Position numbers and translations under genes: made by a program. Under the pieces are notes generated by a model. It did not search any database. It was not told where the DNA came from and saw nothing but the letters and a program-made list of their open reading frames with translations. 33,955 nucleotides of DNA from Spirochaetales bacterium. GTDB lineage: Bacteria > Spirochaetota > Spirochaetia > Treponematales > UBA12059. Location: contig JAFGJV010000023.1 in assembly GCA_016928955.1 (NCBI GenBank), forward strand, positions 1-33,955, written 5' to 3'. This document shows positions 1 to 33,955 of the stretch, piece after piece; position 1 is the stretch's first letter; each line of letters starts with the position of its first letter.

Positions 1-13
1 GCGCTAGAAGCGA

Positions 14-67
14 AGGTCCGCGGGTGGACGAGCATACTGCACTGTATGTGAGTCCTCACGCGGACCT
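14..67. repeat. Nested inverted repeat at the window edge
   Basis: A perfect 9-bp inverted repeat (AGGTCCGCG at 14-22, CGCGGACCT at 59-67) encloses a second short one (CATAC at 33-37, GTATG at 44-48). No convincing ORF covers it. It could fold as a branched hairpin in RNA or a cruciform in DNA. No T-tract follows on either strand, so it is not an obvious intrinsic terminator. It may belong to a feature that begins outside the window. Confidence 0.4.
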
Positions 68-106
68 GAGTGACGCCGCGATCCGCCAGCCATGAGGGGA
101 AGATAG

Positions 107-146
107 AAAAAGAACGGTATGCCTGGACGTCGTGTGCATACCGTTC
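107..146 (-). terminator. Rho-independent terminator of the lepB-transpeptidase-glycosyltransferase operon
   Basis: Read on the minus strand, a perfect 11-bp stem (GAACGGTATGC at 146-136 with GCATACCGTTC at 122-112) encloses a 13-base loop and is followed directly by five Ts (111-107). It lies about 85 bases beyond the stop of the glycosyltransferase gene, in the right orientation to end the leftward operon. The 3' UTR from 147 to 229 holds nothing else I recognise. Confidence 0.85.
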
Positions 147-229
147 CGGTGAGCATGAACTCACATACCCAGTATCGGTGTGCGGTTATGGTTTATTAAG
201 TAAATTTCTGCACATTGCGAAAACCGGTC

Positions 230-2032
230 CTATACGGAAATTCGCGATGCGGCCAGAAGCACCCTGTGCCACTCGGCGCTGGCCTTGATCTCTCCATAGA
301 GGCGCATGGATTTCTCCAGGCTCTCGACAAAGGTTCGGGAGCGGCCTTGCACAACATCCCGTACCGAGGGGAACAGGAACCCGACTATATCCCTGGCGGA
401 GTTTGCCAGGATCTGGGCGTCAAGCTCGGACAGCCGGTCCAGGAGCCCATCCAGTTCGCTGCCCGGAGCGTTTGCGGCTTTGGTTGCCAGGGCAAGACCG
501 TGGTCGGCAAGACGCTCTATGTCGACGAGGGCGTCCAACAGGGCCGACATGACGCCATCCGGATCCTGCCCCGCCGGGCGGCCTTCAGTCGCTGCCAAAG
601 CCGCCGACAGCGCTGCGTCTATCTGGCCACGTATGGAAGCTAAGGACAATGCGTCCTCCGGATCCGCCAGTGTCAGGCCAGGGATGGCCAGCCCTCCCCG
701 GGAAAAGGTCTGGCTACGCGTGGCCGGATGGCGCGCCACCCTGGACGCGAACCACCACGAGTACAGGGACAGCCGGCGGTCACTGACCAGCGTGGTGCCG
801 TCGTTTGCCTTGGCCTGGAAGGGCTGACCGCCCCTCATGGCCGCAAACAAGGCCGTGGACGCTGGTTCCAGGCGCGAACCGGCGCCGAGCATCCGTTGCT
901 CAAAGAGGCTCGCGCGCGCGTGGGTTCTACCCCGTGGAAAGCCCAGATCCAGCCCGGCCATATAGATGGGCGCGCACCCCATCAGCCTGGCGAGATCCCA
1001 GGCGCTCGTCGCCACGGAACCTCCCGCACCCAGGGTGCCCTTCGGGGTTCCAGACCGCCCCTCGAACCAGCGCCCGAGGGGATAGAGCGACGAGCACAGC
1101 ACGGTTGCGCGCGCATCGAGCCTGAACACGCTTGGCCATACCGCCGCCTCGGTGACCAGGATCGACGAGGGCGACGAACAGCGGTCAATGTGCCTGGCGT
1201 TCCAGTATTGGGGATCGACCACGACGACGATGTCAGGCTCGACTCCGGCTCTCAGGCAGGACCGAAGAGCTGTGTCCACGCACACGATCAGCATACGCTC
1301 GTGCAAACGCGGCAACTCGGGCGCCACATCGTCTAGCGACGGGCCGGCGGCCAGCACCAGCGCCGGGAAGCCCTCCGTTGCGCCGAACAGGGAGGAAACA
1401 CCGGGCAAGCGGGCAATCCGTTTGTAATTGGCGGCCAGGTTCCTTACCCAACGTCTGCCAAAACGCCTGAGCGTGGCTTCGTTGACGCTGTCCTTCTCCT
1501 TGAAGCGTTCCAGCGCCGTCTGGGCCCGCGAGCAAAATTCCGGAAAGGCGGCCCGGTACGCCGGGTTGACAAGATAGGCCAGCGAGCGCGGATCCATGCC
1601 CTCTACCACGGCCGACAGCCCGGAGATATCCTGCCCCGCGAGCACGTGGAACCGTTCATGCCGGATCAGGCCAGCAAGATCCCTCGCTCCCAGTGACGCG
1701 GCCAGCACACCCGGGTCCGGTTCCAGGACTAGCACGGCCGCGCCCTGGGCCAGAATGGCTTCGGCCGTGTACCCAAGGCCCATGCCAACGAGCACGACTA
1801 GTTCGGCGCCGGACGCCAGGGCTTCCTCGCCTATTTTCCTGGACTCGGCCTCGGGATCATAGCGGGAATGCGCCCATGACGAACCGAGCCTCAGGGTAGG
1901 AAGTCCTTTCCTGGATGCTTCCACGACCGGCGACACGTCCGGGAGAAGAGCCGGAGGCTGGCCGTCCCTGAGAAAATCCGCCACGCCGGGAAATCTTGCC
2001 AGCGCGCTGATAGTGTCGCCTGCCAGGCTCAT
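230..2032 (-). CDS. MptE-like (DUF115) motility-associated glycosyltransferase family protein
   Basis: A 600-residue cytoplasmic protein with no signal peptide or membrane helix. The central part has the hallmarks of the 6-hydroxymethylpterin diphosphokinase MptE-like / DUF115 family: the nucleotide-binding motif LVLAAGPSLDD near residue 230, a VDTAL...GVEPDIVVVVDPQ segment, and the signature GAGGSVATSAWDLARLMGC followed by GLDLGF. The N-terminal part carries a Rossmann-like LVVLVGMGLGYTAEAILAQ and LVLEPDP. Many bacterial members (Maf proteins) transfer nonulosonic acids to flagellin; that role here is inference. The ATG overlaps the stop of the upstream transpeptidase gene by four bases (ATGA), so translation is probably coupled. 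It is the last gene before the terminator at 107-146. Family assignment is fairly secure; the sugar donor and acceptor are unknown. Confidence 0.8.
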   Translation of the reverse strand: MSLAGDTISALARFPGVADFLRDGQPPALLPDVSPVVEASRKGLPTLRLGSSWAHSRYDPEAESRKIGEEALASGAELVVLVGMGLGYTAEAILAQGAAVLVLEPDPGVLAASLGARDLAGLIRHERFHVLAGQDISGLSAVVEGMDPRSLAYLVNPAYRAAFPEFCSRAQTALERFKEKDSVNEATLRRFGRRWVRNLAANYKRIARLPGVSSLFGATEGFPALVLAAGPSLDDVAPELPRLHERMLIVCVDTALRSCLRAGVEPDIVVVVDPQYWNARHIDRCSSPSSILVTEAAVWPSVFRLDARATVLCSSLYPLGRWFEGRSGTPKGTLGAGGSVATSAWDLARLMGCAPIYMAGLDLGFPRGRTHARASLFEQRMLGAGSRLEPASTALFAAMRGGQPFQAKANDGTTLVSDRRLSLYSWWFASRVARHPATRSQTFSRGGLAIPGLTLADPEDALSLASIRGQIDAALSAALAATEGRPAGQDPDGVMSALLDALVDIERLADHGLALATKAANAPGSELDGLLDRLSELDAQILANSARDIVGFLFPSVRDVVQGRSRTFVESLEKSMRLYGEIKASAEWHRVLLAASRISV

Positions 2033-3897
2033 TCCAGCCTCAGCCGTATGGTGTCGCCGGGATTGACCGACGCTCCTGGCTCGGGCTCCTGCTCGACAAC
2101 CCAGCCCTCTCCTTCTATTTCCACCGTAATGTCCGTGCGGGCGAGTAGCGGCGTGAGCAGTCGTTTGGGCACGCCCCGCAAATCGGGCATTACCTGGCCT
2201 ATGGCCGCCGGCCCCAGCCCCGGAAGCATGATGCGGCCGCCGTGGGCCACGCTTGCCGACTCGCCGCGCGCCAGTCCGTACAGGTCGGCCACTATATTGG
2301 CCGCGTCCTTAACGAGCGGCGCCGCTATGCGACCGCCGTACGTGGACGCGCCGCGCGGCTTGATGATGGCCGCGTACACGATATACTCCGGCGCCTCGCT
2401 CGGGAACAGGGCCAGGGTGCTGGCAATAAAGTCGGTGTCGGAATAGCGCCGCGTCCGCGGGTCGATCATCTGTGCCGTACCCGTCTTGACCGACATCCGG
2501 AGATCCTCAATGCGGGCTCGCTTACCGGTACCCGTGTCCAGCACCACGGCCTCCATGGCCGTAAGGATGGTTGCGGCGCTCCGCTCGTCCATAACCCGGC
2601 GAACGGCTATAGGCTCGGTGGCGAGCGACACCTGGCCGTCCCTGTCCACAACGCGGCCGAGGGTCCGTGGCCTGAGGAGGACGCCGCCATTGGCCAGAGT
2701 CGTGGCCGCGGCCGTCATCTGGAGGGCCGTCACCAGGATTTCCTGCCCCATGGCCACCGTCGGCTTGGTACGGGCCGACCACTGGTCCGGCTTGCGGAAC
2801 ACGCCGGGGCTTTCTCCGGCCAGATCCGCGCCCGGGCGCTCTCCAAAGCCGAACTCCCGTATCTTGGCGTAGAAATCCAGCCCGGCAACGGTGTCCGACG
2901 CGTACGCCGCGCCGGCATTGCATGAGTATTCGAGGATTTTTGTCAGGTCGACCAGCCCGTGGGAGCCGAGACAGGTGATGGTAACCGTCTCTCCCGAGGT
3001 GACGGTGCGTTCGTAGCTGCCGTCGCACACGAACCCGGAGTGCTCGTCTATGCCGCCGAGCGCGAGAAGGGACGCCATGCTGTACACCTTGAAGACGGAT
3101 CCCGGCTCGTACGCGTAGATGGCGACCCGGTCCAGCCACTCGTGCTCGTCCGAGTCGAGGAAACGGTTCGGGTCAAAGTCTGGAAGCGACACGTAGGCGC
3201 TGACGGCTCCCGTACGCGCCTCCATGGCCACCATGACCACGGCTTCCGCGTCGTGCTCGTCCATGGCCTCGGCGCACAGCTTTTCCAGCCGGTACTGGAG
3301 GTCCGCGTCAACGGTCAGATACACCGACTGGCCGTACGAGTACGAACCGCGGGCTTTGGACGGATCGGCGGCAAGCTCGTCCTCAAAGGCAGCCTCCGCG
3401 CCAGCCAGGCCCTTGTTTTCCGTGCCCACAAAGCCCACCAGGTGGGCCGCGAGGTCTTTTTCCGGATACACGCGGCCGGACACACGGTCGAGCCTAAAGC
3501 CCGACAGGCCCGCTTCTGACAGCGCGTCCTGGAACGACCGCGCGTTGACGCCGTCTACCCTGCGCGCCAAATAGAAAAAATCAGGTCCGCTGGCCAGTCT
3601 GGTGCGGTAATCGGACATGTTTCCGCCTAGGTGGGTCTGGCATAAGCCGGCGTATCGGTCAACCAGGGCGGGATCTAGGCTTGGCCTCCAGGCGGATATG
3701 TCGTAGAGGTCGGTGTCAACGGCCAGGAGGCGGCCGTCCCTGTCGTATATCGAGCCTCTGACCTCTATGACGCCCTCGCCCGATGCGGGCTCGGCCTCAG
3801 GGGCCAGGGCAAACGCGGCATACCGCCACAGGGCCGAAAGGCCAAGCACGCCGAGGACGGCCAGGACGATGTATTGCCGTATGAAGCGCTTATCCAC
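2029..3897 (-). CDS. ftsI: FtsI/PBP2-type peptidoglycan D,D-transpeptidase with one PASTA domain
   Basis: A class B penicillin-binding protein that cross-links peptidoglycan, probably at the division septum. I start it at the GTG at 3897 (622 residues) because GGGAG lies five bases upstream and the product begins MDKRFIRQYIVLAVLG, a short cytoplasmic tail then one membrane anchor. The open frame extends to a GTG at 3948 that lacks a ribosome site. A PBP dimer domain covers about residues 45-160. The transpeptidase domain has the catalytic SVFK (Ser267, Lys270), SCN (325-327) and KTG (472-474). A single C-terminal PASTA domain covers about 565-622. It is preceded by lepB and overlaps the glycosyltransferase by four bases. 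SpoVD- or Pbp2x-like annotation would fit equally; ftsI is the best general label. Confidence 0.88.
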   Translation of the reverse strand: MDKRFIRQYIVLAVLGVLGLSALWRYAAFALAPEAEPASGEGVIEVRGSIYDRDGRLLAVDTDLYDISAWRPSLDPALVDRYAGLCQTHLGGNMSDYRTRLASGPDFFYLARRVDGVNARSFQDALSEAGLSGFRLDRVSGRVYPEKDLAAHLVGFVGTENKGLAGAEAAFEDELAADPSKARGSYSYGQSVYLTVDADLQYRLEKLCAEAMDEHDAEAVVMVAMEARTGAVSAYVSLPDFDPNRFLDSDEHEWLDRVAIYAYEPGSVFKVYSMASLLALGGIDEHSGFVCDGSYERTVTSGETVTITCLGSHGLVDLTKILEYSCNAGAAYASDTVAGLDFYAKIREFGFGERPGADLAGESPGVFRKPDQWSARTKPTVAMGQEILVTALQMTAAATTLANGGVLLRPRTLGRVVDRDGQVSLATEPIAVRRVMDERSAATILTAMEAVVLDTGTGKRARIEDLRMSVKTGTAQMIDPRTRRYSDTDFIASTLALFPSEAPEYIVYAAIIKPRGASTYGGRIAAPLVKDAANIVADLYGLARGESASVAHGGRIMLPGLGPAAIGQVMPDLRGVPKRLLTPLLARTDITVEIEGEGWVVEQEPEPGASVNPGDTIRLRLE

Positions 3898-3963
3898 GTC
3901 GTCTCCCGCCGTCTGTACCGGTAGTCCGCTTGGCGCCCGCGGCGGCACGTTCCGGCGCTCGCA

Positions 3964-4485
3964 TCACGGGCATCCCAGGGGACAGAGTACCACCCTTCCC
4001 CTCACTTTCTCAATCGGTACGGGGCCGTAGTCCCTGGAGTCCCAGGACTCCATCCGGTTGTCGCCCACCAGGTACACATGGCCTGCCGGTATATACAAGC
4101 CGTGCGCCAGCCTGACCTTCTGGGCATCGCTCAGGACCGCCCGCCCGCCTCTCCCGACCAATTCGCCGTTTTCTACGCGCACGAAGGCCGGGCCTGTCTC
4201 GAATACCCGCTTGACCGTCCTTGAACCGCCGGCCAGGGCCGCGTCGCTTACCACCACGTCTCCAGGCCTCGGTTCCGACCATGCCACAAGGTAACCGGGG
4301 AGCAGGGCGCGGGGCAGGCCGTATGCGCAGCGCAAGACAAGGACAAGGCTGTCCGGCGAGATGGCGGGCTCCATGGACCTGCCCCTGACTATATGCGCGT
4401 CCACCACAAAGCTTCGGAGCACCAGGGCGGCCGCGGCAGCGACCACAATGATCCTGCCCGCTCGCAGGCGTTTTTTTGCCGACAT
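3964..4485 (-). CDS. lepB: Signal peptidase I
   Basis: A membrane-bound serine/lysine protease that removes signal peptides from exported proteins. With the ATG at 4485 it has 173 residues: a basic N-terminus, one membrane helix (about residues 10-24), the catalytic serine in GRSMEP (Ser37), the general-base lysine in RTVKRV (Lys92) and the conserved GDNRMESWDSRDYG box (141-154). The start is chosen because GGAGG lies four bases upstream and the helix follows at once; upstream in-frame starts exist at 4506 (ATG) and 4518 (TTG). It is the first gene of the leftward operon, with 66 bases between its stop and the transpeptidase GTG. It is divergent from the M23 peptidase gene at 4539. Confidence 0.92.
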   Translation of the reverse strand: MSAKKRLRAGRIIVVAAAAALVLRSFVVDAHIVRGRSMEPAISPDSLVLVLRCAYGLPRALLPGYLVAWSEPRPGDVVVSDAALAGGSRTVKRVFETGPAFVRVENGELVGRGGRAVLSDAQKVRLAHGLYIPAGHVYLVGDNRMESWDSRDYGPVPIEKVRGRVVLCPLGCP

Positions 4486-4528
4486 CCGCCCTCCGCCTGG
4501 TCTCATCCCGCCTTCCAAAGGCGCCGAT

Positions 4529-4558
4529 AGTGTAACGTATGGACATGGAAAGCGTCAT
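4529..4558 (-). promoter_or_regulatory. Probable sigma-70 promoter for lepB, overlapping the divergent M23 start
   Basis: On the minus strand there is ATGACG (4558-4553), an 18-base spacer and TACACT (4534-4529), predicting transcription from about 4522. The elements overlap the start codon and first codons of the divergent M23 gene at 4539. On the plus strand GATAGT (4526-4531) could be a -10 for that gene, starting within two bases of its ATG, though I see no good -35 for it. Confidence 0.45.
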
Positions 4559-5777
4559 CTCCGCCCAGCATATCACCCATCGCCGCAAGCCGCCCAGGAC
4601 GGCGCAGCCAAGCGGACTGTTTGCCCACGACAGCCTCCTTCGCGCCGCGGCCACGGCCCGCTCAGCGAACCCCACCAGGCGTGACGCCGCGGCCCGCGTA
4701 CCCCAGGCAGCCAAGCTACTGGAAGAAATCCAGCTGTGGACCGAGCCTCTGGACACCCCGGTAGCCGCGTCGACTCCGGCCGCGAGGGGCCCCAGGCGGG
4801 CACCTAAGCCCAAGGCTGTCCGAGGCGACCACGGAAGGCTTAAGCCGCTTGTGTACGCAGGCGCTGTCGCTGCGTTCTTCCTGTCCGCCCTCACCCTGGC
4901 CGCGAGCGCAGAAGCAAAGCCATCACCGTCGGATATCAGCCTGCCCGAGGACGTTCAGGTTTCGTCGCTCCTTTTGTATTCCATAGCGCCGCCGCATGAA
5001 TCCGTGCCCAACGACACGGATTCCAGCCTCTCACTGCCCCGGCTGCCGGTAACCCTGGATGTGACGAACTACACCATCCAGAAAAACGACACGATAGACG
5101 GCATAGCGAGGCGCTTTGGCGTGCGCATGGATACGCTCATCAGCCTGAATGCCCTTGGCGACGCTCGACGCATCCGCGCTGGGGCCATCCTGAAAATCCC
5201 CAACATGGACGGTGTGGTACACACGGTGGCCAAAGGTGAGAGCCTGTCCGGCATAGCCCAGGCCAGGGGCGTACCGGTCATGGATATCATAGACGCCAAC
5301 GACATGGTCAGCCAGACCATACAGCCAGGCCAGCGGCTGTTCCTGCCCGGAGTGCGCCTGCCGAGCACGGAACTCAAGCGCGCCCTGGGCACCCTGGTAA
5401 CCTGGCCAGTCAGGGGATCCATCAGTTCCTATTACGGGTACCGGCCCAATCCTTTTACCGGTGTCAGGCAATGGCACTCGGGCATAGACATCGTCGCTCC
5501 GGTAAACTCCCCTGCCAAGGCGGCCATGGACGGACGCGTATCCGAAACGGGTTATTCGACCATATTCGGCAACTACGTGATCCTCACCCACGCCGACGGG
5601 TACCAGACGCTGTATGCTCACCTGAACAAGATCAGCGTCAAGCGAGGGGCCAGGGTCAACCAGGGCGCGTCCGTGGGCTTGATCGGCTCGACGGGGTACT
5701 CGACCGGGGTACATCTGCATTTTGGCGTGTTCAAGAACGGGGCGGCCATCAATCCGCTCAAAGTCCTAGGCTCGTGA
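4539..5777 (+). CDS. LysM-containing M23 family peptidoglycan endopeptidase
   Basis: A 412-residue exported or membrane-anchored cell-wall hydrolase. Residues 1-100 are a long, basic, low-complexity cytoplasmic segment. One hydrophobic helix (about 103-119, VYAGAVAAFFLSALTLAAS) follows. Two LysM domains occupy about residues 178-225 (YTIQKNDTIDGIARRFGV) and 227-272 (HTVAKGESLSGIAQARGV). The C-terminal M23 domain has HSGID and HLHFG, so the zinc ligands are present and the enzyme should be active. No Shine-Dalgarno precedes the ATG at 4539 or the in-frame ATG at 4545, so a leaderless start is possible. A start further downstream would shorten the unusual N-terminal tail. The stop overlaps a GTG that may open a micro-ORF. 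Confidence 0.88.
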   Translation: MDMESVISAQHITHRRKPPRTAQPSGLFAHDSLLRAAATARSANPTRRDAAARVPQAAKLLEEIQLWTEPLDTPVAASTPAARGPRRAPKPKAVRGDHGRLKPLVYAGAVAAFFLSALTLAASAEAKPSPSDISLPEDVQVSSLLLYSIAPPHESVPNDTDSSLSLPRLPVTLDVTNYTIQKNDTIDGIARRFGVRMDTLISLNALGDARRIRAGAILKIPNMDGVVHTVAKGESLSGIAQARGVPVMDIIDANDMVSQTIQPGQRLFLPGVRLPSTELKRALGTLVTWPVRGSISSYYGYRPNPFTGVRQWHSGIDIVAPVNSPAKAAMDGRVSETGYSTIFGNYVILTHADGYQTLYAHLNKISVKRGARVNQGASVGLIGSTGYSTGVHLHFGVFKNGAAINPLKVLGS

Positions 5778-5854
5778 TACAGGAGTCGCGGAACAGGGAA
5801 CTTGCGCTTATCCAGGCCGCATGGTACTATGGGCGGCCAATGGAGGAATTATGA
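5774..5854 (+). CDS. Possible 26-residue micro-ORF bridging the M23 and small membrane protein genes
   Basis: A GTG at 5774 overlaps the M23 stop (GTGA) and opens a 26-codon frame ending MEEL, whose TGA overlaps the ATG of the next gene (ATGA). The double overlap would suit translational coupling. The peptide has no recognised domain and no strong ribosome site, so it may instead be untranslated spacer or a coupling device with no functional product. Confidence 0.22.
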   Translation: MIQESRNRELALIQAAWYYGRPMEEL

Positions 5855-5973
5855 GAAAATTGGTGCTGGCCATCATAGCGGTGCTTGCCTTGGTGACCTT
5901 CATCCGCGACTATAGGCCTTCTTCCCAGAGTTCGGCGCAGCGCGCGCAGGTTGAGGCTCCGGTTGTAAACTGA
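5851..5973 (+). CDS. Small single-pass membrane protein, 40 residues
   Basis: ATG at 5851 is preceded by a strong GGAGG four bases upstream. The product has a short basic start (MRKL), one hydrophobic helix (residues 4-16, LVLAIIAVLALVT), then a polar Ser/Gln/Ala-rich tail ending in VVN. It lacks a lipobox, so it is a membrane-anchored small protein rather than a lipoprotein. It sits between the M23 peptidase and a strong terminator, so it is probably co-transcribed with the hydrolase. The function is unknown. The ribosome site and operon position make it a credible gene despite its size. Confidence 0.6.
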   Translation: MRKLVLAIIAVLALVTFIRDYRPSSQSSAQRAQVEAPVVN

Positions 5974-6016
5974 AAAAAGCGGGATTATAGGCTCCGCGGA
6001 CGAGCTGACACCCATA

Positions 6017-6051
6017 ACGAGCAGGATCGAGGTCCTGCTCGTATTTTTTTT
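6017..6051 (+). terminator. Rho-independent terminator after the M23 operon
   Basis: A perfect 10-bp stem (ACGAGCAGGA at 6017-6026 and TCCTGCTCGT at 6033-6042) with a 6-base loop is followed by A and eight Ts (6044-6051). It ends the M23 transcript and insulates the sigma factor gene downstream. Confidence 0.93.
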
Positions 6052-6072
6052 CATACAGCATTTATGGATTTA

Positions 6073-6096
6073 TGTGCACAAAAACATACGTACACA
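6073..6096. promoter_or_regulatory. Candidate upstream activator site for the sigma-54 promoter
   Basis: Within the AT-rich stretch 6052-6182 there is an imperfect inverted repeat, TGTGCAC at 6073-6079 and GTACACA at 6090-6096, containing the palindrome TGTGCACA. It lies about 115-140 bases upstream of the predicted start at 6210, where enhancer-binding proteins commonly bind. This is inference from position and symmetry only. Confidence 0.28.
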
Positions 6097-6182
6097 CAGG
6101 CGCAGAATCATCCCGAACCTATTTTTAATAGTATTTCTTTCTATAAAAACAACTTACAAACTTTAATATTCTCGAATCCAAC

Positions 6183-6200
6183 TTGGCACGCTTCTTGCAT
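6183..6200 (+). promoter_or_regulatory. Sigma-54 (RpoN) -24/-12 promoter of the sigma factor gene
   Basis: The sequence TTGGCACG (6183-6190), four bases, then TTGCAT (6195-6200) matches the sigma-54 consensus TGGCACG-N4-TTGCW at every fixed position. The GG and GC doublets are correctly spaced. Transcription should begin near 6210, leaving a leader of about 17 bases before the ATG at 6227 with AGAGG at 6214-6218. The upstream TTG (6200) and ATG (6206) in the same frame would not be on this transcript. Confidence 0.88.
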
Positions 6201-6226
6201 TGAATATGGGTGCAGAGGTGATGACC

Positions 6227-7066
6227 ATGCCAAGCAGGACACAGAACGCCATGACCGAAGACAGCCTGAAGATGTACTACGAGCGCGTAAAGCTCATTCC
6301 TCTCCTCAGCGCCGAGGAGGAGCGGGAATTGTCCATGAGAATACAGATGGGTGAAGACGCCGCCCGGTCCCGCCTCATAGAAGCCAATCTGCGCCTGGTC
6401 ATCAAGATAGCGCGGTCTTTCAGCAATTTCGACATTCCGCTGGTGGATCTTATCCAAGAAGGCAACATGGGCCTTATCAAGGCCGCTGAGCGTTTTGATT
6501 ACCGGAAAAACGTCCGGTTCTCCACCTACGCTTCATGGTGGATCAAGCAGGCGGTTACACGGTCCCTGGTAAACTCCCGGCGGGCGATACGCCTGCCCCA
6601 CCGGAAGGAAGAGCTCATCCGCCGGATACACAAGATATACGGCGACCTGTCCCAGTCGCTGTCGCGCGAACCTACCCACGCCGAGCTTGCCAAGGAGCTG
6701 GGTATTTCTGCCCAGGCCGTGCGTGAAGCCCTAGAGCTGTCCAGCGCCATAGTGCCCCTGGAAACTGAGCACGACGAAGAGGATTGCGGTTCCGTCATAG
6801 ACGTGTTCGAGGACTTGACCTACAGCCCGGACATCCAGTTCGAGAGGGAGCAGGACCGTACAAGGACCCTGGCACTTTTGGAAGAGCTCATGGACAGGGA
6901 GCGCAAGGTGCTTATGTACCGTTTTGAGTTTTACGGCACCGGGCGCAGCACGTTGAAGACCATAGGCCAGACCATGGGTCTGTCAGCAGAAACCGTGCGC
7001 CAGATAGAAAAACGGGCCCTCCGTAAGCTGAGGGAGCGCAACACAGAACTGTACGAATACGCCTGA
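6227..7066 (+). CDS. Group 2 sigma-70 family RNA polymerase sigma factor (RpoS/SigA-like)
   Basis: A 279-residue alternative sigma factor lacking region 1.1. Visible in order are region 1.2 (MYYERVKLIPLLSAEEE), regions 2.1-2.4 (RLIEANLRLVIKIARSF, DLIQEGNMGLIKAAERFD, FSTYASWWIKQAVTR), region 3.0 (RAIRLPHRKEEL), and regions 4.1-4.2 ending in the helix-turn-helix LKTIGQTMGLSAETVRQIEKRALRKLR. This is the primary-sigma-like fold, so it probably recognises -35/-10 promoters. The start is set at the ATG at 6227 because AGAGG lies eight bases upstream and the predicted sigma-54 start near 6210 excludes the earlier in-frame codons. Regulation by RpoN and an enhancer-binding protein is strongly suggested. 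It may be the functional counterpart of Borrelia RpoS, but orthology would need a phylogeny, so no symbol is assigned. Confidence 0.88.
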   Translation: MPSRTQNAMTEDSLKMYYERVKLIPLLSAEEERELSMRIQMGEDAARSRLIEANLRLVIKIARSFSNFDIPLVDLIQEGNMGLIKAAERFDYRKNVRFSTYASWWIKQAVTRSLVNSRRAIRLPHRKEELIRRIHKIYGDLSQSLSREPTHAELAKELGISAQAVREALELSSAIVPLETEHDEEDCGSVIDVFEDLTYSPDIQFEREQDRTRTLALLEELMDRERKVLMYRFEFYGTGRSTLKTIGQTMGLSAETVRQIEKRALRKLRERNTELYEYA

Positions 7067-7084
7067 GCCGCGGGCTCCTGCCCC

Positions 7085-7114
7085 TTGCTCCGGCCCGCCC
7101 ATCCGTCGTATAGT
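7085..7114 (+). promoter_or_regulatory. Sigma-70 promoter giving a near-leaderless transcript of the deacetylase gene
   Basis: TTGCTC (7085-7090), an 18-base spacer and TATAGT (7109-7114). The predicted start at 7121 is two bases before the ATG at 7123, and no Shine-Dalgarno is present. Confidence 0.6.
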
Positions 7115-7122
7115 CTTCCCAG

Positions 7123-8043
7123 ATGGGACGAAAAAGAACGCGCGGACAAACGAAAGGCGCAGCTTGGCTGGCCATGTTTGTCAGCGCGTTCATGGTTTTT
7201 GCCGCTTTGGCCATAGCCATAGTCGCGGCCAGGGCCGGGCGGGAACGGATATCCGGCCAAGGCCAGCCCGTGGCTGAGGGCGCGGCGCCGGACGTGGCCG
7301 AGCGCCCGGCTCCGGCGGACGAGCGGAAGCCGGCAATCAAGCCGGACCGGGACTCGCGCGGCACCCTTGTCTTTGTCATAGACGACGCCGGCCACAATAC
7401 CGGACAGTTGGATGCCTTTCTGGACTTTCCGGGTCCGCTGACCATAGCCGTACTGCCCGGCCTTCAGTATTCGGCCGAAGCCGCGGCCAGGGCCCGTGAT
7501 GCCGGCAAGGAAGTGATTCTCCATCAGCCCATGGAAGCCGTGGGTGGCCAGGATCCCGGGCCGGCGGCAGTCACGCTGGATATGCCTGAAGACGACGTAC
7601 GGTCCCTGATCCGAGCCAACCTTGCCGGTATCGGCGGTGCCGTTGGCATGAACAACCATATGGGAAGCGCCGTCACGGCCGATGAGCGCCTGATGACGAT
7701 AATCCTGGACGAGGCCCGCGCGGCCGGCGTCTATTACCTTGACTCTTTGACCTCCGGCGAATCCGTGGTACACTCCGTGGCTTCGCGATTGAACCTGCCA
7801 TGCTGGGAGCGCGCCGTGTTTCTAGACAACAGCCCTGATAGGGCATCCATAGTCGCCTACATCAACGAAGGGCTTAAAGTCGCGGAGAAACGCGGCTACG
7901 CGGTCATGATAGGGCATGTGTGGTCGGCAGAACTGGCCCAGACCCTGTCTGACCTGTATCCCGGCTTGCTGGAACAGGGTTTCAGCCTGTCGACCATATC
8001 CCGCATCATGATGGACAAGGACGATGAGGATACTGGGTATTGA
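7123..8043 (+). CDS. Divergent polysaccharide deacetylase family protein (YibQ-like)
   Basis: A 306-residue exported or anchored protein. One hydrophobic helix (about residues 13-33) follows a basic start. A low-complexity Ala/Pro-rich linker follows, then a divergent polysaccharide deacetylase (NodB-like fold) domain from about residue 80. Typical motifs are VFVIDDAGHN, LTIAVLPGLQYS, VILHQPMEA, GMNNHMGSAVT and the late AVMIGHVW. The DD and HMGS residues resemble metal ligands of this family; the substrate is unproven. The gene is near-leaderless from the promoter at 7085-7114. Its last 20 bases overlap the start of tsaD, so the two are co-transcribed. A role in envelope polysaccharide or peptidoglycan modification is inferred. 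Confidence 0.82.
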   Translation: MGRKRTRGQTKGAAWLAMFVSAFMVFAALAIAIVAARAGRERISGQGQPVAEGAAPDVAERPAPADERKPAIKPDRDSRGTLVFVIDDAGHNTGQLDAFLDFPGPLTIAVLPGLQYSAEAAARARDAGKEVILHQPMEAVGGQDPGPAAVTLDMPEDDVRSLIRANLAGIGGAVGMNNHMGSAVTADERLMTIILDEARAAGVYYLDSLTSGESVVHSVASRLNLPCWERAVFLDNSPDRASIVAYINEGLKVAEKRGYAVMIGHVWSAELAQTLSDLYPGLLEQGFSLSTISRIMMDKDDEDTGY

Positions 8044-9040
8044 GTCGTCCTGCGACGAGTGCGCCGCGGCCGTGGTCGAGGACGGACGCCGCGTCCTGTC
8101 CAGCGTCGTTGCCACGCAAATAGAGCGCCACAGGCAGTACGACGGCGTGGTGCCCGAGATAGCGTCCCGTCTCCACGTTGAGTGGATACAGGACGTGGTA
8201 CACAAGGCCCTTGCGGACGCCGGGCAGAAACTTCCGGACCTTGACGGCATAGCGGTCACCGTAAAGCCCGGTCTGGCCGGCTCGCTCCTGGTCGGCCTGT
8301 CGTTCGCCAAAGCCCTGGCCCGCGCCCTGGACAAGCCCCTGGTCGGCGTCAACCACATACTGGCCCACCTGTACGCGCCCTTGCTGTCAGAAAACCTTGA
8401 GTATCCCTTCATCGGGCTCATTGTGTCGGGCGGGCACACGCTGATATGCAGGGCGGACGGTTTTGACGACATTACGGTGCTGGGAACGACCATAGACGAC
8501 GCCGTTGGCGAGGCCTTTGACAAGGTGGCCAAGCACTACGGCTTTGGCTACCCCGGCGGCGTGGCCATAGACAGGCTGGCCCGTTCAGGCGACGCGCGCG
8601 CATGCCGCTTCCCGGTACCCAATCTGTACAAGGGCGAGCACCGCTACGACGTTTCCTATTCCGGCCTCAAAACGGCGGCCATACGCCAGCTGGACAAGTT
8701 CTGGAACCCCGACTACCCGCGTACCGACCAGAACATAGCGGCAGCCTTTGAGAAGGCGGCCGTGGACCTTCTGCTGTCCCGTCTTATCAGGGCAATAGAC
8801 GACACGGGCCTCCGCACGGTCGTTGCCGGGGGCGGAGTCGCGGCAAACACCTACCTCAGGGAGCGCTTGGCTTCCCGGGACGACGTTCGGGCCCTGTTTC
8901 CGCCCCTGGCCCTGTGCGGGGACAACGGGGCCATGATAGCGGGCCTGGGCTATCGCATGCTCGTCCGGGGTGACCGTGACGGCCCGCGGCTGAACGTGTC
9001 GCCCCGCGTGCCTTCTTTCAGGCGCCTTCGCAGCGCGTAA
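8024..9040 (+). CDS. tsaD: tRNA N6-adenosine threonylcarbamoyltransferase
   Basis: Transfers the threonylcarbamoyl group from threonylcarbamoyl-AMP to A37 of ANN-decoding tRNAs, working with TsaB and TsaE (not in this window). The 338-residue protein has the Kae1/TsaD signature: MRILGIESSCDEC at the start, GVVPEIASRLHVE, the metal-binding HILAH, VSGGHT, and GDNGAMIAGLGY near the end. The length is normal. The ATG at 8024 lies inside the 3' end of the deacetylase gene, with AAGGA just upstream. Of its 18 isoleucine codons 13 are ATA, an extreme example of this region's bias. The t6A modification it makes is needed for accurate decoding of ATA and other ANN codons. Confidence 0.96.
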   Translation: MRILGIESSCDECAAAVVEDGRRVLSSVVATQIERHRQYDGVVPEIASRLHVEWIQDVVHKALADAGQKLPDLDGIAVTVKPGLAGSLLVGLSFAKALARALDKPLVGVNHILAHLYAPLLSENLEYPFIGLIVSGGHTLICRADGFDDITVLGTTIDDAVGEAFDKVAKHYGFGYPGGVAIDRLARSGDARACRFPVPNLYKGEHRYDVSYSGLKTAAIRQLDKFWNPDYPRTDQNIAAAFEKAAVDLLLSRLIRAIDDTGLRTVVAGGGVAANTYLRERLASRDDVRALFPPLALCGDNGAMIAGLGYRMLVRGDRDGPRLNVSPRVPSFRRLRSA

Positions 9041-9045
9041 AGGCC

Positions 9046-9486
9046 CTACTCCCTGAGGCCCTTGCCTCGTCCTTCCATGCGAATGGATTCAAGCACCGGA
9101 ACAAAGCCGTTTTTGCCGTACACGGCTACAGCCAGGAACGCGTCCTCTGTTCCGTCCTCGCGGTCTATGGCCAGCATGAAGCGCTGGACGGCCGCGTCCG
9201 TGCCCGCCCCAAAGTCGTAGAGCCGGTAGGATCCCGGCTCCAGCTGATCCAGGGGCAGGTCCGACGAGAAGTCCTCGGCCGTGAGCTCGTCCACGGCCAG
9301 GGTGTCCTTGTCGGCCAAGGCGCGGAAATACGACGACAGGACACCGCTCCTGGCGCTGTCGCTTGAACTCAGGCGGACGCCCAGCCACACGCCGAGCGCA
9401 CCTAGTACCAGCACGCCGACAGCGATAGCCGCAGGCACCAGGATGCGGATAGGCTTGCTCATGCCAGGCGTCTTATCCCCGTTCAT
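9046..9486 (-). CDS. Small single-pass membrane protein of unknown function
   Basis: A 146-residue protein with one hydrophobic helix (about residues 15-37, [23 protein letters not shown]) and an extracytoplasmic domain of about 105 residues. The domain pattern ([22 protein letters not shown], then alternating strands) resembles a small nuclear-transport-factor-2/DUF4878-like lipocalin-cone fold, but I cannot assign a family. The ATG overlaps the kbl stop by four bases, so the two are probably coupled. An in-frame ATG at 9462 would remove eight residues without affecting the helix. It converges with tsaD, with only five bases between the stop codons and no clear terminator. Confidence 0.65.
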
Positions 9487-10676
9487 TTTTTTACGGCCCC
9501 CAGCTCCGCGCCCACCTTGGCGAACGCGGCAATGGCCGCGTCTATCTGCGCATCCGTGTGGGCCGCTGATATCTGGACGCGTATGCGCGCCTTGCCCCGT
9601 GGCACCACCGGGAAGCTGAAGCCTATCACGTATATGCCCTCTTCCAGGAGCCGGTCGGCCATGGCGTGGGCCAGCTTCTCGTCGTACAGCATGACGGGCA
9701 CGATGGGATGCACGCCGGGGCGTATGTCCAGCCCTACGCGCGTCATGCCCTCGCGGAAGCGCTTTGTGTTGTCTTCAAGCCTGTCGCGCAGGGCGGTGGA
9801 CGCGCTTAAAAGCTCCAGGGCGCGCAGTGTTCCCCCCACGATGGACGGGGCAAGCGTGTTGGAGAACAGGTAGGGCCGGGCTTTCTGCCGCAGGTACTCG
9901 ATGATCTCGGCATGGCCGGACACGCAGCCCCCCGAGGCCCCGCCCAAAGCCTTGCCAAAGGTGGTGGTGATGATGTCCACCCTGCCTATCACGCCGTTGT
10001 GCTCGTGCGTGCCCCGGCCTGTCTTGCCGACAAAACCGGTGGCGTGGCTGTCGTCAACCAGGACCATGGCGTTGTATTTCTCGGCCAGGTCGCAGACGGC
10101 GTTCAGGTTCGCTATGTCGCCGTCCATGGAAAACACGCCGTCAGTGGCTATCAGGCGGAATTTTTTGCCCTGCGCCGCCTTCAGCTTGGTCTCAAGGTCC
10201 AGGAAGTCGTTGTGCTCGTATATGAAGCGCTCCGCCTTGCACAGCCGTATGCCGTCTATGATGGATGCGTGGTTCAGGCTGTCTGTGATGATGGCGCTGT
10301 CCGAGTCAAGCAGGGGCTCGAACACGCCGCCATTGGCGTCGAAGCACGAGGAGAACAGGATGGTATCCTCGGTGCCGAGGAAGCGGCTGACGGCGTCCTC
10401 CAGGCGCTTGTGGGGCGACTGGGTGCCGCAGATGAAGCGGACACTGGACAGGCCATAGCCCCACTCGTCCAGGGCTTTTTTGGCTGCCTCCCGGATTGAA
10501 GGCTCGTTGGCCAGTCCCAGGTAGTTGTTGGCGCAAAAATTCACGACTTCCCGCCCGTCCTTGACGGATATCAAGGATCCCTGGGGCGTCGTTATGACAC
10601 GCTCGCTTTTGTACAGCCCGTCTTTCCTGATTTGCTCGAGCTTGGCCCGCAATTCTTCCTTCATGGCTCCGTACAT
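9483..10676 (-). CDS. kbl: Glycine C-acetyltransferase (2-amino-3-ketobutyrate CoA ligase)
   Basis: A PLP enzyme that cleaves 2-amino-3-ketobutyrate with CoA to glycine and acetyl-CoA, the second step of threonine breakdown. With the ATG at 10676 it has 397 residues, matching the usual length (about 398). Conserved features include [40 protein letters not shown] and the PLP-lysine motif [13 protein letters not shown]. An upstream in-frame ATG at 10700 overlaps the predicted -10 element and would not be transcribed, whereas AAAGGAG lies nine bases before 10676. No threonine dehydrogenase gene (tdh) is adjacent. A related alpha-oxoamine synthase (8-amino-7-oxononanoate synthase) is less likely given the motifs. 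Confidence 0.92.
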
Positions 10677-10698
10677 GGCATGTAGCTCCTTTGCCGCC

Positions 10699-10727
10699 AT
10701 TGTACACGGGAGGATGCGGTATGGAAA
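10699..10727 (-). promoter_or_regulatory. Probable kbl promoter
   Basis: On the minus strand there is TTTCCA (10727-10722), a 17-base spacer and TACAAT (10704-10699). The predicted start at about 10692 coincides with the beginning of the AAAGGAG ribosome site, giving a leader of about 16 bases and fixing the kbl start at 10676. Confidence 0.6.
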
Positions 10728-10740
10728 GTGCGGCCAATGT

Positions 10741-11037
10741 TCACGCGCGCTGTTTGTCCGCGGCAGGACCCAGGGCCTGCCCCGAGGACGGGGTGTGGGG
10801 GGGCTCGGACGCGTGGAGAAATTCGTCCATATCCAGTTCCAGGGCGTCTAGTTCGGCAAGCAACTCGTCGACCCTTCGCTCACGCTCCCCGGACTGCATG
10901 GCGTCCAGGCGCTCGAAGGGCCGTTCAAGGGCCTCCTCAAGGCCCGAGCCAGTCTTGAGTGCCGTCCCGCAATAGGGGCAGAAACTGAAGCCCCTAAGCA
11001 CTATCCTGCCGCAGGCGGCGCAAAAGTCCAGCCTCAT
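10741..11037 (-). CDS. Zinc-ribbon protein of unknown function
   Basis: A 98-residue protein starting [11 protein letters not shown]. Two CxxC pairs (CAAC and CPYC, about ten residues apart) form a treble-clef or rubredoxin-type zinc ribbon at residues 6-24. A highly charged, probably helical segment rich in Glu, Leu and Arg (about residues 35-75) and a polar tail follow. I start it at the ATG at 11037, with GAGG upstream; the open frame extends further into the phoH gene. It begins 10 bases after the phoH stop, so the two are co-transcribed. No enzymatic domain is visible. It may be a small adaptor or nucleic-acid-binding protein. Confidence 0.65.
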
Positions 11038-11047
11038 ACACCGCGCC

Positions 11048-12352
11048 TCATAACAAGCTGGCCGCCAGCTCGGCAAGGTTGCTGCGCTCCGTTTTCTGGA
11101 GCGTCACGTGCCCGTAGACGGCCTGGCCCTTGAAGCGGTCCACCAGGTAGGACAGGCCATTGGAATTTGCGTCCAGGTACATGTTATCGATCTGGTAGGG
11201 GTCGCCCGTAAGGATCACCTTGGAGCCCTCGCCCGCTCTGGACACTATGGTCTTGATCTCGTGCGGGGTCAGGTTCTGGGCCTCGTCTATGATGATGAAC
11301 TGGTTGGGCAGGGAACGCCCGCGTATGTACGACAGGGCCTCTATCTCTATCAGCTTGTCCTTGACCAGCTGGTCGGCTGACTTGATCTTCTCCCTCTTGT
11401 GAGCCAACAGGATGAACTCCAGGTTGTCGAATAGGGGCTGCATCCAGTTGGCCATCTTTGCTCCCTTTTCTCCGGGCAGGTAGCCTATGTCCTTGCCCAC
11501 GGGCACCACCGGCCTGGACACGAGCATGCGCGTGTAGCGCTTTTCGTCTATTACCTTGCGCAGGCCCGCCGCAATGGCCATCAGGGTCTTGCCAGTGCCC
11601 GCCTTGCCAACCAGCGACACCAGCGGCAGGCTGTCGTCCAGCAGCAGTTCCAGGGCTATGCGCTGCCTTGAGTTCAGGGGGCTGATGCCGGATACGGAGC
11701 CCAGCTCGGCCTGCACCAGAGTAATGGTACCGCGATCCTGGTTCCAGCGCGCCAACACCTCGCGTTGCCCGTTGCGCAGTATGACAAATTCGTTGGCCTT
11801 GAGCTGGTCGCGCCAGCTCAGTTCCCCGTTGCCTTCCAGGGCGGCCAAGGTCTCCGTGTTGGCGTCCACTTCAATGACACCTTGGTAGAGACTGGCTATG
11901 TCCACCTTCTGTTTTTCGTAATCCACGGCCTTTAGGCCCAACGCGGTGGCCTTGACGCGGGCGTTTATGTCCTTGGACACAAAAAACACCTGGCGCCCGC
12001 GCTCAGCCAGCTCGAGCGCGCAGAGTATGATGCGGTTGTCCTTGATGGTCGTGTCGAAGCCCTCGGGCAGGCGGGACGGCTGCAGAAGGGACACCCTGAG
12101 AACCGAGCCGTTTTCGAGCTTGACGCCCTCGTTCAGGTTGCCTTTCTTGGCCACGGTATCCAGGAAGCGTATGGCTTCCCTGGCGCTTTTGCCCCGCTGG
12201 TCGGGATAAACTTTGAGGCCGTCCAGCTCTTCAAGCACCTGGAGCGGGATCACGATCTCGTTGTCGCGGAACGACAGAGCCGCCTCCGGATAGTGGATGA
12301 AGACATTGGTGTCTATGACGAACGCCTTGACCTGGTCTCCTGTGTCTCCCAC
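11048..12352 (-). CDS. PIN-PhoH protein (PhoH2-type ATPase/ribonuclease)
   Basis: A 434-residue two-domain protein. The N-terminal PIN domain (about residues 9-140) shows VIDTNVFIHYP, EELDGLK and FVSKDINARVKA, placing acidic residues where PIN nucleases bind metal. The C-terminal PhoH ATPase domain (about 225-430) has Walker A GKAGTGKT (249-256), RPVVPVGKDIGYLPG, Walker B FIIIDEAQN and VILTGDP. PhoH2-type proteins of this architecture couple an RNA helicase-like ATPase to a PIN ribonuclease. The GTG start is supported by AGGAGG five bases upstream and a TATACT promoter. The zinc-ribbon gene follows directly. Confidence 0.9.
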   Translation of the reverse strand: MGDTGDQVKAFVIDTNVFIHYPEAALSFRDNEIVIPLQVLEELDGLKVYPDQRGKSAREAIRFLDTVAKKGNLNEGVKLENGSVLRVSLLQPSRLPEGFDTTIKDNRIILCALELAERGRQVFFVSKDINARVKATALGLKAVDYEKQKVDIASLYQGVIEVDANTETLAALEGNGELSWRDQLKANEFVILRNGQREVLARWNQDRGTITLVQAELGSVSGISPLNSRQRIALELLLDDSLPLVSLVGKAGTGKTLMAIAAGLRKVIDEKRYTRMLVSRPVVPVGKDIGYLPGEKGAKMANWMQPLFDNLEFILLAHKREKIKSADQLVKDKLIEIEALSYIRGRSLPNQFIIIDEAQNLTPHEIKTIVSRAGEGSKVILTGDPYQIDNMYLDANSNGLSYLVDRFKGQAVYGHVTLQKTERSNLAELAASLL

Positions 12353-12369
12353 GGCCCCCTCCTGCTTCC

Positions 12370-12397
12370 AGTATAGCGGAGGCCGCGGTGATTACAA
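12370..12397 (-). promoter_or_regulatory. Probable phoH promoter
   Basis: On the minus strand there is TTGTAA (12397-12392), a 16-base spacer and TATACT (12375-12370), just upstream of the AGGAGG ribosome site (12363-12358) and the GTG at 12352. The -35 is weak; the -10 is good. Confidence 0.55.
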
Positions 12398-12436
12398 GTC
12401 CGGCCGGATCGGAAACCGGGCTCGGAAGGGGGCCTG

Positions 12437-13006
12437 TCAGCGGACCGCCGGCCTGGTCGTGCCCTTAAGAAAGCCGAACAGGCTGCCGCACAGACCGCCT
12501 ATGATGTGGCTGAATTCGGATATGTCGTTGTTGGTGAAGGCGTTGATGACTTCCTTGCCCAGGTAGAGCACCAGGATCAGGATGAAGGTCAGCGGTATCT
12601 CTCCCTTGCCGAAGTTCGTGAACGACGACAGGAGTATCATCATGAAGACTATGCCGGAGGCGCCCATCAGGGCCGTGGGAAACAAGAGCACGTTGAGGAG
12701 CCCCGTGGCCAGGGCCGTAACCAGGGTCATGGCGGCCAGCACGCCTGAACCGTAGCGTTCCTCCAGCACCGGCCCCAGGAGCAGTATGAAGAAAAAGTTG
12801 GCCAGGTAGTGGTCCAGTCCCGCGTGCCCAAGGACATGGCTTAAGAGGAGCACGTAGTCGCGCAGGTTGGCCGGGTCAAAGCCTCCCCTGCCGGGCACCA
12901 GGAACCAGTTTTCAGCCAGTCCGGGAAGGATGGCGTCCAGTATCAAGACGACGCCCGCGGCCAGGCTGAAGGAAAGCGTGGCTGGCGCGTTGTATTTGAT
13001 GCTCAT
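12437..13006 (-). CDS. Rhomboid family intramembrane serine protease
   Basis: A 189-residue polytopic membrane protein with about six hydrophobic segments. The catalytic serine lies in GASG (Ser117) and the partner histidine in SEFSHIIGGLCGSLFGF (His167). The HYLANF segment (66-71) matches the HxxxN motif of the oxyanion side of rhomboids. The catalytic dyad is therefore intact. The start at the ATG at 13006 is chosen for GGAGG four bases upstream; the longer open frame runs into the exonuclease gene. It follows the exonuclease gene by 11 bases and probably ends the leftward operon. The substrate is unknown. Confidence 0.85.
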   Translation of the reverse strand: MSIKYNAPATLSFSLAAGVVLILDAILPGLAENWFLVPGRGGFDPANLRDYVLLLSHVLGHAGLDHYLANFFFILLLGPVLEERYGSGVLAAMTLVTALATGLLNVLLFPTALMGASGIVFMMILLSSFTNFGKGEIPLTFILILVLYLGKEVINAFTNNDISEFSHIIGGLCGSLFGFLKGTTRPAVR

Positions 13007-13017
13007 GGGCCCTCCCG

Positions 13018-13809
13018 TCAGTTGGCCGCCAGGTCCAGGTCCAGGCTGACCGGGCAGTGGTCGGATCCCATGACATCCTTGTGTATGGCCGCGTTTTTGA
13101 CCAGGGGCCAGCACGCCTCATTGACGCAGGTGTAGTCTATGCGCCAGCCTATGTCCTTTTCCCTGGCGCGCATCCGGTAACTCCACCAGGTGTACAGGCC
13201 GGGCTGGTCCGGATGCAGGCGGCGGAACGCGTCCACATAGCCTGACGACAGAAAACGGTCCATCCAGGCGCGCTCCTCGGGCAGGTACCCAGGATTGCCC
13301 TCGTTGGCCTTGGGGTAGGTCAGGTCTATGGGCGTGTGGGCAATATTGTAGTCGCCGCAAAGCACGACATGTCGGCCGGCCGCCACCAGGGCGTCCAGCC
13401 TGGTCATCACGGATTCGCAAAAGCCTATCTTGTAGTCTATGCGCGCGCCCGCGTCCTGCGAATTGGGAAAATAGGCCGAGACCAACACATACGGCCCCAG
13501 GTCGGCTTCCAGGTAGCGCCCTTCGTCGTCGTACTCGGCCACTCCCAACACCCGTACGTCCACGGGCTTGACCCTGGTGTATATGGCCACGCCTGAGTAG
13601 CCCCGCCGCTTGGCGCTCGCCCAGAACGTCTCGTACGGGCGCCCTTCCGCGTCCGTTGCCTCAAAAAACTCCTTGCCGAGCTGGGAAGGGTCGGCCTTGG
13701 TTTCCTGAACGCATAGGGCGCTTGGCGACGCGGCCTTGAGCCATTCAAAGAAGCCCTTCTGGGACACGGAACGTATGCCGTTGACGTTCCAGGAAATGAT
13801 GGTTGTCAT
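13018..13809 (-). CDS. xth: Exodeoxyribonuclease III / AP endonuclease
   Basis: A 263-residue endonuclease/exonuclease/phosphatase-fold DNA repair enzyme that cuts at abasic sites and trims 3' ends. Motifs in order: IISWNVNGIRS (metal-binding Asn), CVQETKA (catalytic Glu), SAYFPN, VLCGDYNIAHTPIDL, and the C-terminal GSDHCPVSLDLDL with the catalytic Asp-His. The length is normal. AGGA lies eight bases before the ATG. It sits 42 bases after the PEGA gene and 11 bases before the rhomboid gene on the same strand, so it may be co-transcribed with the envelope genes upstream, though functionally unrelated to them. The symbol could equally be exoA or xthA. Confidence 0.94.
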   Translation of the reverse strand: MTTIISWNVNGIRSVSQKGFFEWLKAASPSALCVQETKADPSQLGKEFFEATDAEGRPYETFWASAKRRGYSGVAIYTRVKPVDVRVLGVAEYDDEGRYLEADLGPYVLVSAYFPNSQDAGARIDYKIGFCESVMTRLDALVAAGRHVVLCGDYNIAHTPIDLTYPKANEGNPGYLPEERAWMDRFLSSGYVDAFRRLHPDQPGLYTWWSYRMRAREKDIGWRIDYTCVNEACWPLVKNAAIHKDVMGSDHCPVSLDLDLAAN

Positions 13810-13851
13810 GGGTCCGTTCCTCTATCGTTGCGCGTACTGCATGCGGCGCTC

Positions 13852-14832
13852 CTACGGCGTCGACTGGATGGTCAGCTCAAGCGACAGGACCAGCGTATAG
13901 GTCACGCCCCTCTGTGCCGTAAATTTGCGGCTGATGGTATGGTCGCCTATGCGGCAGGACACGGTATGCTCACCAACCTCTATGACCAGCGATTCCCAGT
14001 CCGCCTGGGCCAGGGCCTTGCCGTCAAGGCTTATCACCGAGCCCTGGGGAGCCTGTATGGACAGGCGGGGCACATCCGGAACCAGGCTGACCGGCACGCT
14101 CAACACCTTGCCGGGCTCAACGGTGACCGACACGACCTCTTCCTGGTACCCTGCCGCCTGGATCCTGAGCGTGTGGAGGCCTTTGCGGATCACAACACGC
14201 GCCCGTGGATCGTCCACGGGCTTGTCGTCCAGAAAAGCCTTGATGTCTACCCCGTCCAGACCGCTGGCCAGGTCTATGACTATGGCTCCGTCCCCGCTCA
14301 GGACCGGCTTGACGACAAGGGTGAACCTGGCGCTCTCCACAGCGCGCGATATGCCCTTGCCTATCGCCAGGAGCTTGAACAGCACGGGATAGCGCTCAGC
14401 CCCCACGACCGTGGGCAGCAGAACGTAAAACGGGCTCGGCCGAAGGCTGTTGTTGGCCACGAACGGCAGGCGCAAGGCCAGGCTGACCCGGGCGGGCAGG
14501 TTCTGGACAGCCAACTGCTCCCCCTCGTAGTCGTACAGGCTCAGGTCGGGATCCGGACGCACGCCGGCGTACACGCTCCAGGCCAGGGCGGATTCCGAGC
14601 CTTGGACGGCCTTGGGCAATCGTAGCTCGAATTCGACGCCGTCCAGGAACATGACGCCCTCAGGTACGGTGACAGCCACGGCTTCGTTGTAGCCGAGCGT
14701 TACCTCCTGCCCATCGGGGTTGGCCGGATCGACCACCACAATGGCCGCGACGACGGTGCGCACGCCGTCAGCGTGGGCGCCGAGAAGCAGGAGGGTTGAG
14801 GTCATGGCGAGCGCTAGCACACGTCGGATCAT
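13852..14832 (-). CDS. Exported PEGA-domain protein of unknown function
   Basis: A 326-residue exported protein. A signal peptide covers residues 1-21 (RRVLALAMTSTLLLLG, with a probable AHA cleavage site). The rest is beta-rich. A PEGA-like domain at about 195-262 (VDIKAFLDDKPVDD...KGLHTLRIQAAGYQEEVVSVTV) is followed by a second at about 263-322 (RLSIQAPQGSVISLDGKAL...VGEHTVSCRIGDHT). PEGA domains are common in surface and periplasmic proteins of several phyla and are thought to bind cell-wall or surface ligands. The ATG overlaps the stop of the M23 gene upstream by four bases, so the two are probably translated together. I suggest a partner for the peptidase, but this is inference. Confidence 0.68.
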   Translation of the reverse strand: MIRRVLALAMTSTLLLLGAHADGVRTVVAAIVVVDPANPDGQEVTLGYNEAVAVTVPEGVMFLDGVEFELRLPKAVQGSESALAWSVYAGVRPDPDLSLYDYEGEQLAVQNLPARVSLALRLPFVANNSLRPSPFYVLLPTVVGAERYPVLFKLLAIGKGISRAVESARFTLVVKPVLSGDGAIVIDLASGLDGVDIKAFLDDKPVDDPRARVVIRKGLHTLRIQAAGYQEEVVSVTVEPGKVLSVPVSLVPDVPRLSIQAPQGSVISLDGKALAQADWESLVIEVGEHTVSCRIGDHTISRKFTAQRGVTYTLVLSLELTIQSTP

Positions 14833-15746
14833 GGTTGTATTCCGGGTAGAAAGCTAGACGGATCCTTGGCCTGTTCGCCCATCCGTATCTCGAAATGGAG
14901 ATGGGGCCCGGTGGACAGACCAGTGGATCCTACCGCGCCGATGATCATACCGGAAAGGACCCGTTGCTTCAACTCGACGTCGACCCGTGACAGGTGGCCG
15001 TATACGGTCCGCCATCCGCCGTCGTGCTCTATGACCACCTTCCAGCCAAGCACCTCGTCCCATCCGGCAGCAACCACGGTGCCTGACCGTGCGGCGAACA
15101 CGTCCGTCCCGAGGGGGGCTGCCAGATCCATGCCGGCGTGCATGCGGTCATGCCCGTCTATAGGGCTTTTCCTCATGCCGTAGCCGCTGGTCAACACGGC
15201 CTGGGACAGGGGCGGCCTAAAGCCGACGTTCAGAAAAAACGAGCGCTCAGTGGAACCCAGTCGCGCGCCAGGTATGAAGCTGAAAGCGCCACCCGCCTCG
15301 GGCAGGCTTATCCTGTACAGCTGGCTTTGCCCCTCGGCCAAGCGGGGCCTGAGGATAAGGTCCATGTCGTTGCGCGGGGTATCTGGCAGGAACAGGCCGG
15401 CCATGGACGGCACGAACACCAGCTGGCCCCCAACCAGGGGACCTGGATTGTTGAAGCCGTTCAGGGTGGCAAGGGTTTCGTACGGCAGGGACAGCCGCGC
15501 GGCCAAAGATAAAAGGTCCTCTCCGCCCGGGGACACCCACACGGCCAGAAACAGGTCCGGGTAGACGCCGCCAGCGTTTTCTGCCTTGTAGCCCTGCGCT
15601 ATGGCGTCCTGTATCTGCCTGAACACCAGGTCGGAGGGCGCTAGCTTGTATATGCGCGGGTAAGTTGCGTACGCCGGCGCAGCCTGGGCCACGGGCACTC
15701 CCAGCTGAGAGGTCAGGGCAAGCAGTACGGCCAGAGCCCTCTTCAC
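14829..15746 (-). CDS. LysM-like, M23 family peptidoglycan endopeptidase
   Basis: A 305-residue exported cell-wall hydrolase. I start it at the GTG at 15746, which gives a clear signal peptide (MKRALAVLLALTSQLGVPVAQAA), has GGAGG four bases upstream and overlaps the preceding stop (GTGA). A LysM-like module (about residues 68-110, GGEDLLSLAARLSLPYETLATLNGF) precedes the M23 domain. That domain has HAGMD and HLHFE, so the zinc site is intact. The LysM is more divergent than those in the other M23 gene at 4539. Flanking genes encode a small membrane protein and a PEGA protein, suggesting a three-component envelope unit. Confidence 0.87.
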   Translation of the reverse strand: MKRALAVLLALTSQLGVPVAQAAPAYATYPRIYKLAPSDLVFRQIQDAIAQGYKAENAGGVYPDLFLAVWVSPGGEDLLSLAARLSLPYETLATLNGFNNPGPLVGGQLVFVPSMAGLFLPDTPRNDMDLILRPRLAEGQSQLYRISLPEAGGAFSFIPGARLGSTERSFFLNVGFRPPLSQAVLTSGYGMRKSPIDGHDRMHAGMDLAAPLGTDVFAARSGTVVAAGWDEVLGWKVVIEHDGGWRTVYGHLSRVDVELKQRVLSGMIIGAVGSTGLSTGPHLHFEIRMGEQAKDPSSFLPGIQP

Positions 15747-16000
15747 GCGCCCTCCGGGCCAGCCGACGGTGCGGCTTTCCCTCGACGGCGTAGGTATTTT
15801 CTGACGGGCGACCATAGGACTAGCGCGGCCACGGCCAGCGTGACCATGGCCGTATACAGCGATTTGGCATGGGTCGCCGCATACCACAAAGGCCATACGG
15901 CCACCAGGGCAAGCGCCACGGCAACGCACGCCCACACAAGGCTCTTCATAAAGCCGGAGAACAGCGCCGGACGCGTGCTTGTTTTCATGTTGTTCACCAT
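15743..16000 (-). CDS. Small two-helix membrane protein
   Basis: An 85-residue protein with two hydrophobic segments (about residues 19-40, SLVWACVAVALALVAVWPLWYA, and 45-64, AKSLYTAMVTLAVAALVLW), then a basic RKYLRRRGK stretch and a short tail. No family is recognised. The ATG at 16000 lies two or three bases downstream of the predicted start of a TTGACA promoter and lacks a Shine-Dalgarno, so it appears near-leaderless; an alternative ATG at 15988 exists. Its TGA overlaps the GTG of the M23 peptidase gene, so it may help position or regulate that enzyme. Confidence 0.65.
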   Translation of the reverse strand: MVNNMKTSTRPALFSGFMKSLVWACVAVALALVAVWPLWYAATHAKSLYTAMVTLAVAALVLWSPVRKYLRRRGKAAPSAGPEGA

Positions 16001-16008
16001 CGTTTATG

Positions 16009-16038
16009 AGCCTAGGCTCGGTCGTCTGGCCCTGTCAA
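16009..16038 (-). promoter_or_regulatory. Promoter of the small membrane protein-M23-PEGA operon
   Basis: On the minus strand there is TTGACA (16038-16033), an 18-base spacer and TAGGCT (16014-16009). Transcription should begin at about 16003-16002, two or three bases before the ATG at 16000. The rest of the gap to 16140 holds no gene. Confidence 0.68.
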
Positions 16039-16140
16039 GCGGCGCGTCGGGCGGCCAAGCACCGATGTCAGGCCGAGTCTTGAAGGTCCCGCGCCGAAAC
16101 AGGGCGTACCCTCGGACGCCAGAGAGTGGCGGAACGGGAC

Positions 16141-18924
16141 TCAGGCACGTCCCGGACCGGCAAGCACCTGCTCTGCCAGGGTTTTCAGCCCGGTGTCTTC
16201 AGGCTTGCCTTCAAGCGCCGTGCGGTTGAGCGTGAATACCCCGTCAACCATCACAATCACGTCAGCGGACGGTACCGTGTCCAGGTCCGCCGGTTCCGAG
16301 TCGCCTATGGCCAACAGCTCCTCCAGGGCGGGACGGAACGATAGCGGCGAGCGCGACAGGGGTCTGTAGTGGGACACGCCGCCCAGACTGAGCACATCCA
16401 GGTCCGCTGGTTCCTCGCCCTCGCCGTCAGCCTGCACCACCTGCAGTTCCTCCAGGCGCTCCCTGTCCTCGTCGGACAGCATGGCGTATTCCTGGGCAAA
16501 GGGTATGTCCTCGTCCCGGGGCTGGGTATCTTCAGAAGGTCGGTCGGTTTGGGCAAACGCGGCGTCGTCCAGTTCCAGGAAACCTTCCTCGTCGCGGTAA
16601 TCCTCCAGGGCGGACAGGTCCAGCGTGGCCAGGAAGAGGTCGAACTCAACCTCGTCCAGAAGCTCGTCCTCCGCGCGGACCTCGCCGTCGCCCACGGCCA
16701 GTATGGGCTCATTGTCCGGCCGGCGCACCGAGAATTCCTCCAGCTCGCTGAGCTCTACCGCGCGGACGTCGTCAAAGGGCGACGCGAGCACGAGGCCATC
16801 CATGTCGTCGGGCAGTTCCAGGGACTGCCCAGGCGCGCGTGCGTCCGTGGCCGGGCGGACATCCATGTACGTCTGGATATCCGCCATGTTCGTCTCCTCG
16901 ACCAGTTCGAGACCGAGGGCTTCGGGAATAAGGGGAATGTCGTCGTCATGCTGGCTGGACAGGGCCAGGGCTTCCGCCGAAAGGCTGCCCCACGCTTCAG
17001 GTCCTGGCTTGCTGGCCGCGCTTGCCCTCTCCTGGGCAAGCTGCCGAACCTCCATCTCAGTTATGGGCTCGACCTCGTCCAGTTCCCCGAGTTCTTCGAT
17101 GTCCTCCGCTTCGTCCACCGATTCAAGATCGTGCACAAAGCCCGGCTCATCGGCTGTCTCCACCCGTACGGCCGCAGAACCCGGCAAGCCGTCCGCAAAA
17201 CCGAGCGGTATCGCCTCCTCATCCTCAAGGGGCGCCAGTTCTTCAAGGGCTTCTATTTCCTCAACAGTTTCGGCTTCTTCAAAGGCTTGTGCTTCCTCGG
17301 CAGCTTCCGCTTCCTCGACAAGCTCCGCATCCTCAAGGGCCTCGGCTTCCTCGACTGCTTCTGCTTCCTCGACAGCCTCTGCTTCCTCAAGGGCTTCGGC
17401 TTCCTCGACAGCCTCCGCCTCCTCAAAGGTTTCGGCTTCCTCTAAGGTCTCTGCTTCCTCAAGGGCTTCAGCTTCTTCGACAGCCTCCGCTTCCTCAAGC
17501 GACTCCACTTCCTCGGCAGCTTCAGCTGTACGGGCAAGAGCGGCCTGGCCCAGACCTTCAGGCTGCCTGGATGCCTCGGGCATGTCGGCTGTCGCAGGGG
17601 CAATCCCTGCCCGGGGGGCGGGCGGGACGGAAGCCCGGTACCCAAGGGCCGGGGCTGCAGGAGCGCCGACAAAGACCCGACCCGAGCTCAGGGCTTCCCT
17701 GAGCAGGGCTTCAATGCGGGCCAGATCGGTGTCCTTGCCCTTGCTGGAAGACAGTATGGCCACGATCTCGTCCCAGCCCTTGTCTATCAAAGCGTCCACT
17801 TCGGCCGAGCGGGTGTCGGCCAGTCGGCCGGCGCTCTGGCGTATGCGCGAGCGCACCTCTGAACGCCTGGCTTCCAGCTCGACGCCCAGCCTGTCCGTAT
17901 CCAAGCCGCCCTTGCGGTCCAGATACTCCTCTATCAGGCTGAGCTGGAACCGTTTGATGCGCTGTCCCAGTATGGCCATACGGTCATGCTTGACGTTGAG
18001 GAGCAGGAAGCAGAGCAGGAAGGTGGTTAGGTACAGGGCCGCAAGGAGAAGCCAGCGCATGGCCTGGGGAAAGACGAACCAAGACGAAGGCACCAGGCGC
18101 CCCAGGGGGCCCGCCTTGCTGCCCACGGTGAACACGATATAGGTATCCGACGCGCCAGCCGAGCCCACGGTCAAGGGTTCGCCCGGCATGCCACCCGACC
18201 ACAGCTCGGCCACGCGCCCAAGGAGGTCGTCGCCGCCCCAGGATGGCGCCCCGAACAGAAGGCCCTGGCCCGCCGGCACGGGATCGTCGTCCAGGCCTGC
18301 CTGCCCGTCGCGTACCAGGTGCTCCATGAGACCGGCATACGACACGTAGAACACGGCCGTGCCGCGGTATACGTCCAGGGCGTCGACAAAGGGGAAACGG
18401 TACACAAAGGACCGCGACGAGCCCAGGGAAACAACCGAGGGCGGCTCGTCTCGACCAGCCACTGCTATGAGGGAAAACGGCTCGTCGTTTTCTTCCCCAT
18501 ATTTGCGGTAGACGACGCGTAGTTCGTCCCGGCGCGCTATGTCGCCGGGGAAGGTGCTGAAGTGAAGCCGCTTGCCGTCGGTGTCAAGAAAACGCACCCC
18601 TTCCAGGCCGGGGGTCTCCTCGACCAGGCGGCCAAAGGCCGCCGTTCGCTGGAAAAGGTCCTCGGCTCCCTGGTTGGGGAGGAAACTGCGAGCCACGTAA
18701 TCTTTGGCCAGGACGGCGCCGAAGCGCTCAAGATTGACCGAGTGGTAGGTGTCCGCGGAGCGGGCCAGTGATTCCAGGGCGTCTTCCACGCCCGAACGCA
18801 CCCTGGCGTCGAAAAAACGGGTCTCGACCACGGAAAACACGCCCGAGAAGGCCAGAACGGCAAAGCCGGCGGCCAGGATGGTTGAGACGAGTAAACTGAG
18901 CGACGCCTTTTGCCCTACGGTCAT
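16141..18924 (-). CDS. Large two-helix membrane protein with sensor-like ectodomain and acidic hexapeptide repeats
   Basis: A 927-residue protein I cannot assign to a named family. Helix 1 (about residues 8-30) is followed by an extracytoplasmic domain of about 250 residues. Its layout (helical stretch, then VRFLDTDGKRLHFSTFPGD and a later FYVSY strand) resembles a double-Cache-type sensor. Helix 2 spans about 291-310. The cytoplasmic part has a helical region (315-410), a Pro/Ala linker, an extremely acidic repeat (about 470-570) of six-residue units such as EEAEAV and EEAEAL, then a long acidic tail. No kinase, cyclase or methyl-accepting domain is visible. AAGGA lies upstream of the ATG, and the promoter has a perfect TATAAT next to a palindrome. 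A scaffold or sensor role is speculation. Confidence 0.72.
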   Translation of the reverse strand: MTVGQKASLSLLVSTILAAGFAVLAFSGVFSVVETRFFDARVRSGVEDALESLARSADTYHSVNLERFGAVLAKDYVARSFLPNQGAEDLFQRTAAFGRLVEETPGLEGVRFLDTDGKRLHFSTFPGDIARRDELRVVYRKYGEENDEPFSLIAVAGRDEPPSVVSLGSSRSFVYRFPFVDALDVYRGTAVFYVSYAGLMEHLVRDGQAGLDDDPVPAGQGLLFGAPSWGGDDLLGRVAELWSGGMPGEPLTVGSAGASDTYIVFTVGSKAGPLGRLVPSSWFVFPQAMRWLLLAALYLTTFLLCFLLLNVKHDRMAILGQRIKRFQLSLIEEYLDRKGGLDTDRLGVELEARRSEVRSRIRQSAGRLADTRSAEVDALIDKGWDEIVAILSSSKGKDTDLARIEALLREALSSGRVFVGAPAAPALGYRASVPPAPRAGIAPATADMPEASRQPEGLGQAALARTAEAAEEVESLEEAEAVEEAEALEEAETLEEAETFEEAEAVEEAEALEEAEAVEEAEAVEEAEALEDAELVEEAEAAEEAQAFEEAETVEEIEALEELAPLEDEEAIPLGFADGLPGSAAVRVETADEPGFVHDLESVDEAEDIEELGELDEVEPITEMEVRQLAQERASAASKPGPEAWGSLSAEALALSSQHDDDIPLIPEALGLELVEETNMADIQTYMDVRPATDARAPGQSLELPDDMDGLVLASPFDDVRAVELSELEEFSVRRPDNEPILAVGDGEVRAEDELLDEVEFDLFLATLDLSALEDYRDEEGFLELDDAAFAQTDRPSEDTQPRDEDIPFAQEYAMLSDEDRERLEELQVVQADGEGEEPADLDVLSLGGVSHYRPLSRSPLSFRPALEELLAIGDSEPADLDTVPSADVIVMVDGVFTLNRTALEGKPEDTGLKTLAEQVLAGPGRA
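17211..17520 (-). repeat. Imperfect 18-bp tandem repeats encoding acidic hexapeptides
   Basis: About sixteen copies of a degenerate 18-base unit encode variants of Glu-Glu-Ala-Glu-(Ala/Thr)-(Val/Leu/Phe). The reading frame is kept throughout because the unit is a multiple of three. Repeats of this type can gain or lose copies by slippage, so the protein length may vary between strains. Confidence 0.88.
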
Positions 18925-18948
18925 GTCTTCCTTACAGTTTCGGCATCC

Positions 18949-18960
18949 GGAACATGTTCC
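18949..18960. promoter_or_regulatory. Operator-like perfect palindrome at the predicted transcription start
   Basis: GGAACATGTTCC is a perfect 12-bp palindrome directly adjoining the TATAAT of the leftward promoter and covering its predicted +1 (about 18954). A repressor bound here would block the leftward gene. It is not the Gram-positive LexA box, which has four bases between GAAC and GTTC rather than two. Confidence 0.4.
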
Positions 18961-18991
18961 ATTATAGGTCGAGATGGCCGGTCAGTATCAA
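18961..18991 (-). promoter_or_regulatory. Promoter of the acidic-repeat membrane protein gene
   Basis: On the minus strand there is TTGATA (18991-18986), a 19-base spacer and a perfect TATAAT (18966-18961). The spacer is long, but the -10 is the best match in the window. The leader of about 30 bases contains AAGGA before the ATG at 18924. Confidence 0.6.
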
Positions 18992-19000
18992 GCCGCGTCG

Positions 19001-19030
19001 TTGCCCGCGGACGGCCCCAGCCTGTATACT
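19001..19030 (+). promoter_or_regulatory. Promoter of the protease-propeller-barrel gene
   Basis: TTGCCC (19001-19006), an 18-base spacer and TATACT (19025-19030). Transcription should start near 19037, giving a leader of about 29 bases that contains AAAGGA before the ATG at 19066. It is divergent from the promoter at 18961-18991, ten bases away. Confidence 0.62.
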
Positions 19031-19065
19031 GCACTCACGGCCGCGCTTGGCCTGAAAGGACTCCC

Positions 19066-21840
19066 ATGTTCGCACAAGCCGTATCCAGAACCGCCCTGGC
19101 AACCATGGTGCTGCTTGCGCTGGCCGTTCCCGTCCACACGCAGGACGGCAGCCTCAGGGTCATCAGCACGGAATGGTTCGACATTATCTACCATGAAGAC
19201 ACGCGAGCATGCGCCGAATATCTGGCCGGCTTTGCCGACGATACCTACCGCCAGGTGGCCGGGCTTTTGGCCACCAAGCCGAAGCGCAGGCTACCCGTCT
19301 ACCTTTCAGGCGCGTCGGAAGACGCCAACGGCCATTATTCGTCCTACCCCTATCCCCACATCGTGCTTGGCCTTGCCGCCCCGGACGTCAACGGCCAGCT
19401 GGGGTCGTTCAAGGACAGCCTGCGCTCCATCTTTCTCCACGAGCTCACCCACCATGTGTCGCTCGGCATCCGGGGGCCGTTCCAGGACGCCATGGTGGCC
19501 GTGTTCGGCTCTCCCCTGGCCCTGTCGCCCTATACCACGCCGCTGTCGTTCGTGGAGGGAGTGACCGTGTCCCTTGAGAGCTTGGACGGGCACGGCCGAG
19601 CCGCTGATCCGTTGGCGGCGGCGCTGATCCGCCAGGACATACTGGAGGGCCGCTTCAAGTCCTGGGAGCAGGCGGCCGGAGGCTGGGACCTGTGGCCAGG
19701 CGCCCTGTTCTACGAATACGGCGGCTGGTTCTCCCGCTACCTCCAGGAGCGTTACGGCATGGAAGCCTATGCCGAATTGTGGAAGCGGCTGGGCACCGGC
19801 ATGCTCGCCAAGCCCCTGGACCGGGGCCTGTTCAGCGACGGGCATTTTATGGATGTTTACGGGCTGACGCTCGACCGTGCCTGGGACGATTTCCGCGACT
19901 GGATGTCCATCAAAGAAGCCGTGCTCATGGACGTCCGGACCCTATCCGGAATTTCGGTGATACCTGCCTTGGCCGTATTTAACGGCACCCTGTACTATGC
20001 AGACGCCCGCAAGGAAGCCGTGTGCGCCATGGCCGCCGCCGGAGGACCATCCCGGGAGCTGTTCCGCCTGTCCCGCACGGTCACCCGCATAGACGCTGAG
20101 CCGGACGGCAAGCTTCTATTGTCCACGGTCGCCGTGAAGTCCGGCCAGGCCAGGCTGGTGCTGTCCGCGTGGGATCCGGCGGCCGGAAGGCTGACCGACC
20201 TGCCCTATCGCTCGCTCCGCGACGCCTCGCGCACGCCCGAGGGAAGCATCCTGGCCATACGGGTGGACGGCCCCCGCGGCGATATCGTCGTTACGGACGG
20301 CAGTGGCGTCAATGTTGTTCTCAAAGGAAGCGAACGGGTTGCATACGCGTCGCCCAGCTTCAATCCGGGTGACGGTCTCATATACGCCTTGGCCAAGATA
20401 GACGGGACGACTCGGGTACTGCGGGTTGCCCCGGACGGTTCACAGCCCGAACTGCTTGAGCTTCCGGACGCGCTCTCCCACCTGCGCTACCTCAGCCTGG
20501 ACGACGCCGTACTGCGGGCAGCCTGGGACGACCGCAGCCTGTACCGCCTCCTGGAAGTGGACCTTGCTTCTGGCCTGGCCACCTGGCAGACCGTACCTCA
20601 AAGCGGAGGCGTCCACTGGCCGGTGGGCTCGGATGGGGGCCTGTGGTACATAGGCAATTTTTCGGACGGCAACGCCGTGTGCACGTATCCGCCTGAGCGG
20701 GCGACCCTGGGCTTTGCCGCGGCCCAGGTGGCCTGGGAAGACGCGTCGGGAACCCTGCCCGGCGACAGCGTCTATGACAGCCCGGCGTCGCTGGATACAA
20801 AGCCCTACTCGTCCCTTCCCTGGCTCCAGCCCCGGCACTGGCTTCCTTACGCGAGCCTGGACGGGCTGGACCTTGCGGAGCTCGGGGCGTCCCTGTACCT
20901 GGCCGAGCCCACAGAGAGCTTCTCCGCCGTGCTGGCCGGAGCTTGGGACCTGGAAGCCCGCGCGGTGGACGCCGCCATAACCCTAAGCTGGTTCCTGGAC
21001 GGATGGGACCTTACCCTGTACGCGAGCGACGATTTTCTGCCGCCGAAAACCACAGCCCCAGTGGCTCCCGGCCTGAGGGCAAGCGCCGCGGGCATACGGG
21101 GCTCGGGCACGGCGGCCGGCCGCACCTCGGGCGCCCTGAGCTGGAGCGTGGCCGCGGAACTGGCCGCAGCCGCCGAGTTTGCCGCTGGGCCGTCGCCCTA
21201 TGTAGCGTGGACCGATACGGGCATGATGGCTGTCCTTGGCCTGGGCTGGAGCGACACTCGTAGGCCGGCTGCCCAGGCGCCCCTGGCCGGCTGGACCCTT
21301 GACGCCGTCGGCAAGCTCATCTTTCCCCTGGGTTCAGGCTGGGAAGCGCCTGCGTACTCCGGCGAGGCGAGCGTCCTGTTGATGGCCTGGGGCCTTGGCC
21401 TGCGCGTGGACGCGGCCGTGTGCGGCCCGGGCGCCCTGTATGGAGCCTACGGCCTGCAAACGGAAGGCCTGTGGTTCAGGGCGTTCTACCCCGTGTATCC
21501 GGAACTGAGCAACCTTCCCAGCGGGCCCTGGTACGCCCAAGCCGAGCTGTCCGCGCGGCTTTTGGGCGCGGAAGTGCAGAAGGGCGGCCTTGCGTATATC
21601 AACAGGCTGGCCCTCAGGGCGGGCGCGCGCGCCAATGGTCTGTACGCCGCCACTGCAGGCGTGGATGATGCGTGGGAGTCCGTGTCCCTGTTCGGGCGGC
21701 TGGAACTGACCCTGACACCCGTGGCCGGCGCCTTTGCGCGCCTCCATCCCCTGGTCGCGCTGGAATTCTGGGGCCTGCCGTTTACGGGCAGGCTCGGTTT
21801 CGGTATTATGGGCACCTTCGACGCGCCGACCCAGCCCTAG
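19066..21840 (+). CDS. Exported gluzincin-like metalloprotease with beta-propeller and barrel-like C-terminus
   Basis: A 924-residue exported protein. The ATG at 19066 has AAAGGA upstream and gives a signal peptide (residues 1-25, ending VHTQ); the open frame extends further upstream without support. Residues 30-280 look like a peptidase MA-type domain: HELTH at 125-129 supplies two zinc ligands and the catalytic Glu, and FVEG (Glu164) the third ligand. Residues about 290-600 contain repeating blades typical of TolB/WD40-like propellers (AEPDGKLLLSTV, PSFNPGDGLIYALAKIDGT). Residues about 615-924 alternate short aromatic-rich strands and turns in the style of an outer-membrane barrel, though the chain ends DAPTQP rather than in a terminal Phe. 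If correct, it is a self-anchored surface protease. The domain limits are my estimate. Confidence 0.72.
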   Translation: MFAQAVSRTALATMVLLALAVPVHTQDGSLRVISTEWFDIIYHEDTRACAEYLAGFADDTYRQVAGLLATKPKRRLPVYLSGASEDANGHYSSYPYPHIVLGLAAPDVNGQLGSFKDSLRSIFLHELTHHVSLGIRGPFQDAMVAVFGSPLALSPYTTPLSFVEGVTVSLESLDGHGRAADPLAAALIRQDILEGRFKSWEQAAGGWDLWPGALFYEYGGWFSRYLQERYGMEAYAELWKRLGTGMLAKPLDRGLFSDGHFMDVYGLTLDRAWDDFRDWMSIKEAVLMDVRTLSGISVIPALAVFNGTLYYADARKEAVCAMAAAGGPSRELFRLSRTVTRIDAEPDGKLLLSTVAVKSGQARLVLSAWDPAAGRLTDLPYRSLRDASRTPEGSILAIRVDGPRGDIVVTDGSGVNVVLKGSERVAYASPSFNPGDGLIYALAKIDGTTRVLRVAPDGSQPELLELPDALSHLRYLSLDDAVLRAAWDDRSLYRLLEVDLASGLATWQTVPQSGGVHWPVGSDGGLWYIGNFSDGNAVCTYPPERATLGFAAAQVAWEDASGTLPGDSVYDSPASLDTKPYSSLPWLQPRHWLPYASLDGLDLAELGASLYLAEPTESFSAVLAGAWDLEARAVDAAITLSWFLDGWDLTLYASDDFLPPKTTAPVAPGLRASAAGIRGSGTAAGRTSGALSWSVAAELAAAAEFAAGPSPYVAWTDTGMMAVLGLGWSDTRRPAAQAPLAGWTLDAVGKLIFPLGSGWEAPAYSGEASVLLMAWGLGLRVDAAVCGPGALYGAYGLQTEGLWFRAFYPVYPELSNLPSGPWYAQAELSARLLGAEVQKGGLAYINRLALRAGARANGLYAATAGVDDAWESVSLFGRLELTLTPVAGAFARLHPLVALEFWGLPFTGRLGFGIMGTFDAPTQP

Positions 21841-21907
21841 GGCTGGCGTCGCCTCGTCGCACCACAGACAGCCCGGCCTTTCCCGCGCCTAACGCCCGGG
21901 AAGGGCC
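21832..21907 (+). promoter_or_regulatory. Palindrome over the stop codon and a second hairpin upstream of the phosphorylase gene
   Basis: CAGCCCTAGGGCTG (21832-21845) is a perfect palindrome containing the TAG stop of the protease gene. Thirty bases on, GGCCTTTCCCG (21875-21885) and CGGGAAGGGCC (21897-21907) pair over 11 bases with one G-U. Neither is followed by a T-tract, so these are not classical terminators. They could slow or factor-terminate read-through, or shape the leader of the phosphorylase gene. Confidence 0.35.
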
Positions 21908-21966
21908 AGCCCAAAGGGGACGCTGCACCCATCGGGTGATAGGCGGCTCCCCACGAGGAGTAGAGC

Positions 21967-22776
21967 ATGAAAGCAGGATTCGCCGAACGCGTGGAGCGCG
22001 CGGCAGCATCGATTCCGTCAGGGTTCAGGCCGAGCGCCGCCGTCATCCTTGGTTCCGGCCTGTCCGGCATAGTGGACGGCCTAGGCTACAAGGAAGTGCC
22101 CTTTGGCGACATAGCCGAATTCCCCCGCCCGACCGTCCACGGCCACAAGGGCGTCCTGTGCCTGTCCGAGCGCAACGCGGTCATGGCCGGCCGCTTCCAT
22201 TACTACGAGGGCCACCCCATGGACGACGTGGTGCTGCCCATCTTCGTGCTCCACGCCATAGGCGTGCGCACCCTCATGCTGACCAACGCCGCCGGCGCGG
22301 TCAATCCCGACTACACACCTGGCGACCTGGTCGTCATCAAGGACCACATCAACCTGTTGGGCACCAATCCCTTCATCGGGCCCAACCCCGCCAGCCAGGA
22401 CGGCACGGCCCTGGGCCAGCGCTTCTTTGACATGGGCACCACCTACACGCCTGAGCTCAGGCAGTTGGTGCAGTCCTGCGCACAGCGCACCCTCAAGGAG
22501 GGCGTGTACGCAGCCTTTACCGGACCCTCGTACGAGACGCCGGCCGAGGTACGCATGGCCCGCACCCTGGGGGCGGACCTGGTGGGCATGTCCACCGTGC
22601 CCGAGGCCATAGCCGCCCGCTACCTGGGCATGCGCGTGATGGGCGTGTCCTGCGTGACCAACATGGCCGCGGGCATCACGGACCAGCCCCTGGCCCACGA
22701 CGAGGTGGTGGAAGTCGGCAAGCGCGTGGAAGCCGAACTCAAGCGCCTGATCTTGGACGTGCTGGCCAAACTGTAA
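21967..22776 (+). CDS. punA: Purine nucleoside phosphorylase, trimeric (PNP/MTAP) type
   Basis: Catalyses phosphorolysis of (deoxy)guanosine and inosine to base and (deoxy)ribose 1-phosphate in purine salvage. The 269-residue protein has the phosphate-binding GSGLSG (29-34), RFHYYEGHP (76-84), TNAAGAVN, the base-binding GPSYETPAE (186-194), GMSTVPE (207-213) and VTNMAAG with Asn232. That Asn favours 6-oxopurines (guanine, hypoxanthine) over adenine. GAGGAG six bases upstream supports the ATG at 21967. The next gene (JAMM-DinG) starts ten bases after its stop, so the two are co-transcribed, although their roles differ. Confidence 0.94.
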   Translation: MKAGFAERVERAAASIPSGFRPSAAVILGSGLSGIVDGLGYKEVPFGDIAEFPRPTVHGHKGVLCLSERNAVMAGRFHYYEGHPMDDVVLPIFVLHAIGVRTLMLTNAAGAVNPDYTPGDLVVIKDHINLLGTNPFIGPNPASQDGTALGQRFFDMGTTYTPELRQLVQSCAQRTLKEGVYAAFTGPSYETPAEVRMARTLGADLVGMSTVPEAIAARYLGMRVMGVSCVTNMAAGITDQPLAHDEVVEVGKRVEAELKRLILDVLAKL

Positions 22777-22786
22777 CCCGGCAGCC

Positions 22787-25219
22787 ATGAAAGCCCTGGA
22801 ACGCTTCACCCCCCAGGCTGCGGCCTATCTCAGAACCGCCATAGCCGAGGCCGGGTGCGTTGAGGTGTTCGCCGCGGGCAAGCTGGACGAGGCCGGGCTG
22901 GTATCAGAGCTGGTGGTCGCGGCGCGCGGAGTGGACGACGCCGTGCCAGCCCTGGCCGGCTTTTTGGACCGGGGCGACGTAATCGTGCACAACCACCCAT
23001 CCGGCGTGCTCATGGCCAGCCAGGCCGACCTGGCCATAGCAGCGCGCGCCGGCGAGGGCGGCGTGGGCTCCTATATTGTGGACAACGACGTGGCCGAGGT
23101 ATACGTGGTAGCCGAGCCCGTCCGCGCCAAGGCCCTCATAGCCCTGGACGAGGACCAGCTGGCCGGGGTCCTGGACTCGGGCGGCAAGCTGGCCGCGCGC
23201 CTGCCGGGCTACGAGCCGAGGCCCAGCCAGCTTGGCCTGGTCAGGGACGCGGCCGCCGCCTTCAACAACGGCCTTATCCTGGCGGCCGAAGCCGGCACGG
23301 GCGTGGGCAAGTCCTTTGCCTACCTCATACCCGCCCTGGCCTGGGCGGCCCGCAACGGCGAGCGCGTGGTGGTGTCCACCGCCACCATCAACCTCCAGCG
23401 CCAGCTCATGGACAAGGACCTGCCCGTGGCCTCGTCCATATTCAAGAAAAAGCTCAAGGCCGTCCTGGTCAAAGGCAGGGGCAACTACCTGTGCGTCAAC
23501 CGACTGCGCGAGGCCCTGGATGAGGAAGGCCTCTTTGCCGGAGACGATAGCCCCCTTAGGCGCATAGACGCCTGGTCGCAGAACTCCCCAACGGGCGACC
23601 GCGCCGACCTGTCCTTCTGGCCGGACGACGCCACTTGGTCGCGCGTATGCTCGGAAGCCGACGAGTGCCTGGGCCTCCGCTGTCCGTACCGCGAGTCCTG
23701 CTTTGTGCTCAAGGTGCGCAAGGACGCGGCCGACGCGGATATCCTGGTGGCCAACCACCACATCCTGTTCAGCGACCTTGCGGCCAGGCGCGCAGGCGCA
23801 GGCTACGAGGCCAGGGCCGTGCTCCCGCCCTTCAACGCCATCGTGTTCGACGAGGCTCACGCCATCGAGTCCAGCGCCACGAGCTTTTTTTCCGAGGAAC
23901 TGGCGCGTTATTCCGTGTACAAACAGCTGGGGCGCCTGTACCGCGAGCGTCGCGGGCGCAAATTCGGCATAGTCACCAAGCTGCAGAACATACGGAACCT
24001 GCCCCCGGACGTGCTCAAGAATTTCCCCGCGGCATCGGACGCCGTGCGCGACGCCATGGACGAGCTGGACAGGGCGGCGCTGGCCTTGATTGGCGACGGG
24101 CAGAATTACCGCCTGACCCCGGCCACACGCTCGCGTTCAGAACCCCTGCTCGAAGCGGCGGGTGTGCTGGAACGAGCCCTCCGCTCGCTGTCCGACCTCC
24201 TCAAGACTGCAATAGAGGAAGTGCCCGACGAGTCGTCGGAGGAGCCTCCCGTGCACGAGGCCAAGCTGTCGCTCCGCAGGTTATCGGAGCTGGCCGGGCT
24301 GTGCGCGCGCTACCGCGGCTGGGAAGACGACCAGGAAAGCATTTTCTGGCTGGACAGGCGCAGGAACGCCCAGGGAGAAGCCTTCTCCCAGCTGTGCGTG
24401 ACGCCCCTGGACATAGGCCAGATGATGGACGAGGCGGTGTTCCACCCCTACCGCTCGGTGATATGCACGTCGGCCACCCTGTCCGTAGGCGGCTCCTTTG
24501 CGTTCTGGAAGCGGCGCGTGGGCCTTACGCAGGCTGACGAGCGTACCGTCTGCCGGGAATATTCGTCGCCCTTTCCCTTCAAGCGCAACGCCATCCTGTG
24601 CGCCGCCCAGGACGCCCCCGACCCGACCAGCCCCGAGTGGCAGGAATGGATCAACGCGGCGCTGCCGGAACTGGTGGCCGCGTCCAGCGGCCGGGCCCTG
24701 GTGCTGTTCACGTCCTACACAGCGCTCAGGTCGGCCTGGGACGCCGTCAGGCCCAAACTTGACGCCCTTGGCCTGTCGTCATACCGCCAGGGCGACGACG
24801 AACGCTCCCGCCTCCTGGACCGTTTCCGCGACGACGTGGCCAGCGTGCTCTTTGCCACGGACTCCTTCTGGGAGGGCGTTGACCTGCCCGGCGAAACCCT
24901 CCAGCACGTCATCATCACCAAACTACCCTTCCGCGTGCCCACCGATCCCGTACAGATGGCGCGCTCCGAGGCCATAGAGCGGCGCGGGGGCAACGCCTTC
25001 ATGGATCTGTCCCTGCCGGACGCGGTCATACGCTTCAAACAGGGTTTTGGACGGCTTATTCGCCACTCCGAGGACCGCGGCGCCGTGACGGTGCTGGATT
25101 CCCGCCTGCTCAAGAAACGCTACGGCCAGATTTTCATAGCGTCGCTCCCCGAGACCAGGAAAAGCTTCAAGAACCTGCGCGAGCTGTGCGCCGACGTGCG
25201 GTCGTTCCTGGAGGAATGA
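22787..25219 (+). CDS. DinG-family helicase fused to an N-terminal JAMM/RadC-like domain
   Basis: An 810-residue superfamily 2 helicase of the DinG/XPD class. Residues 1-130 form a JAB/JAMM-type domain with the complete motif HNHP-x6-S-x2-D (His68, His70, Ser78, Asp81), as in RadC. The helicase part has Walker A AGTGVGKS (169-176), STATINLQRQL, cysteines suited to an iron-sulfur cluster (Cys236, 288, 294, 299, 305), DEAH (355-358), and C-terminal motifs LFATDSFWEGVDLPGETL and the final FKQGFGRLIRH. A 5'-3' iron-sulfur helicase acting on recombination or replication intermediates is likely. The JAMM part could bind zinc and act as a metalloprotease or a structural module; its activity is unknown. 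No good Shine-Dalgarno precedes the ATG, consistent with coupling to the phosphorylase gene ten bases upstream. Confidence 0.88.
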   Translation: MKALERFTPQAAAYLRTAIAEAGCVEVFAAGKLDEAGLVSELVVAARGVDDAVPALAGFLDRGDVIVHNHPSGVLMASQADLAIAARAGEGGVGSYIVDNDVAEVYVVAEPVRAKALIALDEDQLAGVLDSGGKLAARLPGYEPRPSQLGLVRDAAAAFNNGLILAAEAGTGVGKSFAYLIPALAWAARNGERVVVSTATINLQRQLMDKDLPVASSIFKKKLKAVLVKGRGNYLCVNRLREALDEEGLFAGDDSPLRRIDAWSQNSPTGDRADLSFWPDDATWSRVCSEADECLGLRCPYRESCFVLKVRKDAADADILVANHHILFSDLAARRAGAGYEARAVLPPFNAIVFDEAHAIESSATSFFSEELARYSVYKQLGRLYRERRGRKFGIVTKLQNIRNLPPDVLKNFPAASDAVRDAMDELDRAALALIGDGQNYRLTPATRSRSEPLLEAAGVLERALRSLSDLLKTAIEEVPDESSEEPPVHEAKLSLRRLSELAGLCARYRGWEDDQESIFWLDRRRNAQGEAFSQLCVTPLDIGQMMDEAVFHPYRSVICTSATLSVGGSFAFWKRRVGLTQADERTVCREYSSPFPFKRNAILCAAQDAPDPTSPEWQEWINAALPELVAASSGRALVLFTSYTALRSAWDAVRPKLDALGLSSYRQGDDERSRLLDRFRDDVASVLFATDSFWEGVDLPGETLQHVIITKLPFRVPTDPVQMARSEAIERRGGNAFMDLSLPDAVIRFKQGFGRLIRHSEDRGAVTVLDSRLLKKRYGQIFIASLPETRKSFKNLRELCADVRSFLEE

Positions 25220-25242
25220 GGCGCGTTCCGCACATGCGGGAC

Positions 25243-25271
25243 TTCACAGGCGCCCCGCTCCGGGTTACAAT
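25243..25271 (+). promoter_or_regulatory. Strong sigma-70 promoter giving a leaderless manA transcript
   Basis: TTCACA (25243-25248), a 17-base spacer and TACAAT (25266-25271) differ from consensus by one base each. Standard spacing puts +1 exactly on the A of the manA ATG at 25278, and there is no Shine-Dalgarno. Confidence 0.75.
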
Positions 25272-25277
25272 GACCCG

Positions 25278-26495
25278 ATGGCGATATACGCGCTGGAAAA
25301 CGCTATCCAAAAATACGACTGGGGCGATCCGGACATCCTTCCCGTGTTTCTCGCAAAGGATAATCCGCACAGGGATCCGTGGGCGGAGCTGTGGATAGGC
25401 ACCCATCCCAAGGCCATGTCCCTGGCCATAACGCCCGGCGGGGCCAGGTTGCCCCTGGACCGCGTTCTGGACGGTGGCCTGACCGACGGGCGGCCGGCCC
25501 TGCCCTTCATGCTCAAGCTCCTGGCCGTGGCCAGCCCCCTGTCCATGCAGGTGCACCCCAGCGCCCGCAAGGCAGTGGAAGGCTACCAGCGCGAACAGCT
25601 GGCCGCCATACCCCTGGAAGCGGCGGAGCGCAACTACGTGGACCGCAACGCCAAGTCTGAGTTCGTGGTTGCCCTGGAACGCTTTGAGGGCATGTGCGGC
25701 TTCAGGCCCGTGGACGACATACTGGCCACCCTGCGCCTGGTGGCCGGGCCCCACCTCAAGGAGTACGTTGGCCGCTTTGCCGCCGACCCCTGCCGGCGGG
25801 AGCTGGCCGTCCTGTTCTACACGTTCATATCGATGAGCGAAAGCCGAAAGACAGACATCCTGTCCAAGATCAGGCCGCGCATAGACCGGCTACTCCAGAC
25901 AGAGCGGCCGGGCTCGCCCGTGGCAAGGGTACTTGGCTGGATACCGCGCCTCATGGACGCGTTTCCGGGGGATATGGGCGCCCTTGGCCCCATGCTCCTC
26001 AACACCTTTGAGCTGGAACCCGGCCAGGGCCTGGCCGTTCCTCCCGGCGAGCCCCACGCCTATTTCCGCGGCTTTGCGCTGGAAGCCATGGCAAGCTCGG
26101 ACAACGAGGTGCGCGGCGGCCTGACCCGCAAGCGCGTGGACATGCCTGAGTTCATAGCCGCCTTGAATTTCGACACTCCGCCCCTACAGATACAGGAACC
26201 GTCCCGCCGAAAAAGCGGCTTCCGCCCCTACGATGCCAAATCCGACGATTTCACGCTGGCCGTCATGGACCTGGACGGTCGTTACGCCCGCGCCCAGAGG
26301 CGCCCCGGCCCCGAACTCCTCCTGTGCGTGTCAGGCGGCCTTCGTCTGGAAGGCTCTGGCGGCGACGCCGTGGACCTGGCCCGCGGCCAGGCGGCGTTCG
26401 TGTCAAGCGACGAAACAGGCTACAGCATGACGGGGGCAGGAACCGTATTCAGGGCCCTTGGCGGATCGCGCATACGCGGTGTGCTGACGGCATGA
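25278..26495 (+). CDS. manA: Mannose-6-phosphate isomerase, class I
   Basis: A zinc enzyme that interconverts mannose 6-phosphate and fructose 6-phosphate, linking glycolysis to mannose and GDP-mannose metabolism. The 405-residue protein has AIQKYDWG at the start, WAELWIGTHP, the zinc-site MQVHPS, the conserved Glu in KSEFVVALERFEGMCGF, PPGEPHAYF and the family signature SSDNEVRGGLTRKRVD. The length is typical. The promoter upstream predicts a leaderless mRNA. The stop overlaps the start of the YaiI/YqxD gene (ATGA). The gene follows the helicase gene by 58 bases but has its own promoter. Confidence 0.95.
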   Translation: MAIYALENAIQKYDWGDPDILPVFLAKDNPHRDPWAELWIGTHPKAMSLAITPGGARLPLDRVLDGGLTDGRPALPFMLKLLAVASPLSMQVHPSARKAVEGYQREQLAAIPLEAAERNYVDRNAKSEFVVALERFEGMCGFRPVDDILATLRLVAGPHLKEYVGRFAADPCRRELAVLFYTFISMSESRKTDILSKIRPRIDRLLQTERPGSPVARVLGWIPRLMDAFPGDMGALGPMLLNTFELEPGQGLAVPPGEPHAYFRGFALEAMASSDNEVRGGLTRKRVDMPEFIAALNFDTPPLQIQEPSRRKSGFRPYDAKSDDFTLAVMDLDGRYARAQRRPGPELLLCVSGGLRLEGSGGDAVDLARGQAAFVSSDETGYSMTGAGTVFRALGGSRIRGVLTA

Positions 26496-26965
26496 CCATC
26501 TGGGCGGACGCAGACTCCCTTCCGCGCGAGGCACGGGAACTGATAGCCCGCAGGTGCAAGCCAGGGGGACCGGCGGCCGTATTTGTGGCCAACCGTCCCG
26601 TTCCCCTGCCCCCGGGCCCGTCCGTGACGGCGCTTGTGGTCGGGACCGCGGATGGAGCGGCAGACGGCTACATCATGGACAACGCGCGGCGGGGAGACCT
26701 GGTGGTGACCCGGGACATACCCCTGGCTGCCCGGCTCGTGGACGCGGGCATCGTCGCCATCAACGACCGCGGCGATATTTGGAACGACGGCACGGTGCGG
26801 GAACGCCTGTCGGCACGGGACCACGCGGCCGCTTTGCGCGATGCCGGGCTGGCCCCGCCGTTGTCCAGAGGCAGAACCTACGGCCAGAAAGAGCGTGCTG
26901 CCTTTGCAGCCGCCCTGGACAAGGCCTTGAGGCTTGCCGCATCACAGGGAAGTCCCGCGGGCTGA
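26492..26965 (+). CDS. YaiI/YqxD family (UPF0178) protein
   Basis: A 157-residue cytoplasmic protein of the widespread UPF0178/DUF188 family, which has a PIN-like nuclease fold but no established function. Recognisable parts are TIWADADSLPREARELI at the start (the invariant DAD/DACP-like motif), GAADGYIMDNARRGDLVVTRDIPLAARLVDAG, and NDRGDIW. The conserved Asp residues resemble the metal site of PIN nucleases. The ATG overlaps the manA stop by four bases. It faces the helicase gene tail-to-tail; the 53 bases between them hold no clear terminator. Confidence 0.9.
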   Translation: MTIWADADSLPREARELIARRCKPGGPAAVFVANRPVPLPPGPSVTALVVGTADGAADGYIMDNARRGDLVVTRDIPLAARLVDAGIVAINDRGDIWNDGTVRERLSARDHAAALRDAGLAPPLSRGRTYGQKERAAFAAALDKALRLAASQGSPAG

Positions 26966-27018
26966 ACTCGAACCAGCAGGCTGTTGGCAAGCCGCGGACG
27001 CATGGCGCCAGCTGTCTC

Positions 27019-29034
27019 TTAGCCCCCGGGTCCGGATGCGCCGCTCCCGAACATGGCATGGACCTTGGACCAGGCGCTGGCCGCCTCGTCCTCGCTCAGG
27101 GGCTGTTCCTCTTCCCGCCAGCTGAGCAGTTCCTCGGGTATCTCGGCCAGGAACGGTGATGGCGAGCAGTCCACGGGCATGGCATTGCGCCTGCGTTGCC
27201 TGCATGACGATATGAGCAGGCGCTTCCTGGCCCGGGTGATGGCCACGTAGAACAGCCGCCGCTCCTCTTCCAGGTTGCCATCGCCTTCCTCCAGGGCGCG
27301 GGCGTGCGGTATGATGCCGTCCTCGCAGCCGGCTATCAGCACCACGTCGAATTCCAGGCCCTTGGCCGCGTGTATGGTCATGAGATTGACCTTGCCGCCC
27401 TCGTCCTCGTCCTGGTCGTCGCGCGTGATCAGGGATATGCGGTTGAGCCACGCGTAGAGGGTGGGATCCAGGTTGTCAGGATCCTTTTCCCAGGTGTCCA
27501 TGCCCTGGATCAGGCTTTCCAGGTTGAGGAATTTCCATTTGGCCGCCTTGTCGCTGTGCTGGTTCTCCGCGACCAGATAGCCCCAGTAGTCTATGGTGTC
27601 CACCAGCTTGCGGACCTTGAGCGCCAGGTTGCGCCGGCCCTTCATTTCCTCACGGAAGAATTCCAAAAGGCTCAGGAAGGAGTCCACGTCCTGTCGGGTG
27701 CGCTCGGGGAATTCCACCGTATGGTCGGAACGCACCAGCTGCATGGCCTGGCGCATGGAACAGCCGCGAGCGCGGGCTATCTCGGACAGGAGTTCCAGCG
27801 AGCGGCGGCCTATGCCCCGGCGCGGCACGTTGGCCACGCGTATCAGGTTGACGTCGTCGTCCGGATTGGCTATGGCCCGCAGGTAGGATATGACGTCCTT
27901 GATTTCCTTGCGCTGGAAGAAGCTGGTCCCGCCCGTGACGCGGTACGGTATCTGCGCCGCCAGGAAACCTTCCTCCAGGAAGCGCGTGAGGGCGTTGGTG
28001 CGTATGAGCACGCCGAACTGGTCGTAGCGCAGGCCATCCCGCAGCTTGATCTCCTTGATGGCCCGGGCTATGAATTCGCCTTCCTCCACCTCGTTGGCCG
28101 GCAGGTAGGCCTCTATGGCGGCGCCGCCCTCATGGGGGCTTTTGAGGTCCTTGGGCTTGCGGCTGGAGTTGTTCTGGATAACCGCGTTGGCCGCGTCCAG
28201 GATGGTGGTGGTGGACCGGTAGTTGCGGTACAGCGTGATTTCCTTGCGCTGCGGCCAGTCCTTCTCAAAGTTGATGATGTTCTCGTAGTTGGCGCCGCGC
28301 CAGGAATAGATGGACTGGTCGTCGTCGCCCACCACGCATATGTTGTCGCCGGCCAGGAGCCGCATCAGCCGGTACTGCTGGAGCGACGTGTCCTGGAATT
28401 CGTCAATCATGATGTAGCGGTACTGGTCGCGCCACGTGTCCCGCGCCTCTGGATACGCCTCGAATACGCGTATGGGCAGGCCTATGAGGTCGTCAAAGTC
28501 CACGGCGTTGTACGCCTTGAGGGCTGCCTGGTACTCGCGGTACACCTTCTCGTAATTGTCGCCGTCGTCCGTCCAGGTCTTGCGGCCTGTCTTGACGTCC
28601 GAGAACACCATGCCCGCCTTGGCAGGGTCGAAACTGTCCATGCGGAAACCGACCTCGCGGGCGCAGTCCTTGATCAGCTGGGTCCTGTCCACCTCGTCGT
28701 AAATGGAAAAATTGTCGCGCCAGCCAAGCCGGTGGATTTCCCGCCTGAGTATTTTAACGCCGAAGGAATGGAAGGTGCTAACGGTCAGGTTCTGGAGTTT
28801 CTTGCCGGTCACGTGCCGGACGCGCTCGGCCATTTCCCGCGCGGCCTTGTTGGTAAAGGTGAGCGCCAGGATGGCTGACTGGGCCACGCCCTTGTCCAGC
28901 ATGTAGGCGATGCGGTAGGTGATGACCCTGGTCTTGCCGGAACCGGCGCCGGCTATGATGAGGAGGGGGCCGTCCACGGTGGTGACGGCGTCGTACTGCT
29001 CGGGGTTGAGTTCAGCTTTGTAGTCAAGATGCAT
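27019..29034 (-). CDS. UvrD/PcrA/Rep superfamily 1A DNA helicase
   Basis: A 671-residue 3'-5' helicase involved in replication restart, repair and removal of recombinase filaments. I start it at the ATG at 29034 (MHLDYKAELNPEQYDAV); the longer frame runs through the gene upstream. Motifs in order: Q-motif LNPEQYDAV, Walker A AGAGSGKT, LTFTNKAAREM, Walker B MIDEFQDTS, VGDDDQSIYSWRGA, TLYRNYRS, VNLMTIHAAKGLEFDVVLIAG and LFYVAITRARKRLLIS. The length and motif set fit PcrA or Rep. It lies 11 bases after the COG2426 membrane protein gene. Which of the three names applies cannot be settled from sequence inspection alone. Confidence 0.93.
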   Translation of the reverse strand: MHLDYKAELNPEQYDAVTTVDGPLLIIAGAGSGKTRVITYRIAYMLDKGVAQSAILALTFTNKAAREMAERVRHVTGKKLQNLTVSTFHSFGVKILRREIHRLGWRDNFSIYDEVDRTQLIKDCAREVGFRMDSFDPAKAGMVFSDVKTGRKTWTDDGDNYEKVYREYQAALKAYNAVDFDDLIGLPIRVFEAYPEARDTWRDQYRYIMIDEFQDTSLQQYRLMRLLAGDNICVVGDDDQSIYSWRGANYENIINFEKDWPQRKEITLYRNYRSTTTILDAANAVIQNNSSRKPKDLKSPHEGGAAIEAYLPANEVEEGEFIARAIKEIKLRDGLRYDQFGVLIRTNALTRFLEEGFLAAQIPYRVTGGTSFFQRKEIKDVISYLRAIANPDDDVNLIRVANVPRRGIGRRSLELLSEIARARGCSMRQAMQLVRSDHTVEFPERTRQDVDSFLSLLEFFREEMKGRRNLALKVRKLVDTIDYWGYLVAENQHSDKAAKWKFLNLESLIQGMDTWEKDPDNLDPTLYAWLNRISLITRDDQDEDEGGKVNLMTIHAAKGLEFDVVLIAGCEDGIIPHARALEEGDGNLEEERRLFYVAITRARKRLLISSCRQRRRNAMPVDCSPSPFLAEIPEELLSWREEEQPLSEDEAASAWSKVHAMFGSGASGPGG

Positions 29035-29045
29035 GAAATAACGCT

Positions 29046-29525
29046 TTACGCCTTCTTGATGAGGAACGACCAGGCCTCGGCCCCGAGTCCCACCACCAGG
29101 GTCACGACGGCTCCGGCGACCAGGACGCCCCCGGCCACCGCCAGCATGGTCTTCCGGCGGCTCAGGCCCAGGATCCAGCCTCCCAGCGTGCCCGTCCACG
29201 CCCCGGTCACCGGCAGGGGCACGGCCACGAAAAGGAGTATGCCCAGGTAGCCGTAGCGCTCTACCTTTTCATGCACCTTGGCGCGCGAGCGTTCCACAAA
29301 GCGGTCAAAGACGCCGGCGTACCAGCGCCATTTGTACAGAAGCTTGTGGAAGGTTTCCAGAAAAATATAGGCCACGGGCGCCACCAGCATGTTGCACAGG
29401 GTCGCCAGCAGGGCGGCTTCCCACAAGGGCATGCCTTTGGCCACGGCGTAGGGTATGGCGCCCCTGAGTTCGGACACGGGCAGGAAGGACAGGGCGACTA
29501 TGGTGGCGATGACGCTAAACGGCAT
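29046..29525 (-). CDS. COG2426 / small multidrug export-family membrane protein
   Basis: A 159-residue polytopic protein of the Sm_multidrug_ex (PF06695, COG2426) family. It begins with MPFSVIATIVALSFLPVSELRGAIPYAVA, the family signature SELRGAIPY. Three or four more hydrophobic segments follow, with PLPVTGAWTGTLGGWILGL in the centre. Despite the family name, a transport role is not established. The ATG at 29525 lies precisely at the predicted +1 of its own promoter, and no Shine-Dalgarno is present. The helicase gene follows 11 bases after its stop. Confidence 0.82.
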   Translation of the reverse strand: MPFSVIATIVALSFLPVSELRGAIPYAVAKGMPLWEAALLATLCNMLVAPVAYIFLETFHKLLYKWRWYAGVFDRFVERSRAKVHEKVERYGYLGILLFVAVPLPVTGAWTGTLGGWILGLSRRKTMLAVAGGVLVAGAVVTLVVGLGAEAWSFLIKKA

Positions 29526-29531
29526 GGCCGG

Positions 29532-29561
29532 AGTGTAGCAAATGCGGCGGGCCCTCCGCAA
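29532..29561 (-). promoter_or_regulatory. Internal promoter giving a leaderless transcript of the COG2426 gene
   Basis: On the minus strand there is TTGCGG (29561-29556), an 18-base spacer ending in the extended -10 dinucleotide TG plus C, then TACACT (29537-29532). Standard spacing puts +1 on the A of the ATG at 29525. Confidence 0.65.
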
Positions 29562-29618
29562 GCCGCCTTGGGCCGTATCTTTAGGGAACCTCTAGCAGGA
29601 TGGTCATGCGGGGCCCCT

Positions 29619-30572
29619 TTAGCCCAGCCAGGCCAGAATGCGCGCGCGCACGCCCGGAAGATCGTCAGCGGAGAACCACTCGACACCGGGGAGGGCTCGC
29701 ATGAAGGTGAGCTGGCGCTTGGCGTAGCGCCGGGTACGGAGCTTGACGAGCCCGACGGCCTCGTCCATCCGGGCAAGACCGCGCTCAGCGTCGCCTCCGC
29801 CAAGCTCAAAGAACTCGGCGTAACCTATGGCCCGCATGCCGGGATCCTCAGGGCCGTACCCCTTTGCCACCAGCGCGCGCAGTTCATCCGCAAGGCCGGC
29901 CTTGACCATGGCGTCCACGCGTTGTTCCACTCGGGCGTACAGTTCCGCCCTTGGCCTGTCAATGGCCAGCGGGAGAACGTCCCAGCGGGCCCGGGGCCTG
30001 TCCGGCAGGGCGTACGACGACAACGGGCGTCCAGAGCTCCGGTACACTTCCAGGGCGCGGGTCAGGCGGTACGTGTCGTTGGGCTTGATGCGGGCAGCGC
30101 TAACAGGGTCAACGCGCTCGAGCTCGGCGCGCAGGAGCGCCTGCCCGCGCGTTGCCAGTTCGGCCTCGAGCTCCGCGCGAACGCGGACGTCGGCTACGGG
30201 CGCCGATGGGAGGCCCAGGATAAAGGCTTTGATGTAGAAGGCGGTACCGCCCGACAGCACGGGCAGGGCGCCCGAGCGTATGGCTTCCTCGCAGGCTGCG
30301 TCTGCAAGGCCCACGTAGTCGCCTACGGATATGGGCTCGGAAGGCTCACGGATGTCTATAAGGCGATGCGGCAGCCGGGCCTTAAGGCCGGCATCCGGCT
30401 TGGCCGCGCCTATGTCGAGCCCACGGTACACCTGCACGGAGTCCGCGGATACGACAACGACCGGCCGCGGGAAGGGCCGGTCGGTATCCAGGAAGAGTCG
30501 GGACAACAGCTCGGTCTTGCCCGACGCCGTCGGGCCAAAGAGGGCAAGGACCTTATTCGAAGCGGTAGTCAA
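29619..30572 (-). CDS. miaA: tRNA dimethylallyltransferase
   Basis: Transfers a dimethylallyl group to A37 of tRNAs reading codons that start with U. The 317-residue protein has the P-loop FGPTASGKTEL, the catalytic/substrate motif VSADSVQVYRGLDIGAAKP, HRLIDIREPSEPISVGDYV, VLSGGTAFYIKAFILGLP, and TRRYAKRQLTFMRALPGVEWF near the end. All are diagnostic of MiaA. The start is a TTG at 30572, because no ATG or GTG occurs before the P-loop. It overlaps the end of the omega-like gene by 20 bases. Together with tsaD, it gives the window two enzymes that modify the base beside the anticodon. Confidence 0.93.
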   Translation of the reverse strand: MTTASNKVLALFGPTASGKTELLSRLFLDTDRPFPRPVVVVSADSVQVYRGLDIGAAKPDAGLKARLPHRLIDIREPSEPISVGDYVGLADAACEEAIRSGALPVLSGGTAFYIKAFILGLPSAPVADVRVRAELEAELATRGQALLRAELERVDPVSAARIKPNDTYRLTRALEVYRSSGRPLSSYALPDRPRARWDVLPLAIDRPRAELYARVEQRVDAMVKAGLADELRALVAKGYGPEDPGMRAIGYAEFFELGGGDAERGLARMDEAVGLVKLRTRRYAKRQLTFMRALPGVEWFSADDLPGVRARILAWLG

Positions 30573-30741
30573 TCTGCTTGGTGAACACCTGCCTCATGGA
30601 CAGGGAAACGACCTTGCCGTTGTTCTTCTCCACCTCGGGCGTCTTGAGCACGGCCAGGTGGTAGGCGCGGCGGTTGACAGCCACGGTGAACTGGTACGCG
30701 TTGCCATCATACTCTATCAGATCCTGCAAAGGCATGCTCAT
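30553..30741 (-). CDS. rpoZ: Probable RNA polymerase omega subunit
   Basis: A 62-residue protein starting MSMPLQDLIEYDGNAYQFTVAVNRRAYHLAVLKT. The order of features fits the Rpb6/omega fold: an N-terminal segment, then a helix with the Arg-Arg-Ala-Tyr group where omega has its conserved basic helix, then KVVSLSMRQVF where omega has its second conserved helix. It is shorter and more divergent than the E. coli protein (91 residues). The ATG overlaps the zapA stop by four bases and has GGAG upstream. miaA overlaps its 3' end. The assignment rests on pattern and context, so it is moderate; otherwise it is a conserved small protein of unknown role. Confidence 0.55.
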   Translation of the reverse strand: MSMPLQDLIEYDGNAYQFTVAVNRRAYHLAVLKTPEVEKNNGKVVSLSMRQVFTKQIDYRFE

Positions 30742-31085
30742 CCGGTTTCTCCGTTGTGTCCCGGGCGAGTTTTTTGGTCCCCGCCCAGGCTCTGGTCTAT
30801 TCGCGCTATAAGCCTCTCGGCCACCTTGCCCAGCTCGGCGTCGGCCGTGGCGGCAAGCTCGCCGCCAACGGCGGAGTCCACCGCCGCGCGCGACAGCTCA
30901 TCCACCAGGTATATGGCCGCAAGTATGGACACTTTCAGGGGATCGTCCACCCCGGTGCCCCTGCGCACCGAAGCGTAACGCCTCCGGAGCTCGGCGACTA
31001 TCGATTCAAGGTACGCCCTGCTCTCGTCGGTCTGTATAGTAAACGAGGCGCCCAGGAGCTCCACGCGCAGGGTCTCTACGGGCAC
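30738..31085 (-). CDS. zapA: Cell division protein ZapA
   Basis: A 115-residue FtsZ-ring-stabilising protein. It opens with the ZapA N-terminal strands (ETLRVELLGASFTIQTDESRAYLESIVAELRRRY), then a helix (LKVSILAAIYLVDELSRA) that forms the dimer/tetramer coiled coil, as in other ZapA proteins. The start is a GTG at 31085 with only a weak ribosome site; coupling to the gene six bases upstream is likely. Its neighbour encodes a ZapB-like coiled coil, supporting a division module inside the ribosomal-protein operon. Confidence 0.8.
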   Translation of the reverse strand: MPVETLRVELLGASFTIQTDESRAYLESIVAELRRRYASVRRGTGVDDPLKVSILAAIYLVDELSRAAVDSAVGGELAATADAELGKVAERLIARIDQSLGGDQKTRPGHNGETG

Positions 31086-31091
31086 GGCGGT

Positions 31092-31499
31092 CTAGAATAT
31101 GTCCAGGTCGACCTCGGCTTCGTCTGACTCGGCGGAGCCCGGGGCCACGGACGCCTGAGCGGAAGGGCCGGCCGCCGTCTTGGAGGCGGCGGGCGCCGCA
31201 GGGGCCGCCGGACCAGAGGCGGGCGCTTTTGCCGCCGGGGCCGGTGCCGCGGGAGCCTTGGACGAACCCAGGGCGTCCTCAAAAGCGTCCAGCTTGCGCA
31301 GGGCGTCTAGAATGCCTTCTTCGATTCTGGACTGATCCTTCTGGAAATCCTTGACGCTTGCCTCGAGTTCGGCAGCCCTGCTTTCAGCCGCGGCCACGCG
31401 TCCTTTGAGGGACGCGTTCTCGGCCCGCAGGGCGCCTATCAGGCCAAGAGCCTTCTCAACGCGAGATTCCAGCGCCTTGACCTGATCGAGGGTGAGCAT
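31092..31499 (-). CDS. ZapB-like coiled-coil division protein
   Basis: A 135-residue protein. Residues 1-75 are a continuous heptad-rich coiled coil (LDQVKALESRVEKALGLIGALRAENASLKGRVAAAESRAAELEAS). A flexible Ala/Pro/Ser linker (about 80-120) and an acidic tail ending DEAEVDLDIF follow. The tail resembles the terminal peptides of proteins that dock onto FtsZ or ZapA, but this is inference. The ATG has AAGGA just upstream, six bases after the rplT stop, and zapA begins six bases after its own stop. No catalytic domain is present. ZapB-like is a functional guess from coiled-coil structure and context. Confidence 0.6.
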   Translation of the reverse strand: MLTLDQVKALESRVEKALGLIGALRAENASLKGRVAAAESRAAELEASVKDFQKDQSRIEEGILDALRKLDAFEDALGSSKAPAAPAPAAKAPASGPAAPAAPAASKTAAGPSAQASVAPGSAESDEAEVDLDIF

Positions 31500-31505
31500 T
31501 CGTCC

Positions 31506-31865
31506 TTACGCCTTGAGGGCGGCCTTGGCCTGGTCGACCACGGCCTTGAAGGCGGCCTGGTCACGGGCGGCTATGTCGGCCAGCACCTTGCGGTCTATCT
31601 GGACATTGGCCTTGGCCAGGCCTTCTATGAAGCGATTGTAGGCCAGGCCCTCTGCGCGGCAGGCCGCGTTGATGCGCACGATCCACAGGCGGCGGAACTG
31701 CGACTTGCGGTCCCTGCGGTCGCGATAGGCGTACATGAGGGACTTGGCCACCGCGTCCTTGGCCGTCTTGTGGTTGGTGGACCGGCGTCCCCAGAAGCCT
31801 TTGGCAAGCTTCAGGATTTTTTTGCGGTGGTCCTTGCGTTTTGTACCGGCAACTGCTCTCGGCAT
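31506..31865 (-). CDS. rplT: 50S ribosomal protein L20
   Basis: A 119-residue primary 23S rRNA-binding protein required for early 50S assembly. It begins MPRAVAGTKRKDHRKKILKLAKGFWGRRSTNHKTAKDAV and has the usual RDRKSQFRRLWIVRINAACR, with normal length. L20 represses its own operon in many bacteria. AAGGAG precedes the ATG. The gene is separated from rpmI by 160 bases that can form a strong hairpin, unusual in an otherwise compact operon and a candidate for such autoregulation. Confidence 0.97.
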   Translation of the reverse strand: MPRAVAGTKRKDHRKKILKLAKGFWGRRSTNHKTAKDAVAKSLMYAYRDRRDRKSQFRRLWIVRINAACRAEGLAYNRFIEGLAKANVQIDRKVLADIAARDQAAFKAVVDQAKAALKA

Positions 31866-31890
31866 GGTATTGCTCCTTGGATGCTGTACA

Positions 31891-31926
31891 CGGCCGCCCG
31901 CTCCAAACGCTGGAGACCGGCGGCCG
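31891..31926 (-). promoter_or_regulatory. Stable hairpin in the 160-base rpmI-rplT leader
   Basis: Just upstream of the rplT ribosome site, an 8-bp outer stem (31891-31898 with 31919-31926, core GGCCGCC/GGCGGCC) encloses a 5-bp inner stem (CTCCA 31901-31905, TGGAG 31911-31915). The rest of the gap (31927-32025) also contains a short GGGCC/GGCCC hairpin at about 31952-31966. No T-tract follows. It may control rplT translation or hold an L20-binding mimic of 23S rRNA. The rest of the gap holds no gene. Confidence 0.5.
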
Positions 31927-32025
31927 CTTCATGCGCCGTGAGGCGCCTTTGGGCCACGTGGGCCCTGTATAGAGCGCTGTACGGTCGCGGATCTCGGGCC
32001 CGAACGGGGCGACGAGCCCTTTACC

Positions 32026-32226
32026 TTAACCGTACGGAAGCAGCTTCTTCTTGATCTGATAGACCGGACCGGCTGCCACATAGCCGGCCTTGCGGAGCTG
32101 TCGCTTGCGCTTGGTGGTCTTCTTGGTCAGGATATGGCGAAGGTTCATCTTCTTGTACTTCACCTTGCCGTCAGCGGTCAGCGTAAAGCGCTTGGCCGCG
32201 GCCCGCTTGGTCTTCATCTTGGGCAT
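32026..32226 (-). CDS. rpmI: 50S ribosomal protein L35
   Basis: A 66-residue basic protein beginning [50 protein letters not shown], the standard L35 sequence. AAGGAC lies upstream of the ATG, 13 bases after the infC stop, in the canonical infC-rpmI-rplT order. L35 is one of the last proteins incorporated into the 50S subunit. Confidence 0.97.
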
Positions 32227-32239
32227 GACTGTCCGTCCT

Positions 32240-32818
32240 TCAGTTGTTCGTTTCAGCTTCCGCCTTGGCCGCTGGCTTGGGAGCCTCGGCCTTTTTGACG
32301 GGAGCCGCCTTGGGGCTCAGTATCATGGACATGAAGCGGCCTTCCATGGTTGGCGGCCTCTCCAGGTTATACAAACCTTCCACCCGGCCAAGGACGCTTT
32401 TAAGGACATCCTCGCCGATCTCGGTATGCGCCAGCTCGCGGCCGCGGAAACGGATGGTCACCTTGACCTTGTTCCCCTCGCCCAGGAACTCGCGCACGTG
32501 TTTCGACTTGAAGTCGAGATCGTGGTCGTCGATCTTGGGCTGCATCCGGATTTCCTTGATCTTGACGATCTTCTGGTTTTTCCGGTTGTCCTTGAGCTTT
32601 TTTTCCTGCTCGAACTTAAATTTGCCGTAATCGAGGATCTTGCACACCGGCGGACTGGACTGGGGGGCGATCTCGACGAGGTCGAGCCCCAGATCACGTG
32701 CCATTTTGAGGGCATCCACAGTGGATATAACGCCCTTCTGCTCGCCCTGATCATCGATCAGTCGCACTTCCCGGACCCTGATCTGCTCATTGGTCCGCAG
32801 GTTCTTGTTGTCCGCCAA
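32240..32818 (-). CDS. infC: Translation initiation factor IF-3
   Basis: Binds the 30S subunit, blocks premature 50S joining and proofreads the start codon. The 192-residue protein has the N-domain [26 protein letters not shown], the linker, and a C-domain with [27 protein letters not shown] and [13 protein letters not shown] Lys/Ala-rich C-terminal tail (about residues 170-192) extends beyond the usual end. The start is a TTG at 32818 with AAGGAGG four bases upstream; there is no ATG near the conserved N-terminus. IF-3 discriminates against non-AUG starts, so this allows the autoregulation known from the AUU start of E. coli infC. Confidence 0.96.
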
Positions 32819-32861
32819 TGGACCTCCTTCGGTTACCCTACAAATATCGAACGTGTGAGCC

Positions 32862-32891
32862 AGTCTAGCATATATCGTACAGCCGCGTCAA
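32862..32891 (-). promoter_or_regulatory. Promoter of the infC-rpmI-rplT operon
   Basis: On the minus strand there is TTGACG (32891-32886), an 18-base spacer ending in TGC (extended -10), then TAGACT (32867-32862). Transcription should start near 32855, leaving a leader of about 36 bases to the infC start. That is too short for the long L20 leader seen upstream of infC in some Gram-positives. Confidence 0.7.
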
Positions 32892-32925
32892 AGGGTCAGG
32901 AGCGCAAAGACCCTGAAAGCTCGTA

Positions 32926-32955
32926 TTGCGCGGACAGCTGCGGCCATGCTAGCCT
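32926..32955 (+). promoter_or_regulatory. Candidate promoter giving a leaderless transcript of the membrane protein gene
   Basis: TTGCGC (32926-32931), an 18-base spacer ending in the extended -10 TGC, and TAGCCT (32950-32955). Standard spacing puts +1 on the A of the ATG at 32962. The -10 is weak, but the extended motif and the absence of a Shine-Dalgarno support it. Confidence 0.42.
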
Positions 32956-32961
32956 TTGGGC

Positions 32962-33594
32962 ATGTATGCGTTCAGCCTGCTTATGTTCCCTCTGGCCGTG
33001 CCCGCCCTCCTGGCCTGGCGCCGCCCCGAGTCCGGAAATTCGTACAGAATGGCCATACGTGGGGCCATCCTTGCCCTGCCCGCCCTCCTGGCCTGGCACC
33101 TCCTGGGCTTTGCCCATCAGCCAGCCTGGGGCTCGGTGCTATTGGCCGGCTCGTTTTTCCTCCGTTACTTTTTCCTGCCCTTTGCCCTCATGTGGGCCCT
33201 GTACGCCTTTGCCGGGGGGCTGACCGACCTGCGCAGGGGCTCAGGCTACACGGGTTGTATGCTCTTTGCCCTGGGCTACCTGTCCGTCTTCAACGTGGCG
33301 CACGTGGTTAACCTGTGGACGGAAGCCTATGTGGCCTTTGCCGTGGTTCTGCCCGTGCTTCGGTTGTCGGCAGCCCTGGCCGTGCCTGCCCTCCTGGAGG
33401 AAGCCGCCAGGGACGGCATGCCCGACGGCCTGAAGTGGATAGCAGCGGCCGCCGGCCTGACCCTGGCCCAGGCCCTTGGCCTGGCGCTGTTCTTCCTTAG
33501 GGTGGAATGGCTCGGGCTGATACTGTCCGCCGGAACGGCGGCCCTGGGCGCCTTTGTGGGGCTCAGGCGGCTGGCCAGGGAACCGGGCAGATAG
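32962..33594 (+). CDS. Integral membrane protein of unknown function
   Basis: A 210-residue protein with six or so hydrophobic segments, for example YAFSLLMFPLAVPALLAW at the start, GAILALPALLAWHLLGFA, the phenylalanine-rich SFFLRYFFLPFALMWALYAFAGG, AYVAFAVVLPVLRLSAALAVPALL, WIAAAAGLTLAQALGLALFFL and LILSAGTAALGAFVGL. No family motif is recognised; short loops and few charged residues suggest a transporter, sensor or biogenesis component. I use the ATG at 32962; a TTG two codons upstream is in frame. No ribosome site is present, and a promoter fits a leaderless start. It converges on the tRNA genes. Confidence 0.68.
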   Translation: MYAFSLLMFPLAVPALLAWRRPESGNSYRMAIRGAILALPALLAWHLLGFAHQPAWGSVLLAGSFFLRYFFLPFALMWALYAFAGGLTDLRRGSGYTGCMLFALGYLSVFNVAHVVNLWTEAYVAFAVVLPVLRLSAALAVPALLEEAARDGMPDGLKWIAAAAGLTLAQALGLALFFLRVEWLGLILSAGTAALGAFVGLRRLAREPGR

Positions 33595-33609
33595 CCGCAA
33601 AGCAAGGTC

Positions 33610-33683
33610 TGGGACCAGGGCGGCTCGAACGCCCCACCTGCTGCTTAGAAGGCAGCTGCTCTATCCAGATGAGCTATGATCCC
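33610..33683 (-). tRNA. tRNA-Arg (anticodon TCT)
   Basis: On the minus strand, a 7-bp acceptor (GGGATCA with TGGTCCC, one G-U pair) ends in discriminator A. The D-arm begins TAGCTCATCTGGATAGAGC. The anticodon stem GCTGC/GCAGC encloses the loop CTTCTAA, giving anticodon TCT, which reads AGA/AGG. The T-arm contains GTTCGAG. The 3' CCA is not encoded. It lies 29 bases downstream of tRNA-Pro in the same transcript. Confidence 0.95.
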
Positions 33684-33712
33684 ACGGATGCCGCGCTGTC
33701 TGGGCGCCGCTA

Positions 33713-33785
33713 TCGGGACGGTGGGATTCGAACCCACGATATCCAGCTCCCAAAGCTGGCGCCCTAGCCGCTGGGCCACGTCCCG
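33713..33785 (-). tRNA. tRNA-Pro (anticodon TGG)
   Basis: On the minus strand, acceptor CGGGACG pairs with CGTCCCG, followed by discriminator A. The anticodon stem CCAGC/GCTGG encloses loop TTTGGGA, giving anticodon TGG. The T-arm GTGGG-TTCGAAT-CCCAC is perfect. No CCA is encoded. The initial C is typical of proline tRNAs. It is the first gene of the two-tRNA transcript. Confidence 0.96.
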
Positions 33786-33795
33786 GCTGGTGTCC

Positions 33796-33825
33796 TGTAT
33801 AGCCGGGTACGCCCCGCCCTGTCAA
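33796..33825 (-). promoter_or_regulatory. Strong promoter of the tRNA-Pro/tRNA-Arg operon
   Basis: On the minus strand there is a perfect TTGACA (33825-33820), an 18-base spacer and TATACA (33801-33796). Transcription should start at about 33789, four bases before the mature 5' end of tRNA-Pro. Confidence 0.82.
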
Positions 33826-33955
33826 TATATGTAGGGAAGCTCCAAAAACACAACAATTCTCAGGCCTTGCATAGTGCCGCGAACCTTGTTGAAAATCGCG
33901 CAGAAGCAAGCGCGGCGCGTCCGCTTGGCGTAGCAGGGGCATCTCCGCTACTCCA
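33826..33955. other. Non-coding end region, AT-richer than its surroundings
   Basis: No credible gene covers this stretch. It contains A-rich and T-rich runs (for example around 33842-33858) and a short inverted repeat near the edge (GTAGC at about 33930 and GCTAC at about 33947). The part upstream of the tRNA promoter may include an A/T-rich activating element. A terminator or repeat that continues beyond the window cannot be excluded. Confidence 0.4.

Follow-up and report, generated by a model that had tools for sequence, protein, structure and literature searches.

A RadC-like JAMM domain fused to a YoaA/DinG-type iron-sulfur helicase in spirochaetes, with a conserved metal site and repeated loss of the domain

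The stretch of Spirochaetales DNA analysed here (33,955 nucleotides, hereafter the window) encodes, at positions 22787-25219 of the forward strand, an 810-residue protein in which a RadC-like domain with a complete set of JAMM residues is joined to an XPD/DinG-family iron-sulfur helicase. The architecture has already been described. Indeed, the protein belongs to the 'RadC-like DinG' subgroup that Cheng named in a 2025 review, without experiments (PMC11981726), and RadC-DinG fusions had been cited earlier by Aravind's group, who in the passage concerned predicted a role in nucleic-acid processing (PMC5512222). The initial annotation knew of no experimental work on this combination and we likewise found none, in line with the review's own statement, in its passages on the subgroup, that no research had been done on it. 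The string 'Spirochaet' does not occur in the main text of the review (its tables lying outside this scope), and the repeated loss and the degenerate forms of the domain that we report below do not appear in the relevant passages of either publication.

Results

The initial annotation had proposed that the N-terminal part of the protein (22787-23200, which translates to residues 1-138) is JAMM/RadC-like, and both profile searches and structure prediction bore this out. Searched alone against JAB/RadC profiles, residues 1-138 matched Pfam RadC (PF04002) with 23.4 bits (E 6e-5; cut-off 22.1), the alignment falling mainly around the metal motif; with the full 810-residue protein as query the score was only 18.4 bits, below the same cut-off. 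This weak single-sequence evidence became strong once the whole family was considered: all 32 domains of a diverse set of homologues matched Pfam RadC (best E 1.6e-10), 28 of them also matched Prok-JAB more weakly, and a profile of the fused domains recovered the C. tepidum RadC 2qlc (E 1.5e-6) and, in a profile-profile comparison, the canonical RadC of the same lineages (97.5% probability, E 5.8e-12). The RadC/JAMM assignment is more than chance. We place the domain at 22787..23128 (forward strand, residues 1 to about 114/115), on the basis of PF04002, the AlphaFold2 model and the invariant catalytic residues. That model, built for the aligned N-terminal domain (pLDDT 89.4), resembled JAMM/MPN and RadC structures; its best Foldseek matches were the archaeal JAMM AF2198, Rpn11 homologues and, at rank 4, RadC 2qlc. 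VIA-align gave Z scores of 10-11 to BubCD, CsRpn11 and PfJAMM1, with Citrobacter BubCD and an archaeal Rpn11-ubiquitin complex among the best structures, whereas 2qlc, despite its Foldseek rank, was absent from the best 50 VIA-align matches listed.

The metal motif itself follows the HxH-x7-S-x2-D spacing, with H68 (22988-22990) and H70 (22994-22996) as the two histidines, followed by S78 (23018-23020) and D81 (23027-23029), all on the forward strand and exactly as initially annotated. That first list had omitted E26 (22862-22864, forward strand), the glutamate of the JAMM set; a JAMM centre requires such a catalytic residue. The protein therefore carries what defines JAMM/MPN+ proteins, namely the glutamate and HxH-x7-S-x2-D on a JAB fold. 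In 110 spirochaete homologues, with identities down to approximately 45%, each of the five residues was invariant wherever its position was covered. All five were also among the 15 invariant columns (out of 138) of the diverse 32-sequence set, for which we calculate a chance of about 8e-6 that five given columns would all be invariant. Of 80 fused sequences from across the phylum and Fusobacterium, 77 had the complete E-H-H-S-D set; the other three were two degenerate forms and one truncated contig. Thus, neither of the findings that the initial annotation had named as speaking against its proposal, a lack of any JAMM relationship in profile searches or loss of the HxH/S/D residues in close homologues, was obtained, and loss of metal ligands was limited to a few distant copies. 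From what is known of the family, we infer that the N-terminal domain binds metal and acts as a hydrolase.

The remainder of the protein is, as first annotated, a full DinG-type helicase. Its YoaA-like helicase part (23204..25216, forward strand), delimited by YoaA/DinG profiles and Helicase_C_2, contains Walker A (GTGVGKS, residues 170-176), four Fe-S cysteines (C236, C294, C299 and C305) and DEAH (residues 355-358), which together characterise the DinG/XPD Fe-S superfamily. Pfam Helicase_C_2 covers residues 628-789 (E 3.5e-46), and the helicase motifs were conserved in 130 aligned homologues. NCBIfam YoaA scored 559 bits over residues 128-793, below its equivalog cut-off of 680, and the DinG profiles scored 406-438 bits, again below their equivalog cut-offs. 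The AlphaFold2 model of the full-length protein (810 residues, pLDDT 86.8) terminates in a helix at residues 797-809; according to the passages on the subgroup (PMC11981726), RadC-like DinG resembles YoaA in having, in motor domain 2, a C-terminal alpha7 helix. The linker between the two parts (23129..23203, forward strand, residues ~115-139) belongs with the helicase, and we set the domain border at about residue 115 because homologues devoid of the RadC-like domain, which begin around residues 101-118, retain the stretch from there onwards. By family resemblance, the protein would be expected to have helicase activity and to function at damaged DNA.

In a phylum-wide sample of 296 genomes, the full-length profile matched 267; many of the genomes, also from deep families, contained the fusion. 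A contig scan returned at least 80 loci that were apparently all spirochaetal, save one labelled merely 'bacterium'. One reduced spirochaete genome of the same order (G032, 1.1 Mb) contained neither a DinG-type helicase nor a RadC match. Almost every relative examined also carried a separate canonical RadC, the same genomes retaining both; in the window's own genome this gene lies at G000:C22:6508-6861. The canonical proteins have HPRE(V/I)F and LDH signatures that are both missing from the fused domains of the same genomes, which by sequence makes the fused domain RadC-like rather than a canonical RadC. In the domain tree a single branch with a support of 100 divided the canonical from the fused forms, and the fused domain is a lineage apart from canonical RadC. 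Given these separate clades and the separate canonical RadC genes, we rejected the idea of a displaced canonical RadC gene. Moreover, pairwise distances of the N-terminal domain and of the helicase correlated at 0.86 (82 sequences), compared with a maximum of 0.19 in 500 permutations, and the two parts therefore evolve as one unit. It seems, then, that the fusion is a single unit, ancient in spirochaetes, whose two parts have been passed on jointly.

Even so, the domain has been lost repeatedly. By our own count, the Treponema-containing family (f3) comprised 94 full-length fusions, 32 domain-less orthologues and 2 degenerate forms; the domain-less orthologues start at residues ~101-118, and several come from single-contig genomes. 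On the helicase tree they were interleaved with fused orthologues. In the 51-row part covering families f3 and f5 this amounted to 14 losses on the resolved tree and at least 8 with weak branches collapsed, counts that apply to a FastTree tree with an assumed rooting, irreversible losses and deliberate over-sampling of domain-less genomes. Three-frame scans found essentially no RadC remnants upstream of the domain-less copies; one locus (L219) had an N-terminal piece from residue 97 and is possibly a broken gene, and another (L180, family f14) had a very weak upstream RadC piece. Upstream sequence was also short for two of the domain-less copies (L260 and L270), and a further candidate loss (L197) was ruled out as a contig edge. 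The helicase motifs of the domain-less copies were still intact, from which it follows that the helicase is independent of the domain. Accordingly, the suggestion in the initial annotation that the JAMM part acts on or regulates the helicase received no direct support, although the processing of a protein at a DNA lesion, the example given there, may still apply.

Some copies retained the domain in degenerate form. In the fusion of Fusobacterium vincentii (one genome), H68 and H70 are replaced (H68R, H70T), E26 is missing and a glutamate is aligned at D81. The record concerned (NZ_CP084075.1, L170 4001-6400) is filed as a plasmid and is, at 2.1 Mb, chromosome-like, as are several PLSDB records of 4-5 Mb that are labelled as plasmids. 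Among Treponemataceae, one degenerate domain lacked E26 and H68 (L221), and in a third degenerate form (L258) the HNHP motif and the E26 position were gone, as judged by eye. These two and one domain-less copy formed a single well-supported clade, which suggests that in this treponeme clade catalysis was lost ahead of the domain. The 175-residue N-terminal stretch of L180 also looked degenerate by eye and gave a marginal profile match. Given the repeated losses and the ligand-less forms, the chemistry of the domain is dispensable in many niches.

The genomic surroundings pointed to no fixed partner. A gene of the purine nucleoside phosphorylase (PNP) family (21967..22776, forward strand; PNP_UDP_1, 1.5e-49) ends 10 bases before the ATG of the fusion on the same strand and is probably co-transcribed with it; a PNP cluster was found upstream in 31 analysed loci. 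Downstream lies a gene of the type I mannose-6-phosphate isomerase family (25278..26495, forward strand; PMI_typeI_cat, 9.5e-23), which adjoins the fusion mainly in the window's own family and its close relatives. Other lineages had different neighbours, including RelA/SpoT-like and PlsC-like genes (identified by eye from sequence). We therefore rejected PNP and the isomerase as conserved operon partners, the association being mostly family-specific, and no conserved partner gene emerged among the analysed loci. No recurrent E1, E2 or ubiquitin-like clusters were recognised among the commonest neighbours, most of which were identified by eye. HolC (PF04364) was found in none of 30 genomes, the window's own included, with a positive E. 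coli control.

A mobile-element, phage or CRISPR origin was likewise rejected, the scanned part of the window consisting of ordinary chromosomal genes. The best phage matches were confined to the helicase part, and viral RadC matches were short. The helicase part matched the PADLOC model typeIV_DinG, but the housekeeping character of the scanned genes speaks against a Type IV CRISPR CasDinG, and matches on Thermus plasmids concerned another, large helicase. Elsewhere in the window we noted a PhoH-like protein that carries a PIN domain at its N-terminus (11048-12352, reverse strand; PhoH2-type architecture), a 976-residue open reading frame that matched nothing in Pfam even at E up to 1 (18910-21840, forward strand) and its divergent neighbour, which had only a weak LED-repeat match (16141-18924, reverse strand). 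In three Treponema-family genomes, further RadC domains (G037:C4:64186-64521, G040:C50:12364-12681 and G055:C1:957007-957177) lie within other long open frames of 1993, 815 and 398 residues, respectively, which may encode polyvalent proteins that belong to mobile elements.

Discussion

We tentatively propose that the fusion is a YoaA/DinG-type helicase equipped with a predicted JAMM hydrolase arm whose substrate is a protein adduct. In broader terms, the N-terminal domain is most likely an accessory metallo-hydrolase arm that works on anything the helicase lays bare at a lesion; any ranking of substrates is speculative, with a protein adduct as first guess and nucleic acid as a close second. 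The helicase would load onto single-stranded DNA at a lesion or where a fork has stalled, translocate, displace the strand and push into bound material, whereupon the N-terminal zinc hydrolase would cut what has been exposed, in the favoured case a DNA-protein crosslink. We prefer a protein adduct because, to our knowledge, all JAMM enzymes are peptidases or isopeptidases, and because FANCJ and SPRTN offer an analogy. FANCJ, a related eukaryotic Fe-S helicase, unfolds crosslinked proteins, on which the metalloprotease SPRTN then acts (PMC12279946). That the fusion is a single-chain bacterial counterpart of this pair, in which the helicase pushes and its own JAMM domain cuts the DNA-bound protein, strikes us as unlikely in so specific a form. 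S. aureus DinG has a 3'-5' exonuclease at its N-terminus, both activities are required for resistance to DNA crosslinkers, and sensitivity to formaldehyde and mitomycin C has been reported for this ExoDinG (PMC12345164). In DinG relatives, then, the N-terminal slot houses lesion-processing enzymes, a point in favour of the proposal. Against it count the losses of the domain from intact helicases, the ligand-less forms, the YoaA and DinG scores below the equivalog cut-offs, and the view of Aravind's group that RadC proteins have no groove for a ubiquitin tail and might be nucleases (PMC5512222). Both ExoDinG and FANCJ-SPRTN serve here as analogies, not as evidence about the fusion protein.

The same slot is occupied by nucleases in other DinG subgroups (PMC11981726, PMC12345164), which lends weight to a possible but rather doubtful alternative: that the domain has metal-dependent nuclease or nucleotide-processing activity and trims the strand that the helicase has exposed, like the exonuclease of ExoDinG or the endonuclease of EndoDinG. 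The RadC family as a whole was considered by Aravind's group as perhaps a nuclease, in the passage that argues for its lack of a ubiquitin-tail groove (PMC5512222). However, DALI searches with the RadC-like domain, as reported in the passages on the subgroup, matched metalloproteases and no nucleases (PMC11981726). The top structural matches of our own model are likewise JAMM peptidases, although a fold match is not proof of function. Also counting against a nuclease, we know of no JAMM-fold member of that kind.

Decidedly improbable, in our view, is a docking or structural role, in which the domain serves to position the helicase or to bind a partner, replacing HolC binding, and catalysis is secondary or lost. 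The still-fused but ligand-less domains of Fusobacterium vincentii and of two Treponemataceae genomes would fit such a role, as would the absence of HolC from the 30 relatives searched, which agrees with what Cheng reported. Yet all five catalytic residues have stayed invariant across deeply diverged sequences, which argues for selected chemistry, and the degenerate treponeme forms share a clade with a domain-less copy, which looks like decay and not like a stable new role. Least probable of all, and very unlikely, is removal of a ubiquitin-like modifier from a fork protein, as by BRCC36 or a Bub/BilC-type JAMM: the full E/HxH/S/D set is that of deubiquitinases and the modelled fold resembles BubCD and the Rpn11-ubiquitin complex, but the commonest neighbours included no recognised recurrent E1, E2 or ubiquitin-like cluster, and the sequence is of the RadC type (HNHPSG...PS..D), for which the groove was argued to be missing (PMC5512222).

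RadC is widespread. If the fusion is indeed a single-chain counterpart of FANCJ and SPRTN, a RadC-family domain would for the first time have been shown to be active in DNA repair, and the losses among treponemes would point to niches in which such damage is scarce. The fusion ties a RadC-like domain, with an active site that is invariant in most copies, to a helicase of known type, and the domain-less orthologues and ligand-less copies form natural, ready-made pairs for probing RadC chemistry.

Among known systems, the protein agrees with RadC-like DinG as described in the review, whose model protein is from Desulfuromonas soudanensis: there, too, an N-terminal RadC-like domain with modelled zinc and conserved E/H/H/D precedes a YoaA-like Fe-S helicase in a genome without HolC (PMC11981726). 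With canonical RadC (PF04002; 2qlc) it shares the HNHPSG...PS..D motif and the JAMM fold, but its domain is joined to a helicase, lacks HPREVF and LDH and belongs to a separate clade. The helicase part resembles E. coli YoaA/DinG in its Fe-S cysteines and helicase motifs, and differs in scoring below the equivalog cut-offs, in having no HolC partner and in its extra N-terminal domain. FANCJ and SPRTN likewise combine an XPD-family Fe-S helicase with a metalloprotease, a likeness of working principle only; the two are not joined in one chain, SPRTN belongs to the SprT-type proteases and not to the JAMM enzymes, and the fusion is known from sequence. ExoDinG of S. aureus has a 3'-5' exonuclease in place of the JAMM domain (PMC12345164), yet it too joins a DinG helicase to an enzymatic N-terminal domain, predicted to be so in the fusion, and it too has a pseudo-enzyme sister class (pExoDinG).
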